Source: Gracilimonas sp.
GTDB taxonomy: Bacteria; Bacteroidota; Rhodothermia; Balneolales; Balneolaceae
Direction: 5' to 3'
Assembly (NCBI RefSeq): GCF_040218225.1
Contig: NZ_JAVJQO010000002.1
Location: forward strand, 310,001 to 374,000
DNA length: 64,000 bases
The notes under the pieces are model-generated. The model made no database searches. It had not been told where the DNA came from and saw nothing but the letters and a program-made list of their open reading frames with translations. The stretch's first letter is position 1, and the number at the start of each line of letters is the position of its first letter. This document shows, piece after piece, positions 1 through 64,000 of the stretch. The translations under genes and the position numbers were made by a program.

Positions 1-232
1 GAAAGAACCTGCCGGCCACTTTCTCCTTATCGTCAGGATGAATACGACCAGACCAAGCACCACTTTTCGTAAAAAAATAATCAGCCGAAAAACCTAGTAT
101 CTTTTCAACATTAGCGCTTACAAAAGTAACAGGGTATTCGCTTGTAGATGCACATTTGAAAGCAATAATACTGCCATCCTCGAACAGCTGTTCTACATCC
201 GTACTGGTTAGTGTTTTCCGATTATCCTTCAT
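1..232 (-). CDS. PAS-domain protein, N-terminal part (cut by window edge)
   Basis: A reading frame on the minus strand begins with ATG at 232 (MKDNRKTLTS) and stays open to the window edge, giving about 77 residues. The visible part reads as a PAS sensory fold of the PAS_3 type: a segment with PVTFVSANVEKILGFS is followed by SGRIHPDDKEKV, matching the usual W/S-x-x-x-IHPDD signature. It is probably the first PAS domain of a sensor kinase or diguanylate cyclase, but the output domain lies outside the window. It is divergent from the VOC gene at 378. Confidence 0.75.
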   Translation of the reverse strand, partial: MKDNRKTLTSTDVEQLFEDGSIIAFKCASTSEYPVTFVSANVEKILGFSADYFFTKSGAWSGRIHPDDKEKVAGRFF

Positions 233-377
233 TATTTTTATAAATATTCCCTGAAACCTGTCCTAAAATAGTAAATTTACCTTCTCAAAACCTTTGCTGA
301 TAAGATTTTAACGATCTTACTATCTTGTTGAGCCTTTAGTTTATTATCGGAATAAAAAGTTAAAAATTAAGTGTGCT

Positions 378-869
378 ATGCCTGATCAATATAAAGTACC
401 TGCTCAAACCCGAATTGGACACGTTCACCTGAAAGTATCTGATTTGGATCAATCACTGGATTTCTATTGCAGGTTGTTGGGCTTCGAGCTCATAACTACC
501 TATGGTGATCAGGCTGCTTTTATTTCTGCGGGAGGCTATCATCATCACATTGGGTTAAATACCTGGCAGAGCTTAAATGCTCCTCCTGCCCCTCGAAAAA
601 GTACGGGCCTTTTTCATACGGCTATCCTCTATCCCACCCGAAAAGATCTCGCTGAGATTTTACAACGGCTCATAGATGCTGATTACCCATTATCGGGAGC
701 ATCGGATCATGGGGTATCGGAAGCACTATATTTGGATGACCCCGACCAGAATGGGGTAGAACTATATTGGGACCGACCTGAAAATGAATGGCCAAAAAAC
801 GAAGATGGCTCGTTAAATATGTTTACAAAAGCTTTAGACATTCAGGATCTTCTAGCTGAAATTGACTAA
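378..869 (+). CDS. VOC-family (glyoxalase/extradiol dioxygenase-like) protein
   Basis: A 163-residue protein with the vicinal-oxygen-chelate fold. An opening segment RIGHVHLKVSDLDQSLDFY carries the first metal-ligand His. It is followed by FYCRLLGFEL, a second His-rich stretch (GGYHHHIGLNTW), LFHTAILYP, and a closing DPDQNGVELYWDRP with the terminal Glu ligand. This pattern is close to CatE-like VOC proteins related to catechol-2,3-dioxygenase, but the natural substrate cannot be told from sequence. The gene stands alone, 75 bp before the S1/P1 nuclease gene. Family is confident, substrate unknown. Confidence 0.85.
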   Translation: MPDQYKVPAQTRIGHVHLKVSDLDQSLDFYCRLLGFELITTYGDQAAFISAGGYHHHIGLNTWQSLNAPPAPRKSTGLFHTAILYPTRKDLAEILQRLIDADYPLSGASDHGVSEALYLDDPDQNGVELYWDRPENEWPKNEDGSLNMFTKALDIQDLLAEID

Positions 870-907
870 CTACTAAAAATTTTACTGAATCATAATATTC
901 TCAACGT

Positions 908-915
908 TATCTTTG
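908..915 (+). promoter_or_regulatory. Bacteroidota-type -7 box (TATCTTTG)
   Basis: TATCTTTG matches the TAnnTTTG -7 consensus known for the primary sigma factor of Bacteroidota and lies 29 bp before the ATG of the S1/P1 nuclease gene. No clear -33 TTTG partner is visible. The assignment rests on motif match and position only. Confidence 0.4.
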
Positions 916-944
916 ATAAAAATTTTAAACCAATCTCATCTTCA

Positions 945-1724
945 ATGAAAAAGCTCCTTACCCTTTTATCCATATTTGCTTTAGGATTTACCTCAACCGC
1001 TAATGAAGCTCTTCGCTGGGGACAAATTGGTCACCGTGCCACCGGGCATGTTGCAGAGCAATACCTCACGGATAAAGCTGCATCAGAAGTAAAAAGAGTG
1101 TTAGGGAATCAATCACTCGCCGAAGTAAGTGTCTGGATGGATGAAGTTCGCTCTGACGATGCTTATGATTTTATGGCACCATGGCATTATGTAACCATAC
1201 CTGAAGGCGAAACCTATGAAACGGTAGAGAAAGCCGAAGGTGGTGATATCATTTGGGCGTTGGAAAAGGTGGTTAAAGAGCTGAAGGAAGGCAATCTCAC
1301 CCAAAAACAAGAAGAGGAAAATCTGAAGATACTCGTTCACCTTGTTGGTGATTTGCATCAACCACTTCATGTGGGTAATGGAACCGATCGTGGTGGAAAT
1401 GATGTCCGGTTACAGTGGTTCTGGAGCAACTCGAACCTGCATCGTGTGTGGGATAGTGAAATGATAGATGACAAACAACTTAGCTTCACAGAGCTTTCTG
1501 ATTTTATAAACCACCCTTCAGACCAGCAAATCAAAAAATGGCAAAGTACCTCTATCAGAGACTGGGCTTATGAATCGCAAGCTTTGCTTCCACAGGTATA
1601 TGATTTCCCGGAAGACAAGGAACTAAGCTACGAATACTCCTACAAGAACTGGGATACTGTAGAGGAACGATTGGTAAAAGCAGGTGTTCGAATGGCCGGT
1701 TTGATAAATGAGATTTATGAGTGA
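945..1724 (+). CDS. Secreted S1/P1 zinc-dependent nuclease
   Basis: A 259-residue S1/P1 nuclease. A signal peptide of about 20 residues precedes LRWGQIGHRATGHVA, so processing would place the Trp near the mature N-terminus, where family members use it with the nearby His as zinc ligands. Further ligand motifs are visible in order: WMDEVRSD, APWHYVTIP, HLVGDLHQPLHVG with NGTDRGGND, and NLHRVWDSEMID. All parts of the trinuclear zinc site therefore appear present. These enzymes cut single-stranded DNA and RNA and remove 3'-phosphates. The predicted location is periplasmic or extracellular, which would fit nucleic-acid scavenging. It is probably monocistronic. Confidence 0.93.
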   Translation: MKKLLTLLSIFALGFTSTANEALRWGQIGHRATGHVAEQYLTDKAASEVKRVLGNQSLAEVSVWMDEVRSDDAYDFMAPWHYVTIPEGETYETVEKAEGGDIIWALEKVVKELKEGNLTQKQEEENLKILVHLVGDLHQPLHVGNGTDRGGNDVRLQWFWSNSNLHRVWDSEMIDDKQLSFTELSDFINHPSDQQIKKWQSTSIRDWAYESQALLPQVYDFPEDKELSYEYSYKNWDTVEERLVKAGVRMAGLINEIYE

Positions 1725-2107
1725 TGAAGTAGATAAGTGGGCTATTTTTAAAGATAATCCCGGATTCATAAACCTGCGATTCAGAAGCTGAACTACAATC
1801 CATCAAAATTAGTTAATTTCCATAATCTATAAGTCGCTCACTACATCACTTCATTACCATATCACTCCCTTCAATCTTCATAAAGTGTAAAAACTTAAAT
1901 CGGGTTTGGTATTGGCAAATATTCAGGGGATCTTTGGTACACAAATTAAAGGCAACATCGGTATTTATTTATTAGTACAGTATTTATTTCCCTTCTATAG
2001 TTTGTATAACTAACACACAATCTTCACAGCCGATTTTAGAAATGAAGTATGCTCATATTGAAGCATATAGTACACTGTGCCTGTGAAAAAAACACTTATT
2101 ATTTATT
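1725..2107. other. Intergenic region with imperfect inverted arms and the csp leader
   Basis: No gene is supported in these 383 bp. The first part has two imperfectly complementary arms, around 1717-1740 (GTGATGAAGTAGATAAGTGG) and 1833-1867 (on the opposite strand ATGAAGTGATGTAGTGAGCG), separated by roughly 100 bp. This may be a degenerate mobile or folding element. The last 130 bp hold the conserved element (1979-2015) and the untranslated leader of the first csp gene. Confidence 0.4.
1979..2015 (+). promoter_or_regulatory. Conserved csp upstream element, copy 1
   Basis: A 37-bp stretch with core TTCTATAGTTTGTATAAC matches the region before the second csp gene (6161-6197) at 34 of 37 positions. 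It ends 92 bp before the csp start. The core TATAGTTTG resembles the Bacteroidota -7 box TAnnTTTG with one extra base. It is most likely the promoter plus the first bases of a long csp 5' leader, but a co-regulatory operator is also possible. Confidence 0.6.
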
Positions 2108-2317
2108 ATGGAATACGGTAAAATTAAATGGTTTGACGGCCAAAAAGGATTTGGTTTCATTAAACCTGAAAATGGTGAAAAAGATGTCTTTGTTCACCGA
2201 AACAACGTCGAAAACCTCGGGTTTAACGAGGATATCAACGACGGTGAAGAAGTTGAATTTGCTGTTGAAGAAACAGACAAAGGACTTAGCGCAGTAGATG
2301 TATATCTGCTCGAATGA
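2108..2317 (+). CDS. Cold-shock domain protein, copy 1
   Basis: A 69-residue single cold-shock domain. RNP-1 is KGFGFIKP and RNP-2 is VFVHRN, and the opening is GKIKWFD. Such proteins bind single-stranded RNA or DNA and act as RNA chaperones in the cytoplasm. The length is standard. It shares 52 of 69 residues with the second copy at 6279, and both have the same 37-bp upstream element, so this is a duplication with retained control. A strong intrinsic terminator follows at 2339. A frame at 2049-2297 over the same DNA is rejected. Confidence 0.95.
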   Translation: MEYGKIKWFDGQKGFGFIKPENGEKDVFVHRNNVENLGFNEDINDGEEVEFAVEETDKGLSAVDVYLLE

Positions 2318-2338
2318 TGTCCTGATTCAATAGATCTG

Positions 2339-2374
2339 AATGCCTCACATAGATTTATGTGAGGCATTTTTTTT
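2339..2374 (+). terminator. Intrinsic terminator of csp copy 1
   Basis: The arms AATGCCTCACATA and TATGTGAGGCATT form a near-perfect stem with a tiny loop, followed at once by a run of eight T. It lies 22 bp after the csp stop. Confidence 0.9.
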
Positions 2375-2447
2375 ATCTGCTATTCTTTTCTTGAAACATC
2401 TCCCCGGTTCAGCTACTCTTGTTCTAAACCAACCATGGGGAATACAA

Positions 2448-2846
2448 ATGATTTTATATAAAAAACGACGACACTATAAGTATACTTTGGTCGAATCCTA
2501 TTCCAGAACACTTGAAATTCAGCCCGATGAGAAGCTGGGTAACAACTTTATGTATCTGGATACAAACGGAAAACTCTATATTTCAAAAGGGTACTCCTGG
2601 GATGGTCCAAGTGGCCCAACCCTGGACACTAAAAACTTTATGCCGGGCTCATTGGTACATGATGCATTGTACCAGTTGATGAGAGAAAAATATTTGGATT
2701 ATGAGTACAGAAAGTATGCAGATGAACTTCTCAGAGATATGTGTGTAGAAGACAGTATGAGTAAGATTCGGGCTTTCTTCGTGTATTGGGCAGTTCGCAT
2801 ATTCGGAGCTTCTTCAGCTAAACCAGACACTCTTAAAGCTCCATAA
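2448..2846 (+). CDS. DUF1353 family protein
   Basis: About 132 residues from ATG 2448 (MILYKKRRHYKYTL). The open frame extends upstream to 2340, but that start lies inside the csp terminator stem, so 2448 is preferred. The centre shows the DUF1353 signature: GYSWDGPSGP, then PGSLVHDALYQLMR with the conserved His-Asp pair. DUF1353 is a small family found in bacterial chromosomes and phages, without an established function. A hydrophobic C-terminal segment (FFVYWAVRIFG) could touch the membrane. It is convergent with the S10 peptidase gene, with a palindromic element between them. Family is fairly sure, function unknown. Confidence 0.8.
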   Translation: MILYKKRRHYKYTLVESYSRTLEIQPDEKLGNNFMYLDTNGKLYISKGYSWDGPSGPTLDTKNFMPGSLVHDALYQLMREKYLDYEYRKYADELLRDMCVEDSMSKIRAFFVYWAVRIFGASSAKPDTLKAP

Positions 2847-2864
2847 AATAAACCAGAAAAGCGC

Positions 2865-2930
2865 CATTGCGAGGAGATCGCCTCATCGAAACAAGATAGT
2901 TTAGCTCAAACTATAATTCTCCTCGCGATG
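2865..2930. repeat. Nested palindromic element (GCGAGGAG type)
   Basis: The outer arms CATTGCGAGGAG (2865-2876) and CTCCTCGCGATG (2919-2930) are complementary, with a G-T-type wobble near the ends. An inner hairpin is formed by ATAGTTT and AAACTAT. It sits between the convergent DUF1353 and S10 peptidase genes and may end both transcripts. The CATTGCGAGGAG...CTCCTCGCGATGACG pattern resembles dispersed palindromic repeats of bacterial genomes. Confidence 0.6.
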
Positions 2931-2950
2931 ACGGTAGGTTTATAACCGGA

Positions 2951-4477
2951 TCAATACCTTGCAGGCATTCCTTCTTCCGGAATGGAGTTTTCTATGAATA
3001 CCCGGATGTCTTCATTGGAAGTAGCCAGGTCTTCAGCGCGCAGGTACATCATATGTCCACTTCGGTAGCCTTTAAATGAAAGGCGATCTTTTAATCTGCC
3101 ACTGGGATCCATATTCCACATGGTGTATTTCGCATCGAAGTAATTAGTACCACCGTCATAATAACCAGATTGTATCAAGGTGTGAAGAAATGGGTTTTCA
3201 GCCATTGCTGATCTTAGATCTTCTCCGGTGTTATCTCCACTACGATTCCATGGGTGAACCGGTCCAAAAGTCCAGTACTGCAGATCGGTTTCATAACCAA
3301 GTTCACTCCGGAGATAGTGGTTGATTGCAGGTGTAAATGCATGATTCCAGGCCGTTAAAGCAGGGTCGTAATCGTAGCGCTCACCCGCATTTTCACGGTC
3401 CACTCCGCGGTAACGAGAATCGAGTCGGCCAACCGTCAAACCCTGATCTCTGAGTAACTCTTTCCAGAAAAATGAAGTTGAGATTCGCAGATTCCGGTCC
3501 AGAATAGATTGTACCGATAATCCCGAATATTCAGATACTTTTTCTGCAATACGTCTTTTTTCTGTCTCTTCTAAGAATCCACCTTTAGCAAGTGCAGGTA
3601 TAAATTCATCAATAGCAAAAGCTTCCACTTCGGGAAGAATTTCATCCAGATCTTTACTTTGCAGTTCACTGCCCAGGGCATTATGGTACCAGGCTGTTGC
3701 GGCATAGTATGGCAAAGCGGTAGCATCTTCTACTGCCCCCTCTCTCTCAACACCAAGTCCGGTTGGAGAAACTAAAATCACTCCATTCAGATACATCCAG
3801 TAAGAAGACTGAAGCTCATTAGCCAAACCGGATACACGAGTTGTACCATAGCTTTCACCAATAAGGTATTTTGGGGAAGGCCAGCGATTCTGCCGGTTTA
3901 CAAATGTATTGATCCAGTCGGCCAGGTACTCAATATCAGCGTTCACGCCAAAAAACTCAGAACGATCTGTTTCAGAATCAATGATACGGGAGAAAGCCAC
4001 ATTTACCGGATTCACAAAAACAATATCAGCAACGTCCAAAATAGAATGTGGATTATCTTCTACTCCGTAGGGTTGAATAGGAAAACCTTCGTCATCAATT
4101 TTCAGTTTTTTAGGTCCGGTATAACCAATGTGCATCCACACAGATGCCGAACCCGGGCCTCCGTTAAATGAAAAAACCAATGGGCGACGCTCTTTATTTT
4201 TTATATCTGAACGCTCGTAATAAGTATAAAATAAAGTGGCTATTGGTTTTCCTTCCTCATTCCATACTGGTTGGTTACCGACGGTGGTTGTATAAGGAAT
4301 CTTCTTGCCTTTGATAGTAACCTGATGGTCAGAGGTCTTGGACCAGTCTACTTTGGATACCCGTTCAGTTGGGGAAGAATCGGGGGCCACGCTTACAGCC
4401 TGGCTAACACCCATTTTAGGAAAAGCTGCTATCGAGAAACTGCATAGAAATACAAATGCTTTTATACCTGCTTTCAT
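2951..4477 (-). CDS. Secreted S10 serine carboxypeptidase-like peptidase
   Basis: A 508-residue protein with a signal peptide (MKAGIKAFVFLCSFSIAAF..., cleavage near VSQA). It carries the S10 family features: oxyanion-hole segment FSFNGGPGSASVW, nucleophile motif GESYGTTR near residue 207, a C-terminal DAKYTMWNMD region with the likely catalytic Asp, and RSGHMMYLR with the catalytic His. Family S10 removes C-terminal amino acids from peptides. The predicted location is periplasmic or extracellular. Together with the aspartyl protease just upstream on the same strand (84-bp gap) it forms a pair of exported proteases. Substrate is unknown. Confidence 0.93.
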   Translation of the reverse strand: MKAGIKAFVFLCSFSIAAFPKMGVSQAVSVAPDSSPTERVSKVDWSKTSDHQVTIKGKKIPYTTTVGNQPVWNEEGKPIATLFYTYYERSDIKNKERRPLVFSFNGGPGSASVWMHIGYTGPKKLKIDDEGFPIQPYGVEDNPHSILDVADIVFVNPVNVAFSRIIDSETDRSEFFGVNADIEYLADWINTFVNRQNRWPSPKYLIGESYGTTRVSGLANELQSSYWMYLNGVILVSPTGLGVEREGAVEDATALPYYAATAWYHNALGSELQSKDLDEILPEVEAFAIDEFIPALAKGGFLEETEKRRIAEKVSEYSGLSVQSILDRNLRISTSFFWKELLRDQGLTVGRLDSRYRGVDRENAGERYDYDPALTAWNHAFTPAINHYLRSELGYETDLQYWTFGPVHPWNRSGDNTGEDLRSAMAENPFLHTLIQSGYYDGGTNYFDAKYTMWNMDPSGRLKDRLSFKGYRSGHMMYLRAEDLATSNEDIRVFIENSIPEEGMPARY

Positions 4478-4560
4478 AGTTAGAATAATTTTTTAATTGA
4501 AGAGTAACGATGAGTATTTACCAATTCTGGAGCTGAATTTCCTGTCAAATTCGGTAAATA

Positions 4561-5916
4561 TTATTTTTTAGGATCAACCTTAAGCTCGTTTTCTAGCTTA
4601 AACCGAAAGCTTTTATATAAACTGTCTCTTTGAACTCTAAGTCTTATTCTCGAATCCTGTCTTTTCTGAAAAATATTAAGCACATCATTTAAATTCATAC
4701 GAGCTGCTGCCTCCCCATTTATGTACTTAATAATGTCTCCAACCTGAACCCCATCCTTCTGAGCAGGAGAGCCTTCCCTTATATCGGAAATAACATAAAT
4801 TGGAAGATTCGGAACAGGAGTGTTTACTTCTATTCCACTAAGGTTGTAATTAAAGTCATCTCCAAAGTCTTTATTTTTTCTTAGTAGTATATAACCACCC
4901 TTATAGTGAAAAATAATTTTAAATCGACGGAGCACTTCTCCGCCAAGACTTCCATTCCTGTCACCTAACTCAAAAGCTTTACGTATGGCAAAACTATCAG
5001 GGTAAGCTACAACAGGTTGTTCAAAAATATATTCACTTCCCAGTTTCATTTTTTGAACCCTACCCAAGTAGCCATTTACGTTTCCACTCAGCCCTACACC
5101 AATAAGAGTACTGATATTTGATTGGGGAACTACAATGCTATCATGAGTCATTGTATAAAGGGAAAAAGCATTACTTGATCCGGAATCAATCAACAACCGG
5201 ATTTGAGTATACGAGACTCCCGGATTATGCTTAAAATCGAGTTCTATGTATGGTTTTTTTTGCTCAATATGAATTGGAAGCTTAAACCACTTTCGATGCT
5301 TGGGTAGTTCTTCAAACTTCTCTTCAAATTCTACTGGGTCATATAAGACCAACTTTTTATTTTGATAATCAATTTCAACTGCATATTGAGAAAATAAATC
5401 GTACCCGATTAAGCCATGAACGTACGTTCCCATTAAAGAGGAAAGCTTAAAAATATCCGTCTTTAGAAAAAGAATTTCTACATTATTTCCCTCAATCCTT
5501 CCAATATTAAGTTTGTTTTGATCAGCATAAAAAGCCTCAACTGGTTCTCCTTCACCCAAACCCGATAGAGTAACTGTTCGTGAGCTTTCCAGAAAAACTT
5601 CTTCCCCATTTGGCAAGGAGCTTATAAGTGTGTTGCTTACGCCAGTATCAACTATAAACTTCAAAGGTACTGACCCATTTACACTGGCTTCTATAATAAT
5701 CAGGTTATTTATAAGCTCGAATGGAACAATAACCGGCCGATCAGGTCTCCCATTTATATTAAATGTAGTTTTCTCAGTTTCACTTAAGACCGTATTTTGG
5801 GCACATATTTGCTTTTCATCTATAAAAAAAGCCGAAAACAAAACCAAAATTCCCGAAACTAAACTCCGGTACCCGCTAAGCTTTTTATATGCCGACAAAT
5901 TAGTCACTGGATCCAA
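4561..5916 (-). CDS. Exported aspartyl protease-like protein with PDZ domain
   Basis: A 451-residue protein with an N-terminal hydrophobic export signal (residues about 17-40, ending ICAQ). Two aspartyl protease motifs are visible, IVDTGVSNTLI with Asp90 and LIDSGSSNAF with Asp245. Each is in a retropepsin-like lobe, and the first lobe closes with the usual GLIGYDLFSQY segment. A PDZ domain follows at about 370-440 (REGSPAQKDGVQVGDIIKYING). A single chain with both Asp motifs could form a two-lobed active site without dimerising, which is inference. Such Asp_protease_2 + PDZ proteins are common in Bacteroidota and mostly uncharacterised. It is probably periplasmic. Confidence 0.85.
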   Translation of the reverse strand: MDPVTNLSAYKKLSGYRSLVSGILVLFSAFFIDEKQICAQNTVLSETEKTTFNINGRPDRPVIVPFELINNLIIIEASVNGSVPLKFIVDTGVSNTLISSLPNGEEVFLESSRTVTLSGLGEGEPVEAFYADQNKLNIGRIEGNNVEILFLKTDIFKLSSLMGTYVHGLIGYDLFSQYAVEIDYQNKKLVLYDPVEFEEKFEELPKHRKWFKLPIHIEQKKPYIELDFKHNPGVSYTQIRLLIDSGSSNAFSLYTMTHDSIVVPQSNISTLIGVGLSGNVNGYLGRVQKMKLGSEYIFEQPVVAYPDSFAIRKAFELGDRNGSLGGEVLRRFKIIFHYKGGYILLRKNKDFGDDFNYNLSGIEVNTPVPNLPIYVISDIREGSPAQKDGVQVGDIIKYINGEAAARMNLNDVLNIFQKRQDSRIRLRVQRDSLYKSFRFKLENELKVDPKK

Positions 5917-6278
5917 ATTATATTCATTCTAACCATACCAGACACCCATATAAAAGTACTCATGATCACATTTATTGTCTGGTTAGTTTACAAGTAATCT
6001 AGCTCAGAACCTCTTAATCAAATTTCAAACAAACAATCCTAATTTTCCTGTTGTACATATCTACTAAATAAACAGGGCATTATTTGGTATTAATTGTAAT
6101 AAAGAAGATATTAGAGGTGATGCAAATGTATGGTAAGAATCAGTATTAGTAATTTAGTTTAGTATTTGTTTCCCCTCTATAGTTTGTACAACTAACAAAA
6201 AATTATGCAGCCGCACTCTTAAATACTTCATTAACTGAACTTTAAGGATACGCTGCGTTCAATACAACACAACACATT
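5917..6278. other. Intergenic region before csp copy 2
   Basis: These 362 bp between divergent genes are AT-rich. The only clear structure is the csp element at 6161-6197 and the leader after it. The promoter of the aspartyl protease gene must also lie here, but no clean motif is visible. No gene is supported. Confidence 0.6.
6161..6197 (+). promoter_or_regulatory. Conserved csp upstream element, copy 2
   Basis: This matches copy 1 (1979-2015) at 34 of 37 positions, with core CTCTATAGTTTGTACAAC. It ends 81 bp before the csp start, and a shared CAGCCG follows shortly after in both copies. Because the flanks are otherwise diverged, the conservation points to function, most likely a promoter and cold-shock leader. 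Confidence 0.6.
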
Positions 6279-6488
6279 ATGGAATACGGTAAAATTAAAT
6301 GGTTTGATGCACAAAAAGGTTTTGGTTTCATCGAACCTGAAAATGGTGGAAAAGATATTTTTGTTCACCGCAACAACATTCAAAACCTTGGATTTGAAGA
6401 GGGGCTTGCTGATGGTGAAGAAGTAGAATTCGAAGTCGAAGAAACTCCTAAAGGCCTTAGCGCTGTAGAAGTTTCAAGAGTCGGATAA
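6279..6488 (+). CDS. Cold-shock domain protein, copy 2
   Basis: A 69-residue cold-shock domain protein with KGFGFIEP (RNP-1) and IFVHRN (RNP-2). It is identical to the copy at 2108 at 52 of 69 positions, and the differences cluster in the C-terminal half and the last strand. It is expected to act as an RNA chaperone in the cytoplasm. It is monocistronic, with the conserved upstream element and a strong terminator. The two proteases between the copies are on the other strand, so the csp genes are not one operon. Confidence 0.95.
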
Positions 6489-6516
6489 TTCTATCCATTG
6501 ATTCTTTATTTATCAA

Positions 6517-6548
6517 CCCCTCACTTGAATCAAGTGAGGGGTTTTTTT
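6517..6548 (+). terminator. Intrinsic terminator of csp copy 2
   Basis: The arms CCCCTCACTTGA and TCAAGTGAGGGG form a perfect stem, followed by seven T. It ends 28 bp before the next gene. Confidence 0.92.
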
Positions 6549-6576
6549 ATACCTTCTATTTCCTTTTGATAGTACT

Positions 6577-7776
6577 ATGATTGATAAACCATTTGATCTC
6601 ATCCTTATTGGAGCAACCGGATTTACCGGCAAACGGGCTGCTCATTATCTCAAAAAACATGCCCCGGAATCTTTCAAATGGGGGATTGCCGCCAGAAATC
6701 CAGATAAAGTCACAGCACTATCCCATGAATTGAATATCCCGGATGATCGGTGCTTTATCGTCGATAACCTTAATAAAAGAAAGGTTGAGGAAGTTGTTCA
6801 AAAAGCAAAGATAATCATTACTACAGCTGGTCCATTTTCACTGTATGGAGAAAATGTAATTTCAGCATGTGCCACCTATGGAACTCATTACCTGGATATA
6901 ACCGGAGAAGTGGGCTTTATTAAAGAAATGACCATCAAATACGAAAAGGATGCTGAAAATAGCGGAGCTCTTCTGATTCCTTTTTCCGGCTTCGATTCTG
7001 TACCTGCCGACATCACTTCTTATCTGCTGCAAAAAGAATTTGATCATCCCGAAAAGCTAAGCATCAAAAGCTATTATTCAATTAGTGGAGGATTCAATGG
7101 CGGCACAATCGCTACGATGCTGAACAAGTTTGAAACCGGTGAGTACAAAAAAATGAATGATCCTTCATTATTACTGAATGGTGACAATGTTCAGCAAATA
7201 CATACTCCCAAAGACGTTCAGTTTTTTGGGTTTGACACCGCTATAAAACGCTGGTCGGCACCGTTTATCATGGGAGCTATTAATTCCAAGGTAGTTTATA
7301 AAACAGCCGATTTAATGAGAATTCAGGGCATACCTTATGCTGAAAGCATCTCTTACAGCGAGCACTCTACCCTTGGTAAATGGTATAATCCCCTCCCTTT
7401 TTTAGTGGTATCAACAATTGTGCTTTCTATAACTTTTTTTGGGCCCTATAAATGGTTCAGACATCTACTCCAAAAAATAATGCCTGCACCAGGAGAGGGG
7501 CCTTCTGAAGAACAGATTGAAAATGGGTATTTCAAGCTGCGAGCTATTGCCCGAAATGAAAAAGGACAAAAGGCTTCTTTGAAAATGAGGTATCCTGGTG
7601 ATCCGGGAAATAAATCTACCGTATTCTTTTTATGTGAATCAGCTCTCTGCTTAGCTGAAAACTCAGACAAACTGAAGTCACAATCGGGAATTAAAACCCC
7701 TATATCGGCATTGGGTAATTTACTTGTCAAACGACTTTCGAAACGTGGACTAATGATAACACTAGCTAAAGAATGA
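6577..7776 (+). CDS. Saccharopine dehydrogenase-like / trans-acting enoyl reductase-type oxidoreductase
   Basis: A 399-residue protein opening with a Rossmann NAD(P)-binding motif (LILIGATGFTGKRAA, residues 8-22). The substrate-binding part begins with PFSGFDSVPADITSYLL, the hallmark of the saccharopine dehydrogenase-like enoyl reductase family, and a hydrophobic segment near 275-290 (PFLVVSTIVLSITFF) suggests membrane contact. Relatives act on lipid-linked substrates in mycobacteria, and others are uncharacterised. The desaturase gene follows after 59 bp in the same direction, so a role in lipid modification is plausible but inferred. Confidence 0.8.
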   Translation: MIDKPFDLILIGATGFTGKRAAHYLKKHAPESFKWGIAARNPDKVTALSHELNIPDDRCFIVDNLNKRKVEEVVQKAKIIITTAGPFSLYGENVISACATYGTHYLDITGEVGFIKEMTIKYEKDAENSGALLIPFSGFDSVPADITSYLLQKEFDHPEKLSIKSYYSISGGFNGGTIATMLNKFETGEYKKMNDPSLLLNGDNVQQIHTPKDVQFFGFDTAIKRWSAPFIMGAINSKVVYKTADLMRIQGIPYAESISYSEHSTLGKWYNPLPFLVVSTIVLSITFFGPYKWFRHLLQKIMPAPGEGPSEEQIENGYFKLRAIARNEKGQKASLKMRYPGDPGNKSTVFFLCESALCLAENSDKLKSQSGIKTPISALGNLLVKRLSKRGLMITLAKE

Positions 7777-7835
7777 TTTTGGCATAATTATACGTATTTT
7801 GAGTGATGGCAATGATTAACTAAAAATGGGGCTTC

Positions 7836-8945
7836 GTGAGTGTAGAAAAGGTTACGTTCAATAATAAAATTGATAAAGAATTCAGCCGCACCGTCAAAAA
7901 AAGGGTGAACGAATATTTTTCAGAAAACAATCTATCTCAGCATGCAAATGCAGCTATGGTCATTAAGACTATAGCTTTGTTGACTCTTTATTTTGGAGCT
8001 TATGCATTAATCATAACCGGTCAGCTCTCCCTTGGTGCAATGTGGGTTCTTTGCATTGCCATGGGAGTTGGAATGGCTGGTATCGGCTTTTCTGTAGCTC
8101 ACGATGCTCTTCATGGAGCCTACTCTTCCAACAACACGGTTAATTATCTGCTCGGCCTTACTTTTGATTTAATGGGTGCTAATGGCTACATCTGGAAAAT
8201 TACCCATAACATTATTCATCACACCTACACGAATATTCACGGCCATGATGAAGACCTGGAGGTAGCCGCATTCATTCGCCTTTCTCCACATTCCAAGCAC
8301 AAACCTGTACATCGCCTGCAGCATATTCTGGCGTTTTTTGCTTATAGTTTTGCCACCTTCTTCTGGGTTTTTGTTAAAGACTATTGGTACTTTTTTAAAA
8401 ATCCTTTAGGTCCTTACGAAAATAAACAACACCCGATTTCTGAGTGGGTTACTTTGGTTGTGACAAAAGTCATTTATTATGGCTACACCATTGCCTTACC
8501 ATTACTCCTATTGGATATCACCTGGTATCACTGGCTAATTGGATTTATGAGTCTCCACCTAACCGCTGGTTTTATTCTGGGGATTATTTTCCAACTTGCT
8601 CATGTAGTAGAAGAAACGATGCACCCTGAGCCCAACGAAGACAACGTTATTGAAAACCACTGGGCGATTCATGAAATGATTACAACCAATAATTTTGCCC
8701 GGGAAAACAAACCTCTGTCCTGGTACATCGGCGGACTTAATTTTCAGATTGAGCACCATCTCTTCCCAAAAGTGTGCAGTATTCATTATCCTCAAATCAG
8801 TTATATAGTAGAAGAAACAGCCAAAGAATTTGGCATTCCCTACAATCATCACCCGACGTTTCGCCAAGCCGTTGCTTCACACTATAGAACACTCAAAAAC
8901 TTTGGGGATCCAGATTTTAAGTGGCAGCCAGCCGAAGCCGTTTAA
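7836..8945 (+). CDS. Membrane acyl-lipid/acyl-CoA fatty acid desaturase
   Basis: A 369-residue integral membrane desaturase. The three histidine boxes that bind the di-iron centre are all present: HDALHG (about residue 90), HNIIHHTYTN (about 125) and QIEHHLFP (about 305). The variant box QIEHH is typical of the linoleoyl/front-end desaturase group, but no fused cytochrome b5 domain is present. Several transmembrane helices separate the boxes. The start is GTG at 7836; the ATG at 7826 is out of frame and soon reaches a stop. It likely introduces double bonds into membrane lipids. Confidence 0.92.
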   Translation: MSVEKVTFNNKIDKEFSRTVKKRVNEYFSENNLSQHANAAMVIKTIALLTLYFGAYALIITGQLSLGAMWVLCIAMGVGMAGIGFSVAHDALHGAYSSNNTVNYLLGLTFDLMGANGYIWKITHNIIHHTYTNIHGHDEDLEVAAFIRLSPHSKHKPVHRLQHILAFFAYSFATFFWVFVKDYWYFFKNPLGPYENKQHPISEWVTLVVTKVIYYGYTIALPLLLLDITWYHWLIGFMSLHLTAGFILGIIFQLAHVVEETMHPEPNEDNVIENHWAIHEMITTNNFARENKPLSWYIGGLNFQIEHHLFPKVCSIHYPQISYIVEETAKEFGIPYNHHPTFRQAVASHYRTLKNFGDPDFKWQPAEAV

Positions 8946-9009
8946 GTTCTAATATTAAATAGACTTTCATTTCCATACATTCTGGCTATACAATACGTCA
9001 GGGTAAGTA

Positions 9010-11379
9010 ATGCAAATAAGCGGCCGTAATCTATACAGCATAGTCTGTATCTGGGTTCTATTTTTATTATACAGTACACCATCAATAGGTCAACCACTCG
9101 CTGAGAGAGGCGTAATTGATTTATCTGTTGTTGACTTTCAGGAACAAAAATCTATTCAATTGAATGGAGAATGGGGTTTTTATTGGAAAAAACTTGTTCC
9201 ACCTGAAAAGGTAAATATCGACTCATCAACGTCTTTTGTAGACTTTCCTCATCTCTGGAATGAAGATCCTGAACTATCTTCTTATGGATACGCCACCTAC
9301 AACTTAACCATCCTCAAACCTAAAGACCATCCGCCGCTATCACTAACCATACCTGATCTATATACTGCTTATACCCTTTATATAAACGGCGAGGAAGTTT
9401 CACGAAATGGTCAGGTGGCCACTAGCAGAGAGACCTATACTCCTTTTTGGTTGCCTCAAACTGTTTCTATTGACCATTTTACTTCCGATACGCTGCAGAT
9501 GGTTTTGCATGTATCTAATTTCAGACACAGCAAAGGTGGTATACGTTTACCCATAAAATTAGGGACAGAAGAATTTCTTGAGCGCGAACGAACAATCGAA
9601 ATCGGTTTTATCCTTCTTTTAACCGGTTGCCTTTTTATGATTGGGCTTTTCTTTATGGGGCTTTACCTATTTGGCCGGCATGAGGTCCCTATGCTATATT
9701 TTGCTTTTGTTTGTTTCTTCTTCAGCTATCGCATTTTTGGAACTGAACTCTACCCCCTTCACTATTTATTCCCATACCTGCCCTGGATACTCACCATTAA
9801 AGCTGAGTACTTTTCGCTTTACTTTACAGCAGCCATTTTCTGTCTTTTTGTACAGAAATTATATCCTCAGGAAACTTCAAAAAGGATCATCTATACCTTT
9901 GCAGCAATTTTTGGAGTTTTGTCGCTCATTACTCTTCTCTTCCCTCCGTTCTATTTCACATCTCTGATCAACTTGTTTTTTGGTGCTATTCCGGTGGCCC
10001 TCGCTTACATTACCTGGATTTATATAAAAGCTGCTTTAAATAAAAGAGAAGGTGCTGGTTTTGCGCTGGCTAGTGTGGTTATGGTTTTCACTGTTTTTAT
10101 GCACAATCTTCTGGAGTATCTAACGCTGGTTGAAGAAAACCTTCTACTCAATTTCATTGGGTTTTTCTCCTTCTTCTTTTTGCAATCGCTGATTCTTTCC
10201 TATCGGTTTACAAATTCCTTAAGTCGGGCAAGGGTTAAAGCAGAAGAAGCAGCCAAAACCAAGAGTCAGTTTCTGTCTACCATGAGCCATGAAATCAGAA
10301 CTCCTCTGAATGCGGTGATTGGGTTATCTGATTTACTGCTTGAATCAAACTCGGAACAGGAAAAGCAGGAGTTTGCACAAAACATCAAGCAAAGTGGTGA
10401 AAACCTGCTCGATATCATCAATAACATCCTGGACTACTCTAAATTTGAATCTGCAGGAATTGAACCCATTTTGCACCCTGTCAATATCAGGCAGGCAATT
10501 AAAGAAATATTGAATATGCTTTCTCCGCTTTCATCCGGAAAAAACATTTCTATTTCTCTGGAAATAACTCGAGACACTCCTATGTGGTGTGTCACTGATG
10601 AAACACACTTTAAGCAAATACTGATCAATCTTATTGGAAATGCGATTAAGTTCACCTCTGAAGGTAAAATCTCCATACTTGTCCGGCCCAATTCAAACTT
10701 CGATAAACCGGGTAACTTATTATTTGAAATTACTGACACAGGGACTGGTATTTCAGAAAAAGATGCTCACCGGCTCTTTAAAAGCTTCACTCAGGTAGAT
10801 TCCAGCCGAACACGCAAGCATGGAGGAACCGGTTTGGGACTTGTTATTAGCAAAAAACTGGTAGAGGCTCTTGGTGGTGATATTTGGTTTGAAAGCGAAG
10901 CAGGTCAGGGAACATCATTTTTCTTCACTATAAAAGCTGAAGAAACTGAACCTGATGAACAGAATAAAGAAGATTTTAAATATGCAGATCATGATTCAGG
11001 TACAGATCTAAATGCGCTTAAAATTTTAGTTGTCGAAGATAATTTTATGAATCAAAAAGTGATCACCAGCATACTCAGTAAAAATAATCTAAATCCTGAT
11101 ATTGCCACCAATGGACAGGAAGCACTTAAACAGCTTCATTCGAAAACCTACGACTTGGTTTTTATGGACATGGAAATGCCTGTTATGGATGGTATTGAGG
11201 CTACCAAACAAATCAGAAATACCCTGCCTGAACATAAACAACCAATTATAATTGCGATGACCGCCAACGCTTTTTTTGAAGATCGCGAACGTTGCATAAA
11301 AGCTGGCATGAATGACTTTTTATCCAAGCCCATCTCAGTTGAAATGGTAAAATCCTCTCTTAAAAAATGGTTCTCATAA
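9010..11379 (+). CDS. Hybrid sensor histidine kinase with 7TMR-DISM input
   Basis: A 789-residue protein. After a signal segment comes an extracytoplasmic jelly-roll of the 7TMR-DISMED2 type (about 30-190, with LNGEWGFYWKKL and YTLYINGEEVSRNG). Seven predicted membrane helices follow (about 198-395), then a HisKA dimerisation domain with MSHEIRTPLN (His near 426), a HATPase domain with DTGTGIS and GGTGLGLVISKKLVE, and a C-terminal receiver with VFMDMEMPVMDG (phospho-Asp near 719) and a TAN segment. The periplasmic domain probably binds a carbohydrate-like ligand (inference). No separate DNA-binding regulator lies next to it, so the output partner is elsewhere. Confidence 0.93.
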   Translation: MQISGRNLYSIVCIWVLFLLYSTPSIGQPLAERGVIDLSVVDFQEQKSIQLNGEWGFYWKKLVPPEKVNIDSSTSFVDFPHLWNEDPELSSYGYATYNLTILKPKDHPPLSLTIPDLYTAYTLYINGEEVSRNGQVATSRETYTPFWLPQTVSIDHFTSDTLQMVLHVSNFRHSKGGIRLPIKLGTEEFLERERTIEIGFILLLTGCLFMIGLFFMGLYLFGRHEVPMLYFAFVCFFFSYRIFGTELYPLHYLFPYLPWILTIKAEYFSLYFTAAIFCLFVQKLYPQETSKRIIYTFAAIFGVLSLITLLFPPFYFTSLINLFFGAIPVALAYITWIYIKAALNKREGAGFALASVVMVFTVFMHNLLEYLTLVEENLLLNFIGFFSFFFLQSLILSYRFTNSLSRARVKAEEAAKTKSQFLSTMSHEIRTPLNAVIGLSDLLLESNSEQEKQEFAQNIKQSGENLLDIINNILDYSKFESAGIEPILHPVNIRQAIKEILNMLSPLSSGKNISISLEITRDTPMWCVTDETHFKQILINLIGNAIKFTSEGKISILVRPNSNFDKPGNLLFEITDTGTGISEKDAHRLFKSFTQVDSSRTRKHGGTGLGLVISKKLVEALGGDIWFESEAGQGTSFFFTIKAEETEPDEQNKEDFKYADHDSGTDLNALKILVVEDNFMNQKVITSILSKNNLNPDIATNGQEALKQLHSKTYDLVFMDMEMPVMDGIEATKQIRNTLPEHKQPIIIAMTANAFFEDRERCIKAGMNDFLSKPISVEMVKSSLKKWFS

Positions 11380-11464
11380 TTTTACAGAGCTTTACGCTTA
11401 CGTATCATTTTTTTTCAAATAGATATAAAAAGGTTGCTTAAAATTAGCCATAGTTTAAATTCAA

Positions 11465-12793
11465 ATGTCAAAATTCAACATGGTTAATATCCCATCGTTA
11501 CCAATTTTATTAGCGACTACCATTGGATTTTTAATTTCTGGCTGCACTCAACAACCAAATGTGTCAGAACAAAATGTATCTCGCATTATTCAAACCTTAA
11601 GTTCTGACCAAATGAAAGGTCGGCATGCTTTTGGAAGTGGAATTGATAATGCCGCTGATTTTATTTCTGCAGAGTTTGATCAAATCGGACTTTCTACCCT
11701 GCCTGATCATGACAGCTACAGACAGGAATTCAATATCTATGCGTTGAAACCAAAACAGGCCCTGGTTTCGGTTAATAACAAAGAATTAGGAGATCAGCAT
11801 TACTTTGGACTTACCAATGCTGAAATGGTTAACTGGACCCCTGAAAACTCTGATGTCCATTACATATCTGAACAGGATAATTATCGTGATAAGTTTGGTG
11901 AATATTCTTCCGATGATCAATCATCGGTTATCATTGTTGATAAAGAGCATGAAAAATGGTTCCATCGTTATCGAACCTATTTTACCCGGTCAAACCGCAC
12001 GTTCGAACTCGACTCAAAACCCAATGACGTATTCATTCTTTTTGACGGTAAAATTGACTCTTATGATATTACCTTAGAAAACAATATTAAAAGTCAGACC
12101 CTTTCCAATGTAGTCGGAAAGATTGAGGGGAAGCGCGAAAATGAGATCGTTCTTTTTACTGCTCACTATGACCATATCGGAGTAGTTTCAGCCGTTGATG
12201 AGGATTCAATAGCAAATGGTGCAAATGATAATGCCTCTGGGGTTTCTGCTGTAATAGAGCTGGCACGTTATTTTCAGAAAATGCCTAAACCCGAACGAAC
12301 GCTTTATTTTGTGGGGTTCACAGCAGAAGAAGTAGGTGGTTACGGCTCTAAGTTTTTTTCCAGGCAGTTAAATCCTGATAAAATCACAGCTATGTTTAAC
12401 ATAGAAATGATTGGTAAACCAGCCGTTGAAGGGCCAAACTCTGCATGGATAACTGGTTTTGATAAATCCACCTTTGGAGAAATTCTTCAGAACTCTGTAT
12501 CTGACTCCAACTTTGTATTTTATCCTGATCCTTACCCAAATCAGAACCTATTTTATCGTTCTGATAATGCGACTCTTGCCAAATTAGGTGTCCCGGCTCA
12601 TACAATAAGCACAACACCTATCGATGTTGATCAGGATTATCATAACGTTACCGATGAGTTTAGTACGTTAAACATCTTACACACTACCAACACTATAAAA
12701 GCAATTGCCAAAGCTGCAAAAGTGATCATTTCAGCAGAGCAAACTCCGACCCGCATTACCAACGAAGAAGAAAATTTAACTTCTAACAACTAG
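11465..12793 (+). CDS. M28-family metallopeptidase lipoprotein
   Basis: A 442-residue protein with a lipoprotein signal (lipobox LISGC, Cys near residue 27). M28 zinc motifs follow: TAHYDHIGV, NGANDNASGVSAV with the bridging Asp, FTAEEVGGYGS with the catalytic and ligand Glu, NIEMIG, and DYHNVTDE with the last His. The fourth motif has Glu where many relatives have Asp (NxDMIG). A long insertion between residues 60 and 200 could be a protease-associated-type region. It is an aminopeptidase-like enzyme on the periplasmic side of a membrane. Its stop overlaps that of aguA in a CTAG palindrome. Confidence 0.9.
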   Translation: MSKFNMVNIPSLPILLATTIGFLISGCTQQPNVSEQNVSRIIQTLSSDQMKGRHAFGSGIDNAADFISAEFDQIGLSTLPDHDSYRQEFNIYALKPKQALVSVNNKELGDQHYFGLTNAEMVNWTPENSDVHYISEQDNYRDKFGEYSSDDQSSVIIVDKEHEKWFHRYRTYFTRSNRTFELDSKPNDVFILFDGKIDSYDITLENNIKSQTLSNVVGKIEGKRENEIVLFTAHYDHIGVVSAVDEDSIANGANDNASGVSAVIELARYFQKMPKPERTLYFVGFTAEEVGGYGSKFFSRQLNPDKITAMFNIEMIGKPAVEGPNSAWITGFDKSTFGEILQNSVSDSNFVFYPDPYPNQNLFYRSDNATLAKLGVPAHTISTTPIDVDQDYHNVTDEFSTLNILHTTNTIKAIAKAAKVIISAEQTPTRITNEEENLTSNN

Positions 12794-13836
12794 TTTATGC
12801 CATACCACTGTTGTGTAATGCAGTGGATGGAACCTTGTCCCCATACCAAATCAGAGCATTCTATACCAATGACTTTCCTTCCCGGGAAGTATTTTCGAAG
12901 TAGTTCCAGTGCTTTCCCATCATACTTTTTATCGTAAAGAGGAACAAGCACAGTTCCATTAGCTATATAGAAATTAGCATAGCTGGCAGGTACGTATTCT
13001 GAGCCATCCACCGTTGCCCCGTCTATTTTAGTTTGAGGAAGTGGAAGCGTTTCAATATTGAGTTTATTCCCCCCTTTCAATTCAACCTGTTTCAGGATTT
13101 CAAGGTTTTCCTGCAATGCTTCGTAGTTTACATCTTCTTTATCTTCGCAAACCATCGTCAGAACGGTGTCTTTATTCAGCCAGCGGGTGAGGTCGTCAAT
13201 ATGGCCATCGGTATCGTCTCCCGCTAACCCTCTTTTAAGCCAAATAATTTGATTGACACCAAGGTATGTTCGCAAGTATTTTTCGATATCTTCTTTAGAA
13301 AGATCAGGGTTACGGTTTTCGTGAAGCAATACTGATTCGGTTGTAAGTAATGCTCCATCTCCATTTACATCAATCGAGCCACCCTCCAAAATAATCCCCG
13401 GACGAACCCGGTTCACTCCGTATTTATCAGCGATAAAAGCAGGAATGGCATTATCATCCTCCCACGGCGGATACTTTTCGCCCCAGGCATTATAATCCCA
13501 ATCCGTGATCACAAAATTGCCCGACTCATGCTGAACAAAAATGGGGCCACAATCACGAGCCCACACATCATTTATCTTTTGCTGATGTATGATCACCCGA
13601 TCCAAATCCACAGCCCGGCCAGAAAGCTTCTGCATTACCCGGTTTCGAATTCCAAGGCTTTCAACAAACAAATGTATCGGTTCAAAGAAATGCAATTCTT
13701 CTATGATTCTGCAATAAACCTCTTCCACTCTTTCCAGTCGTTCTCCTGGCCAGGTTTTACGATTTGAGGGCCAGTGAAGCTGGGTAGCTGAATGCCGGGA
13801 CCACTCTGCAGGCATCCGTAAATCTGAAGTATCCAC
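12790..13836 (-). CDS. aguA: Agmatine deiminase
   Basis: A 348-residue peptidyl-arginine-deiminase-fold enzyme that converts agmatine to N-carbamoylputrescine and ammonia. Motifs include MPAEWSRHSATQLHWPS at the start, WARDCGPIFV, ILEGGSIDVNGDG, DDTDGHIDD with the catalytic His, and GQGSIHCITQQW with the nucleophilic Cys near residue 339. The start is GTG at 13836, overlapping the aguB stop as TAGTG, so translation is probably coupled. The MPAEW Met eight codons later is an alternative start. The product is the substrate of aguB, making a two-step path to putrescine. Confidence 0.96.
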   Translation of the reverse strand: MDTSDLRMPAEWSRHSATQLHWPSNRKTWPGERLERVEEVYCRIIEELHFFEPIHLFVESLGIRNRVMQKLSGRAVDLDRVIIHQQKINDVWARDCGPIFVQHESGNFVITDWDYNAWGEKYPPWEDDNAIPAFIADKYGVNRVRPGIILEGGSIDVNGDGALLTTESVLLHENRNPDLSKEDIEKYLRTYLGVNQIIWLKRGLAGDDTDGHIDDLTRWLNKDTVLTMVCEDKEDVNYEALQENLEILKQVELKGGNKLNIETLPLPQTKIDGATVDGSEYVPASYANFYIANGTVLVPLYDKKYDGKALELLRKYFPGRKVIGIECSDLVWGQGSIHCITQQWYGIN

Positions 13837-14708
13837 TAATCGTCTATTCTTTTTAAAATGGGTTTGTACAATTCGATTCTCCGATCCCGGAAAAAAGGCC
13901 AGGCTTTGCGTTGTTTATCAATCTCACCCAAATCAATTTCAGTGACAAGAATTTCTTCTTTGCTTCCTGCTTTATTTAGTATCTGCCCAAATGGCCCGGC
14001 TACAAAAGAACCACCCCAGAATTTAGATCCTGATTCCTTACCCACCCGGTTTACGGAAGCAACATAGCAACCATTGGCTATCGCGTGGCTTCGCTGAATG
14101 GTTTCCCAAGCATCCTGATATTCTCTTGCCTCTTGTTTGCCTTCGGTGGCGAGTGTGCCTATAGCCGTGGGATAAAACAAGATATCAGCCCCTTTCAAAG
14201 CAGTAATGCGAGCTGCTTCCGGATACCATTGATCCCAGCATATCAAGGTGCCTATTTTACCATAGGCTGTATCAAAAACTTTGAAACCGGTTTCTTCATC
14301 ACCGGGAGTAAAATAGTATTTCTCATAAAATCCAGGGTCGTCGGGAATGTGCATTTTTCTATAGCTTCCCAATACACTTCCGTCAGCATCAATCACTACC
14401 AGGGAATTGTGATAAATACCCTTTGCTCTTTTTTCAAAAAAAGGAGCAACCAGCACAATTTTGAGTTCCTTAGCTAAACCCGAAAGGCTTTTTACCAAGG
14501 CTCCATCCAGTGGTTCTGCCCAGTCAAAGTTTGCTTCATCATAATCCACACAAAAATAGGTGGTATTAAAAAGCTCTTGAAGACATATAATTTGAGCTCC
14601 TTTCTCTGCAGCTTCTCTTATCAGTCCCATTTGTTGGTATAGATTGTCTTTGGGATTTTTGGAGGAAGAAGTCTGTATTAACCCTATTGATACTTTTTGT
14701 TCACCCAT
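13836..14708 (-). CDS. aguB: N-carbamoylputrescine amidohydrolase
   Basis: A 290-residue nitrilase-superfamily enzyme that hydrolyses N-carbamoylputrescine to putrescine, CO2 and ammonia. The Glu-Lys-Cys triad is visible: IICLQELF (Glu), YRKMHIPDD (Lys) and GTLICWDQWYPEAAR (Cys). The DDPGFYEKYYFTPGDE segment is typical of the AguB branch rather than of general nitrilases. It is the first gene of the operon with aguA. A terminator-like hairpin in the same direction lies about 60 bp upstream of its ATG. Confidence 0.96.
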   Translation of the reverse strand: MGEQKVSIGLIQTSSSKNPKDNLYQQMGLIREAAEKGAQIICLQELFNTTYFCVDYDEANFDWAEPLDGALVKSLSGLAKELKIVLVAPFFEKRAKGIYHNSLVVIDADGSVLGSYRKMHIPDDPGFYEKYYFTPGDEETGFKVFDTAYGKIGTLICWDQWYPEAARITALKGADILFYPTAIGTLATEGKQEAREYQDAWETIQRSHAIANGCYVASVNRVGKESGSKFWGGSFVAGPFGQILNKAGSKEEILVTEIDLGEIDKQRKAWPFFRDRRIELYKPILKRIDD

Positions 14709-14766
14709 AAAAATAGATTTTAGTGAACTGATAAATTATGGAAAGTCCTGACCAAATAGAATGCAT

Positions 14767-14795
14767 AAAAAAAGGAAGGCGAAATGCCTTCCTTT
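14767..14795 (-). terminator. Terminator-like hairpin in the aguBA leader (possible attenuator)
   Basis: The arms AAAGGAAGGC and GCCTTCCTTT form a perfect 10-bp stem with a 5-nt loop. On the minus strand the stem is followed by seven T, so it would stop transcription heading towards aguB, whose ATG is about 60 nt downstream. No annotated minus-strand gene lies upstream. It therefore ends either a small RNA or an attenuated agu leader transcript. Confidence 0.65.
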
Positions 14796-15083
14796 CATTC
14801 TGAGCCCCGAAAACCCCATTTGTAAAGCAAAAGATATTTGCTTGTACTTATACTTGTATGCGTAAAGAAAATCTAAAAGGGTTCATTTTCTTATTTAATG
14901 AGAGTCATTTTATCGGCATTACATCATTTATTACGAAGCAGAGAAGAGAAACCGCTCATTCCCAATCGCAGAAAAGACAAAATTTTCTCAATCAGGGTTT
15001 ATCTGAATTTCACGGTTCCGGCTTTTAAAGCACCCAACGCATTAATTATTAAGCTATTAACTTTACTTCCTTTAAAATTAATT

Positions 15084-15091
15084 TAATTTTG
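15084..15091 (+). promoter_or_regulatory. Bacteroidota-type -7 box (TAATTTTG)
   Basis: TAATTTTG fits TAnnTTTG and lies 66 bp upstream of the ECF sigma gene start. The surrounding sequence is very AT-rich, so a chance match is possible. Confidence 0.3.
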
Positions 15092-15157
15092 ACTTTAATC
15101 CCTCAGCTTTGAATTTTCTGTTATTATTTGAGCAGCATTCATTACTAAGGGTTTCGG

Positions 15158-15730
15158 ATGAAAAAAGAAGAAGTAACTCAGCTTTTACAACGGCTTAAGT
15201 CGGGAGAAAATAAAGTTTACGAACAGCTTTATCCTCTTATCTATGGAGAGCTGAAACAGCTTGCTTATCGCCATATGAGACACCAAAGAGATGATCATAC
15301 TCTTTCCAAAACAGAGCTGGTTCATGAAGCCTATCTGAAAATGATTGACCAGTCAAATATCAGCTTTACCGATAAAAGTCACTTTCTGGCTATAGCCTCT
15401 AAATGTATGAGGCAAATCCTGATCGACCATGCCCGAAAAAAACATGCTCAAAAACGAGGTGGAAAAAATAAGGACCTCACCTATATCGATGAACTTTTCA
15501 GCAAACAGAAGAAACAAGCTAAAGAACTAATTGATATCGATGATGCTTTGAATGAGCTTGAAAAACTAAATTCACGTCTGGCTAAAGTTGTTGAAATGAG
15601 GTTTTTTGGGGAAATGACCATTGAAGATACTGCAGAAGCACTTAGTATCTCTAAAAGCACAGTAAAAAGAGATTGGATGAAAGCAAGAGGATGGCTCTAC
15701 AAAGAGCTTAAGGGGAAATTCGAAGTATAG
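15158..15730 (+). CDS. ECF-subfamily RNA polymerase sigma factor (Sig-70_X6 type)
   Basis: A 190-residue sigma factor. Region 2 carries TELVHEAYLKM and HFLAIASKCMRQILIDHARK, which is typical of the group often encoded beside Ser/Thr kinases and related to TIGR02999. Region 4 ends with DTAEALSISKSTVKRDWMKARGWL, the helix-turn-helix for -35 recognition. The N-terminus (EEVTQLLQRLKSGENKVYEQLYPLIYGEL) is also standard. No anti-sigma factor is adjacent. Instead a kinase-TPR protein follows after 86 bp in the same direction, so kinase-dependent control of sigma activity is a reasonable inference. Confidence 0.92.
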   Translation: MKKEEVTQLLQRLKSGENKVYEQLYPLIYGELKQLAYRHMRHQRDDHTLSKTELVHEAYLKMIDQSNISFTDKSHFLAIASKCMRQILIDHARKKHAQKRGGKNKDLTYIDELFSKQKKQAKELIDIDDALNELEKLNSRLAKVVEMRFFGEMTIEDTAEALSISKSTVKRDWMKARGWLYKELKGKFEV

Positions 15731-15816
15731 AAATGAGCGTTCCGGGAATCATTCTACGTAGAATATTCTAAAGGATGTTTTTGGAAGGCGAGTAATTCAT
15801 TGGCAATTTTTTATTT

Positions 15817-18477
15817 ATGGACAATTATAACTGGCAAACAGTTGAAACGATTATAGATGAGGTTTTAGAACTACCTATCGACAAGAGAGAAGCATATCTG
15901 CTGAAAAGATGTAAGGGCAATGAAGATCTGCATAATGAAGTAAAATTACTGCTTGCTTCCATTACTGAATCTGAAGGATGGCTTGAACATCCTGAAAAAT
16001 ACAAAGAAGGATTATTTGACCAGGCATCCCAAGACCTGTCTTCCCTTTCCACAGACCATTCTGTAATTGGAACCAAAATCGGCTCATATATCATTACGGA
16101 GAAAATCGGCGAGGGAGGAATGGGCTCAGTATTTCGGGCCGAGCGTGCTGATGAGGACTTTACTCATGAAGTAGCGCTGAAAATCATTCAGAAACACCGT
16201 GCTACTGATGAAAACATCCAACGATTCAAGAAAGAACAGCAGATCCTTGCAAATCTAAAGCATCCCGGAATTGCTCAGCTTTACGATGGCGGCGTTACGG
16301 ATGAGGGCTTTCCGTTTATTATAATGGAATATATTGATGGTGAGCCAATCACCGAATATTGCCAGCAACAAAACTGTTCCATAGAACAAAAAATTGAGCT
16401 GTTCAAAAAAGTACTGGACGCCGTTCAATATGCACATGAAAACCTTACCATCCATCGCGACCTGAAACCGGATAACATTCTTATTGATCAGCAAGGAAAT
16501 GTAAAAATCCTCGATTTTGGTATTTCTAAACTTCTTGATGATGACGACTTCAGCATTACCAAAACCGGGACACAGATTTTAACACTGAGATATGCCTCTC
16601 CTGAACAGATTATAAACGGAAACATCACCACGGCTTCTGATTTCTACTCTCTGGGTGTGATTCTCTATAAACTTCTTACCGGGCAGGAGCCTTTTGATCT
16701 GGACGACCTGACCAGATACCAGGTTGAACAAATCATTGTAGAAAAAGAACCTGAACTGCCAAGTTCGGTTGCAGGAAAGGATACCAGAGAAAAGCTGAAA
16801 GGTGATCTCGATGCGATTATCATGAAATCAATTCGCAAAGAGCCGGAATCACGCTACCGTACCGCCAGTGATTTCCTCAACGACCTAAACAATTATAATG
16901 AAGGATTACCGGTTTCAGCACGTGACGACTCATTCCGCTACCGTTCAGGGAAATTCATGCGCCGGCATCGTCAGGGTATCACTATTGCCGCTGGTATCCT
17001 GATTGGGATTTCAGCTTTAATTGGATTTTATACCTGGAGGATTACCCAGGAACGAAATCAAGCACAGCTTGAAGCTCAAAAAGCTGAGGAAGTGGCTGGA
17101 TTTCTTACCGACCTTTTCAGTCAATCAAACCCCTATTTTGAAGAGTCTGAAAGTGGTCTGGATCAGACACTGGGTTCCATACTTAGGTATGGTTCCGACA
17201 AGATTGATGATGAACTTATAAATCAACCCGAGATTCAGGCTGAAATGAAAAGTGTGATCGGCGATGTATATAACAGTCTTGGTGAATTTGCGAAGGCCGA
17301 AACACTACTTACAGACGCTCTTGAGTTACAAAAACAAATCAGCTCAGGCCCTGATTTTGCACAAGCTGAAGCCATGAGAAACCTGGCCTTTCTCTACCAG
17401 GAACAAGGCAGATTCTCTGAAGCAGAGTCTTTACTCATTGAAAGCATTGGCTACTTTGAACAAACGGAAGAAGGTCTTGAAAATCAGCCTGCTATTTCTG
17501 CTCTAAATCACTTAGGAAACCTGATGTGGTTTAATAAGGGGGATTATGATACGGCAGATTCAATGCTCACTAAAGCACTAAATTTGCGGTACACAATTCA
17601 TGGACAGGAGAATCATGCACATGTAGCCAAAAACCTCAATGATCTGGCTACTCTTTTTCATGCTCAGGGTTTGTATAACCAGGCAAGGCCTTATTACAGA
17701 CAGTCGGTTGAAATGTATCAGGAGGTCTTGGGAGATCATCCAAATACCGCCATCATTATGAGTAACTATTCGGCTCTGCTCAGGGAAAGTGGCCAACTCG
17801 AGGAAGCCGAGAAACAACAGCTTGCTTCCCTTGCCATGCATCGTAATCTTACAGATGAAAATAGTATTGACGTGGCCCTTGGTATTGGAAGTTTAGGCCA
17901 TATTAAATTGGAACAGGAACAGTATAAAAAAGCAGACTCTTTACTAAATATTGCCTTCCAAAAACTAACCAAACTCTATGGAGATCAACACCCTTATGTT
18001 TCCCGTACGAGGCTAAATCTGGGGAGAATAGACCTGCGGACTGGAAACTATGATCAGGCAGTGGAAATACTCAATCAGGTAAACGAAGAGTATAAACAAA
18101 TTTATCCTCCCAGCCATCCACGAACCTCAGATCCTCTTTTTGCATTAGGACTTGCCTACCTGGAAACCGGTCAACTTAAAAAAGCAGAAGAAATGCTGAA
18201 GAAAGCCCATGAAATTCGCCTCAGCGGTTACCCTTCTGATAGCTGGAGAGTGGCTCAGACAAAAAGTGCCTATGGATTTAGTTTATCTCAACAAGATAAG
18301 TTTGAACAATCCGATTCGCTGTTAGTTGATGGGTATCGCGAGCTTGGCAGTTCAATTGGATTGGATTATCCTTTTACAGAAACTGTAAAAGAGTGGCTTG
18401 AAATACACTATACCAGCTGGGAAAAACCAGAACGTTTAGAGCTAATTGAAAAAACAGTAACTGAGAATAATCTCTGA
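15817..18477 (+). CDS. Membrane Ser/Thr protein kinase with C-terminal TPR repeats
   Basis: An 886-residue protein. A short N-terminal helical region (residues 1-80, with ETIIDEVLELPIDKREAYL) precedes an Hanks-type kinase domain (about 88-375). The kinase has glycine loop GEGGMGSVFRAE, VALKII (Lys), HRDLKPDNIL near 213 and DFGISKLL, so it should be active. One membrane helix (about 388-408, GITIAAGILIGISALIGF) leads to an outer part of many TPR units (about 420-860, such as GEFAKAETLLTDALELQ). It is the likely partner of the ECF sigma factor upstream. TPRs may sense a periplasmic ligand (inference). Confidence 0.93.
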   Translation: MDNYNWQTVETIIDEVLELPIDKREAYLLKRCKGNEDLHNEVKLLLASITESEGWLEHPEKYKEGLFDQASQDLSSLSTDHSVIGTKIGSYIITEKIGEGGMGSVFRAERADEDFTHEVALKIIQKHRATDENIQRFKKEQQILANLKHPGIAQLYDGGVTDEGFPFIIMEYIDGEPITEYCQQQNCSIEQKIELFKKVLDAVQYAHENLTIHRDLKPDNILIDQQGNVKILDFGISKLLDDDDFSITKTGTQILTLRYASPEQIINGNITTASDFYSLGVILYKLLTGQEPFDLDDLTRYQVEQIIVEKEPELPSSVAGKDTREKLKGDLDAIIMKSIRKEPESRYRTASDFLNDLNNYNEGLPVSARDDSFRYRSGKFMRRHRQGITIAAGILIGISALIGFYTWRITQERNQAQLEAQKAEEVAGFLTDLFSQSNPYFEESESGLDQTLGSILRYGSDKIDDELINQPEIQAEMKSVIGDVYNSLGEFAKAETLLTDALELQKQISSGPDFAQAEAMRNLAFLYQEQGRFSEAESLLIESIGYFEQTEEGLENQPAISALNHLGNLMWFNKGDYDTADSMLTKALNLRYTIHGQENHAHVAKNLNDLATLFHAQGLYNQARPYYRQSVEMYQEVLGDHPNTAIIMSNYSALLRESGQLEEAEKQQLASLAMHRNLTDENSIDVALGIGSLGHIKLEQEQYKKADSLLNIAFQKLTKLYGDQHPYVSRTRLNLGRIDLRTGNYDQAVEILNQVNEEYKQIYPPSHPRTSDPLFALGLAYLETGQLKKAEEMLKKAHEIRLSGYPSDSWRVAQTKSAYGFSLSQQDKFEQSDSLLVDGYRELGSSIGLDYPFTETVKEWLEIHYTSWEKPERLELIEKTVTENNL

Positions 18478-18700
18478 TTTTTATATTATTTCCACAGCTT
18501 AAGCAGCAGAAAAGTAAATATTTTTGAAGCCTTGCCTCGACCTTGCTTTAATAATTCAAGTATTCATCCTTCTTGTCAATCTTATTTAAGTAAAGAAACC
18601 CATCTTCATTACTTAGAAAAGCGCTTCCAAGCTATTTCATTAATCTTTTCGTATTTAAGTTTTACGGTCTTGAAAGGTTAATATTATTAGAGCTTCTCCT

Positions 18701-18708
18701 TACCTTTG
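18701..18708 (+). promoter_or_regulatory. Bacteroidota-type -7 box (TACCTTTG) of pckA
   Basis: TACCTTTG is a full match to TAnnTTTG, 31 bp before the pckA ATG, which would give a short leader of about 25 nt. The remaining sequence between 18478 and 18700 is AT-rich and shows nothing else. Confidence 0.45.
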
Positions 18709-18739
18709 AGACTTATAAAATTGAACCACAAAAAGTGAT

Positions 18740-20347
18740 ATGAGTGTAGATACAATGACCCAGCCAAATTCTATAAAAAGCCTGGATTATATTGGTTTGG
18801 GTGATAATGAAAATGTGTTTTGGAACCTCTCACCTTCTGAACTCTATGAACAAGCTATCCTTCGTAATGAAGCTGTTCTAACCAAAGATTATGCATTGCG
18901 TGTTCTCACGGGTAAGTTCACAGGTCGCTCTCCCAAAGATAAATTTATTGTAGATCAGCCTTCTATCCACGATGATATTGACTGGGGAGATGTGAACCAG
19001 CCTATTTCGGAAGATGTTTTTGACAACTTGTACGAAAAAGTTGTGAACTACCTGCAAAACAAGGACCTGTTTGTGAAAGACTTGTTTTGTGGAGCGGATG
19101 AAAATAACAGACTTAATGTTCGTGTTGTTAGTGAAGCGGCTTATCATGGCCTTTTTGCTCACAACATGTTTATTCGTCCTACCGCTGAAGAGCTGGAGAA
19201 TCACGAGCCGGAATTTACCGTTTTAGCTGCTCCCCACCTAAAAGCAGATCCGGAGAAAGACGGAACCCGAACCAGTACTTTTATCCTGTGTAACTTTGAT
19301 AAAAAGATCATTCTTATTGGTGGTACTCTTTACTCTGGGGAAGTGAAAAAAGGAATTTTCTCCGTAATGAATTACCTGCTTCCTAAAAAAGGCGTGATGG
19401 CCATGCATTGCTCTGCAAACCATGACGAAAATGGAAAGACGGCTGTATTTTTTGGCCTGTCCGGAACAGGTAAAACCACCCTTTCTGCGGATCCTGATAA
19501 AACACTTATTGGAGACGATGAACACGGCTGGAGTGATGAAGGTACTTTTAATTTTGAAGGTGGCTGTTACGCAAAGACTATTAATCTCTCTAAAGAGAAC
19601 GAACCGCTGATTCACGCCACAACAAAAATGCCGGGTACCATTCTGGAAAATGTGGTACTGGATGAGAACCGTGAGCCTGATTTCTCCGATGTCAGCCTGA
19701 CTCAAAATACCCGCTGTTCTTATCCGCTGGAGTTTATACCAAATGCTAGTAATACCGGGAAAGGCGGACATCCTGAAAACATCATCTTTTTAACATGTGA
19801 TGCTTTTGGCGTACTCCCTCCCATTTCAAAACTAACTCCCGACCAGGCTATGTATCACTTTATCAGTGGTTATACAGCCAAAGTTGCTGGAACAGAACGA
19901 GGTGTAACAGAACCACAAGCCACTTTTTCAGCTTGCTTTGGAGCTCCTTTCATGCCTTTGCACCCAACGGTATATGCAGAATTACTGGCAGAGAAAATCC
20001 GTAAGCATGATGCCAATGTATGGTTAGTTAACACGGGATGGACAGGTGGTGAGTATGGTGAAGGTCACCGAATGAAGCTGCCTCATACCCGTAAAATGCT
20101 AAGCGAAGCCATTGCCGGAAACCTTGAAAAGGCAGAATATCAAAATGACCCAGTTTTCGGTTTCCAAATCCCGACCTCAGTTAATGGCGTTCCTTCAGAA
20201 GTTCTGATTCCACGAAATACATGGAAAGACAAAGAAGCTTACGACAAAAAAGCCAAAATCCTGGCTGAGATGTTTATCCATAACTTTGAACAGTTTAAAG
20301 ATGAAGCAAGTGAAGAACTACTTGCTGCAGCTCCCAAAGCCGGATAA
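18740..20347 (+). CDS. pckA: Phosphoenolpyruvate carboxykinase (ATP)
   Basis: A 535-residue enzyme of normal family length that converts oxaloacetate and ATP to phosphoenolpyruvate, ADP and CO2, the first committed step of gluconeogenesis. The P-loop is GLSGTGKTTLSAD (about 238-250), and the following GDDEHGW and FNFEGGCYAK contain metal and substrate residues. FTGRSPKDKFIV near the N-terminus is the oxaloacetate-binding segment, and NTGWTGGEYGEGHRM lies near the C-terminus. All catalytic motifs are intact. It is monocistronic with its own terminator, and convergent with prfA. Confidence 0.98.
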   Translation: MSVDTMTQPNSIKSLDYIGLGDNENVFWNLSPSELYEQAILRNEAVLTKDYALRVLTGKFTGRSPKDKFIVDQPSIHDDIDWGDVNQPISEDVFDNLYEKVVNYLQNKDLFVKDLFCGADENNRLNVRVVSEAAYHGLFAHNMFIRPTAEELENHEPEFTVLAAPHLKADPEKDGTRTSTFILCNFDKKIILIGGTLYSGEVKKGIFSVMNYLLPKKGVMAMHCSANHDENGKTAVFFGLSGTGKTTLSADPDKTLIGDDEHGWSDEGTFNFEGGCYAKTINLSKENEPLIHATTKMPGTILENVVLDENREPDFSDVSLTQNTRCSYPLEFIPNASNTGKGGHPENIIFLTCDAFGVLPPISKLTPDQAMYHFISGYTAKVAGTERGVTEPQATFSACFGAPFMPLHPTVYAELLAEKIRKHDANVWLVNTGWTGGEYGEGHRMKLPHTRKMLSEAIAGNLEKAEYQNDPVFGFQIPTSVNGVPSEVLIPRNTWKDKEAYDKKAKILAEMFIHNFEQFKDEASEELLAAAPKAG

Positions 20348-20380
20348 AAATTAACGTATCGATCATATCGATATCTCCTG

Positions 20381-20416
20381 AAAAAGCCTGCGTCATAATC
20401 GATACAGGCTTTTTTT
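20381..20416. terminator. Bidirectional terminator between pckA and prfA
   Basis: The arms AAAAAGCCTG and CAGGCTTTTT flank a 14-nt loop. T-runs appear on both strands, so it can end pckA (+) and prfA (-). It overlaps the last bases of the prfA stop codon. Confidence 0.8.
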
Positions 20417-21494
20417 ATTCTTCGGCTAAGGCGTTTAGTTTTTCCAGATTGTCCTGAACCCGAAGTGCTTCTATAGCTTCGTCAATTCCGCCTTTCATGA
20501 TGTTATCTAAATCATAAAGCGTAAGATTGATGCGATGATCGGTGAACCTGCCCTGCGGAAAGTTATAGGTACGAATTTTAGCAGAACGGTCGCCTGTTGA
20601 AACCTGACTTTTACGTTCAGCCGCTCTCTCTTTTTGCTTTTGCTCCAGCTCAATATCATACATCTTGGCCCGAAGCATGGTCATGGCTTTTTCTTTGTTT
20701 TGATGCTGTGAGCGCTCTTCCTGACACTCAACTACAATACCTGTCGGTTCATGAGTCAGGCGAATAGCTGAATCCGTCTTATTTACGTGCTGTCCACCAG
20801 CACCACTGGCACGGAATGTATCAACCCGCACATCTCCCATGTTAATATCAATATCTACTTCTTCAACTTCCGGAAGAACGGCTACAGTTGCAGCTGAGGT
20901 GTGAACGCGGCCCTGACTTTCGGTTTCAGGCACCCGCTGTACCCGATGTACACCACTTTCATACTTCATCTTTCCAAACACTTCATTCCCTTCCAGCTGA
21001 AATACAATTTCTTTATATCCGCCTTTCTCAGAGTGATTGATACTCATGATACTCATCTTCCAGCCCTGCTTGTCGGCATATCGGCGATACATTTCAAACA
21101 AATCTCCAGCGAAAATAGCGGCTTCATCGCCTCCTGTACCTGCTCTAACCTCAATAATGGCGTTCTTGGAATCCTCCGGATCTTTAGGAATCAGCTTCAT
21201 CTTGATTTCCTCTTCCAGATCGGCCAGCTGTTGCTTAATCTCTGTATTCTCTTCGCGAGCCATTTCCGTAATCTCGGCATCCTCATTCATCTCAATGAGT
21301 TCTTTATTGCCCTTCTGCCGGTTCTTCAGATCACTCCAGGTGTCATAATCCTGAACCAGTTCCTCCAGGTCGCTACGTTCTTTGGTGAGCTCGGTATATT
21401 TATCAGGATCGTCAAAAACGGACGGATCGCTCATCGCCGCATTTACTTCTTCGAACCTTGATTTAATTTGTTTTAGCTTTTCTTCTATATCCAT
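20415..21494 (-). CDS. prfA: Peptide chain release factor 1
   Basis: A 359-residue class I release factor. The catalytic GGQ loop reads ASGAGGQHVNKTDSAIRL. The codon-recognition tripeptide is PET (RVQRVPETESQGR), the PxT type of RF1 reading UAA and UAG, rather than the SPF of RF2. The N-terminal coiled coil (EEKLKQIKSRFEEVNAAMSD) is present. No prmC methyltransferase gene follows, which is the neighbour in many bacteria. Confidence 0.97.
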   Translation of the reverse strand: MDIEEKLKQIKSRFEEVNAAMSDPSVFDDPDKYTELTKERSDLEELVQDYDTWSDLKNRQKGNKELIEMNEDAEITEMAREENTEIKQQLADLEEEIKMKLIPKDPEDSKNAIIEVRAGTGGDEAAIFAGDLFEMYRRYADKQGWKMSIMSINHSEKGGYKEIVFQLEGNEVFGKMKYESGVHRVQRVPETESQGRVHTSAATVAVLPEVEEVDIDINMGDVRVDTFRASGAGGQHVNKTDSAIRLTHEPTGIVVECQEERSQHQNKEKAMTMLRAKMYDIELEQKQKERAAERKSQVSTGDRSAKIRTYNFPQGRFTDHRINLTLYDLDNIMKGGIDEAIEALRVQDNLEKLNALAEE

Positions 21495-21552
21495 TGTAGA
21501 ACTGATATTATTTCAGCGCTAAAATTACGGAATTGTGATGTGGATTGATATA

Positions 21553-21583
21553 GAAAAAGCCGATTCAATTTCCTGAACCGGCT
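21553..21583 (-). terminator. Terminator of the sorting-domain protein gene at 21611
   Basis: On the minus strand the arms AGCCGGTTCA and TGAATCGGCT pair with one G-T, followed by TTTTTC. It lies about 28 bp after the stop of the gene at 21611-23029. Confidence 0.75.
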
Positions 21584-21610
21584 CTTCGTCATGAAGTCTA
21601 AATCTTGCTC

Positions 21611-23029
21611 TTACTTAATCAGCATCAGCTTGCGGGTTTGGGTGAAGTTCCCCGCTTCAATTCGGTAGATATAAGTACCAGATGATAAATTGCCAGCGTC
21701 AAAGTTAACGGCATGAGTGCCAGCTGCTTTTCGTCCATTAACTAAAGTGGCTACATTTCGGCCCAGCATGTCAAATACCTGAAGTTTCACTTCTGTAGCT
21801 TGAGGCAAAGCAAAACTAATTTTTGTGCTTGGGTTGAAGGGATTTGGGTAGTTTTGGTGAAGGCTGAAAGCCGTTGCTATTTCATCAGGGGTTTCATTGG
21901 AGACCGTGTTTCCAGTTCCATAGGTATATTCCATCTTATAATCAGGTCTCCATTGTCCCTCATATTCATATTCATAAAGCAGATTAGTAATTTTCCCATC
22001 TGTATAATTTGCAACCGTACGGCTAGTACTATATTCGAGGGTATCAGCATATGTGTCCGTCTCAGAGTTATAAGGTTGCCATGCCCACTTAAAAACTTTC
22101 TGATTCTCTGACTCATCAACTAATACCCTGTATTCGTCTATGTAATATTCTCCGCTTTCACTGTCTTTATATTCATATTTAATTTCCATGTCGTACCAGA
22201 GGAAGAAATCAACCCAATATTCTTCCATATCCAGGAATTGATCCAAAGTGATTCCATAGTAAGTGTCTCTGAAATAATCTTCGTAGCCTTCATCGCTATC
22301 TACTCCTTCATCTATAATATTTTCATCTACACTTCTTAAAACCCCTTGATCACCATAATTATTATTTCGAGATTCGCTCTCATAACTAATGGTCCCATCT
22401 TGGTTGTAAACGAATTCAATTTTCCAGTTTGAAACCCATTCATCCATTTCCAAGTCATCTTCGGTGTACTGTACTATATTACCTTCTTCATTATAAGTTA
22501 TGGCTATTCGATAATCTGAAGTCCATTCATCATCGAAATCATCATATTCATACTCATAAATGAACTCTAGATTTCCAGATTCGTCAAACATAAGTACGGC
22601 TTTTTCCTGAGAGTCTAATTCCTCTTGGTCATAGTATTCATTTAAAATCGAATATCCGCTTTCACCTTCATTAGAACTAAAAGTGTATTTGTCTTCCAGT
22701 AGCCATTCCTGAAAGACTCCAGCGGTATCATTATTGGCATAATATCCTTCAATCTTTTCAATGTTATAAGGAGTATTCTTCGCTGATTTCATTCTGTTAT
22801 GACTTACACCAGCTAAACCTAAAACCTTCAATGCCGATCTTCTTTCCGTTTTACTGTTCACATGGTTTTTTAAAAAATCAACTTTCCCGAATTGCAGGGA
22901 GCTTCTATTATTTTTACTGAGATTTTCTTGAGAATATGCAACCTCAGGAATTGTTAACCCAATGATTACTAAGCTTCCAAGTAATCCTTTTTGTAGTACC
23001 CTTAGTGTCCTTCGTATCTTTATTTTCAT
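21611..23029 (-). CDS. Secreted acidic repeat protein with T9SS-type C-terminal sorting domain, paralogue A
   Basis: A 472-residue protein with an N-terminal signal ([20 protein letters not shown]) and a C-terminal sorting domain of about 80 residues ([16 protein letters not shown], then [12 protein letters not shown], and ending TRKLMLIK). The centre is very acidic and aromatic, with loosely repeated units of about 30 residues around [20 protein letters not shown] and [21 protein letters not shown] do not recognise an enzyme domain. It is probably exported by the type IX system and anchored or released at the surface. A paralogue lies 2 kb away at 25110. Confidence 0.85.
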
Positions 23030-23267
23030 AACTTTAATACCTGTTTAATTGTAATGTTTAATTAGAAACACCTTCAGATTTACCGCATTTACTAAAGCAA
23101 GATAATTTTGAAGTTGTTATTTAATCTAAACTTAATATATACTCTAAGTCTATGCACTACATATTTATGCAGTAATTTTAATTTATCTTTCCTTTCCCTG
23201 CTTCTCTATCTAAAACCCAATTACTCATCACTCAAAATATCCTTACCTTTAAAAGAAAAACTTCAAT
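23030..23267. other. AT-rich intergenic region before purK
   Basis: This divergent gap is very AT-rich. The frame at 23108-23299 overlaps the purK start and looks non-coding. A TACCTTTA near 23242 is one base off the -7 consensus and might serve purK. Confidence 0.35.
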
Positions 23268-24428
23268 ATGTCACGTACTTCAATACCCGCGAACCTTAAG
23301 CTTGGATTTTTAGGTGCTGGTCAGCTGGCCCGAATGAGTTCTCTTGAAGCTTTTCGATTTGGAATTCAGGTAGCTGCATTCTCTGACAGAACTGAGAACG
23401 AACCACTTCAATTTATGACACCTTATTCTACCTCCGGGTCTTTTGAATCGGTGGATGATATGGTGGAATTTGCCAAAGGCTGTGATGTCATCACCCTGGA
23501 AAACGAATTCATCAGTTCCGAGATCCTGAAAGAAGTACAGGAAAAAAGCGGAACACCAATCTATCCTTCGCCGGATAGCTTTGCATTGATTGAAAACAAG
23601 CTGATTGAGAAGCAAACTTTTGAAGCAGCGGGAATTCCTGTCACCCCTTATAAACTGGTCGAGGGAGACTCTGATTTAAAGGAATTCGGGGAAGATAATG
23701 GATGGCCTTATATGCTCAAATCTTCCAAAGGCGGTTATGATGGGTACGGCAATGAGACTGTGAACAATCTTGATGAAGCAAAAGAAGCTTTTTCAAATCT
23801 TGGTGGCGATAAAGGACAGGATATTCTGGCTGAAGCTTTTGTGGATTTCACCAAGGAGCTTGCGGTTCAGGTAGCAAGGAATGAAACCGGCACTGTTGTT
23901 TATCCATGTTGTGAAACCGTTCAGAAAGATCATATTTGTGTCGCTGTTTTATCTCCTGCTCCCGTTGAGAAAATAGTACGGGAAATGGCTCAGGAATTAG
24001 CCTTTAAAGCCACTGAAGCTATCGATGGAAAAGGAATTTTTGCCTTCGAGTTCTTTCTTACAAAGGATGGTTCACTGATTCTGAACGAGTCAGCCCCCCG
24101 GCCTCATAACTCTGGTCACTATACCATAGAAGGAACCGTGGCTTCCCAATTTGAAAATCATGTCCGTGCTGTTTTAGGTCTACCTCTCGGTTCAACCCGA
24201 TTAAACAAACCTGCCGTTGCAATGATTAACCTGCTGGGTACACATAAACGTCCTGCTGAAACCGACCATATAAAAGAAGCCATGGAAACCGAAGATGGTC
24301 ATCTTCATGTATATGGAAAAGTGGATAGTAAAGTAGGTCGTAAGATGGCCCACTACACGCTGCTGGGTGATAGTCTGGAAGAGACTTATAAAAAAGCGAT
24401 GCATGTCACCAGGGAATTCGAAATTTAA
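23268..24428 (+). CDS. purK: N5-carboxyaminoimidazole ribonucleotide synthase
   Basis: A 386-residue ATP-grasp enzyme that makes N5-CAIR from AIR, ATP and bicarbonate in purine synthesis. The N-terminal segment LGFLGAGQLARMSS is the family signature, followed by the ATP-grasp core (YMLKSSKGGYDGYGN, ILAEAFVDFTKELAVQVAR) and the C-terminal NESAPRPHNSGHYTIEG that lines the active site. It is followed by purE after 58 bp, matching the pathway order. Confidence 0.97.
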   Translation: MSRTSIPANLKLGFLGAGQLARMSSLEAFRFGIQVAAFSDRTENEPLQFMTPYSTSGSFESVDDMVEFAKGCDVITLENEFISSEILKEVQEKSGTPIYPSPDSFALIENKLIEKQTFEAAGIPVTPYKLVEGDSDLKEFGEDNGWPYMLKSSKGGYDGYGNETVNNLDEAKEAFSNLGGDKGQDILAEAFVDFTKELAVQVARNETGTVVYPCCETVQKDHICVAVLSPAPVEKIVREMAQELAFKATEAIDGKGIFAFEFFLTKDGSLILNESAPRPHNSGHYTIEGTVASQFENHVRAVLGLPLGSTRLNKPAVAMINLLGTHKRPAETDHIKEAMETEDGHLHVYGKVDSKVGRKMAHYTLLGDSLEETYKKAMHVTREFEI

Positions 24429-24434
24429 AGCCTT

Positions 24435-24458
24435 GTCATGCTGAACTAGTTTCAGCAT
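24435..24458. repeat. Small palindrome (GTCATGCTGAA type) between purK and purE
   Basis: GTCA is followed by TGCTGAA, a 5-nt loop CTAGT, and TTCAGCA. This resembles the dispersed GTCATCCTGAAC...TTCAGGAT family also seen at 34782. Being inside an operon, it may affect mRNA stability or partial termination between the two genes. Confidence 0.5.
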
Positions 24459-24486
24459 CTTCATACTAACAAATAACTAATATAAA

Positions 24487-24975
24487 GTGATGAGCAAACC
24501 AATCGTCGGAGTAGTTATGGGCAGCGACAGTGACTGGCCCACCATGAAAGAAGCCGCTGAAATCCTCGATTATTTTCAGATTCCATATGAAAAGCGTGTG
24601 GTTTCCGCTCACCGAACACCCGATATCATGGCCAGCTATGGTAAGGAAGCCAGAGAACGGGGAATTCAAGTGATTATAGCGGGCGCAGGTGGCGCTGCTC
24701 ACCTTCCGGGTATGCTTGCCAGCCATACTACCCTACCGGTAATTGGTGTTCCTGTTAAAACTACAGCCTTAGGTGGTGTAGATAGCCTTTATTCGATTGT
24801 ACAAATGCCCAATGGTATTCCCGTGGCAACCGTGGCAATAGGAAAAGCAAAAAATGCCGGATTACTCGCCATTCGTATGCTGGGCATGGACGATGATTCT
24901 CTAACCAAAAAGCTGGAAAATTACCATCAGAAAATGGCACAAGAATCTATGAAGAAGACAGAAAATTTAAAGTAG
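24487..24975 (+). CDS. purE: N5-carboxyaminoimidazole ribonucleotide mutase
   Basis: A 162-residue class I PurE that isomerises N5-CAIR to CAIR. The signature is [19 protein letters not shown], followed by [12 protein letters not shown] with the catalytic His. The [27 protein letters not shown] segment forms the substrate-binding loop. Length and motifs are standard. It is the second gene of the purK-purE unit, with a palindrome in the intergenic gap. Confidence 0.98.
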
Positions 24976-25052
24976 ACTGAACTTTTATCTTACCGGCATT
25001 CAGTATATCCAGGCTCAAAAAAGACACTTACTTAGTATTCATCATCAAAATA

Positions 25053-25081
25053 AAGCCCTTCAGCAATATACCGAAGGGCTT
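25053..25081. terminator. Bidirectional terminator after purE
   Basis: The arms AAGCCCTTC and GAAGGGCTT flank an 11-nt loop. On the minus strand it is followed by TTATTTT, on the plus strand by CTTTG, so it mainly serves the gene at 25110-26534 and may help to end purE transcription. Confidence 0.7.
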
Positions 25082-25109
25082 CTTTGTACTACAAATAAAG
25101 TTCGTTTTA

Positions 25110-26534
25110 TTATTTTAACAAAGTAATCAACTGATTCTTTTGATAGCCATCAGCTTCCATCCGAACGATGTAAATACCACTTGCAAGATTATCTGCATTA
25201 AATAAAACCCGATGCTCGCCTGCAATTTGAGAAGTATTAATTAATGTAGTTATAAAGCGTCCTAGCATGTCGTACACGTTGATACGCACATTACCGGCTT
25301 TCTCCATGGAGTATGTAATACTCGTTGTCGGATTAAATGGGTTTGGGTAGGCCGGATTCAGACGAAATGAAACTGGTTTTTCAGGTTTTTCTGTGCCTGT
25401 AGATATACCATTCCATTCAAACTTATACTTATAAAGGTTCATCCCTTGAAAAGGATAAATTGTAGAGACAATTTCATCAAATAACCCTGCTGAATTATAA
25501 ATATAGTTCTCTTTGGTATAAACAACCCATTCTTCTGTTTCTGCACCTGTGTAAGTAAAGAAACTTAAAATGGTAGAATCGGCTAGTGTTTTACCATTGT
25601 AATATTGAACTAAACTGAGGTAAGGTTTCCATTCATCATCTTCCCAGCTTAAGGCATTAACAAATTTTGTATCCAATGCTTGGTTTGGAGTATTGTAAAT
25701 AGTAGTGTATTGCAGTTCGAAGTTCACCCATTTCTCACCATCCCATTCCTGTGATAAATAATCAGGATACTGAATAAATGAAGTCAACATAGAAAACTGT
25801 ATGCTTTCTAAGATATTGAGCTCAACCTGATACAGTTCTTCCAGTGTCAGATTCGGATACAATTCCCTGCCATAATTTACCCAACCACCCATATTATCGC
25901 TGATCTGAGTAGTTGCAATCAATGTATCATTCTCAATTTCAAATGTATAATACTCGGTTGGTACCCATTCCTCATTTTCCCAGTAAAGTGTAGTAGCTTC
26001 TGTAATTTTTCCACCCACGACTGTGAATTCATCTTTATACCCAACAATCCATTCGTCACCTTCCCAATCTTCGTAAATCACTTCTGAAATAATACCCGTG
26101 GTGTAATCGTATGTATATCTTTCATAAAACTGCAACCCACCGGTCACAAAATCAATTTCCTGATGGGTTTCCTGTTTTAGCAAACCATTTTGATATTCCT
26201 TGGTTGTCAGTTCGTGTGTAACCCATTCTTCGTCATCAAGGCTGAGCACTTCCTGACTCACCATTTTGCCATTATCATAGTCCATCTCGATTTTTGTACC
26301 AGTAAACCAGACTCCTTCTGACATAAAAGAAACTTCAATTCCTGTTAATAAGTCGTTATCCGCTACTTTAAGCGATCTGGAATGATGTTGTGCTCTTGCA
26401 GTACGCTCAATAAACTTTTGAAAAGTTGATTTATCCTTATTCAAAGAGCTTGATATAGAATTTTGTGCTTGTGTAATAACACCAGATGAAGCCACAAGCA
26501 GGCATACTGTCATCCAGCATAATTTTGATTTCAT
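25110..26534 (-). CDS. Secreted acidic repeat protein with T9SS-type C-terminal sorting domain, paralogue B
   Basis: A 474-residue protein with signal MKSKLCWMTVCLLVASSGVITQAQ and the same architecture as the gene at 21611: an acidic aromatic middle with repeated units around EEWVTHELTTKEYQNGLLKQ and GDEWIVGYKDEFTVVGGKI, then a sorting domain (NPAYPNPFNPTTSITYS, VYDMLGRFITTL, ending QKNQLITLLK). No catalytic motif is recognised. The purK-purE pair between the two paralogues is on the other strand. It is probably exported through the type IX system; role unknown. Confidence 0.85.
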   Translation of the reverse strand: MKSKLCWMTVCLLVASSGVITQAQNSISSSLNKDKSTFQKFIERTARAQHHSRSLKVADNDLLTGIEVSFMSEGVWFTGTKIEMDYDNGKMVSQEVLSLDDEEWVTHELTTKEYQNGLLKQETHQEIDFVTGGLQFYERYTYDYTTGIISEVIYEDWEGDEWIVGYKDEFTVVGGKITEATTLYWENEEWVPTEYYTFEIENDTLIATTQISDNMGGWVNYGRELYPNLTLEELYQVELNILESIQFSMLTSFIQYPDYLSQEWDGEKWVNFELQYTTIYNTPNQALDTKFVNALSWEDDEWKPYLSLVQYYNGKTLADSTILSFFTYTGAETEEWVVYTKENYIYNSAGLFDEIVSTIYPFQGMNLYKYKFEWNGISTGTEKPEKPVSFRLNPAYPNPFNPTTSITYSMEKAGNVRINVYDMLGRFITTLINTSQIAGEHRVLFNADNLASGIYIVRMEADGYQKNQLITLLK

Positions 26535-26822
26535 AGTTTAAAGTATTAATTGTTTTAAGTTGCGATACACACAACTGATTTCGCCGGCTGGAAAAGCAGA
26601 GCCTGACTACATTTCAGGTGAGTTTTATCGACCAATATTACGACTAATTTTGAGAATAGTTATATGGCCATAAAAAAAATTATTGCCTTAAATCCTTTGT
26701 GAAAGGTCTAAAATAACGTACTTTTAGAATGGATTTACGATGATACTTAGACTTTTGAATTCATTCAGATTTTAGCTCTGATTTCTCCTATATCCGATAA
26801 TTTTTAACCACATTTTGATACT

Positions 26823-27068
26823 ATGAATATTTATATAGGAAACCTTAGTTATGATGTTTCCAGCGACCAACTCAGAGAAGTTTTTGAAGCTTATGGTGAA
26901 GTAAGTTCAGCCAAAGTTATTACCGACAGAGGTTCAGGCCGTTCAAAAGGTTTTGGATTTGTTGAGATGGATAACAAAGCTGAAGCTGAAGCCGCTATCG
27001 AACAACTCGACGGTGCCGAAATTGACGGTCGCCCTGTAAAGGTAAATGAAGCCAAACCCCGCAACTAA
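26823..27068 (+). CDS. Single-RRM RNA-binding protein
   Basis: An 81-residue protein that is almost entirely one RNA recognition motif. RNP-2 is IYIGNL at the N-terminus and RNP-1 is KGFGFVEM (about 40-47), with the aromatic residues that stack on RNA in place. Small RRM proteins are widespread in Bacteroidota and cyanobacteria and bind single-stranded RNA. In some species they are cold-induced. It has its own terminator at 27091. The 288 bp upstream hold no gene. Confidence 0.95.
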   Translation: MNIYIGNLSYDVSSDQLREVFEAYGEVSSAKVITDRGSGRSKGFGFVEMDNKAEAEAAIEQLDGAEIDGRPVKVNEAKPRN

Positions 27069-27090
27069 TACTTCGGGTTATAAAATTTTC

Positions 27091-27126
27091 AGCCCCCGCT
27101 CATGTATATGATCGGGGGCTTTTTTA
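27091..27126 (+). terminator. Terminator of the RRM gene (shared hairpin, copy 1)
   Basis: AGCCCCCG pairs with CGGGGGCT across a 14-nt inner part with ATGTATAT, and a T-run follows. The stem and loop are the same, apart from one base, as at 29522-29553. Confidence 0.9.
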
Positions 27127-27227
27127 TTAATTTTTTTCTACGGATCCATTTTTTGAAGTAACTTTTTTGATCCGGATCAGTACATAACTAAGTCATTTAA
27201 ATTCAACTAACTTAGGGAGCTATTACT

Positions 27228-27548
27228 ATGATTATGACCACCACCAATCACCTGGACAGAAAAGAAGTACAAAAATATCTGGGTATTGTAACGGGAGAAG
27301 CCATTTTGGGAGCAAATATCTTTAAGGACTTCTTTGCCGGTATCAGGGATATCGTTGGCGGACGTTCCGGTGCTTACGAAAAAGAACTGCAGCAAGCACG
27401 TAAACTGGCTTTCGAAGAAATGGAATTAAAAGCCAACAGTGTAGGTGCTAACGCCATAATCGGCATCGACATTGATTATGAGACCATCGGAGCAAATGGA
27501 AGTATGCTCATGGTTTCCGTAAGCGGAACAGCTGTTTCTGCTGAATAA
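27228..27548 (+). CDS. YbjQ/UPF0145-family protein
   Basis: A 106-residue protein of the YbjQ fold (PF01906, once called a heavy-metal-binding domain). The signature [31 protein letters not shown] lies at about 26-55, followed by [25 protein letters not shown]. These residues build the pentameric fold seen in family structures; biological function is not established. The start at 27228 has a good ribosome-binding site (GGGAG, 8 nt upstream), and the Met two codons later is a weaker alternative. It is convergent with dnaJ. Confidence 0.9.
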
Positions 27549-27560
27549 GTATAATTAGAT

Positions 27561-27599
27561 AAAAAATTGTAGAGACACGAGGTTTTGTGTCTCTACAAT
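27561..27599 (-). terminator. Terminator of the grpE-dnaJ operon
   Basis: The arms ATTGTAGAGACAC and GTGTCTCTACAAT form a perfect 13-bp stem. On the minus strand it is followed by six T. It lies between the convergent YbjQ and dnaJ genes and fits termination of dnaJ. Confidence 0.88.
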
Positions 27600-27612
27600 A
27601 ATCATATAGACC

Positions 27613-28797
27613 TTATCCAAACATGTCTTTCATTTTTGAGAAGAAATTCTTCTCACTTCCATCCAGGTTGGACGGATCAAAATTTTCGGACCCTTTAAAC
27701 GATTTCATCGCCTCTTTCTGCTTGTCGTCTAGTTCTTCTGGCATATATACGTTCAGTCTAACGTACTGATCTCCATCACCAGAATTGTTCAAGCCCTTAA
27801 TTCCCCGGCCACGCATTCGGAGCATTTTACCTGGCTGAGTTCCGGGATCAATTTTTAGTTTTGCTTTACCTTTAAGCGTCGGAACTTCCACCTCTGTTCC
27901 AAGCACAGCATCAGGAATACTCAGGGTTAGATTGTAATAGATATTATTACCGTCACGGTCAAAGTGCTCGTGTTCTTTTTCTTCAATCAAAACGATTAAA
28001 GCACCGGCAGAACCACCTCGTCGGCCAGCATTACCTTGCCCCCTTAGAGTAATGTAATTGCCATTAGATACACCGGATGGGATGTTAACCTTAATGGTTT
28101 CTTCGCCTTTCACACGGCCTTCACCACTGCATTTCTTACATTTATTCTTGATAATCCGGCCTTCACCATTACAGTTTGGACATGCCTGAACATTCACCAT
28201 TTGACCGAGCATAGTTCGGGTTACCTGGCGAACTTCACCCATTCCATTACAGGTGCCACAGGTTTCAAAATCTGAATTAGTCTCGGCCCCGGTACCATTA
28301 CACTCATCGCATTTAATCTGCTTTTTGATTTTGAGCTTTTTTTCTGCTCCAAATGCAATCTCTTCAAGGGTAAGAGGCATTCGGATTTTCATATCTGAAC
28401 CTGGCTGCCCAGGTTCTTTTCTTCCACGTGATCGGCCTCGTCGGCCTCCCCCGCCTCCAAAGGCTTCTTCACCAAAGAATCCGCTTCCAAAGATATCCCC
28501 AAAGCGGCTGAAAATGTCTTCGAAGCCCATATTATCAAAGTCGGCTCCGCCTCCAAATCCGCCCTGGCCATTTACTCCCTGATGGCCAAACTGATCATAT
28601 CTGGCTCGCTTGTCAGAATCTTTGAGCACTTCGTATGCTTCAGATGCTTCCTTAAATTTTTTCTCTGCTTCTTTATCCCCCTTATTGCGATCGGGATGGT
28701 ACTTCATAGCCATTTTCCGGTAGGCTTTCTTTATATCGGCCTCCGAAGCACCTTTATCAACTCCAAGTATTTCGTAATAATCTCTTTGGGTAGACAT
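27613..28797 (-). CDS. dnaJ: Co-chaperone DnaJ
   Basis: A 394-residue type I DnaJ. The J domain carries the HPD motif ([11 protein letters not shown], about 31-41). A Gly/Phe-rich linker (about 75-125) follows. Four CxxCxGxG zinc motifs are intact: [24 protein letters not shown] and CKKCSGEG. The C-terminal substrate-binding domains complete the protein. It stimulates DnaK ATPase and delivers unfolded clients. It is the second gene after grpE (3-bp gap). DnaK itself is not in this window. Confidence 0.98.
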
Positions 28798-28800
28798 ATT

Positions 28801-29382
28801 TTACTCGCTTACAATTACTTTAGCATGACGAATTGTTCGATTGCCGATTTTGTAGCCACTGTCCAGAACTTGAAGCACTACATCACTTCCGGTTTCCTCA
28901 TCAGGAGCCGGTTGCTTCATCATGGCATCGTGAATATTTACATCGAAAGGAACGCCTGTTTCATTTATTCGCTCGACGCCGTGCTTTTCCAGCACTTTCT
29001 CAAATTTGTCAGCAACCATTTTCACTCCTTCGAGAAAACTATCCTCAATCTCAGATTCTTCCGCTGCTTTAAGTGTGCGAAGCAAATCATCACTTATGGG
29101 CATAAAATCTTCAAGAGCGCCGGCTTTAACCTCTTCAAATAGCTGTACACGTTCGCGCTGAACTCGTTTACGGACGTTTTCTAACTCAGCTGCCTTTCGA
29201 AGCAAACCATCTTTAGTGTTAGCCAGCTCTTTTTCCAGCTCTTCTATTCTGGCTTCTTGTTCATCCTTAGCTGATTTTTGCTCCTCAGATTCGGTTGCTG
29301 TAGCTTCTTCTTTTTCTTGCACGTTTTCAGTAATCTCTTCCTGAGTCGAGATATCCTCTTCTGAAATTTTTTCTTTGCTCAT
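28801..29382 (-). CDS. grpE: Nucleotide exchange factor GrpE
   Basis: A 193-residue GrpE. An acidic, low-complexity N-terminus (about 1-45, rich in Glu and Ser) is followed by a long coiled coil (ARIEELEKELANTKDGLLRKAAELENVRKR, split here by position 46-75) and the beta-wing domain with the signature DVNIHDAMMKQPAPD and VLDSGYKIGNRTIRHAKVIVSE. It exchanges ADP for ATP on DnaK. It is co-transcribed with dnaJ. No CIRCE-like repeat was found upstream and hrcA is not adjacent. Confidence 0.96.
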   Translation of the reverse strand: MSKEKISEEDISTQEEITENVQEKEEATATESEEQKSAKDEQEARIEELEKELANTKDGLLRKAAELENVRKRVQRERVQLFEEVKAGALEDFMPISDDLLRTLKAAEESEIEDSFLEGVKMVADKFEKVLEKHGVERINETGVPFDVNIHDAMMKQPAPDEETGSDVVLQVLDSGYKIGNRTIRHAKVIVSE

Positions 29383-29516
29383 CTACCTTTCGTAAGTGTT
29401 ATTGCTTAAAATTTGCTTTATTTATGCTGTTTAGAGCAAATAGTATGCCATGAATCTCTCCACTCTTTTAAAGTGACAAAGTTACTTCATTCTGACATCT
29501 CATTAAGAAACTGGCA

Positions 29517-29553
29517 TAAAAAAGCCCCCGCTCATGTATATGAGCGGGGGCTT
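29517..29553 (-). terminator. Terminator of the TonB receptor gene (shared hairpin, copy 2)
   Basis: The perfect stem AAGCCCCCGCTCAT / ATGAGCGGGGGCTT with loop GTAT is followed on the minus strand by six T. It lies 22 bp after the receptor stop. It is the same sequence as the RRM terminator, in the same plus-strand orientation, yet it works on the opposite strand. Confidence 0.9.
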
Positions 29554-29574
29554 CAAAGTTCTGTTAGCAGTCGT

Positions 29575-32508
29575 TTAGTTCAGGAATTCATCAAATGTCA
29601 ATGAGACATAATAGATGGCACCCAAACTTGGTCCGCCGTAGTTCAGAATATGTCGGTTGTTGGTGATGTTGCTTCCTCCAACTTTAACAATCGAGTTAAG
29701 GCTGTTCAGCTTATACGATACCTGGGCATCGATTGTGGATACCGCAGGAACGGTTCCATCTGCAAAAGAAGAAACCCATCTGAACTCATCCTGCCATCTC
29801 CAGGTCACGTTGAAACCCAGACTTTCGGTCAGACTTCTGTTGCTTAAACCAACATTAACTTTATGCTCCGGAGTGTTATAGTCGAAGATAAAGCCTTCAT
29901 TCTGATCGGTAATCAGTTTATTCCAGTTGTAGTTTGCACTTACCTTAAAGTTGCTTGGCAAGCTATAGTCGAACCCAACTACAGCACCTTGCGATTCTAC
30001 CTCGTTGTCAACATTGGTATACACCTGGAAGGTGTTAAGTGCTGAACCGGACAATAGCAGTGGCGCCGTTTGTGCAGTCAATGGCAGAATTTCACTATCC
30101 TGTATAACTCCATCACTGTTCTGATCCTGGTTGATCTGACGTACGCGGAACTGAGCAATAAAATCGTTATAGATATTGTAGTAATAAGCCATGTCGAAGA
30201 ATAATTTATCTCCTAACAGACCTTTATATCCAATCTCAAACGTCTGGATTTGCTCTGGCTTAACGGGCTCAAAGTTATTGTAAGGTACCAGTTCTCCCGC
30301 TGCAGCAGGATTTCCTGCTAATACTTGCGTGGTGAAGTCCTGAACACTTTCCAAAGTGAAGGCACTCTGAGTAATGTTATACTTATCCGTGAGGAAAGGC
30401 AGACCACCTAATAATCGGGCCGTAAGTACATTCAAGTCGATGTATTGCCCCTGTGTAGTCGGGTTGCGGAAACCGGTTTGGTATGAAGCCCGCAGGTTTT
30501 GATTATCAAAGGTGTTAATCACCGTTGAAATACGTGGGTTAAACTGCCCATCGAAGTTCTCATTCTTATCATAACGCAGAGAACCGATCAGTTTAATCCG
30601 ATCCTCCATAAAGGATTTAGAACCCTGAACAAACCCACCAAACTCGTTAATCTCTACGCCACCGTCATCATCAAAGATGGTTCCATTAGAGCGCAGTTGA
30701 TACTGTCTGAAGCTCACACCAGCCTGAAGATCCATAAAATCTATTTCATTTTTGAAGTTGTACTGTCCTTCAGTGTGTAGGAAGCGGGACTGATCATCGA
30801 AAAGAGCACCATTAGGTACTACATTTTGAAGAGCTGTATTCTTAGCGTTGTTAAAAGCATCAGAACCAGGTGCAAAACGGTTTGCATCGGCTGCTGCCCG
30901 GGCTGCTGCATGGAATTGACTCACTACTGCCGTGTTACTCAGGATAGCGTTAACCGTAGCTTGGTTGTACGAAGGGTCGCCTCCCTGAGCTTGGGCTGCC
31001 GCTTGAATAAGCCCGCCGGCAAACGTACCGCCATAGGCTCCATACCATTGTGAGGTATTCAGATACTGATCATTAATAGAAAATCCAACAAAATCAGCGA
31101 TGTAAGAATCTCCGGAATTTTCAAAAGTTCCGTAAGCCTTCACCATGAAGTTATCGCCTTCAAGCTGAATCTTGTGCTGGGAGATATTAAAGTTCTTCAG
31201 GCTGTAACGTTGAGCTCCACTGTAAACCGAAGTTCCGTAACCGTAATTAAAGGTATAGCTGGCTTCAACAGCATCATTCAAACGGTAGTGTAAAGATGTT
31301 CCGAGCTTCAGGTTTTCAGCTCCACTGTCAACGAGATATTCTTCCCGATATCCTGTCCTGGCAACCGGCTGGGCTGGCAACGCCGCTAAATATTGTTCAA
31401 CTTCGTTTTCCGGTACACCTGTTTGGGCCGAAACGTTTTGTGCGATTTGTGTTCGGGTAGGTCCGGGCAGGCCCAATAATGCAATATTGAAGGTACCATC
31501 ATCTCCGTAGGTATGAACTCCGTCATAGGCTGGGTTGTTCGCAAAACCGTTATTCAGGGATGAATTTTTGTCGGAATAATTAATACCTCTCCAGTCTTCA
31601 GCCTTCGAGTAAGAGAAATTCACTTTAAAAGCGAATTTGTTATTAAATGATTTGGCATAACGAATCGCCGTTTCAAAAAGCGGCTGTGCATCTTCCGGTT
31701 CACCTAATGTTGGACGGCTGTCAAGATGATTTACCCCTGATTTAACCATAACGCTTAAGCCGGGATAGTTAAATGGGTCCTTGCTGTTCACCAACAGAAT
31801 ACCGTTAAAAGCATTTGGCCCGTATAGTGCGGAAGAAGCACCCGGGATAAATTCCATGCTCTCTACATCTAACTGAGAAGGGCCATTCAAATTCCCGATG
31901 GGGAAGTTAAGCGCCGGCGCCTGGGTGTCCATTCCATCGGTTAACTGCACCATTCGTGTGTTACCGGTAGAATTAAATCCCCTTGCGTTCACAATCTGAA
32001 AGTTGATACTGCTGGTAGTCATATCAACACCTTTAAGGGTGCTAAGCGCTTTGTAATAATCATCGGAAGCAGCTGTTCTGATCTGAATTGCATCCTGGCG
32101 CTCGATCGTAACCGGTGCTTCTAAAATACTTTCCTCAACCCTGGAAGCCGAAACAACAAGGTCGCCACCCGAAATGGTTTGTTCTTCCAGAACAATTTCA
32201 AGATCTTCAACAACGGCTTCGGTTATTTCTACTCGCTGAGATGTAAATCCAACAATAGATACAATAAGCGTTAATGGAGGATCTTGCTGCGCGGTTAAAC
32301 TAAAGGTGCCGTCAGGACGCGTAGAAGTCCCGATTACTTTACCGTCAACCCTGATGTTAACCCCGGCTAATGGCTCACCATTTACATCAGTGACTATTCC
32401 CGATATTACTGTTTCATCTTCTATGTTCGATGCGTACGTAACTGTGCTACACACGCAAAAGATAAGTATCATACACAAGGTAAATACTCGTTGAATCATG
32501 TTGCTCAT
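29575..32508 (-). CDS. TonB-dependent outer membrane receptor with carboxypeptidase-regulatory-like domain
   Basis: About 977 residues from ATG 32508, which has AAAGGA eight bases upstream; the open frame begins at a TTG 36 bp earlier, which is less likely. A signal peptide is followed by a CarboxypepD_reg-like domain (ETVISGIVTDVNGEPLAGVNIRV), then a plug domain (about 115-245, with NARGFNSTGNTRMVQLTDG and PGASSALYGPNAFNGI), then the barrel with its aromatic end. SusD-like partner genes are absent, so this is a stand-alone receptor. It imports an unknown substrate with energy from TonB. Confidence 0.93.
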   Translation of the reverse strand: MSNMIQRVFTLCMILIFCVCSTVTYASNIEDETVISGIVTDVNGEPLAGVNIRVDGKVIGTSTRPDGTFSLTAQQDPPLTLIVSIVGFTSQRVEITEAVVEDLEIVLEEQTISGGDLVVSASRVEESILEAPVTIERQDAIQIRTAASDDYYKALSTLKGVDMTTSSINFQIVNARGFNSTGNTRMVQLTDGMDTQAPALNFPIGNLNGPSQLDVESMEFIPGASSALYGPNAFNGILLVNSKDPFNYPGLSVMVKSGVNHLDSRPTLGEPEDAQPLFETAIRYAKSFNNKFAFKVNFSYSKAEDWRGINYSDKNSSLNNGFANNPAYDGVHTYGDDGTFNIALLGLPGPTRTQIAQNVSAQTGVPENEVEQYLAALPAQPVARTGYREEYLVDSGAENLKLGTSLHYRLNDAVEASYTFNYGYGTSVYSGAQRYSLKNFNISQHKIQLEGDNFMVKAYGTFENSGDSYIADFVGFSINDQYLNTSQWYGAYGGTFAGGLIQAAAQAQGGDPSYNQATVNAILSNTAVVSQFHAAARAAADANRFAPGSDAFNNAKNTALQNVVPNGALFDDQSRFLHTEGQYNFKNEIDFMDLQAGVSFRQYQLRSNGTIFDDDGGVEINEFGGFVQGSKSFMEDRIKLIGSLRYDKNENFDGQFNPRISTVINTFDNQNLRASYQTGFRNPTTQGQYIDLNVLTARLLGGLPFLTDKYNITQSAFTLESVQDFTTQVLAGNPAAAGELVPYNNFEPVKPEQIQTFEIGYKGLLGDKLFFDMAYYYNIYNDFIAQFRVRQINQDQNSDGVIQDSEILPLTAQTAPLLLSGSALNTFQVYTNVDNEVESQGAVVGFDYSLPSNFKVSANYNWNKLITDQNEGFIFDYNTPEHKVNVGLSNRSLTESLGFNVTWRWQDEFRWVSSFADGTVPAVSTIDAQVSYKLNSLNSIVKVGGSNITNNRHILNYGGPSLGAIYYVSLTFDEFLN

Positions 32509-32737
32509 TGTATTGATCCTTTTGATTATGGTTAGAGAGGCCAACTATTTATACCGTCTGTAAAATAAGTCCATATTCATGGAAACTCGTATTTTGGCCG
32601 AACTTTTATATAACACCAAATAAAAGTCTGTTTTTGGGATAAATGCAAGCGCTTCCACTACTTTTTATTTATGCATCATTGCTTTGCTTCTCTTATCCTT
32701 AGCAGAACTTTACCTACACCCTTTAAGGACAGTATTC

Positions 32738-33451
32738 ATGAATGTTTCAGTAAAATCAATTTTTAAATTTCTGCAGATATTATTTCTTGCTTTTCTTTTA
32801 TCTAATTGTGAGTCAAAGGTTAAAAAGAACGCCTCTGATTCTGCAGAACCGGTTTCTTACCTGGCCCTTGGCGACTCGTATACCATTGGCACCGGTATTG
32901 ATCAGACAAATAATTATCCCAACCAGTTGGCTGATTCTCTTTCAACACTTGGCTTTCAAGTTGATACCACTCAGATTATCGCCACAAATGGCTGGACTAC
33001 AACCGATCTTAAAAATGGGATTGCTGAGAACAAACCACCGTCTGATTTTGACCTCGTTTCTTTATTAATAGGAGTAAATAATCAATATCAATGGCTGGAT
33101 ATTGAGCTATATCGAGCGGAATTCCGTGAATTACTGGAGCAGGCTGTTGAATTTGCCGGTGGGAAAAGTGAGAATGTATTTGTTATCTCTATTCCCAATT
33201 ATGGTGTAACCCCTTTTGCCCAGTCTAAAGACCCTGAAACCATTCGCAGAAAAATTAAAGAATACAATAACATAGCTGAAGAAATCAGTAATGAATTTGA
33301 TATTTTATTTATAAATATTACCCCAATATCAGAAATGGCAGCTAATGACCTTTCATTGTTAGCTTCCGACGAGCTCCATCCATCCGCAAAAATGTACAGC
33401 ATGTGGATTGAGGAGATGTTACCAACAGTAACTCAAATTATAGAACCATGA
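32738..33451 (+). CDS. SGNH/GDSL hydrolase lipoprotein
   Basis: About 237 residues from ATG 32738 (MNVSVKSIFKFLQ), with an AAGGA site upstream; a frame start at 32684 is less likely. A lipoprotein signal ends in LLSNC. The hydrolase blocks follow: LALGDSYTIGTG (nucleophile Ser), LLIGVNNQYQ (third block, Asn but GVNN rather than GxND) and DELHPSAKMY (catalytic Asp-His). It should be an esterase or lipase-like enzyme facing the periplasm. Its stop overlaps the next start by four bases (ATGA), so these genes are translated together. Confidence 0.88.
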   Translation: MNVSVKSIFKFLQILFLAFLLSNCESKVKKNASDSAEPVSYLALGDSYTIGTGIDQTNNYPNQLADSLSTLGFQVDTTQIIATNGWTTTDLKNGIAENKPPSDFDLVSLLIGVNNQYQWLDIELYRAEFRELLEQAVEFAGGKSENVFVISIPNYGVTPFAQSKDPETIRRKIKEYNNIAEEISNEFDILFINITPISEMAANDLSLLASDELHPSAKMYSMWIEEMLPTVTQIIEP

Positions 33452-34067
33452 AAGCCGAATTTAACCTCACCCACCTTTCAGCTTCCAAAGATCCTTTAAC
33501 CGATCGGATCACATTCACCGAAACCATCGAATTCAGACTTTGGATGGCAGTCGCTGTACTTAGTTATCTGAGTTTTCATCTCTTCAGCTTACTTGATATT
33601 GAATTGGCAGGATGGCAGCAGATGCTTCTTGCTGCAGGTATGGTAGTAGGTTATGGATTCGCATTTATGGGAGTGCTGTTCAGAAGCAGCGCAGGGAAAG
33701 CGGCAATATCAAAGGATGAAATCAGGCTATATCCCACAAAAAAAAAGAAAAATTTCCAGATGTTCCTATTCCTGTCACCAAAGAATCCGAGATCAAAGTT
33801 TATGTAGTCCAGAAACTCAACTGGTTCACCCCTAAAGCTATCTTACATTTTTCTGTTTCTAATGAAGGTCATGAGAATGAATTCACAATAAAATTGGGGA
33901 ACAAAAAGAGTAAAGAACAATATTTGGAGTTGTTGGAAGGTTGGTACAGAAGCGGATATTCTTTAGAGGAGTATGACATTACAGGTAGCCGAATTTTTAA
34001 ATTAGACCGAGGAAAATCGTATGCAGACATTCAAAAAATCAAAGCCGAATATGGTATCAGCTGGTAA
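33448..34067 (+). CDS. Membrane protein of unknown function, interrupted by a -1 frameshift at a poly-A slippery site
   Basis: I do not recognise a family. The first frame (33448-33807, 119 residues) has two likely membrane helices (about 30-50, 58-78) and then leaves the coding pattern. From 33747 the -1 frame stays open through KVYVVQKLNWFTPKAILHF to a TAA at 34065-34067, giving about 105 further residues with good coding character. The change occurs at A9 followed by G, with A AAA AAG exactly in phase (33741-33747). A joined product has about 205 residues. It may be programmed frameshifting, transcript slippage, a mutation or a sequencing error. It overlaps the SIMPL gene. Confidence 0.7.
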
Positions 34068-34770
34068 AAAACTCTCAAAAATCACCCTTGTTGTTTCCAT
34101 GATGTTTCTGGGCTTTGGCGAAAAAGCTTCCGCCCAAAATAACCCGGACGAGCGAACCATTACCATAAATATGAGTTCATCTGAACTATTGCCGGCCGAC
34201 CTGATTATCTTTAATGTGAATATTAACGCGGAGGCCGAAACTCCCCAGGAAGCGTATCGAGTTCATAAAGAAAGGGAATCTCTTTTAGCTAAACTATTAA
34301 AGCAGAATAAGATCGAGGAAGAAGATATTGATTATGAACCTATTCGTATGAATAAGGTAAGTGCAAACTATCGCAACCAGGATGATTCTAAGGTTACACG
34401 AACTAATCAATCTGTAAGCCTTACTTTTAGCGACTTTTCTATTTATGAGAAGATTCAAGTCGCGTTAATTGAAAATGGCTTTGATTCTTTTAACGGGCAA
34501 TTTTCTTCTACCGAAATTTCTAAAGGCAAGGAACAGGCTTTGATAAGTGCCATCGAGTCAGCAAAGAAAAAAGCTGAGCTCATTGCTAAAACTTCCGGGG
34601 TTACATTGGGCAAAGTTCAAACCATCAATTACTCCGACCATCAAATCGGAATACCTCAAAAGTCCAGTCTTATGTCTATGGAGGCCATGAGAAGCGATGC
34701 CTCTATGATGGATTTTAGCCAAACAGTTTCCGTAACTGCCAACATAAACATCTCTTTTAATATTGAATAA
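34021..34770 (+). CDS. SIMPL-domain (DUF541) periplasmic protein
   Basis: A 249-residue protein. The start at 34021 has AGGA seven bases upstream; ATG 34051 is an alternative. The signal peptide (LVVSMMFLGFGEKASAQ) is followed by the SIMPL fold: ERTITINMSSSELLPADLIIF near the start, and AIESAKKKAELIAKTSGVTLGKVQTINYSD in the second half, both typical. DUF541 proteins such as BP26 form oligomers in the periplasm; function is poorly known. It overlaps the frameshifted gene by 47 bp, so the three genes from 32738 form one cluster. Confidence 0.85.
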   Translation: MQTFKKSKPNMVSAGKKLSKITLVVSMMFLGFGEKASAQNNPDERTITINMSSSELLPADLIIFNVNINAEAETPQEAYRVHKERESLLAKLLKQNKIEEEDIDYEPIRMNKVSANYRNQDDSKVTRTNQSVSLTFSDFSIYEKIQVALIENGFDSFNGQFSSTEISKGKEQALISAIESAKKKAELIAKTSGVTLGKVQTINYSDHQIGIPQKSSLMSMEAMRSDASMMDFSQTVSVTANINISFNIE

Positions 34771-34781
34771 GTAAGAAAATT

Positions 34782-34843
34782 GTCATCCCGGGCTTGACCC
34801 GGGATCTCTACGTGCTCAGATCCTGAATCAAGTTCAGGATGAC
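34782..34843. repeat. Composite palindromic element (GTCATCC...GGATGAC)
   Basis: Two hairpins in tandem: ATCCCGGG/CCCGGGAT with loop CTTGA, and ATCCTGAA/TTCAGGAT with loop TCAAG. The whole is bounded by GTCATCC and GGATGAC, so the outside is also complementary. It lies between convergent genes and may end both transcripts. GTCATCCTGAAC-type palindromes are dispersed in many bacterial genomes. Confidence 0.7.
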
Positions 34844-34850
34844 TAAGAAT

Positions 34851-35747
34851 TCACGGCTCAACGGCATTAACAGCTTCAAAATATTCAGCAGCTTTAGTCA
34901 GCCCCTCTTGTCCGTTCATTTCTACATACCAGTACTGCTCGATTACCCCTTTCTCACTTTGCATAAGCAGCTGCATAGTTCCCTGTGATTTGTGTTCAGC
35001 AATCACCCAGTTTCCGATAATGTTATAATTCATCCGGTCATTCACACCAAAGGTTTGGTTTCGGTTAAACTCAAATACCTGTCCCGGCATTACTTTGGTT
35101 TCCGGATGTCCCTCCAGCTGAGTAAAGGAAACACCGGGATCTTCTTCTCCCCTTCGTATAAAGGCTTCCAATGCAATAGGTCGATCTGATTCCGGTAAGG
35201 TTTTCAGGGCTTGAAGAGCAATTACAGCTGAAGCTTTATGATGTCCATGCGTGGTTTCATAAGGAAGCATTAGAAACAGAAAATCATAGCCCCCCTGCTG
35301 CATGATGTTGGCAAGCTTTGTCCGCGCCCAATCCGTATTCCATTTTTCCAGGGGAATACTCACATCTTCGGTATACTCAAAATCCGGCTGGTCCAGAAAG
35401 AAGTAATTCCGGATTCCAACAATATTTCCCCCGGCCATTAGCTCCTTCTTCCTGATTCCGGGAAGCCACGCCCGTCCCACTTCCTCCTTATCCAATTCCT
35501 TTCCATAAATATAATTTCCAAGGGTTGAGTATGTATAACCTCCTTCGCCATTGGTTAGAAGTGCCAAATCAACAACTCCATTTAGTAACCTGGTAGTCTT
35601 AAAAATAGTGGCTGAGAAGAGCGCATCGTCATCAGGATGGGCGGTTACTAACAGGACTTTGGGTTGATAATTGAGGAGGGTATCCTGGGCATTTATATTG
35701 AAAAATAAGATCAGGAATGTACAGATTGTAAAAAGTAGCTTTTTCAT
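34851..35747 (-). CDS. PIG-L family deacetylase, secreted
   Basis: A 298-residue protein with signal peptide MKKLLFTICTFLILFFNINAQ. The PIG-L zinc motif AHPDDDALFSATIF (His-Pro-Asp-Asp) lies near residue 36, with the third ligand in ETTHGHHKASAVIALQ. The DFLFLMLP core is also normal. Family members remove N-acetyl groups from amino-sugars such as GlcNAc in mycothiol, GPI or bacillithiol routes, but this exported form has an unknown substrate. Confidence 0.9.
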   Translation of the reverse strand: MKKLLFTICTFLILFFNINAQDTLLNYQPKVLLVTAHPDDDALFSATIFKTTRLLNGVVDLALLTNGEGGYTYSTLGNYIYGKELDKEEVGRAWLPGIRKKELMAGGNIVGIRNYFFLDQPDFEYTEDVSIPLEKWNTDWARTKLANIMQQGGYDFLFLMLPYETTHGHHKASAVIALQALKTLPESDRPIALEAFIRRGEEDPGVSFTQLEGHPETKVMPGQVFEFNRNQTFGVNDRMNYNIIGNWVIAEHKSQGTMQLLMQSEKGVIEQYWYVEMNGQEGLTKAAEYFEAVNAVEP

Positions 35748-35793
35748 AAATGAAGTTTTGTTTCAATAAACTTTATCAAAATAGAAACTGAAA

Positions 35794-35815
35794 CCCTCTA
35801 AATCAGAGGCTTTTT
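35794..35815. terminator. Weak hairpin between tesA and the PIG-L gene
   Basis: CCTCT pairs with AGAGG across AAATC, followed by TTTTT on the plus strand and only broken T-rich sequence on the minus strand. The stem is short and faces away from the minus-strand genes on either side, so its role is doubtful. Confidence 0.3.
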
Positions 35816-35826
35816 AAATGAAATCT

Positions 35827-36459
35827 TTACAAATATTCCTTCAACACATCCCAAACCGTTTCCGCAATAATTCCATGTCCTTTTGGGGTGGGATGAATGC
35901 CATCTCCCTGAATCAGTTCTTCACTCCCTCCCAGCTTATCCATGATTAAGGGAATGAGAGGCAGATCGTTTTCCTCAGCCAGTTCCGGATAAATAGTCTG
36001 AAATTCTGAGGTATACTCCTGCCCGAGGTTTGGAGGAACTTGCATTCCAGCTAAAATGATCTGTCCATTCGGGTTTTTCCTTTGGTATTTATCGATGATG
36101 GTTTGAAGGTTTTCCTTTGTTGAACTTAAGTCAATTCCTCTCAATCCATCATTTCCTCCCAACTCCAGCACCATAATGTCGATGTGTCTGCGTAGAATCC
36201 AGTCGATGCGGCGCACACCTCCGGCTGAAGTTTCTCCGCTCAAGCCACCATTAATCACTTCATAGTTCAGGCCAAGTGAATCTATTTTCTCTTGTATCAA
36301 TGCCGGAAAAGCCTGTTCCTGCTGAACGCCAAGGCCAGCGGTAATACTATCCCCGAAAAAAAGAATGGTTTTTGTTTCGCTATTCTGGGCTGATACCAAA
36401 AATGAAAAACTTGTTAAAAAGGCTATCGCAATTATCAATTTCTTAATCATAGACAACAA
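35827..36459 (-). CDS. tesA: SGNH arylesterase/acyl-CoA thioesterase I-like
   Basis: A 210-residue enzyme with a signal peptide (IIAIAFLTSFSFLVSA). All four SGNH blocks are visible: FFGDSITAGLG (Ser), NGGLSGETSAGG (Gly), ELGGNDGLRG (Asn) and GDGIHPTPKGH (Asp-His). This is the TesA/arylesterase branch, which hydrolyses esters, thioesters and lysophospholipids in the periplasm. It is divergent from a YbbA-like ABC ATPase and permease. The same tesA / ybbA-ybbP arrangement is known in Escherichia coli, which supports the identification. Confidence 0.92.
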   Translation of the reverse strand: MLSMIKKLIIAIAFLTSFSFLVSAQNSETKTILFFGDSITAGLGVQQEQAFPALIQEKIDSLGLNYEVINGGLSGETSAGGVRRIDWILRRHIDIMVLELGGNDGLRGIDLSSTKENLQTIIDKYQRKNPNGQIILAGMQVPPNLGQEYTSEFQTIYPELAEENDLPLIPLIMDKLGGSEELIQGDGIHPTPKGHGIIAETVWDVLKEYL

Positions 36460-36550
36460 TTTGAATTATATCTCGTACTTTTCTCAAGATTTTACGGAAT
36501 GTTAGAAGGCAATTCCCTTGTTAGTTTCGGTATCACCAAAAATAAGAAAC

Positions 36551-37264
36551 GTGTCAAATATACTCGAAGTTCATCAGTTATACCGCAAGTTTGAAAGCGG
36601 CTCAAAAATATTAACCGTCGTAGACGATATTAACTTTTCCATTGAGGAAGGTATTTCCTGCGCTATAGTCGGGCCTTCCGGTTCTGGAAAAACAACCTTG
36701 TTGGGTTTATGCGCCGGATTAGACCGTCCCAGCTCAGGAAGTGTTTCCCTAAACGGGATTCCTTTAAATCCCCTCAACGAAGACGAACGCGCTCAGGTCC
36801 GAAATCTGCATGTGGGATTTGTATTCCAAACCTTTCAGCTTGTTCCTACCCTAACCGCTGTTGAGAACGTAATGGTTCCGCTGGAATTGCGTGGAGAAGC
36901 AACACAGGAAGTTCGTGAGCGGGCCATAGAGTTACTTACAAGCGTTGGACTTGGCGATCGAACCCATCACTACCCTACACAGCTTTCGGGTGGAGAACAG
37001 CAGCGTGTAGCCATTGCCCGTGCATTCATTAATCAGCCAAAAATCCTATTTGCGGATGAACCCACCGGCAACCTGGATACCGAAACCGGAGAGTACATTG
37101 AAAAGCTGATTTTTGATTTAAATGAACAGCAAGGTACAACCCTGGTTTTAGTTACTCATGACCTGGAACTAGCCAAAAAATGTGACCGCATTATCAAACT
37201 TAGAAATGGTCAGGTTTACGAAGATAGTTTTGCTGAGCAACAACCTGAAGCCGTAGCCAAATAG
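36551..37264 (+). CDS. ABC transporter ATP-binding protein, YbbA/LolD type
   Basis: About 237 residues from GTG 36551; an in-frame TTG at 36518 is the alternative. Walker A is VGPSGSGKTTLLGL, the signature LSGGEQQRVAIARAF, and Walker B ILFADEPTGNLD. The closing DLELAKKCDRIIKLRNGQVY is typical of the MacB/LolD/YbbA group that serves FtsX-fold permeases. The permease gene follows after 3 bp. Together they probably work on lipids or lipoproteins at the envelope, not on nutrient import (inference). Confidence 0.93.
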   Translation: MSNILEVHQLYRKFESGSKILTVVDDINFSIEEGISCAIVGPSGSGKTTLLGLCAGLDRPSSGSVSLNGIPLNPLNEDERAQVRNLHVGFVFQTFQLVPTLTAVENVMVPLELRGEATQEVRERAIELLTSVGLGDRTHHYPTQLSGGEQQRVAIARAFINQPKILFADEPTGNLDTETGEYIEKLIFDLNEQQGTTLVLVTHDLELAKKCDRIIKLRNGQVYEDSFAEQQPEAVAK

Positions 37265-37267
37265 TCC

Positions 37268-39820
37268 ATGAGTAAGAAAAATTCTATGTGGTGGACTTTC
37301 AAAATGGCGTGGAGGGATTCCCGTTCCAACCGATCTAAGCTTTTCCTTTTCATGGCGGCTATCATTGTAGGTGTTGCTGCCCAGGTAGCCATTACTTCTT
37401 TCAGAGATAACCTGAATACAAGTATTGAAAATCAGGCGAAGGAGTTACTAGGCGCTGATCTTGAAGTGGAACGAAACGCGCCTTTTCAGCCCGAACTACA
37501 AGAGGTGCTTGACTCCCTCGGCGGTGAAGTTACAACTGGTTTGGGTTTCAATTCTATGGCTTTCTTCCCAAAAACCGGAAACACACGTCTTTCTCAAATC
37601 ACGGCTTTTGAAGGGAACTTTCCCTACTACGGAGACTTAGTCACCGAACCTGCTTCAGCAGCAGATGTTTACCAGGAAAATCAGTCCGCTTTGGTGGATG
37701 AACCTATAATGAGATTATTCGGAATTGAACCGGGAGATTCCGTAAAAATCGGTCAGGTTACCTACAAAATCGAGGGAGCTATTATTGAGATTCCCGGTCA
37801 GCCTGTAGCGGCTTCTTTCTTCGGCCCTCGTATTTTTATTCCTAAACAAGGGGTAGAAGAAACCGGGTTACTTCAAAGGGGTAGCCGGCTTGAGTATATC
37901 TCCTATCATAAGTTCCCGGAAGGTACCGATATGGCCTATGTAGATGACCGGCTTGATCAGCTCAGGGACGAACAAAACCTGCGTTTTGGTTATGATACCG
38001 TTCAAGAGCGTGAGGAAGAAGTTGGAGAGGCCATCCTATACCTGTCTAATTTTCTGAATTTAATTGGCTTTATTGCTCTTTTATTGGGAGGAATTGGAGT
38101 TGCCAGCTCAATATTTGTTTACATCCGTCAAAAAATTAACACGGTGGCTGTGCTTCGTTGTGTAGGTGTGTCCTCTAATCAGGCGCTATCAATTTATCTC
38201 ATTCAGGCCACGGCAATGGGTTTCATTGGTTCTGTACTTGGGGCCATTCTAGGCTCGATTGTACAGCTATATCTGCCCGTATTAGTGCAAGACTTTCTTC
38301 CTGTAAATATTGAATTATATGTATCATGGGTTTCTATTTTTATTGGAGTGGGAACGGGTGTGATTATCTCCATTTTGTTCGCCCTTTTCCCTCTGCTTGC
38401 AGTGAAGAAAATATCGCCCTTGTTTTCGTTGCGTTCTGTAGAAGTCAATCTATCCGGACTTCTTCAAAGTTCTACTAAAATTATTCTGGGCGTGATTCTG
38501 GCTGTTTTCATCACTGCTTACGCATGGCTGATGCTAGGCGAGCTCTTACCCGCTCTGTTTTTCACACTTGGTCTTGCCGTTTGCCTGTTATTATTAACGG
38601 GATTTGCCAAGCTGATTATGAAAGCCTCCCGCAAGTTTCTACGAGCTGGATTCAGCTACGAACTACGCCAGGGACTTGCCAACCTTTATCGTCCAAATAA
38701 CCAAACAACAACCCTGTTGCTTACTTTTGGTTTGGGCGTAACAATGATTAGTTCATTATATCTAACCCAGGATATGCTGCTTGATCAAATTAATTTTGGA
38801 GGCCAACAAGATCTTCCAAATCTTGCGTTATATGATATTCAATATGATCAGAATGAAGGGGTTAATGAGATTATCAGATCCAGCGGCCATGAGTTGCTTC
38901 AAAATGTACCCATAGTCACCATGCGCATTCAGGGAGTAAATGGATATACCAATGCAGAATGGGACGAGGATACTACAAGAAATGCAAGTGGCTGGGCTTT
39001 GAACAGGGAATACCGTTCAACTTACAGAGATTCTTTACTCCCCTCTGAAACATTGGTGAAGGGTGAATGGATTGGAAATGTGGAAAATATGGAAGAGCCA
39101 TTTCCAATTTCCATTGAAGAGGATCAAAGAGATAATCTCGCCATCGATATCGGTGACACCTTAACCTGGAACGTACAGGGTATTCCTATTCAAACCTATG
39201 TGGCGAGCACCAGAACCGTAAAATGGGATCAGCCTCAACCTAATTTCTTCGTTGTATTTCCTTCAGGAGTCTTAGAGTCAGCTCCCCAGTTCTTTGCAAC
39301 TACTGTAAATACCACCAGCCGGGAGGCTTCCCTCTCTCTTCAGCAGGATCTTGTGCAAAGTTATCCAAATGTTTCTGCCATAGACATTGGGCAGGTCCTT
39401 GAAACAGTTCGTAATTTCATAGACAAAGTAACTTTTGTGATTCAGTTTATTGGATTGTTCAGCATCATAACGGGTCTGATAGTTCTTGCCGGCTCAGCAT
39501 CTACCAGTCGTTTTCAGCGAATATGGGAGGCTGTTTTACTTCGCACGTTAGGAGCAGCAAAGAAACAGGTCATTAAAATACAGGTCATTGAATACGTACT
39601 TCTCGGAGTGATGGCTTCAATTACCGGCCTTATTCTTTCGCTTGGAGCAAGTACGTTAATTGGGTATTTCTATTTTGAAATTGAATTTGTACCCAACTTC
39701 TTCATCATTGGTGTTGAGATTCTGATTCTTACTGCCCTGGTGCTTCTAATCGGATTATTGAATACGCGCGGAGTCCACAATAAGCCACCTCTTGAGGTTT
39801 TAAGAGCTGAGGCAGCCTAA
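37268..39820 (+). CDS. FtsX-fold ABC transporter permease, YbbP type
   Basis: An 850-residue permease. An N-terminal membrane helix (about 20-40) is followed by a large periplasmic domain (to about 250), three helices (about 258-375) with the FtsX-type GGIGVASSIFVYIRQKINTVAVLR sequence broken by residues, a central pair of helices (about 400-450), a second periplasmic domain and the last three helices (about 725-840). This double arrangement, about 800 residues long, matches the E. coli YbbP type. It is paired with the ATPase just upstream and sits divergent from tesA. Confidence 0.92.
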   Translation: MSKKNSMWWTFKMAWRDSRSNRSKLFLFMAAIIVGVAAQVAITSFRDNLNTSIENQAKELLGADLEVERNAPFQPELQEVLDSLGGEVTTGLGFNSMAFFPKTGNTRLSQITAFEGNFPYYGDLVTEPASAADVYQENQSALVDEPIMRLFGIEPGDSVKIGQVTYKIEGAIIEIPGQPVAASFFGPRIFIPKQGVEETGLLQRGSRLEYISYHKFPEGTDMAYVDDRLDQLRDEQNLRFGYDTVQEREEEVGEAILYLSNFLNLIGFIALLLGGIGVASSIFVYIRQKINTVAVLRCVGVSSNQALSIYLIQATAMGFIGSVLGAILGSIVQLYLPVLVQDFLPVNIELYVSWVSIFIGVGTGVIISILFALFPLLAVKKISPLFSLRSVEVNLSGLLQSSTKIILGVILAVFITAYAWLMLGELLPALFFTLGLAVCLLLLTGFAKLIMKASRKFLRAGFSYELRQGLANLYRPNNQTTTLLLTFGLGVTMISSLYLTQDMLLDQINFGGQQDLPNLALYDIQYDQNEGVNEIIRSSGHELLQNVPIVTMRIQGVNGYTNAEWDEDTTRNASGWALNREYRSTYRDSLLPSETLVKGEWIGNVENMEEPFPISIEEDQRDNLAIDIGDTLTWNVQGIPIQTYVASTRTVKWDQPQPNFFVVFPSGVLESAPQFFATTVNTTSREASLSLQQDLVQSYPNVSAIDIGQVLETVRNFIDKVTFVIQFIGLFSIITGLIVLAGSASTSRFQRIWEAVLLRTLGAAKKQVIKIQVIEYVLLGVMASITGLILSLGASTLIGYFYFEIEFVPNFFIIGVEILILTALVLLIGLLNTRGVHNKPPLEVLRAEAA

Positions 39821-39890
39821 GATCAACCTTTTGTTCTTGAAATCTTAGAATCTGGAACATCCTTCCCATGATCTCTTTTTAAGTGATAGA

Positions 39891-40589
39891 ATGACAACTA
39901 AATCATCTATCATGAGATCATTACGTTTTAAATCCTTAGTAGTAATTATTCTTCTTTTACTTCCCTTTGCCTCCTGTAAAAACTGGAGCAAAACGGCTAA
40001 AGGAACTACCATCGGAGCAAGTGCAGGAGCATTGGCCGGTGCTATAATTGGAGAAGCTGCTGGTAACACAACTACCGGAGCAATAATTGGAGCTGCGGTT
40101 GGTGGTGCAACAGGAGCCGCCATTGGTAACTATATGGATAAGCAGGCTGAAGAACTGGAAGAAGAACTTCAGAATGCAGAAGTAGAACGTGTTGGAGAAG
40201 GAATTAAAATAACTTTCGATTCTGGTATCCTATTTGATACCGAATCCTATGTAATAAAAGATCCTTCCAAAAGAGACCTTGAAGATTTAGCCAGAGTTCT
40301 TAGAAAATATGAAGACACCAACATCATGTTTGGAGGCCATACCGATAGCCGCGGCTCTGAAAGCTATAACCAGGATCTTTCCGAGCAAAGAGCAAGATCT
40401 GTAGCTGAATTCATGGCTTTTATAGAAGTCGACCCTGAAAGAATGACCATTGTTGGATACGGTGAAAACCAGCCTGTAGCTACAAACGACACTCCTGAAG
40501 GCCGCCAACAGAACCGACGGGTTGAAATAGCAATATGGGCCAATGAAGAGCTAAAAGAAGCAGCTGAGAATGGGAAAATAGGTGGCTGA
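39891..40589 (+). CDS. OmpA-family lipoprotein with glycine-zipper segment
   Basis: A 232-residue protein from 39891 (ATG 39912 is an alternative). A lipoprotein signal ends in PFASC. A Gly-zipper segment (about 40-80, GAIIGAAVGGATGAAIG) resembles membrane-inserting or oligomerising motifs. The C-terminal OmpA domain has GGHTDSRGSESYNQDLSEQRA, which includes the Asp and Arg that grip diaminopimelate in peptidoglycan. It probably links the outer membrane to the cell wall. Confidence 0.9.
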   Translation: MTTKSSIMRSLRFKSLVVIILLLLPFASCKNWSKTAKGTTIGASAGALAGAIIGEAAGNTTTGAIIGAAVGGATGAAIGNYMDKQAEELEEELQNAEVERVGEGIKITFDSGILFDTESYVIKDPSKRDLEDLARVLRKYEDTNIMFGGHTDSRGSESYNQDLSEQRARSVAEFMAFIEVDPERMTIVGYGENQPVATNDTPEGRQQNRRVEIAIWANEELKEAAENGKIGG

Positions 40590-40617
40590 TATCAAAATAC
40601 TTATCAGTTATTATTAT

Positions 40618-40651
40618 AGTCCTGTGGTTATGAAACTGCAGGACTTTTTTA
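40618..40651 (+). terminator. Terminator of the OmpA-family gene
   Basis: AGTCCTG pairs with CAGGACT across a 14-nt loop, followed by six T. It lies about 30 bp after the stop. Confidence 0.85.
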
Positions 40652-40710
40652 TTTCTTTTGTCAAAAACTATCACGATTCTAAAAGGGCCTTTTAAAATTT
40701 TAGTTTACAG

Positions 40711-41808
40711 ATGAAAAAAATAAAGAAAAGACTTCCCATCCCCTCTTTTTTAAGACATAAGCAGAGTTCAAAAAAGCCAGGTCAGGCTCCCGGAACTCTC
40801 CATTTTACTGGTGAAAAGCGGCTGGATAACGTTTTAATGAACCTTTATGATTATGATGTTGAACACCTGTCAGAACATGATCTTTCAGAAATTGATGACA
40901 GCAAGCCTTATCTGGATTCTCCGTCAAAAACCTGGATTAATGTATGTGGTCTTCATGATATTGAGAAACTGAAAGATATCTGGGACTATTTTAACCTACA
41001 CCCTCTTATTCAGGAAGACATACTAAATACTCACCAACGGCCAAAAATTGAAGAATATTCAGACCATATGTTCTTTGTCCTGCGAATGATGAGTATCGAA
41101 GATGAGACAGGGGGGTTAAAAGTTGAACAAGTGAGTATTGTGTTATCTCCGAATTCTGTGCTTTCATTCCAGGAGGACGATTACCCCATCTATGAACCGG
41201 TATTACATCGTCTCAGAAATGCAGCTCCGCGCCTTCGCAAGCATGGCCCCGATTATCTAGCCTATGCCCTGATTGACACTATAGTAGATCATTATCTGAA
41301 GGTAATGGAAAAGATCGGAGATGAAATCGAAGAGCTCGAAAATGAAATTCTGCAAAAATCAGACGAATCTATCCCAGAGAAAATCCATGCCTTGCGTCGT
41401 AAACTCATTTACTTCAGAAGATCTGTTTGGCCTATGCGGGATAGTCTGAATTCACTGCTTAGAGAAGAATCACATCTTGTTCACGAGGAAAATAAAATCT
41501 TCTTCAGGGATGTTTATGATCACCTTGTTCAAATCATAGATGGTATTGAAAACTATCGGGATATGGTGATGGGTATGCTTGACATGTATATGTCACAAGT
41601 CAGTAATAAAATGAATGAGGTAATGAAAGTACTGACAATCATCGCTACTATATTCATTCCGCTGACATTCATTGCCGGAATCTATGGAATGAACTTTGAA
41701 TATATGCCTGAACTTGGATGGAAGTGGGCTTATCCAACGGTATGGGGTCTCATGATTGCAGCAACCATAGGAATGGTCTTTTATTTTAGAAAAAAAGACT
41801 GGTTGTGA
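40711..41808 (+). CDS. corA: CorA magnesium/cobalt transporter
   Basis: A 365-residue CorA. A cytoplasmic N-terminal domain and long helices precede the two membrane helices at the C-terminus (about 300-322 and 338-358). The pore signature YGMNFEYMPELGWKWAYP lies between them, with GMN intact. The HPLIQEDILNTHQRPKIEEY segment is also family-typical. It forms a pentamer for Mg2+ uptake. It is a single gene. Confidence 0.95.
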   Translation: MKKIKKRLPIPSFLRHKQSSKKPGQAPGTLHFTGEKRLDNVLMNLYDYDVEHLSEHDLSEIDDSKPYLDSPSKTWINVCGLHDIEKLKDIWDYFNLHPLIQEDILNTHQRPKIEEYSDHMFFVLRMMSIEDETGGLKVEQVSIVLSPNSVLSFQEDDYPIYEPVLHRLRNAAPRLRKHGPDYLAYALIDTIVDHYLKVMEKIGDEIEELENEILQKSDESIPEKIHALRRKLIYFRRSVWPMRDSLNSLLREESHLVHEENKIFFRDVYDHLVQIIDGIENYRDMVMGMLDMYMSQVSNKMNEVMKVLTIIATIFIPLTFIAGIYGMNFEYMPELGWKWAYPTVWGLMIAATIGMVFYFRKKDWL

Positions 41809-41814
41809 TAACAT

Positions 41815-41844
41815 AAAAAAAGGCCTCAATCACGAGACCTTTTT
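41815..41844. terminator. Bidirectional terminator between corA and the FadL-like gene
   Basis: AAAAAGGCCTC and GAGACCTTTTT pair with one mismatch across a 6-nt loop, with T-runs on both strands. It serves convergent genes. Confidence 0.8.
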
Positions 41845-41884
41845 CTAACTAACTACGGAGGTTTTATTGGGGATTCAAATCTTC

Positions 41885-43420
41885 TTAAAACAGCAGTCTA
41901 ACTCCAGCCAATATTTTTAACGTATTCACTTCATGATCTATGACTTCTGATCGGGCAACATTGTCGGAGTAGTCAAAATAGTTGTACAGAGTTGAACGGT
42001 CGTTCCAAAATGAATATTGCCCACTTACATCAATAACAATACTTTCAGTTACTTTAGCAGAAAAACCAGCAGAAATTACATTTCTATCTGCTTCATACAC
42101 CTTACTCTTGGCAGGCAGATATCCGTAACCGGCTTTCAAGTCAACACCATCATTAATGGCAAAACTCAGACCGGCTTTAAGATTGAGAACTCTTTGGTAG
42201 GAAGACTCCATAAAGTTTTCAAGAGCTTCTTCATTATCTCTCAGTGAAACTTCCTCGTCAAAATCCAGGTCATTACCTGAAATTAAGTCTAGCTTTAAAT
42301 TAGAGTAATCAATCATTTCACCTGACACTGAAAAATTAAACTTTCCAATGTTGTTCAGGGCAATACCCGCTTTCAGCTCTCCGGGTTTTTCAATTCGGTA
42401 TTCATAATCCTGGCCACTGGCAAAATCTGCCTGAAAAGGGGTAGAGCCATCATCCAATTCTGTTCTTATTGAGGAGTAATAGCTTTCTCTGACTACCAAT
42501 GTAGATGGTAATAAATAGCTAACCCCAACATTCACTTTTGGATTGACCTTATAAATGATCCCAGATCTTAGTGTAAAGCCAACTATCTCTGCATCAATTT
42601 CATCATGGGTTAAAATGCTGTTGATGTCAGTCCCTTCCTCCGAAACATCTGATGGGATAAAATTATAATTGTAGTCATTCTGATCATCGAGCTCTAAAAA
42701 ATCTCGCCGATAGGTATAATTCCCGGAAGTTAGCCCTGCAGAGATACCCACAAAAAGGTCTTTTTGAAACTCAGTGCCAAAAAAGAATGAGTACTCTCCT
42801 ATGTTTGTGGTATGTGTAATTTCAGCATCCTGAGTTATGCCGGGATAATCCTCAAAACCGATTCTGAATATCGATTCCAGGTAAGTCGAATCAACATCAC
42901 CCCAATCTGTCGCGTAGGTATCAAAAGCAATGTCGTAATAGTCACTGGATGGTTCCCGAAATTCATCTGTAATCGTACTTTCTGAATTTCGCCCACCAAC
43001 CCGGTATAAACCTCTTTGGTTATTTAGCTTATTGTAACCAGCACCCATCACAAAACTACCCTGTTCGGTTGGAATTTTATATATAAAACCCAGATTCCCG
43101 AGCCTGGTATTTTCATCCTCTGTAGTTATCGTATTTCCGAGATAAGTATTTTCATATTCTAAGCTATTATTGAACAGGCTAAAGCTTACATATCCATCCT
43201 TAACTAAAGCTATACTTGCGGGATTATCTGCAAAACTTCCATAACCATTTTGGGAAGCGACTGATGGAAAAAAACCTGTGGCCGCATCACCATTAAAATC
43301 CTGAGCACTAAACTGTAAGGCTAAATTTGAATATGACACCTGTGTATTTCCATCCTGCGCATTTATTTTGGATGAAATCAATAGCAAGGGTAATAAGAGA
43401 AAGAATTGAATCCTCTTCAT
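41885..43420 (-). CDS. OmpP1/FadL-like outer membrane transport protein
   Basis: A 511-residue protein with signal MKRIQFFLLLPLLLISSKINAQ. After it, LALQFSAQDFNGDAATGFFPSVASQN and SFADNPASIALVKDGYVSF form the Asn-Pro-Ala N-terminal region that plugs FadL-type barrels. The rest is amphipathic beta-strands with many Tyr and Asp. It ends in LKILAGVRLLF, with a terminal Phe as in many outer membrane barrels. It probably admits hydrophobic molecules. The lipoprotein at 43463 is 42 bp upstream on the same strand. Confidence 0.85.
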   Translation of the reverse strand: MKRIQFFLLLPLLLISSKINAQDGNTQVSYSNLALQFSAQDFNGDAATGFFPSVASQNGYGSFADNPASIALVKDGYVSFSLFNNSLEYENTYLGNTITTEDENTRLGNLGFIYKIPTEQGSFVMGAGYNKLNNQRGLYRVGGRNSESTITDEFREPSSDYYDIAFDTYATDWGDVDSTYLESIFRIGFEDYPGITQDAEITHTTNIGEYSFFFGTEFQKDLFVGISAGLTSGNYTYRRDFLELDDQNDYNYNFIPSDVSEEGTDINSILTHDEIDAEIVGFTLRSGIIYKVNPKVNVGVSYLLPSTLVVRESYYSSIRTELDDGSTPFQADFASGQDYEYRIEKPGELKAGIALNNIGKFNFSVSGEMIDYSNLKLDLISGNDLDFDEEVSLRDNEEALENFMESSYQRVLNLKAGLSFAINDGVDLKAGYGYLPAKSKVYEADRNVISAGFSAKVTESIVIDVSGQYSFWNDRSTLYNYFDYSDNVARSEVIDHEVNTLKILAGVRLLF

Positions 43421-43462
43421 AGATTATTTAATAATAATTTTGGGTTGATTAAAACTGGTGAC

Positions 43463-44926
43463 TTAGTTTCCGCCCCGGCTTTTTTTCTTTGAACTACTTG
43501 ATGAACCACGACTTCGGGTACCTGAAGATCGACTGGAAGATGAACTTCTTGTAACTTTTGCTCCTGAACTTTTCCTTGATGAACTGTTAGAGAAACTGCC
43601 TCTGTTCGTACTTCTGGAGCTACTGGTATTAATTCGGCTGCGTAAATTAAAATCAGAAGACGTTGTATTGAAAATGGAGCGGCTAAAAAAGTCTCGAAAT
43701 GCTGATCTTGATGAAGAAGATCTATTTAACCCACTAGTACGAACTTTACGAGCGGGAATAGTGTATGACCTGCCATTGTAGTCAGAAATATCGATGGTTC
43801 TAACTGAGGTGCTGCTTAGTGCGGAATCATTATTACCTCTGGATCTTGATTTGGTCCCACTGCTTCCATTGCTCTTACTACCCCGATCTTTACCTACGGA
43901 AGACCCGCTTCCTCTGCTTCGGCCATTATTGTTACTGGAACCAGAACGACTTTTACCAACTGAAGAACCTCTTGTGCGAGTTCCGCTGCTGCGCCCCACT
44001 GATGTACCCCGGTTGGTTGATGAGCCAGAACTTCTTACACGGACGCCTGAATTGATGCCTCTTGACCTTGTAAGTCCATTTCCTCTGGTATTATTAGTTA
44101 AACCTCTTCCTGATCTTGTCCTATAATCACCCGAATTACTTAACCCAGATCCACGGGGTCCTTTACGATATATATCAGCATTACGACTATATTTTTTTGA
44201 CTTGTGGTAATTATTATACACGATGATAGTACTTCCATAGTAAGAAGGGTATCCATACCAATCCCACATGCCGTAATAAGGGTGATAGCCTGGATATCTG
44301 TAAAAGCTGTGCCCGAAACCAAACCCTGCATATCCATACATTGGATAACCAAGTCTTGAATATCGTGAAGAACGAAAACCATTAAATGAATAAGGATAAT
44401 CGTTATAAGCTAACCATACATTGAAATAGGAATAACTTCCATAATTAAAACGATACCATGTACGGAATTGGTTTCTATGGATAATATTAGAGCTATACCA
44501 ATTATTATAAAACCAAGCACTATCCCAATAATCAGGTCTAAGGTCATCTGTTGCATCATGATATCCATCTCCATAGCCAATCCAATACATTTTCTCCGGA
44601 TTGGAATAATTAACACCCGTTGCAAAATGATCTTTATACCATTGCTCGGTTTCGTAGTCGATGTAGTAAATGCCATCTTCTTCGAGTGCTAATTCTTCAT
44701 CAAGGTATTCCTCTTCCTCATTTATATAATATGAAGTACCACTATTATCGATATCCGTTGATTTTCCTTCCTCAAATCCATCCCAGGAGTAGTAATCAGC
44801 GTATCGATCACCCTCTATTGGGAATTTATCAAACGTCTGAAATTGAGTGTAGCAACCTGTAAACAGGAAAGGCAAAAGGAATAGAAAAAACCGGTTTGTT
44901 GCTTTTTGAAATTTCATGATGGACAC
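43463..44926 (-). CDS. Lipoprotein with Tyr/Trp-rich middle and Ser/Arg/Gly-rich tail
   Basis: A 487-residue protein. A lipoprotein signal (FLLPFLFTGCYTQF) precedes an acidic region to about 100. A Tyr/Phe/Trp-rich region follows (about 110-240, with YPGYHPYYGMWDWYGYPSYY). The last 230 residues are made mostly of Ser, Arg, Gly, Asn and Thr (for instance RSSGTRTRGSSVGKSRSGSS), with an inserted ordered stretch around RTIDISDYNGRSYTIPARKV. The tail is strongly basic and probably disordered. No family is recognised. It may bind surface polysaccharide or nucleic acid (inference). Confidence 0.75.
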   Translation of the reverse strand: MSIMKFQKATNRFFLFLLPFLFTGCYTQFQTFDKFPIEGDRYADYYSWDGFEEGKSTDIDNSGTSYYINEEEEYLDEELALEEDGIYYIDYETEQWYKDHFATGVNYSNPEKMYWIGYGDGYHDATDDLRPDYWDSAWFYNNWYSSNIIHRNQFRTWYRFNYGSYSYFNVWLAYNDYPYSFNGFRSSRYSRLGYPMYGYAGFGFGHSFYRYPGYHPYYGMWDWYGYPSYYGSTIIVYNNYHKSKKYSRNADIYRKGPRGSGLSNSGDYRTRSGRGLTNNTRGNGLTRSRGINSGVRVRSSGSSTNRGTSVGRSSGTRTRGSSVGKSRSGSSNNNGRSRGSGSSVGKDRGSKSNGSSGTKSRSRGNNDSALSSTSVRTIDISDYNGRSYTIPARKVRTSGLNRSSSSRSAFRDFFSRSIFNTTSSDFNLRSRINTSSSRSTNRGSFSNSSSRKSSGAKVTRSSSSSRSSGTRSRGSSSSSKKKSRGGN

Positions 44927-45007
44927 CTTTTCAAGACTTCATTTTAATTTACATATCTAATATGGAACATTTTTTTCTAAAATTTTATCACATGATAATG
45001 TTAAAGG

Positions 45008-45640
45008 CTAGATTTCACCGCGCAGCGATTTGGCAATCACTTCTGCCTTTGAGTTAACATGGAGTTTTTTATAAATATTCCGGATATGTGCGCGAACTGT
45101 GTCTATAGATATATCAAAACGATCTGCGATCATTTTATAGCTGAGTCCATCTACCAAACCATTCACTATATCCTGCTCCCGGTTAGTGAGCATACTGTCT
45201 TCATTTTTCTTTGGGGCTTCTTCATTAAAATGAGAAATCACCTTTCGGGCTATCTGTGGCGACATTGGAGCACCACCCTTCAATAAGTTCTCTATTGATT
45301 CCTTGATATCTGGAAGTGAAGTGTGCTTAAGTAAATAACCAGAAGCACCGGCCTTCAAAGAATCAAATATTTTATGTGAATCGTGATAAACTGTAAGCAT
45401 AATAATTTCTATTTCCGGGTATTTCGACTTAATAATCTCCATCCCTTTTATCCCAGACATTCCGGGAAGCTGAATGTCCATCAGCATTACGTCCGGCTTT
45501 TGGTGCTCTTCAAGGTACTCCAGCATTTCCTCGACAGAGTCTACCGCTACCGGACACTGCATTTCCTTTTGCATATCCAGATAGCGCTGTATTAAATCCC
45601 TGATTTTCTTGTTGTCTTCCACAATTCCTACAACAGCCAT
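45008..45640 (-). CDS. LuxR/NarL-family response regulator
   Basis: A 210-residue protein with a receiver domain (VEDNKKIRDL near the start; phospho-Asp55 in MLMDIQLPG; Thr and Lys in MLTVY and GYLLKHTS) and a C-terminal LuxR helix-turn-helix (LTNREQDIVNGLVDGLSYKMIADRFDIS, split by the recognition turn, then TVRAHIRNIYKKL). It lies 16 bp after the propeller histidine kinase gene, which is its likely partner. Confidence 0.95.
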   Translation of the reverse strand: MAVVGIVEDNKKIRDLIQRYLDMQKEMQCPVAVDSVEEMLEYLEEHQKPDVMLMDIQLPGMSGIKGMEIIKSKYPEIEIIMLTVYHDSHKIFDSLKAGASGYLLKHTSLPDIKESIENLLKGGAPMSPQIARKVISHFNEEAPKKNEDSMLTNREQDIVNGLVDGLSYKMIADRFDISIDTVRAHIRNIYKKLHVNSKAEVIAKSLRGEI

Positions 45641-45656
45641 GATTCTACTCTAGTCC

Positions 45657-48536
45657 TTAGTTAGTATTTAATTTTCCCTCAACTTTAATTGAGAACCCAT
45701 CCTCCGTGTTAATAGTAATATCTGCGCCAATTCTTTTCGCTCGCATATCCATGTTACGCAAGCCATGTCCTGTTTTCTTGGTTCCTTTTCCTGAAGTTCC
45801 GTTATCGGCTATAATAAATTCAAAATAGCCGTTCCTGTTTTCCATCTCAATATTCACACGGTCTCCATTTGAATACTTGGCGATATTATTAACAGCCTCT
45901 TTAAAAATTAAATACACATTTTCTTTAACAGAAACAGGAAGTTTATTATCCATTTTGAGATTATCGAAATCATAATTCACTTCCATATTTTTCGACTCGA
46001 GTGTATGAAGTATGTAATCCTGCATACGGTCTGTTAAGTCTCCAAGGGTGTCATTTCGGGCATCTATCGACCAAACTATATCATCCAGACTAGATACAAT
46101 TTTCCGGCATTGCTTTCCTATTTGTTCAAGCGACTTTTTAAACTCGGTGTCAGCATCTCCTGCTTGCAAAAAATCAGACTGAAGGGCAATCTCTGTCAAA
46201 CTAGCTCCAACATCATCATGAAGGTCACTGGCAATGCGAACTCTCATTCTTTCTATATCTACCATTTTACGCGCCCGGTAGTAGTTATAAAAAAGAAATA
46301 TGATTCCGACTACAATTGCGAGAACAAGTATCCAGAACCACCATTGCATCCAAAAGGGAGCCGCAATTGTAAATTTAACTTTCTCGATATCAGGACTCCA
46401 TGCGCCGTTTATATTTCTGGCATGTACCTGAAACGTATATTCTCCCGGAGGCAAAGACGGATATTTTACTGAACGAGCAGAAGTTTGTTGCCAACCTGCA
46501 TCAATCCCATTTAATTTATATTCGTATAAAATTTGGTTGGGAGCAGTAAAATTGATGCCCGAATACTGAAATTCAATATTGTTTTCTTCATGAGATAGCA
46601 AGAAACGTTCATCAGGCTGATACTCTCTACCGGATACATTCACCCCAACAATATGTACCTTGGGCGGCACCTGATTTCCTTTATAAGTTCTTGGATTGAA
46701 CCGGCTGAGTCCTTCCACTGTACCAAACCATAAGTACCCTTCTTCATCCTCGTAAACTGCACCCAGATTTAACTCATCAGCAATAAGGCCTTGTTCTTTA
46801 TTAAGAACTTTAAATGCTTGTCTTTGATCATCTTGTCCTTCACCAAAATATATATCCGCATCAAACCTGACCACTCCGTTGGTTGTGCCAATCCAATACA
46901 ACCCATTCTCATTCTGGTGTATAAAGTAACAAACCCTGTCGGGAAGGCCTTCATCCTGAGTAATGCTCTGAAATTTTAATCCATCAAACCATGCAATACC
47001 ACCAAAAGTAGAAGCCCATATTCTGCCATTATCATCTTTAAGAAGGTTCATTACTGCATTATTAGGCAGGCCTTCCTGTATAGCAAAACTTTGAAACTCC
47101 CCTTCTTTAAAGCGAGTAATGCCACCATAAGTGGCAATCCAAATTGAACCATCATCTCCTTCAATGGAAATCAGGACGCGGTTGCTTGCCAAACCATCTT
47201 CTGTTGTAATTTGGTTGAATGTACCATCCTGGAATCTAATAATGCCATCATCATAAGTACTGATCCAATATGTTCCATCAGATGCTTCCATAATATTCCG
47301 AACCTTTGGGTAAGGAAATTCCTGGTCACTGAAAACCTTAACACGCGTACCTTCTATATACGCCAACCCTTCACCCATTCCTATCCACATTCTGCCTCTA
47401 GAATCTGTAAAGAGCGTGTATACCTGATTATCAGGCAGCTTACTATTAACTTCGTAATCATTGAAAGTACCATTTGCAAGAGCTGTAATTCCTCCTCCAT
47501 AGGTCGCTATCCAAAACCTTCCATATCCATCTTCTGAGAAAGATGTAACTAGTTTATTAGGCAAGCCCTGTTCTATATCGTAGTTGGCGAAATAATTTCC
47601 CAAAAATAAGTTTACACCTCCACCATATGAACCAAACCAAATATTCCCTTCCAGATCCAACAAAGATGAGTATATCATTTCAGTTGAGAGTCCCGACTCT
47701 ACTGTATAGTTCTGAAATTGATTTCCATCGTAGTAACTAGCTCCTTCCTCAGTCCCAACCCAAACATCTCCATCATCGGTAATCGTCAATGTTTGAACGA
47801 GATTATTTACTAAGCCATCTTTGGTTTCTAAAAGTGTAAAGTTATCTCCATCATACTTTATAAGTCCCCCTCGTGTACCAATCCAAACATTATTATCTCC
47901 ATCTACTTTAAGGTCACGTATGCGCTGATTTGGCAATCCTTCTTCTTCAGTAATATTAACAAAATTACCATCTCTCAAAATAGTGACACCCTCTCGGGTC
48001 GCAAACCAAAGTTCCCCATTACCTCGCTCTGCTATCGCACGGACACGATTGTCTACCAAACCATTAGAAGTAGAATACTGGGTTAGTAACTCTCCCTCTG
48101 AATATTGCCAAACACCATTTCCATCTGTTCCAAACCAAAAATCACCCAGATTGTCTTCATAAATGCTTATGACCGTCATATTTTGCAGAGAAGAGAGTAC
48201 GGGAACTGAATGGATACTATCGGCCTCCCAAAAATTTACGCCAGCTTCAGAACCAATCCAAATCTTGCCCCCACTATCCTTGAACAAAGATCGAATACGA
48301 CTGCTATTGAGTCCATGCTCTTCGAAATAATTTTGAAACCGAATACCGTCAAAACGGTTTAGCCCATATCCGGTTGCAAGCCATATGTAGCCCTCGTCAT
48401 CCTGAGTTAAATCGTAGACTACCGATTCGCTTAGTCCTTCTTCTATAGAAAAAGTTCGGAATGGGTAGCGTTGCGCTTCCAGAAATTGGGTTAAGCCAAT
48501 GCTTATATAAAATATGAGAAGTAATCTTTTCATCAC
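45657..48536 (-). CDS. Sensor histidine kinase with two-component-regulator propeller
   Basis: A 959-residue kinase. A signal peptide is followed by about 14 propeller repeats (residues about 30-610) of the Reg_prop form, roughly GLPNNxVxxxxxDxxGxIWxGT. A Y_Y_Y domain (about 655-715, with YEYKLNGIDAGWQ) leads to one membrane helix (about 722-745). The kinase part is the HisKA_3 type: SDLHDDVGASLTEIALQSDF with the phospho-His, LIFKEAVNNIAKYSN, and GHGLRNMDMRAKRIGA. Unlike Bacteroides hybrid two-component proteins, the regulator is a separate adjacent gene. It likely senses a glycan or surface signal (inference). Confidence 0.94.
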   Translation of the reverse strand: MMKRLLLIFYISIGLTQFLEAQRYPFRTFSIEEGLSESVVYDLTQDDEGYIWLATGYGLNRFDGIRFQNYFEEHGLNSSRIRSLFKDSGGKIWIGSEAGVNFWEADSIHSVPVLSSLQNMTVISIYEDNLGDFWFGTDGNGVWQYSEGELLTQYSTSNGLVDNRVRAIAERGNGELWFATREGVTILRDGNFVNITEEEGLPNQRIRDLKVDGDNNVWIGTRGGLIKYDGDNFTLLETKDGLVNNLVQTLTITDDGDVWVGTEEGASYYDGNQFQNYTVESGLSTEMIYSSLLDLEGNIWFGSYGGGVNLFLGNYFANYDIEQGLPNKLVTSFSEDGYGRFWIATYGGGITALANGTFNDYEVNSKLPDNQVYTLFTDSRGRMWIGMGEGLAYIEGTRVKVFSDQEFPYPKVRNIMEASDGTYWISTYDDGIIRFQDGTFNQITTEDGLASNRVLISIEGDDGSIWIATYGGITRFKEGEFQSFAIQEGLPNNAVMNLLKDDNGRIWASTFGGIAWFDGLKFQSITQDEGLPDRVCYFIHQNENGLYWIGTTNGVVRFDADIYFGEGQDDQRQAFKVLNKEQGLIADELNLGAVYEDEEGYLWFGTVEGLSRFNPRTYKGNQVPPKVHIVGVNVSGREYQPDERFLLSHEENNIEFQYSGINFTAPNQILYEYKLNGIDAGWQQTSARSVKYPSLPPGEYTFQVHARNINGAWSPDIEKVKFTIAAPFWMQWWFWILVLAIVVGIIFLFYNYYRARKMVDIERMRVRIASDLHDDVGASLTEIALQSDFLQAGDADTEFKKSLEQIGKQCRKIVSSLDDIVWSIDARNDTLGDLTDRMQDYILHTLESKNMEVNYDFDNLKMDNKLPVSVKENVYLIFKEAVNNIAKYSNGDRVNIEMENRNGYFEFIIADNGTSGKGTKKTGHGLRNMDMRAKRIGADITINTEDGFSIKVEGKLNTN

Positions 48537-48589
48537 TTTAAATGTAACGCAAACAAGTGGAGATTAGTAGGACAGAAATCCTCTGATAT

Positions 48590-48626
48590 AAAAAAAGTCC
48601 CACACATTAATAATGTATGGGACTTA
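48590..48626 (-). terminator. Terminator of rpoD
   Basis: AAGTCCCACACATT and AATGTATGGGACTT pair with one mismatch. On the minus strand the stem is followed by eight T. It separates rpoD from the propeller kinase gene. Confidence 0.88.
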
Positions 48627-48653
48627 TATCTCACGAATAAAACTACCCGAATA

Positions 48654-49508
48654 TTATCCGAGATAGGCTCTCAAGGCAGCACTTCGGTTATGATGTCGTA
48701 GCTTACGGAGTGCTTTTTCTTTAATCTGTCGTACTCGCTCACGAGTAAGGTCAAATCTTTCTCCAATTTCTTCCAGCGTAAGTGAATGTTCCCGGCCTAT
48801 TCCAAAATATAGACGAATAACTTCAGCTTCACGGGTTGTAAGTTTTGATAGTGCGCGTTCAATTTCCACTTTCAGAGATTCTCCCATCAAATCAAAATCG
48901 GGATTTGGAATCTCTTCATTTTCCAGAACGTCTAACAGGCGGTTGTCTTCGCCCTGTGCAAATGGTGCATCCATCGATAAGTGACGACCGGAAATTTTCA
49001 AAGTATCAGCTACTTCCCCAACGCTCATCTCAAGGCTTTCAGCAAGCTCATGGGCTGAGGGAACACGCTCATATTCCTGCTCTAATTTAGAGAGCTCTTT
49101 ACCAATTTTGTTGAGAGCCCCAACACGGTTTAATGGAAGGCGAACAATACGTGATTGCTCAGCCAGTGCCTGTAAAATAGACTGACGAATCCACCAAACA
49201 GCATATGAAATGAACTTGAATCCACGGGTCTCATCAAAACGTTTTGCTGCTTTGATCAAACCGAGGTTTCCTTCGTTAATCAAATCACCCAGAGAAAGCC
49301 CCTGGTTCTGATATTGTTTAGCAACAGAAACCACAAATCGAAGGTTAGCTTTGGTAAGATCTTCGAGTGCTCTCTGACTTCCTTTTTGAATTTCTTTGGC
49401 TAGCCGGACTTCGTCATCCGGGGTAATAAGTTTCTCTTTTCCAATTTCGTGCAGATACCGATCTAATGACTCTGACTCACGGGTAGAGATTCCAGAACTT
49501 TTTGCCAC
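48654..49508 (-). CDS. rpoD: Primary RNA polymerase sigma factor (short RpoD/SigA)
   Basis: A 284-residue sigma-70 that lacks region 1.1, as is usual for the primary sigma of Bacteroidota and relatives. Region 1.2 is [25 protein letters not shown], region 2 has [20 protein letters not shown] and [19 protein letters not shown] (core binding and -10 melting), region 3 is [14 protein letters not shown], and region 4 ends [29 protein letters not shown]. It directs transcription of housekeeping genes. Confidence 0.95.
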
Positions 49509-49688
49509 TGTAAATACCGTTTAATGAATGTTTGCGTACGCTAATGCGCAGATGATATTATGAATAAGCTTTGTGTAATCACGCGTGAAAAGCTTAAATA
49601 TTGCGTCTGCGACTTAATGAATTTTACAATTGACTAATATACGAAATTCTTGCTGAATATTAAATTTGAGCAACAGGATTATCAACCT

Positions 49689-50861
49689 CTAATTATTAGA
49701 TAGAAACGATTTGCCCGGGAAGTCATTCTCAACCCTAAAAAACTCCGCTACACTGCAGGCAATATTGGAGAAAGCAGCTCCGGTTCCGAGGTTTTCCTTC
49801 TTTGCTCTCCCTTTTGGAAAAACAAGCAACGGCACAAATTCCCGGGAATGGTCGGTACTATCTGAACATGGATCATTTCCATGATCACCGGTAATAATGA
49901 GCAAATCTCCTTCTCTTATTTTTGAAACGATGGCAGGAATGGCGCGGTCAAATTCTTCCAGACTTCCAGCATATCCTTCGGGATCTAAACGATGGCCGAA
50001 AAGCTGATCGGTATCAATCAAATTCACAAACACAAAGCAGTTATCCATTTGAGCCGACATCAAGCTCAATAGCTGGGAAATACCCTCCGCATTGCTTTTA
50101 GTCGGACGGTATTGGGTAAATCCTTTTCCGGCAAATAAATCAGCGACTTTGCCAATCGAATAAGTTTTTATGCCAGAATCATACAATTTTTGTACCAGGT
50201 TATTCTCTGGTGGAACGGATGAGTAATCATGGCGTTTATCTGAAATTCGTTCAAAATTCCCAGGCTTTCCGGTGAATGGGCGGGCAATGACCCGCCCTAC
50301 TTCGTGCTCCCCGATGCAAACTTCATTGCGCGCAAAATCACACCATTCATACAATTTCTTTACCGGCACAACATCTTCATGGCAAGCAACCTGGAATACG
50401 CTGTCGGCTGAAGTATAAACAATAGGGTGACCGGTTTTAAGGTGCTCTTCGCCATAATCCCGAATGACATCTGTCCCTGAATAGGGTTTATTGCAAAGTG
50501 CTTTCTCTACTCCAATTCCCTTGCAAAAGTCGTCGATAACAGTTTGTGGAAATCCATTCGGATAAGTTGGAAAAGGGTTTTCAAGCTGAATACCAGCTAT
50601 CTCCCAATGACCTGTGGTTGAATCTTTACCGGCAGAAACTTCTCTTAGCTTTCCAAAGGCTGCAAGCGGGCTTTTATTTTCAGGAACCGAAGCCAGAGGA
50701 ATGATATTTCCAATGCCCATTTTTTGAAGATTAGGTAGCTTAACCCCTGTTTTTTCTGACACATGACCCAGTGTATTCATCTCAGCATCACCGTATTGAC
50801 CGGCATCTTCCTGCGCCCCCACTCCGAGTCCATCTACAACAATGATATAGGCATTTCCCAT
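49689..50861 (-). CDS. deoB: Phosphopentomutase
   Basis: A 390-residue metalloenzyme of the alkaline phosphatase superfamily that interconverts ribose-1-phosphate and ribose-5-phosphate (and the deoxy forms). Motifs: VVDGLGVGAQEDAGQYGD with the first metal Asp, the NTLGHVSE and SGKDSTTGHWEIAG segments (phosphorylated Thr), VNLIDTDQLFGHRLDPEGY and GDHGNDPCSDSTDHSREFVPLL with metal ligands. Its ATG overlaps the preceding stop as TAATG, so it is translated with the GAF-domain gene. Confidence 0.97.
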   Translation of the reverse strand: MGNAYIIVVDGLGVGAQEDAGQYGDAEMNTLGHVSEKTGVKLPNLQKMGIGNIIPLASVPENKSPLAAFGKLREVSAGKDSTTGHWEIAGIQLENPFPTYPNGFPQTVIDDFCKGIGVEKALCNKPYSGTDVIRDYGEEHLKTGHPIVYTSADSVFQVACHEDVVPVKKLYEWCDFARNEVCIGEHEVGRVIARPFTGKPGNFERISDKRHDYSSVPPENNLVQKLYDSGIKTYSIGKVADLFAGKGFTQYRPTKSNAEGISQLLSLMSAQMDNCFVFVNLIDTDQLFGHRLDPEGYAGSLEEFDRAIPAIVSKIREGDLLIITGDHGNDPCSDSTDHSREFVPLLVFPKGRAKKENLGTGAAFSNIACSVAEFFRVENDFPGKSFLSNN

Positions 50862-52324
50862 TATGCTTCCACCAACTCTGCTTCCTTGTCATTCATGACT
50901 TTTGACAATGCTTTCTTCGCTTTTTCCATAACCTGATAAGCGTTTGCTGATTGTTCGGTAAGCTTGGTATATCCAACCTTGAACTGAGGGCGCATGGTCC
51001 CTCCAATAGAAAGATTCATGCCTGCTTCCAGCTTTGATTTCATCTTTTCCATCCAGAAAGAAACGGCTTCCTCATCATCACTTTGAATCAAAATCGCGTA
51101 TACATAATCAGAGTTGTAACCTACAAATCCAGGAATTCCATATCGGGATGGATTTAAAACGGATACAAAATCGGTTTGAATTTTTTGCAGATCTTCCAGC
51201 CTGAATTTTGTTCGGAGTGCGGATACATCATCCGGAGCCACCAGCCCCAACCAAGTATTTTCTGATGTGCCTTTTTTCAGTTTTTCCAACTCATTATTAA
51301 GAGCAATCTCCCATAACTCAGGAGTAAAAGCACCAAAATTCTGGGTTAAAATTTCCTGAACCATCCCTGACTTCTTGACTGAAGACTGCACGCTCAAAGC
51401 AGCAACCCGAACTAAATTTGAGAGTTTATGCTTTGTCGATTCCTTAAACGTAAGTGGATCGTTATCATAACAAACCACAACACCTTGTCTGCGGTCATGG
51501 ATCATTACAGGGATGGCGTAAGTAGCTCCTTCGGTTCTTTTTTCAGACGAAGTAATACGTCTTGGGTTATTATTGAAATGCATCGTGAAAATAGGCTCCC
51601 CTTTTTCAAGTGCTTCGTAGGCTACGCTTTTTTCTTCCAGCTGAAGTCCCAGTTTTGGGGGATTCTTGGAGTTTTGAGTTCTTAGAATCACATTCCATGA
51701 TTCCATACCGGGAGCCAAAAGCACAGCCCCTCCATTAGAGAGGTTTTTCTGCATCTCTTCCATCATTTTTGCAAAAATTTCTACACGGTGACCTCTATAA
51801 TCCAGCTTATTCAGAGATTCCTCGTAATCTTCCCACTCCTGTTGATGTTCATGCAAGTCGACTACTTCGAGGTAAGTATCAAGCACATTCACCAAGGCAT
51901 TATTATATGCCATAATGCGGTCCTGAATAGCTTCCTGATCCAGTTCTTGCTCACTTTCAAGCACGGTAAGCGCAACTGTTTCTCCTTTATTTATAAAAGG
52001 AACAATCAAAATGTGTTTAGCCTGCACAAAATCGAAATAATGAATCAGTTTGGCTTTCTCGATATCCTCTCCCACCACTAACTGAATAATCTCGTCGGTA
52101 TCCTTAAACTTATTCAGGAAATGGTTTTCAAATGCTACCCGATCCTGAAACATTACATTGGGAAGCCCGGTACTGTTGGTTTCCCACACAAATTGTTTAC
52201 GAGCCCGGTTCACCCAGCACAAATAAGAGAGTTGTACTTTTGTTGAAGTTCGAAGTAAATGCACTAAATCCTGAAGGATCTGCTTGTATTCCCGTAAGGC
52301 TTTTTCTTGTCGGTCTAAAGACAT
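50861..52324 (-). CDS. GAF-type regulatory protein with degenerate GGDEF-like C-terminus
   Basis: A 487-residue cytoplasmic protein without a signal. Two GAF-like regions are suggested (about 20-150; about 170-310, with ATYAIPVMIHDRRQGVVVCYD). The C-terminal 150 residues end in FKVGYTKLTEQSANAYQVMEKAKKAL with the spacing of the end of GGDEF domains, but the GGDEF active-site motif itself is missing, so it should not make c-di-GMP. It is translationally coupled to deoB. The function is unknown and the domain assignment is by eye. Confidence 0.65.
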   Translation of the reverse strand: MSLDRQEKALREYKQILQDLVHLLRTSTKVQLSYLCWVNRARKQFVWETNSTGLPNVMFQDRVAFENHFLNKFKDTDEIIQLVVGEDIEKAKLIHYFDFVQAKHILIVPFINKGETVALTVLESEQELDQEAIQDRIMAYNNALVNVLDTYLEVVDLHEHQQEWEDYEESLNKLDYRGHRVEIFAKMMEEMQKNLSNGGAVLLAPGMESWNVILRTQNSKNPPKLGLQLEEKSVAYEALEKGEPIFTMHFNNNPRRITSSEKRTEGATYAIPVMIHDRRQGVVVCYDNDPLTFKESTKHKLSNLVRVAALSVQSSVKKSGMVQEILTQNFGAFTPELWEIALNNELEKLKKGTSENTWLGLVAPDDVSALRTKFRLEDLQKIQTDFVSVLNPSRYGIPGFVGYNSDYVYAILIQSDDEEAVSFWMEKMKSKLEAGMNLSIGGTMRPQFKVGYTKLTEQSANAYQVMEKAKKALSKVMNDKEAELVEA

Positions 52325-52379
52325 TCTTGATATTTTAAAAGTGTATTAAGCTATTGGAGTGTATGAAATTTCGGGGAAT

Positions 52380-54182
52380 TTAATTAGCGAGCTCTTTTGC
52401 CATTTCCTCAGCTTCTTCTACCATGCGTTCAAACGAAGCAAGGCCTTTATTCCAAAAATCAGGTTGAGTTATGTCCAATCCCATTTTAGCCACCAAATCA
52501 TGTGGCCATTCTGAACCTCCTGCACTCAACAATTTCAGATATCGGTCCGGGAAACCCTCCGGACGCTGTGTGTATTCTTCATATAAAGCCAATACCAGCA
52601 ATTCCCCGAAAGCATAAGCATATACATAGCCCGGGGTATGCAGGAAATGCGGAATATAGCTCCACCAAATGCTATACTCATCAGTAAGGGTAACAGCATC
52701 TCCATAAAGTGCCTTCTGCTGCTCCATCCATAATTCAGAAAAGCGTTCTTTGGTTAACTCACCTTCTTCTCGTCGAGCCGTATGCATGGCATGTTCAAAA
52801 CGGTTCATCGAAATCTGACGAAATACCGTAGCAATGGTATCATCAATTTTTCCAATCAGCAGAGCCAGCTTTTCTTTTGGATCATCCAGTTCTTTCATCA
52901 GTTTTTGGAACACCAGCATTTCGCCAAAAACGGAGGCGGTCTCTGCCGTGGTTAGCGGTGTTGAAGATTGCAAAACTCCCTGCTGGCGTGATAAGTACTG
53001 ATGTACACCATGTCCCAGTTCATGAGCCAGTGTCTGAACGTCCCGGATTTTCCCATCAAAATTCATGAATACATAAGGGTGAGCCGAAGGAACTGTACTT
53101 GCCGAATACGCACCACCTCGTTTGCCCGGCTTAATAGCCGCATCAATCCAGCTCTTCTCAAAAAACTCTTCTGTAATCTCTCCCATCTGTGGGTGAAACT
53201 TACTGTAAGAGTCCAATACCATTTCTTTGGCTGAATTCCAGCTGATCTTAGCTTCATTTTCCAGGATCGGAGCATATCGGTCATAATCTTTCATCTCATC
53301 AAGACCAAGCAGCTCACGCTTTAGCTTATAGTAGCGTTGCACCAGCTCATATTTCGAAGTCACTGACTCGACAAGAGCCTCAACCGTCTCTTTGTCCGTT
53401 TGATTGGACAGGTTCCTGGAGTCAATCCAACTATCGTACCTTCGAAGTTTATCGTTGGTTGATTTATCAGCTAATACGGTATTAAAAACAAAAGTGAGCT
53501 GACGGCTCAGATCATTGAATTTATCTGTCAATGATTTATGAGCACGAATTCTTAAATCCCGGTCGCTTTCATGCAGCTTACTCAGTACTTCCTGTTCGCT
53601 AAGTTCCTCCCCATCCAGTTCGAATTTGGCAGAACCCAGTGTTTCATCAAAAAAACGAACCCAGGCACTTCGCCCGGTAACGGATTTGGCTGACATAATC
53701 TTTTCCTGACCTTCTTCCAGCACATGCTCTTTATATCGGCGAGAACTCTCCAGGTAGTGTTTGTATTTACTAAGCTCTTCGCTCTCAATCAATTTTTGGG
53801 CTTCTTCATCAGGAACCTGTAGCCATTCTACATCCAGAAAAACCAGCTTTTGGCTTACCTCAGATGAAAGTTCATTCGATTCAGCTACCAGCTTTCCGTA
53901 AGCTGTGTTGGTGGTATCTGTTGACCACTGCAGATACGCAAAAGATCCAATTTTACCGGATAGGTCCAGAATTTTCTCATATTCATCCAGCATTTTCTTG
54001 AAATCAGAGGCATTTAGTTCAGCTATCTTACCCCGATATTTTTTACCAAAAGCTCCAGCATGTTCAACCACCTGCTTTTTGTCTTTGGCAAGTTGTGGGT
54101 CTTCGTTTGATGAATAAAGGTCAGAAAGATCCCAGTTTATATTTTCCGCCCCTGTTTTTTTCTTCGATGAATTCTCGCTCAT
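52380..54182 (-). CDS. pepF: Oligoendopeptidase F (M3 family)
   Basis: A 600-residue cytoplasmic metallopeptidase. The zinc motif LAHELGHGVHQYL (HExxH, about 386-390) is followed by the third ligand Glu in TAETASVFGEML. The surrounding segments (PFVFMNF type: HPYVFMNFDGKIRDVQT; YSIWWSYIPHFLHTPGYVYAYAFGELL) match PepF of family M3B. It cuts peptides of about 7-17 residues, probably to recycle them. It is a single gene, 55 bp before the GAF gene on the same strand. Confidence 0.95.
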   Translation of the reverse strand: MSENSSKKKTGAENINWDLSDLYSSNEDPQLAKDKKQVVEHAGAFGKKYRGKIAELNASDFKKMLDEYEKILDLSGKIGSFAYLQWSTDTTNTAYGKLVAESNELSSEVSQKLVFLDVEWLQVPDEEAQKLIESEELSKYKHYLESSRRYKEHVLEEGQEKIMSAKSVTGRSAWVRFFDETLGSAKFELDGEELSEQEVLSKLHESDRDLRIRAHKSLTDKFNDLSRQLTFVFNTVLADKSTNDKLRRYDSWIDSRNLSNQTDKETVEALVESVTSKYELVQRYYKLKRELLGLDEMKDYDRYAPILENEAKISWNSAKEMVLDSYSKFHPQMGEITEEFFEKSWIDAAIKPGKRGGAYSASTVPSAHPYVFMNFDGKIRDVQTLAHELGHGVHQYLSRQQGVLQSSTPLTTAETASVFGEMLVFQKLMKELDDPKEKLALLIGKIDDTIATVFRQISMNRFEHAMHTARREEGELTKERFSELWMEQQKALYGDAVTLTDEYSIWWSYIPHFLHTPGYVYAYAFGELLVLALYEEYTQRPEGFPDRYLKLLSAGGSEWPHDLVAKMGLDITQPDFWNKGLASFERMVEEAEEMAKELAN

Positions 54183-54348
54183 TCCTTAATCTTTTGAGTC
54201 TTTCGCCAGTTTGATTTTACGAGCTTGAATATAGGGGTTGCCGAAAGCGAATTAAAGACATCTTTCGAACTAAAGTCAGAATATTATTAATGGGAAAACA
54301 TCCGTGTTCTTCTTACTGAAATTCAATATTTAAATCGAACTTTAGCGC

Positions 54349-55812
54349 CTAGATATTTGAATGTGGGCCTCTTTCGGAGATCTCAAATTTGAATCTCAAC
54401 TTAAATCTTCCCTTTGTAACCACATCATAATCTGCATGAAGCTGGTCAAGTTGGGCTTGAATAAGATTCAATCCCAGGCTTTTTGAATTATGGAAAGTAT
54501 TATCACCCCTAAAACCCGGGCCATTATCCTGGTAGGTAAATTCCAGGTGATTTTTATCACTCTTCATTGATATATCTATGCGACCATCAAAAATTTTAAG
54601 GAAGGCATACTTAAATGAATTGGTCAATAGCTCGTTCATTAGTAATCCGAGCGGGATCGCCTGATTAATATTCACCTCATAGTCTTCCAGATCGAGATTT
54701 ATCTCTACATCTGTTTTCATTTGCATGGTTCGATGAATAGCCGGTATCAACTGATCTAGGTAATTCTTGATATTGACTGACGACAGTTTTTCAGTCTGAT
54801 ACATCAGTTCATGAACCATAGCAATGGAATGAATCCGGTTAATACTCCGCTGAAGAGGCAGCTTCAATTCACTATCTGTTTCCATGCTTTGCAACTCAAG
54901 TAATCCGGAAACAATCGCCAGATTATTCTTTACACGATGATGGATTTCTGAAAGCAAGGTCGTCTTTTCCCGAAGAGCATCTTTAAGGATTGTCTGCTGA
55001 TCATTAATCTCCCTTTCAAACTCGATTCTCTTGGTAATATCAATAAAGGTAGTAACAACACGCTCAAGGTTTCCCTCTTCATCGAGGTCTGGGTTTGAAT
55101 CTACCTGAAACCAGTGATATTGTTGTTCTTTCGGGTTGTATACACCCATAATTACATCCCGCACTTCCTTTTTTGTAGCAATGGCGATGGCCGCAGGAAG
55201 TTCATCACCTGGAAATTTTGAGCCGTCTATTTTTATTATGTCCCATTTCTCATCATAAACCGAACGACCATACAAGTCATTTTTGGTGACACCCAGCAAT
55301 TCTTCTGCTTTAGTATTGGATAATAAAATGCTTGAATCAACATCCTGAATTACTACCCCAAGCTGCAAATCATCAATTAATGTATTTAGTGTTTTATCAG
55401 AAAAATCATTAGCCGTTTTTTCTTTTTCCACAGCAACCAGATCGTGCCCAATATGGATGATCAGATTCTTTTTCTGGCTGGAATTTTTAGTTTTTGTGCA
55501 TTCCCACTTTACGCTTTTGTATCGGTTGGTATTCTTTACTCTATTGCGATTTATTATTTGCAATGGCCCTTTAAAATTTTCATTCGAACAGACCACCATC
55601 CCTTCAGAGATAGACTCAACGTCAGTTGGATGGAGCGTATCTTTAAAATTCAGGGCCGTAAAACTTTCCGGTGCGTGTAAAAAGCTATTTTTATAGTGCT
55701 GGTTTGCAAAAACAATATCTCCCTTGGTATTTGTTACAACCAAGTACGTACTCTTAGAATGAATAAGCCATTCATTTATCTCTAAGGCAAGGTCTTTATG
55801 ACTAAACTTCAA
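54349..55812 (-). CDS. PAS-domain sensor histidine kinase (HisKA_2 type)
   Basis: A 487-residue soluble kinase. A first PAS-like domain (about 20-125), a second PAS domain with a PAC motif (about 145-262, containing YGRSVYDEKW and VTTFIDITKRIEFE), then the HisKA_2 dimerisation helix TLLSEIHHRVKNNLAIVSGLLE (His291 or His292; the pair precedes RVKNNL) and a HATPase domain (LLMNELLTNSFKYAF, DNGPGF, LGLNLIQAQLDQL). There is no receiver or membrane segment. Its response regulator is not nearby. Confidence 0.92.
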   Translation of the reverse strand: MKFSHKDLALEINEWLIHSKSTYLVVTNTKGDIVFANQHYKNSFLHAPESFTALNFKDTLHPTDVESISEGMVVCSNENFKGPLQIINRNRVKNTNRYKSVKWECTKTKNSSQKKNLIIHIGHDLVAVEKEKTANDFSDKTLNTLIDDLQLGVVIQDVDSSILLSNTKAEELLGVTKNDLYGRSVYDEKWDIIKIDGSKFPGDELPAAIAIATKKEVRDVIMGVYNPKEQQYHWFQVDSNPDLDEEGNLERVVTTFIDITKRIEFEREINDQQTILKDALREKTTLLSEIHHRVKNNLAIVSGLLELQSMETDSELKLPLQRSINRIHSIAMVHELMYQTEKLSSVNIKNYLDQLIPAIHRTMQMKTDVEINLDLEDYEVNINQAIPLGLLMNELLTNSFKYAFLKIFDGRIDISMKSDKNHLEFTYQDNGPGFRGDNTFHNSKSLGLNLIQAQLDQLHADYDVVTKGRFKLRFKFEISERGPHSNI

Positions 55813-56165
55813 TGTAGTATTTCCTCAAGGCAACGTTTAATCGGATGTACCTGTAAGGCCCCAACTTAAATTAGCCAATACACCTATCTTAAATGTGCTC
55901 TCTGTTTAACTCGTATTTATTCCTTCCAATAATTACTTCGAATGTAGCTAATGGAAAAGTACAATACCACTGGCCGTAAAGTTTTCTTTTTACCCTTTGC
56001 GTATTTTTAACTTAGAGCTTTCAGAAAATGTCGTTTTTTAAGAATGTAATCCTTAATTTTCGGGTTAGTTAAATACATGCTAAATATTCAAAATCTGAAT
56101 CTTTAGAGCTGAATTTTCATTACCTATTTAAATCGCTGCCAAAACCCTGTAGAGGTTAATCACCA
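55813..56165. other. Intergenic region between the HisKA_2 kinase and the KGD gene
   Basis: These 353 bp lie between divergent genes. No gene is supported. It must hold both promoters; a TACCCTTTG near 55992 resembles the -7 box with one extra base. A ribosome-binding site AGAGG sits about 10 bp before the TTG start of the KGD gene. Confidence 0.4.
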
Positions 56166-59100
56166 TTGAAATCACTTGAAGCCGTATTTGGCCCTAACTC
56201 TGCGCTTGTAGAAGAACTATACGATCAATATAAAAATGAACCGGAATCGGTTCCTGCCCATTGGAAAAGATATTTTGATGAACTTGAGGGTAAACCGGTA
56301 GACGCTACCGAGCCTGAAGAATTACAACCTTCAGAATCAACTACAACCGTATCTTCGAATGGTGCTGATGCAGCTGAAGCAAAGCAAGCTCCCTCTAAAA
56401 ACAAAAAGGAGTCTAAAAAAGAAGTAGAAGCTCCTAAAAATGCCACTCTTGAGAAAATAAAGGGCGTGGCCACAAAGATCGTAGAGAATATGGACGAAAG
56501 TCTGGAAGTACCTACGGCAACTTCTCTTCGGGTGCTTCCTGTAAAAATGATGGTGGAAGACCGCAGCATTATCAACCGCCATTTATTAAGACGAAATGAA
56601 CCCAAAGCTTCCTTCACTCACTTTATTGCCTGGGCAATTATCAGGGCGCTTAAAGATTTTCCAAATTTAAACAGCTCTTACCTGTATAAAGACGATAACC
56701 ACTATCGTGTAGTGCCTGATTCTGTGAACCTGGGTGTGGCTGTTGACCTTCAAAGTAAAGACGGTTCACGTAACCTGGTGGTTCCAAACATTAAGGGCGT
56801 AGATAAAATGAACTTCAAAGAGTTTTTGCATGCTTACGCGGAACTCATTGACAAAGCCCGAAACGGGAACCTCCAAATTGAAGACTTCCAGAATACCACC
56901 ATTAGTATTACAAATCCTGGTACTATAGGAACGGTTTCTTCCGTTCCCCGCCTGATGAAAACCCAGGGAGCTATTATTGCTACCGGTGCTATTGACTATC
57001 CTGCTGAATATCGTGCGATGTCAAAAGATGTACTGAATCAGCTTGGTGTAAGTAAAGTGATGACGGTTACTTCTACTTATGACCACCGCGTTATTCAGGG
57101 AGCTGAGTCCGGCATGTTTCTGAAGAAAATGGATGATTTGCTCAGCGGACAGGAAGATTTTTATGAGCAGATTTTTGCGGATCTGGATATCCCCTATGAA
57201 CCTCTTCCTTATGGTGAGGACACTTATTCTGGTCCATTTGGCGGTGGTTCTCCAACACTTGAGCATGACAGCCGTGTCGTCGGCGTTTGGAGATTGATTA
57301 ACATGTATCGTATGCGCGGACATGTTCTTGCTGATCTTGATCCACTTCAAAAAGAGCCGGGTAAAAACCCGGAATTGGATCTGGATTACTACGGACTTTC
57401 ACTATGGGATCTCGACCGTGAGTTCTACTGCGGAGGACTTGGAGGGAAAGAGCGGGCTACACTTCGCGAGATCATCAGTCTGCTCCGTGATACCTATTGT
57501 GGAAATATTGGTGTTGAATATATGCACTTGCTGGATCTTGAAGAGCGTAAGTGGCTTCGTGAGTCCATGGAATCTACCGGCAACAATGCCCAGCTTGAGA
57601 AAAATGACAAGCGTGAAATTCTGCATAAGCTGAATCAGGCGATGGCCTTTGAAGAGTTTCTGCATAAGAAATACATCGGGCACAAGAGATTTTCTCTGGA
57701 AGGAGCCGACACGCTCATCCCTATGATTCACTTCATGCTTGAACGAGCTGGTGAACATGGAATTGAGAAAATGTTTATGGGTATGGCTCACCGCGGACGT
57801 TTAAATATGCTCGTAAACATCATGAACAAACCTTATCACCGGGTATTTGCAGAGTTTGAAGGAAACATTGACCCCGACTCTATTCAGGGCTCCGGTGACG
57901 TAAAATATCACCTTGGTGCCAGAGGAGTTCATAAAGCTGCTAATGGAGCTGAGATTGATCTTCAGCTCATGCCAAACCCTTCACACCTTGAAGCTGTAAA
58001 TCCGGTAGTTGAGGGTGCTGTTCGTGCCATGCAGGATCATCACGAAAAAGAAGATCCTGCCAAACGCGTAGTTCCTGTACTCATGCACGGAGATGCCGCA
58101 TTTGCAGGACAAGGGGTTGTAGCAGAAACTCTGAATATGTCGCAGCTGGAAGGTTATAAAACCGGTGGCACAATGCACATAATCATCAATAACCAAATCG
58201 GGTTCACTACCCTGCCAAAAGACGGGCGATCCACTGAATATGCTTCCGACCTTGCTAAGATGATACTTGCTCCTATCTTCCATGTGAATGGAGATACGCC
58301 GGAAGCAGCTGTTCATGCGATGAAAATGGCACTGGACTATCGTCAAAAATTTGGCAAGGATGTTATTATTGACCTCATCGGTTATCGTAAACACGGACAT
58401 AATGAAGGCGATGAACCTGCTTTCACACAACCGGGCATGTACAAAGAGATTAACGACCATGCGCCGGTTCGCGATCTTTACACCGAACACCTGGTTAAAA
58501 ACGGGGAGCTCACCAAAGAGGAAACCCAGCAGATTTTTGATGAATTTGATCAACTGTTGCAGGAAGCTTTCGAGGATGCTAAAAAAGCTCCAAATCTTGA
58601 GATTACAGAAAACCTGATAGATCGTACTGAAACTCCTCAGGATAAATGGAAAGCTTATCCGGATACCACCTATCCTGCTGAAGATCTCAAGGAAATTGCC
58701 GTTAAGTTAAATACGGTACCTAAAGACTTTGACGCCAATCCCAAGTTGCTCAAACAACTGGCTAAAAGAGCAGAAATCGTTAACAATAACGAAAAGAAAA
58801 TAGATTGGGGTTTTGCCGAGCTCCTGGCTTTTGGCTCACTGCTGAAAACAGGAACTACCATCCGCCTTACCGGGCAGGATGTAGAGCGGGGAACTTTCTC
58901 TCACCGCCATGCTGTACTGCACGGAACAGAGACTAATCAAAAGTTCACGCCGCTAAACAACCTTACTGAAGATCAAGCCAGATTTCATGTTCATAACAGT
59001 TTGTTAAGTGAATTTGCAGCTCTCGGTTTTGAATTTGGATACAGTGCTGAAAAACTGGATGCCCTGGTGATCTGGGAAGCTCAGTTTGGTGATTTTGCTA

Positions 59101-59828
59101 ATGGAGCTCAGGTCATTATAGACCAATTCATTTCTTCAAGTGAAGCGAAATGGGGACAAAAAACAGCCTTAGTAATGAACCTCCCCCATGGATATGAAGG
59201 TCAGGGGCCGGAGCACTCATCAGCCCGACTGGAGCGTTTCCTGCAACTTTGTGCAGAAGACAATATGCAGGTGATGAATCTAACAACTCCGGCTCAATAT
59301 TATCATATGCTGCGCCGGCAAGCCCTCCAGGAGCACAAGCGTCCGGCTATACTGATGACACCCAAGAGTTTGTTGCGTCACCCAATGGCAACATCCAGCA
59401 GAGATGAACTGGCTGATGGAAAATTCCAGCCTTTCATCGTAGATAAAGACTTCACCGATCCTAAAAACCTCAAGCGTCTTGTAATCTGCTCCGGTAAAGT
59501 GTATTACGACCTTCTCAAATATCGGCAAGAGAACGAAATCGAAAACGTAGCTATTGCCCGGCTTGAGCAATTCTATCCATTTGCTGATGACGAGATTATG
59601 GATCAACTCAAAGACTTCACCAATGTAAAAGACATTGTATGGTGTCAGGAAGAACCTAAAAATATGGGTGCCTGGAACTTTGTAGCTCCACGATTTATGG
59701 AGCTCTTACAAGATGGGCAAAAACTCAGTTATGCAGGCCGTCAGGCTTCCGCTTCTCCAGCTGCGGGTCAGAAGAAGATTCACGAAGCTGAGCAGAATAA
59801 GCTGATCGAGGATGCTATGAAGGTTTAA
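56166..59828 (+). CDS. Fused 2-oxoglutarate dehydrogenase E1 / dihydrolipoamide succinyltransferase-like (KGD type)
   Basis: A 1220-residue protein starting with TTG (AGAGG site upstream); the N-terminal SLEAVFGPNSALVEELYDQY matches the usual E1 start. An Ala/Lys/Glu linker (about 45-95) leads to an E2 catalytic domain without lipoyl domain (about 110-330, with STYDHRVIQGAESG, His near 306). The thiamine-diphosphate E1 part follows: HRGRLN near 540, GDAAFAGQGVVAETLNMS near 641, and GPEHSSARLERFLQL near 1020. This is the mycobacterial Kgd/SucA arrangement. It oxidises 2-oxoglutarate in the TCA cycle with separate lipoyl E2 and E3 proteins. Confidence 0.95.
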   Translation: MKSLEAVFGPNSALVEELYDQYKNEPESVPAHWKRYFDELEGKPVDATEPEELQPSESTTTVSSNGADAAEAKQAPSKNKKESKKEVEAPKNATLEKIKGVATKIVENMDESLEVPTATSLRVLPVKMMVEDRSIINRHLLRRNEPKASFTHFIAWAIIRALKDFPNLNSSYLYKDDNHYRVVPDSVNLGVAVDLQSKDGSRNLVVPNIKGVDKMNFKEFLHAYAELIDKARNGNLQIEDFQNTTISITNPGTIGTVSSVPRLMKTQGAIIATGAIDYPAEYRAMSKDVLNQLGVSKVMTVTSTYDHRVIQGAESGMFLKKMDDLLSGQEDFYEQIFADLDIPYEPLPYGEDTYSGPFGGGSPTLEHDSRVVGVWRLINMYRMRGHVLADLDPLQKEPGKNPELDLDYYGLSLWDLDREFYCGGLGGKERATLREIISLLRDTYCGNIGVEYMHLLDLEERKWLRESMESTGNNAQLEKNDKREILHKLNQAMAFEEFLHKKYIGHKRFSLEGADTLIPMIHFMLERAGEHGIEKMFMGMAHRGRLNMLVNIMNKPYHRVFAEFEGNIDPDSIQGSGDVKYHLGARGVHKAANGAEIDLQLMPNPSHLEAVNPVVEGAVRAMQDHHEKEDPAKRVVPVLMHGDAAFAGQGVVAETLNMSQLEGYKTGGTMHIIINNQIGFTTLPKDGRSTEYASDLAKMILAPIFHVNGDTPEAAVHAMKMALDYRQKFGKDVIIDLIGYRKHGHNEGDEPAFTQPGMYKEINDHAPVRDLYTEHLVKNGELTKEETQQIFDEFDQLLQEAFEDAKKAPNLEITENLIDRTETPQDKWKAYPDTTYPAEDLKEIAVKLNTVPKDFDANPKLLKQLAKRAEIVNNNEKKIDWGFAELLAFGSLLKTGTTIRLTGQDVERGTFSHRHAVLHGTETNQKFTPLNNLTEDQARFHVHNSLLSEFAALGFEFGYSAEKLDALVIWEAQFGDFANGAQVIIDQFISSSEAKWGQKTALVMNLPHGYEGQGPEHSSARLERFLQLCAEDNMQVMNLTTPAQYYHMLRRQALQEHKRPAILMTPKSLLRHPMATSSRDELADGKFQPFIVDKDFTDPKNLKRLVICSGKVYYDLLKYRQENEIENVAIARLEQFYPFADDEIMDQLKDFTNVKDIVWCQEEPKNMGAWNFVAPRFMELLQDGQKLSYAGRQASASPAAGQKKIHEAEQNKLIEDAMKV

Positions 59829-59852
59829 TTATTTCGAGTAATTTAAAATCTA

Positions 59853-59886
59853 AAGCCCGTCAGTAATTTACTGACGGGCTTTTTTA
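59853..59886 (+). terminator. Terminator of the KGD gene
   Basis: The perfect stem AAGCCCGTCAGTAA / TTACTGACGGGCTT with almost no loop is followed by six T. Confidence 0.93.
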
Positions 59887-59909
59887 TTGCTTAATCATCT
59901 GCTGAAAGT

Positions 59910-59917
59910 TACTTTTG
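59910..59917 (+). promoter_or_regulatory. Bacteroidota-type promoter (TTG - 20 bp - TACTTTTG)
   Basis: TACTTTTG is a full TAnnTTTG match, and a TTG at 59887-59889 lies 20 bp before it, close to the -33/-7 spacing known for Bacteroidota. It is 28 bp before the ATG of the YdeI-like gene. Confidence 0.5.
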
Positions 59918-59945
59918 TATCTATGCAAGAAATAGGTCCTTTTAA

Positions 59946-60539
59946 ATGACAAAACTAAAATCTGTCAAAGAATACATTTCAAAGCATTCGCAGTGGACAG
60001 AAAGCCTGAACCATCTGCATAAGCTCATCTCCAAAACTGAACTTGAATCAGATATCAAATGGGGACAGCCAACCTATTCTTTGGATGGAAAGAATGTTGT
60101 GGGTATCGGAGCTTTCAAAGAGCATTTCGGTCTTTGGTTCTTTAATGGTGCTTTGCTGGATGATCCCGAGGGACACCTTCATAATGCCCAGGAAGGCAAG
60201 ACCAAAGCTATGCGCCAGCTTCGATATACCTCTTTTGAAGAATTGGACGACAAGATTATTACTGAGTTTCTGCATCAGGCTATTGAGAATCAGAGAGCCG
60301 GTAAAGAAGTTAAAATCAATACCAGCAGAGAAGCAAAAATACCTCCCCTGCTTGCAACTGCTTTTGAAAATGATGAAGAGTTAAAAACACAGTTCGAGGA
60401 GCTAACTCCGGGCAGGAAGCGGGAATACGCTCAGTATATTTCTGAAGCTAAACAAGAGGCCACCAAACAGCGACGACTGGATAAAATCATCCCGATGATT
60501 AAACAAGGAGTCGGGTTAAGTGATAAATATCAGAAGTAG
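59946..60539 (+). CDS. YdeI/OmpD-associated, DUF1801-type protein
   Basis: A 197-residue cytoplasmic protein. The N-terminal DUF1801-like fold (residues 1-115) has ESDIKWGQPTYSLDGKNVVGIGAFKEHFGLWFF (read in two parts), the usual pattern of a small SCP2-like alpha/beta domain. The C-terminal part (about 125-195) has IPPLLATAFENDEELKTQFEEL and GRKREYAQYISEAKQEATKQRR, which is the bacteriocin-protection YdeI/OmpD module. The function is poorly known; it is a common stand-alone gene. Confidence 0.85.
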   Translation: MTKLKSVKEYISKHSQWTESLNHLHKLISKTELESDIKWGQPTYSLDGKNVVGIGAFKEHFGLWFFNGALLDDPEGHLHNAQEGKTKAMRQLRYTSFEELDDKIITEFLHQAIENQRAGKEVKINTSREAKIPPLLATAFENDEELKTQFEELTPGRKREYAQYISEAKQEATKQRRLDKIIPMIKQGVGLSDKYQK

Positions 60540-60712
60540 TAAAATATTTAACCTACATCATCGCCTTCCTCAAGTAATTTCTTTTTATTTCCTTAACTAG
60601 CCATATTCATTTGCAGTTGTAGTTTTTCCGGCTAAATTAAATCATAATGCTTTGTATGCAATAGATTTACCCGATTACTGTTCAAATTAACCCACGAAAT
60701 TGGTGATATATA

Positions 60713-60940
60713 ATGAAGAAATTAAAACTCACACTCGTAGCGGTATTATGTCTTATTCTGATATTGATAATCATACAAAATACGGCTTCTGTTGAAGCCC
60801 ATTTTCTATGGTTTTCAACGGACATGTCGCTGGTGGTTCTCTTATTTTTAACCGGAGTTATTGGTTTGATATCAGGTCTGATACTTGGATTTCTTATTAA
60901 AGGTAAAGATCATAAAAAACCTTCCACAGACGCTGAATAA
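60713..60940 (+). CDS. LapA-domain (DUF1049) small membrane protein
   Basis: A 75-residue protein with two membrane helices (about 5-23 and 40-63) and a short loop with QNTASVEAHFLWF between them, which is the LapA/DUF1049 signature, and a basic/acidic tail (KGKDHKKPSTDAE). In Escherichia coli LapA works with LapB in lipopolysaccharide control. Here no LapB gene is adjacent, so the role is only suggested. Confidence 0.85.
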   Translation: MKKLKLTLVAVLCLILILIIIQNTASVEAHFLWFSTDMSLVVLLFLTGVIGLISGLILGFLIKGKDHKKPSTDAE

Positions 60941-60963
60941 TTTACATCGAATGGAGAACTCTT

Positions 60964-61353
60964 TCAGAGTTCATATTTAAACTCGTAGAAGTGTTTTCCG
61001 TCCTCAATGTTGATAGCCATCTTTCCCGACAACCCCTCCAGTTCATCTGTTCCGGAATCAGGAACTACTTCTAAAATCAACTTTTGATCTCCTTTATTCA
61101 TAATCCCAAAGTGCTGCAACACAAAACTCCCTTTCTTCCCTGATAAAGTTCCTGTTACCTGCTCGATGGCTACATATCCTGCTGATCCCTTGACGGGAGT
61201 CATCGCACTCAACATCTCTCCTTTACTGGTAGCATTCAGTTCCCCTTCAAACGTTTTGTCAATCGACATACGGTTCAATGAAATACCTTCTGCTCCTTTA
61301 GCATAAGCCTCGATTGGATTCAGCTTTACTTCAAACTCACCCGATATTTTCAT
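60964..61353 (-). CDS. DUF3224 domain protein
   Basis: A 129-residue protein of the DUF3224 family, a compact beta-barrel fold. Typical segments: MSIDKTFEGELNATSKGEML, GSAGYVAIEQVTGTLSGKKGSFVLQHFG, and EVVPDSGTDELEGLSGKMAINIEDGKHFYEFKYEL (the last two being read in parts). The function of the family is unknown. Its ATG overlaps the stop of the upstream gene (61350) by four bases (ATGA), so they form an operon. Confidence 0.88.
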   Translation of the reverse strand: MKISGEFEVKLNPIEAYAKGAEGISLNRMSIDKTFEGELNATSKGEMLSAMTPVKGSAGYVAIEQVTGTLSGKKGSFVLQHFGIMNKGDQKLILEVVPDSGTDELEGLSGKMAINIEDGKHFYEFKYEL

Positions 61354-61775
61354 GAATCTTTGCTTTGAAATTTTGCAGCTAACACAGCCCCCAGATAAGC
61401 CATTGGGATATATGCTCCCAACAGATCTACAGCGTTAAACCAAAGTGGTGACGGTAACACAGCCACATTTGCAATTCCTCCTATCAAAAAGAATGCCCCA
61501 ACACCCAGTGCCCATTTCTTTTGAGATGATGTTGCGATTAGCGCCGTTAATAACGCCCCAACCAAAGTGCCAAGAGCATGAGCCAGAAATGGCATCAAAA
61601 AATTGATGGGTTTGAAAAGATGCATGGACTCCTGCAGTCCTTCCATGGTAGTCACATCTGCCCCTGCCGGTGGAGGGATAATAGAACTGCTGATCATGAT
61701 AATTCCCATATTAACAAATCCCCCAACCACCAATCCGGTAATTAGAGCAAGAATATTTCTGACGACTGGTTTCAT
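61350..61775 (-). CDS. Small integral membrane protein of unknown function
   Basis: A 141-residue protein with about four membrane helices: roughly 7-30 (ILALITGLVVGGFVNMGIIM), 55-80 (INFLMPFLAHALGTLVGALL), 88-107 (ALGVGAFFLIGGIANVAVLP) and 115-135 (LLGAYIPMAYLGAVLAA). I recognise no named family. It is coupled by ATGA overlap to the DUF3224 gene. Confidence 0.75.
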   Translation of the reverse strand: MKPVVRNILALITGLVVGGFVNMGIIMISSSIIPPPAGADVTTMEGLQESMHLFKPINFLMPFLAHALGTLVGALLTALIATSSQKKWALGVGAFFLIGGIANVAVLPSPLWFNAVDLLGAYIPMAYLGAVLAAKFQSKDS

Positions 61776-61831
61776 AGCAATTGGATTAATTGACTGTAAG
61801 ACAGGAGATTATAGTGAAACCGTTAAGCAAT

Positions 61832-61864
61832 AAAAAACCCCGCACAACAAAATGTGCAGGGTTT
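61832..61864 (-). terminator. Terminator of groESL
   Basis: AAACCCCGCACA and TGTGCAGGGTTT pair with one C-A mismatch across a 6-nt loop, with a T-run of six on the minus strand. It lies 36 bp after the groEL stop. Confidence 0.85.
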
Positions 61865-61899
61865 CTAAATCTTGTCAGAGATTTATGAGGGATGATGGT

Positions 61900-63570
61900 T
61901 TACATCATTCCGCCCATGCCTCCCATTCCTGGCATTCCGCCGCCCATGCCACCTGGCATGCCGCCTCCGCCGTTGTCATCGTCGTCGCCTTTAGAAGGCT
62001 TCTCAGAAATAACAGCTTCGGTGGTGAGCATCAATCCTGATACAGAAGCAGCATTTTGCAGTGCTGTTCTTGTTACTTTGGTAGGATCAATTACACCGGA
62101 CTTAATGAGGTCTTCGTACACTTCGGTACGGGCATTGTAACCAAAAGCTCCTTTGCCATCCAGTACTTTCTGTACTACTATAGCTCCTTCAGCACCGGCA
62201 TTATTTGCAATGGTGCGAAGCGGAGCTTCAAGCGCTCTTCGGATAATTTGGACACCAACATTTTCATCGTCATTGGCTCCTTTAATTTTGTCAAGAGCAG
62301 CGATAGTTCTCAGCAACGCTACGCCACCGCCAGGTACAATACCTTCTTCAACAGCAGCACGTGTTGCATGTAAAGCATCCTCTACTCGTGCTTTCTTCTC
62401 TTTCATTTCAACTTCAGAAGCAGCACCGATGTAAAGAACAGCAACACCGCCTGCTAATTTAGCAAGACGTTCCTGCAATTTCTCACGGTCGTAATCAGAA
62501 GTAGTGTTCTCAATCTGAGTCTTAATCTGATTTACACGAGCCTGAATGTCGGTGTCTTTACCGTTACCATCAACAATAGTAGTATTGTCTTTATCGATAG
62601 TGATACGGGAAGCTTTACCGAGGTAGTCAAGAGTAGCATTTTCCAGCTTGTAACCGCGTTCTTCAGAAATCACGGTACCGCCGGTAAGAATGGCGATATC
62701 TTCAAGCATTTGCTTACGGCGGTCGCCAAATCCAGGAGCCTTAACGGCTGCAATCTTCAGAGAACCACGTAGCTTGTTAACTACCAAGGTAGCTAATGCT
62801 TCGCCTTCAATATCTTCAGCGATGATAAGCAGTGGATTTCCGCCTTGTACTACTTTCTCAAGAATTGGAAGCAGATCTTTCATCGCAGAAATCTTCTTGT
62901 CAAAGATCAGGATGTAAGGATCTTCCATTTCAGTGATCATCTTCTCAGAATCAGTCACGAAATAAGGAGAAAGGTATCCGCGGTCAAACTGCATACCTTC
63001 TACAGTCTCGAGATAGGTTTCAGTTCCTTTGGCTTCTTCAACAGTGATTACACCGTCTTTGCCAACTTTTTCCATTGCATCGGCAATCAAATTACCAATG
63101 GTTTCATCGTTGTTGGCAGAAATAGTACCAATCTGAGCAATCTCTTTACGGTCGTCAATATCACGACTCATTTTCTTGAGATCTTCAACAATGGCTTTAA
63201 CTGCTTTTTCAATTCCTGATTTCAGGTCCATTGGATTTGCACCAGCAGTTACATTTTTCAGACCTTCGCTTAGAATAGCTTGCGCAAGCACAGTTGCCGT
63301 TGTAGTGCCGTCACCAGCATTATCACTGGTACGAGAAGCAACTTCCTTCACCATTTGAGCGCCCATATTTTGAACTTTGTCGGACAGCTCGATTTCTTTT
63401 GCAACAGTAACACCATCTTTGGTTACCGTCGGTGAACCGAATGATTTTTCTATAACAACATTGCGTCCACGAGGGCCAAGCGTAACTTTAACAGCATTGG
63501 CAAGCTTGTCAACGCCTTTCTTTAGTGCGTCGCGAGCTTCTATATCGTAGTGAACTAACTTAGCAGACAT
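61900..63570 (-). CDS. groEL: Chaperonin GroEL
   Basis: A 556-residue chaperonin subunit. The ATP-binding [14 protein letters not shown] (Asp near 87), the apical domain with [17 protein letters not shown], and the hinge with [16 protein letters not shown] are all present. The C-terminal Gly-Gly-Met repeat tail ([17 protein letters not shown]) is complete. Two stacked seven-membered rings fold proteins in the cytoplasm, with groES as lid. It is the second gene after groES with a 48-bp gap. No CIRCE-type inverted repeat is visible before groES within the window. Confidence 0.98.
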
Positions 63571-63618
63571 AATTATCTATAATTTTAAGTTTATGATTTA
63601 ATTCTTTAAAAAGGTGGG

Positions 63619-63906
63619 TTACTTAATAATTCCCATAATCTGAGATTCTGGCATAATCAAATAGTCTTCACCATCAAGTGTTACTTGATCCCCAGCATAT
63701 TTTCCGTATATGACTTTGTCGCCTTCTTTAACGGTCATTGCAATTTTATTGCCGTTTTCCACTTTCCCGGCACCAACCGCTTTCACAGTTCCTTGCTGCG
63801 GTTTTTCTTTAGCCGTATCTGGAATGATAATACCGGAGCTGGTTTTCTCTTCGGCAGGTTCTGCCTGTACCAACACGCGGTCGCCTAAAGGTTGAATCTT
63901 AGCCAT
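63619..63906 (-). CDS. groES: Co-chaperonin GroES
   Basis: A 95-residue co-chaperonin. The start [23 protein letters not shown] and the mobile-loop segment [16 protein letters not shown] (which binds GroEL) are visible, followed by [17 protein letters not shown] and the ending [14 protein letters not shown]. It caps GroEL rings. A good ribosome-binding site (AGGAG, 8 nt upstream) precedes the ATG. Confidence 0.98.
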
Positions 63907-64000
63907 TTTTATGACTCCTGTTAGTTTTTAGTTTATGGTTTAAAGTTTTTTTGCGGGCAATGCCCTTTCATTGTTTCGATAACGGGTATGCAAGTTCCGT

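Follow-up and report, generated by a model that had tools for sequence, protein, structure and literature searches.

A membrane-protein gene of Gracilimonas sp. that was probably split by a recent length change in a run of adenines

We analyzed a stretch of 64,000 nucleotides of Gracilimonas sp. (contig NZ_JAVJQO010000002.1, positions 310,001 to 374,000 of the forward strand), hereafter the window, in which a membrane-protein gene found at the level of the genus is divided over two reading frames. The gene was probably split by a recent, species-specific change of a single base in the length of a homopolymer, and nothing indicates programmed production of the full-length protein. The features of the locus are the following.

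32684 to 33451, plus strand: gene for a GDSL lipase/acylhydrolase, from a candidate start codon (Pfam PF13472, E 1.4e-24)
33448 to 33807, plus strand: upstream frame, 119 aa as encoded, with the membrane protein's N-terminal part (sequence, homology)
33738 to 33747, plus strand: nine A (33738-33746) followed by G (33747), the site of the frame change, absent in nine intact homologues
33747 to 34067, plus strand: -1 frame, 106 aa and a TAA, with the protein's conserved C-terminal part (sequence, homology, pN/pS)
34009 to 34013, plus strand: GAGGA, a Shine-Dalgarno-like sequence for the SIMPL gene, inside the C-terminal part (sequence, relatives)
34021 to 34770, plus strand: SIMPL/DUF541 gene, 249 aa (Pfam PF04402, E 6.9e-28)

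The frame that starts at the ATG at 33448 reads ACA AAA AAA AAG AAA AAT TTC CAG ... across the run and ends at the stop codon at 33805-33807, and its residues past the run lie outside the frame of the family. The -1 frame from 33747 (GAA AAA TTT CCA GAT ...) is open as far as the TAA at 34065-34067. The heptamer A AAA AAG at 33741-33747 lies in phase with the upstream frame, in the X XXY YYZ arrangement of dnaX-type sites. The initial annotation had described the run, both frame ends and the in-phase heptamer, and direct reading of the sequence bears out its coordinates and phase. Separate translation of the C-terminal part was considered and rejected: the -1 frame offers no ATG, GTG or TTG before a TTG at 33894, which lies 49 codons into it, and the list of ORFs has no entry of 60 aa there.

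The two frames, when joined, encode a product of 206 residues, which is 82% identical to its homologue in the relative G007, 81% to that in G001 and 75% to that in G005. Because the joined frames match homologues that are encoded in a single frame, they are one gene and no chance pair, as had been proposed at first for a protein of about 205 residues. Searches with the joined sequence covered its own genome, 10 genomes of the genus (its own included), 92 family genomes and 39 from the same order or class. Matches were obtained in all 10 genus genomes and in 11 of the 92 family genomes, and in none of the 39 genomes of the same order or class. Over the nine intact relatives, the homologues are 31-82% identical to the joined protein, and of the 26 family columns that are nearly invariant, 23 fall in the C-terminal part (33747 to 34067). 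The loci L013 and L008 (genome G008) are the same locus and were counted as one. Two hydrophobic helices are apparent in the N-terminal part, both by reading the sequence and in a low-confidence model of homologue L013. Pfam gave nothing for the joined sequence at E values up to 1. Searches of Pfam and NCBIfam with the 11 aligned family members gave scattered hits only, of which the best Pfam ones (E 0.007 and 0.0087) are to unrelated families. Structure prediction for L013, with the two parts from the window as the other rows, reached a mean pLDDT of 38.9, which is not good enough for searching by fold. With its roughly 206 residues, the membrane protein has a hydrophobic N-terminal half and a conserved C-terminal part, and it has no assigned family.

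The gene is an uninterrupted single frame in eight of the nine other genus genomes and in G056, which belongs to another genus; the ninth genus genome, G006, has a short remnant alone. At the codons that correspond to the A run, G007 and G001 read ACA AAG AAA AAA GAA and G005 reads ACT AAA AAA GAG GAA, and in all nine intact relatives the A tract at these codons is at most six long. The codon comparison used the rows of the relatives; that of the window, with its N-terminal part cut at 299 bases and its C-terminal codons hence out of phase, was left aside. A run of nine A does not occur anywhere in the gene in any of these nine, where the longest A run is eight, nor does any of them have the in-phase heptamer or a shift at the homologous place. 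The intact relatives have neither the run nor the split, and therefore neither is conserved. The initial annotation had set a slippery site against the possibility that relatives carry a clean single frame without the run, and the comparison of run lengths that it had asked for decides against the former, since all nine intact relatives have such a clean frame without A9. Of its five explanations, programmed frameshifting and conserved phase variation find no support in the single-frame relatives; a recent indel or a homopolymer read error is left. Provided that the base call is right, the gene has the features of a recent-frameshift pseudogene, with a frame that is broken relative to intact orthologues and a break that is present in no relative.

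We then compared the selective constraint on the two parts. Between the window and G007, pN/pS is 0.206 for the N-terminal part (98 codons) and 0.231 for the C-terminal part (the 91 codons ahead of the overlap with the SIMPL gene). With G005 as the outgroup, the branch of the window carries three amino-acid changes in the N-terminal and four in the C-terminal part, and that of G007 carries 11 and four, respectively. By pN/pS and these branch-wise changes, no decay or relaxed selection was seen in the C-terminal part. Judged from the sequences, an undecayed C-terminal part fits a young mutation, a rescue of the frame or a read error equally, and so does not separate these.

With a recent length change as the preferred reading, the codons of the relatives suggest the following course. 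The A tract probably first grew longer through a substitution in the lysine codons, after which slippage during replication would have altered its length by one base. The truncated protein of 119 residues would be the expected main product of most ribosomes. Some full-length product could arise if RNA polymerase adds an A on A9 or if ribosomes slip on A AAA AAG. The gene seems dispensable, because G006 has lost nearly all of it. For annotation purposes, the two frames are one gene that should be marked as frameshifted, and the case has little importance beyond this.

The strongest competitor of this reading is a homopolymer miscall or an assembly error, in which case the living genome would have an intact gene; we regard it as a serious but clearly less likely explanation. 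The site is a homopolymer, and the undecayed C-terminal part is what an intact gene would have. Moreover, according to passages of Antonov et al. (PMC3711429), a sequencing error and not a true indel is to be expected where BLASTp confirms an unclustered frameshift, an expectation that favors an error and counts against a real mutation here. However, the assembly is 98.56% complete in 11 contigs of up to 926 kb, and five distinct A runs longer than nine were called in it as well, with lengths of A10, A11 and, at the longest, A12. Runs of exactly nine A are rare, numbering 33 in the whole genome, both strands counted. Of the 30 of these loci that were fetched, this one included, only this one looks split; eight lie in frames that stay open on either side for 50 codons or more, although an open frame around an A9 run is no proof of a gene, and 21 show neither pattern.

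Comparison of frames gave a similar picture. Over 461.8 kb of the genome, 289 of 407 G007 frames have a homologue with at least 60% identity, and among these 289 the membrane-protein gene is the only convincing split. Two raw frameshift candidates were obtained, of which the second, beyond the window at about 216.5 kb on contig C2 of the same genome, seems by its translations not to be a gene; the comparison also gave three raw candidates on the G007 side. Within the window, where 114 frames have a homologue in G007, 96 in G001 and 67 in G005 (shadow frames included), the gene is again the sole convincing split against these three genomes. A first, stricter frameshift filter flagged the A9 site against G005 only, and the counts given here rest on a loosened filter. 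Two other raw candidates in the window, both on the minus strand, were discarded without an apparent split gene: the one at 24356-24729 lies antisense to two frames (23268-24428 and 24487-24975), and the one at 54148-54274 spans a gene start and a gap. Since this is the lone split among the frames and A9 loci compared, the assembly is not generally broken at homopolymers, and the survey of A9 loci and the frame comparisons lend no support to the idea of an error-ridden assembly. The lone split weakens the reading as a sequencing error.

A sub-case of the preferred reading, and not an addition to it, is that the mutation is real and that RNA polymerase, by slipping on A9 in transcription, yields enough full-length protein for the gene to go on working, which would make the gene a pseudo pseudogene. 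We consider this possible but unlikely, slightly more so than a sequencing error. Passages of Baranov et al. (2005; PMC1088944) use the term pseudo pseudogenes for genes with a break at such a run and a partial restoration in the mRNA. They also report that, in a large proportion of bacterial genomes, selection against slippage becomes apparent at runs of nine bases, the length found here. The sequence features agree, with homologues in one ORF and a frame break at nine A, and the undecayed C-terminal part would fit as well. According to passages of another study (PMC5574713), insertions, the direction needed here, prevail in A/T runs and increase with run length; the data of that study are reported to include no restored frame. 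Against this, the run is not conserved in length among the homologues of the nine intact relatives, as would be expected for programmed transcriptional slippage, the gene is lost in G006, and a young mutation would give the same result.

The published cases show both the likeness and its limits. With the pseudo pseudogenes in these passages of PMC1088944, the gene shares a single-base indel that leaves nine A, an uninterrupted ORF in homologues and a frame that slippage would partly restore; theirs are described as A8 extended to A9, whereas in the present gene a longer run probably preceded the A9. The tssM1 gene of Citrobacter rodentium, as described in passages of PMC4256274, is similarly shortened after a poly-A tract with its C-terminal domain in another frame. 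That tract has 11 A, frame restoration was measured at about 20%, which speaks for a rescue by slippage, and both products are needed there; the run here is A9, read from the sequence, and the gene is lost in a sister species. The dnaX gene of Thermus thermophilus, as cited in PMC1088944, likewise has an A9 tract in its coding region, but there the templated A9 gives the full-length protein and slippage the shorter one, and here the reverse would hold. Slippage of RNA polymerase on A9 is plausible here, but as no more than a side effect.

The lengths of A/T runs were also counted. In 461.8 kb of this genome, the window included, runs of 5, 6, 7, 8, 9 and at least 10 bases number 1796, 638, 201, 32, 7 and 0, respectively. 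From length 8 upwards the drop is steeper than at shorter lengths, and the same was seen in 472 kb of G007. Long A/T runs may be avoided, as if they were mutable or slippery.

Phase variation, in which reversible changes in the run length would switch the protein on and off, is very unlikely. A homopolymer within the coding region of a membrane protein would suit it, but the nine intact relatives have no such tract; the species is sampled by one genome.

A programmed -1 ribosomal frameshift of the dnaX type, for which the in-phase A AAA AAG at 33741-33747 speaks, is the least likely explanation and was rejected for its lack of conservation in the nine intact relatives, the lack of structure and the commonness of the heptamer. 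Three pseudoknot-free folds around and after the site gave z values of +0.80, +1.09 and +0.78 against shuffled sequences, none of them being more stable, and the AAGGA nearest to the heptamer (33712-33716) lies 24 bases before it, too far to serve as a close Shine-Dalgarno sequence. The absence of a strong stimulatory hairpin and the distance of this AAGGA had already been noted in the initial annotation. In 461.8 kb of the genome, 36 in-phase copies of A AAA AAG are present in 30 of 385 frames (stop-to-stop frames of at least 80 codons, less than 40% overlapped by longer frames), and the other two phases have 120 and 41 copies. According to passages of PMC4066793, heptamers without stimulators gave, in E. 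coli, at most ten times the no-motif background of 0.055%. The site resembles the -1 frameshift site of E. coli dnaX in its in-phase A AAA AAG heptamer, and differs from it in that no stimulators and no conservation were found here.

The split gene is flanked closely on both sides. The TGA of the upstream hydrolase gene overlaps its ATG (ATGA, 33448-33451), and each of the 10 relatives' loci searched has a hydrolase homologue on the upstream side. The SIMPL gene starts at 34021 with an ATG inside the split gene and overlaps it by 47 bases; this offset is shared by all 11 genomes compared. The GAGGA inside the C-terminal part ends seven bases ahead of this ATG, and the 10 other genomes compared have GAGGA, AAGGA or AGGGA in this position. 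Scans for promoters and terminators gave about as many sites as shuffled sequences (4 versus a mean of 6.2, and 3 versus 2.1, respectively). Ribosomes that terminate at the stop codon ending at 33807 would do so 213 bases short of the SIMPL start, so that coupling to the SIMPL gene might suffer. A broader proposal combines two effects, with the break at A9 tolerated through slippage of RNA polymerase and the early stop altering the coupling to the SIMPL gene, such that the run sets the product ratio of the operon; we consider it improbable.

In the 47-base overlap (34021-34067), synonymous differences are fewer than elsewhere in the C-terminal part, although the overlap comprises 15 codons only. 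In G006 (locus L012, G006:C4:251892-254987, at about 1501-1623 on the minus strand), nearly the whole membrane-protein gene has been lost and its last codons are kept. These codons carry the ribosome-binding site and the start of the overlapping SIMPL gene, which suggests that the end of the gene was kept for this reason. The remnant in G006 is a tidy example of an overlap that limits gene loss.
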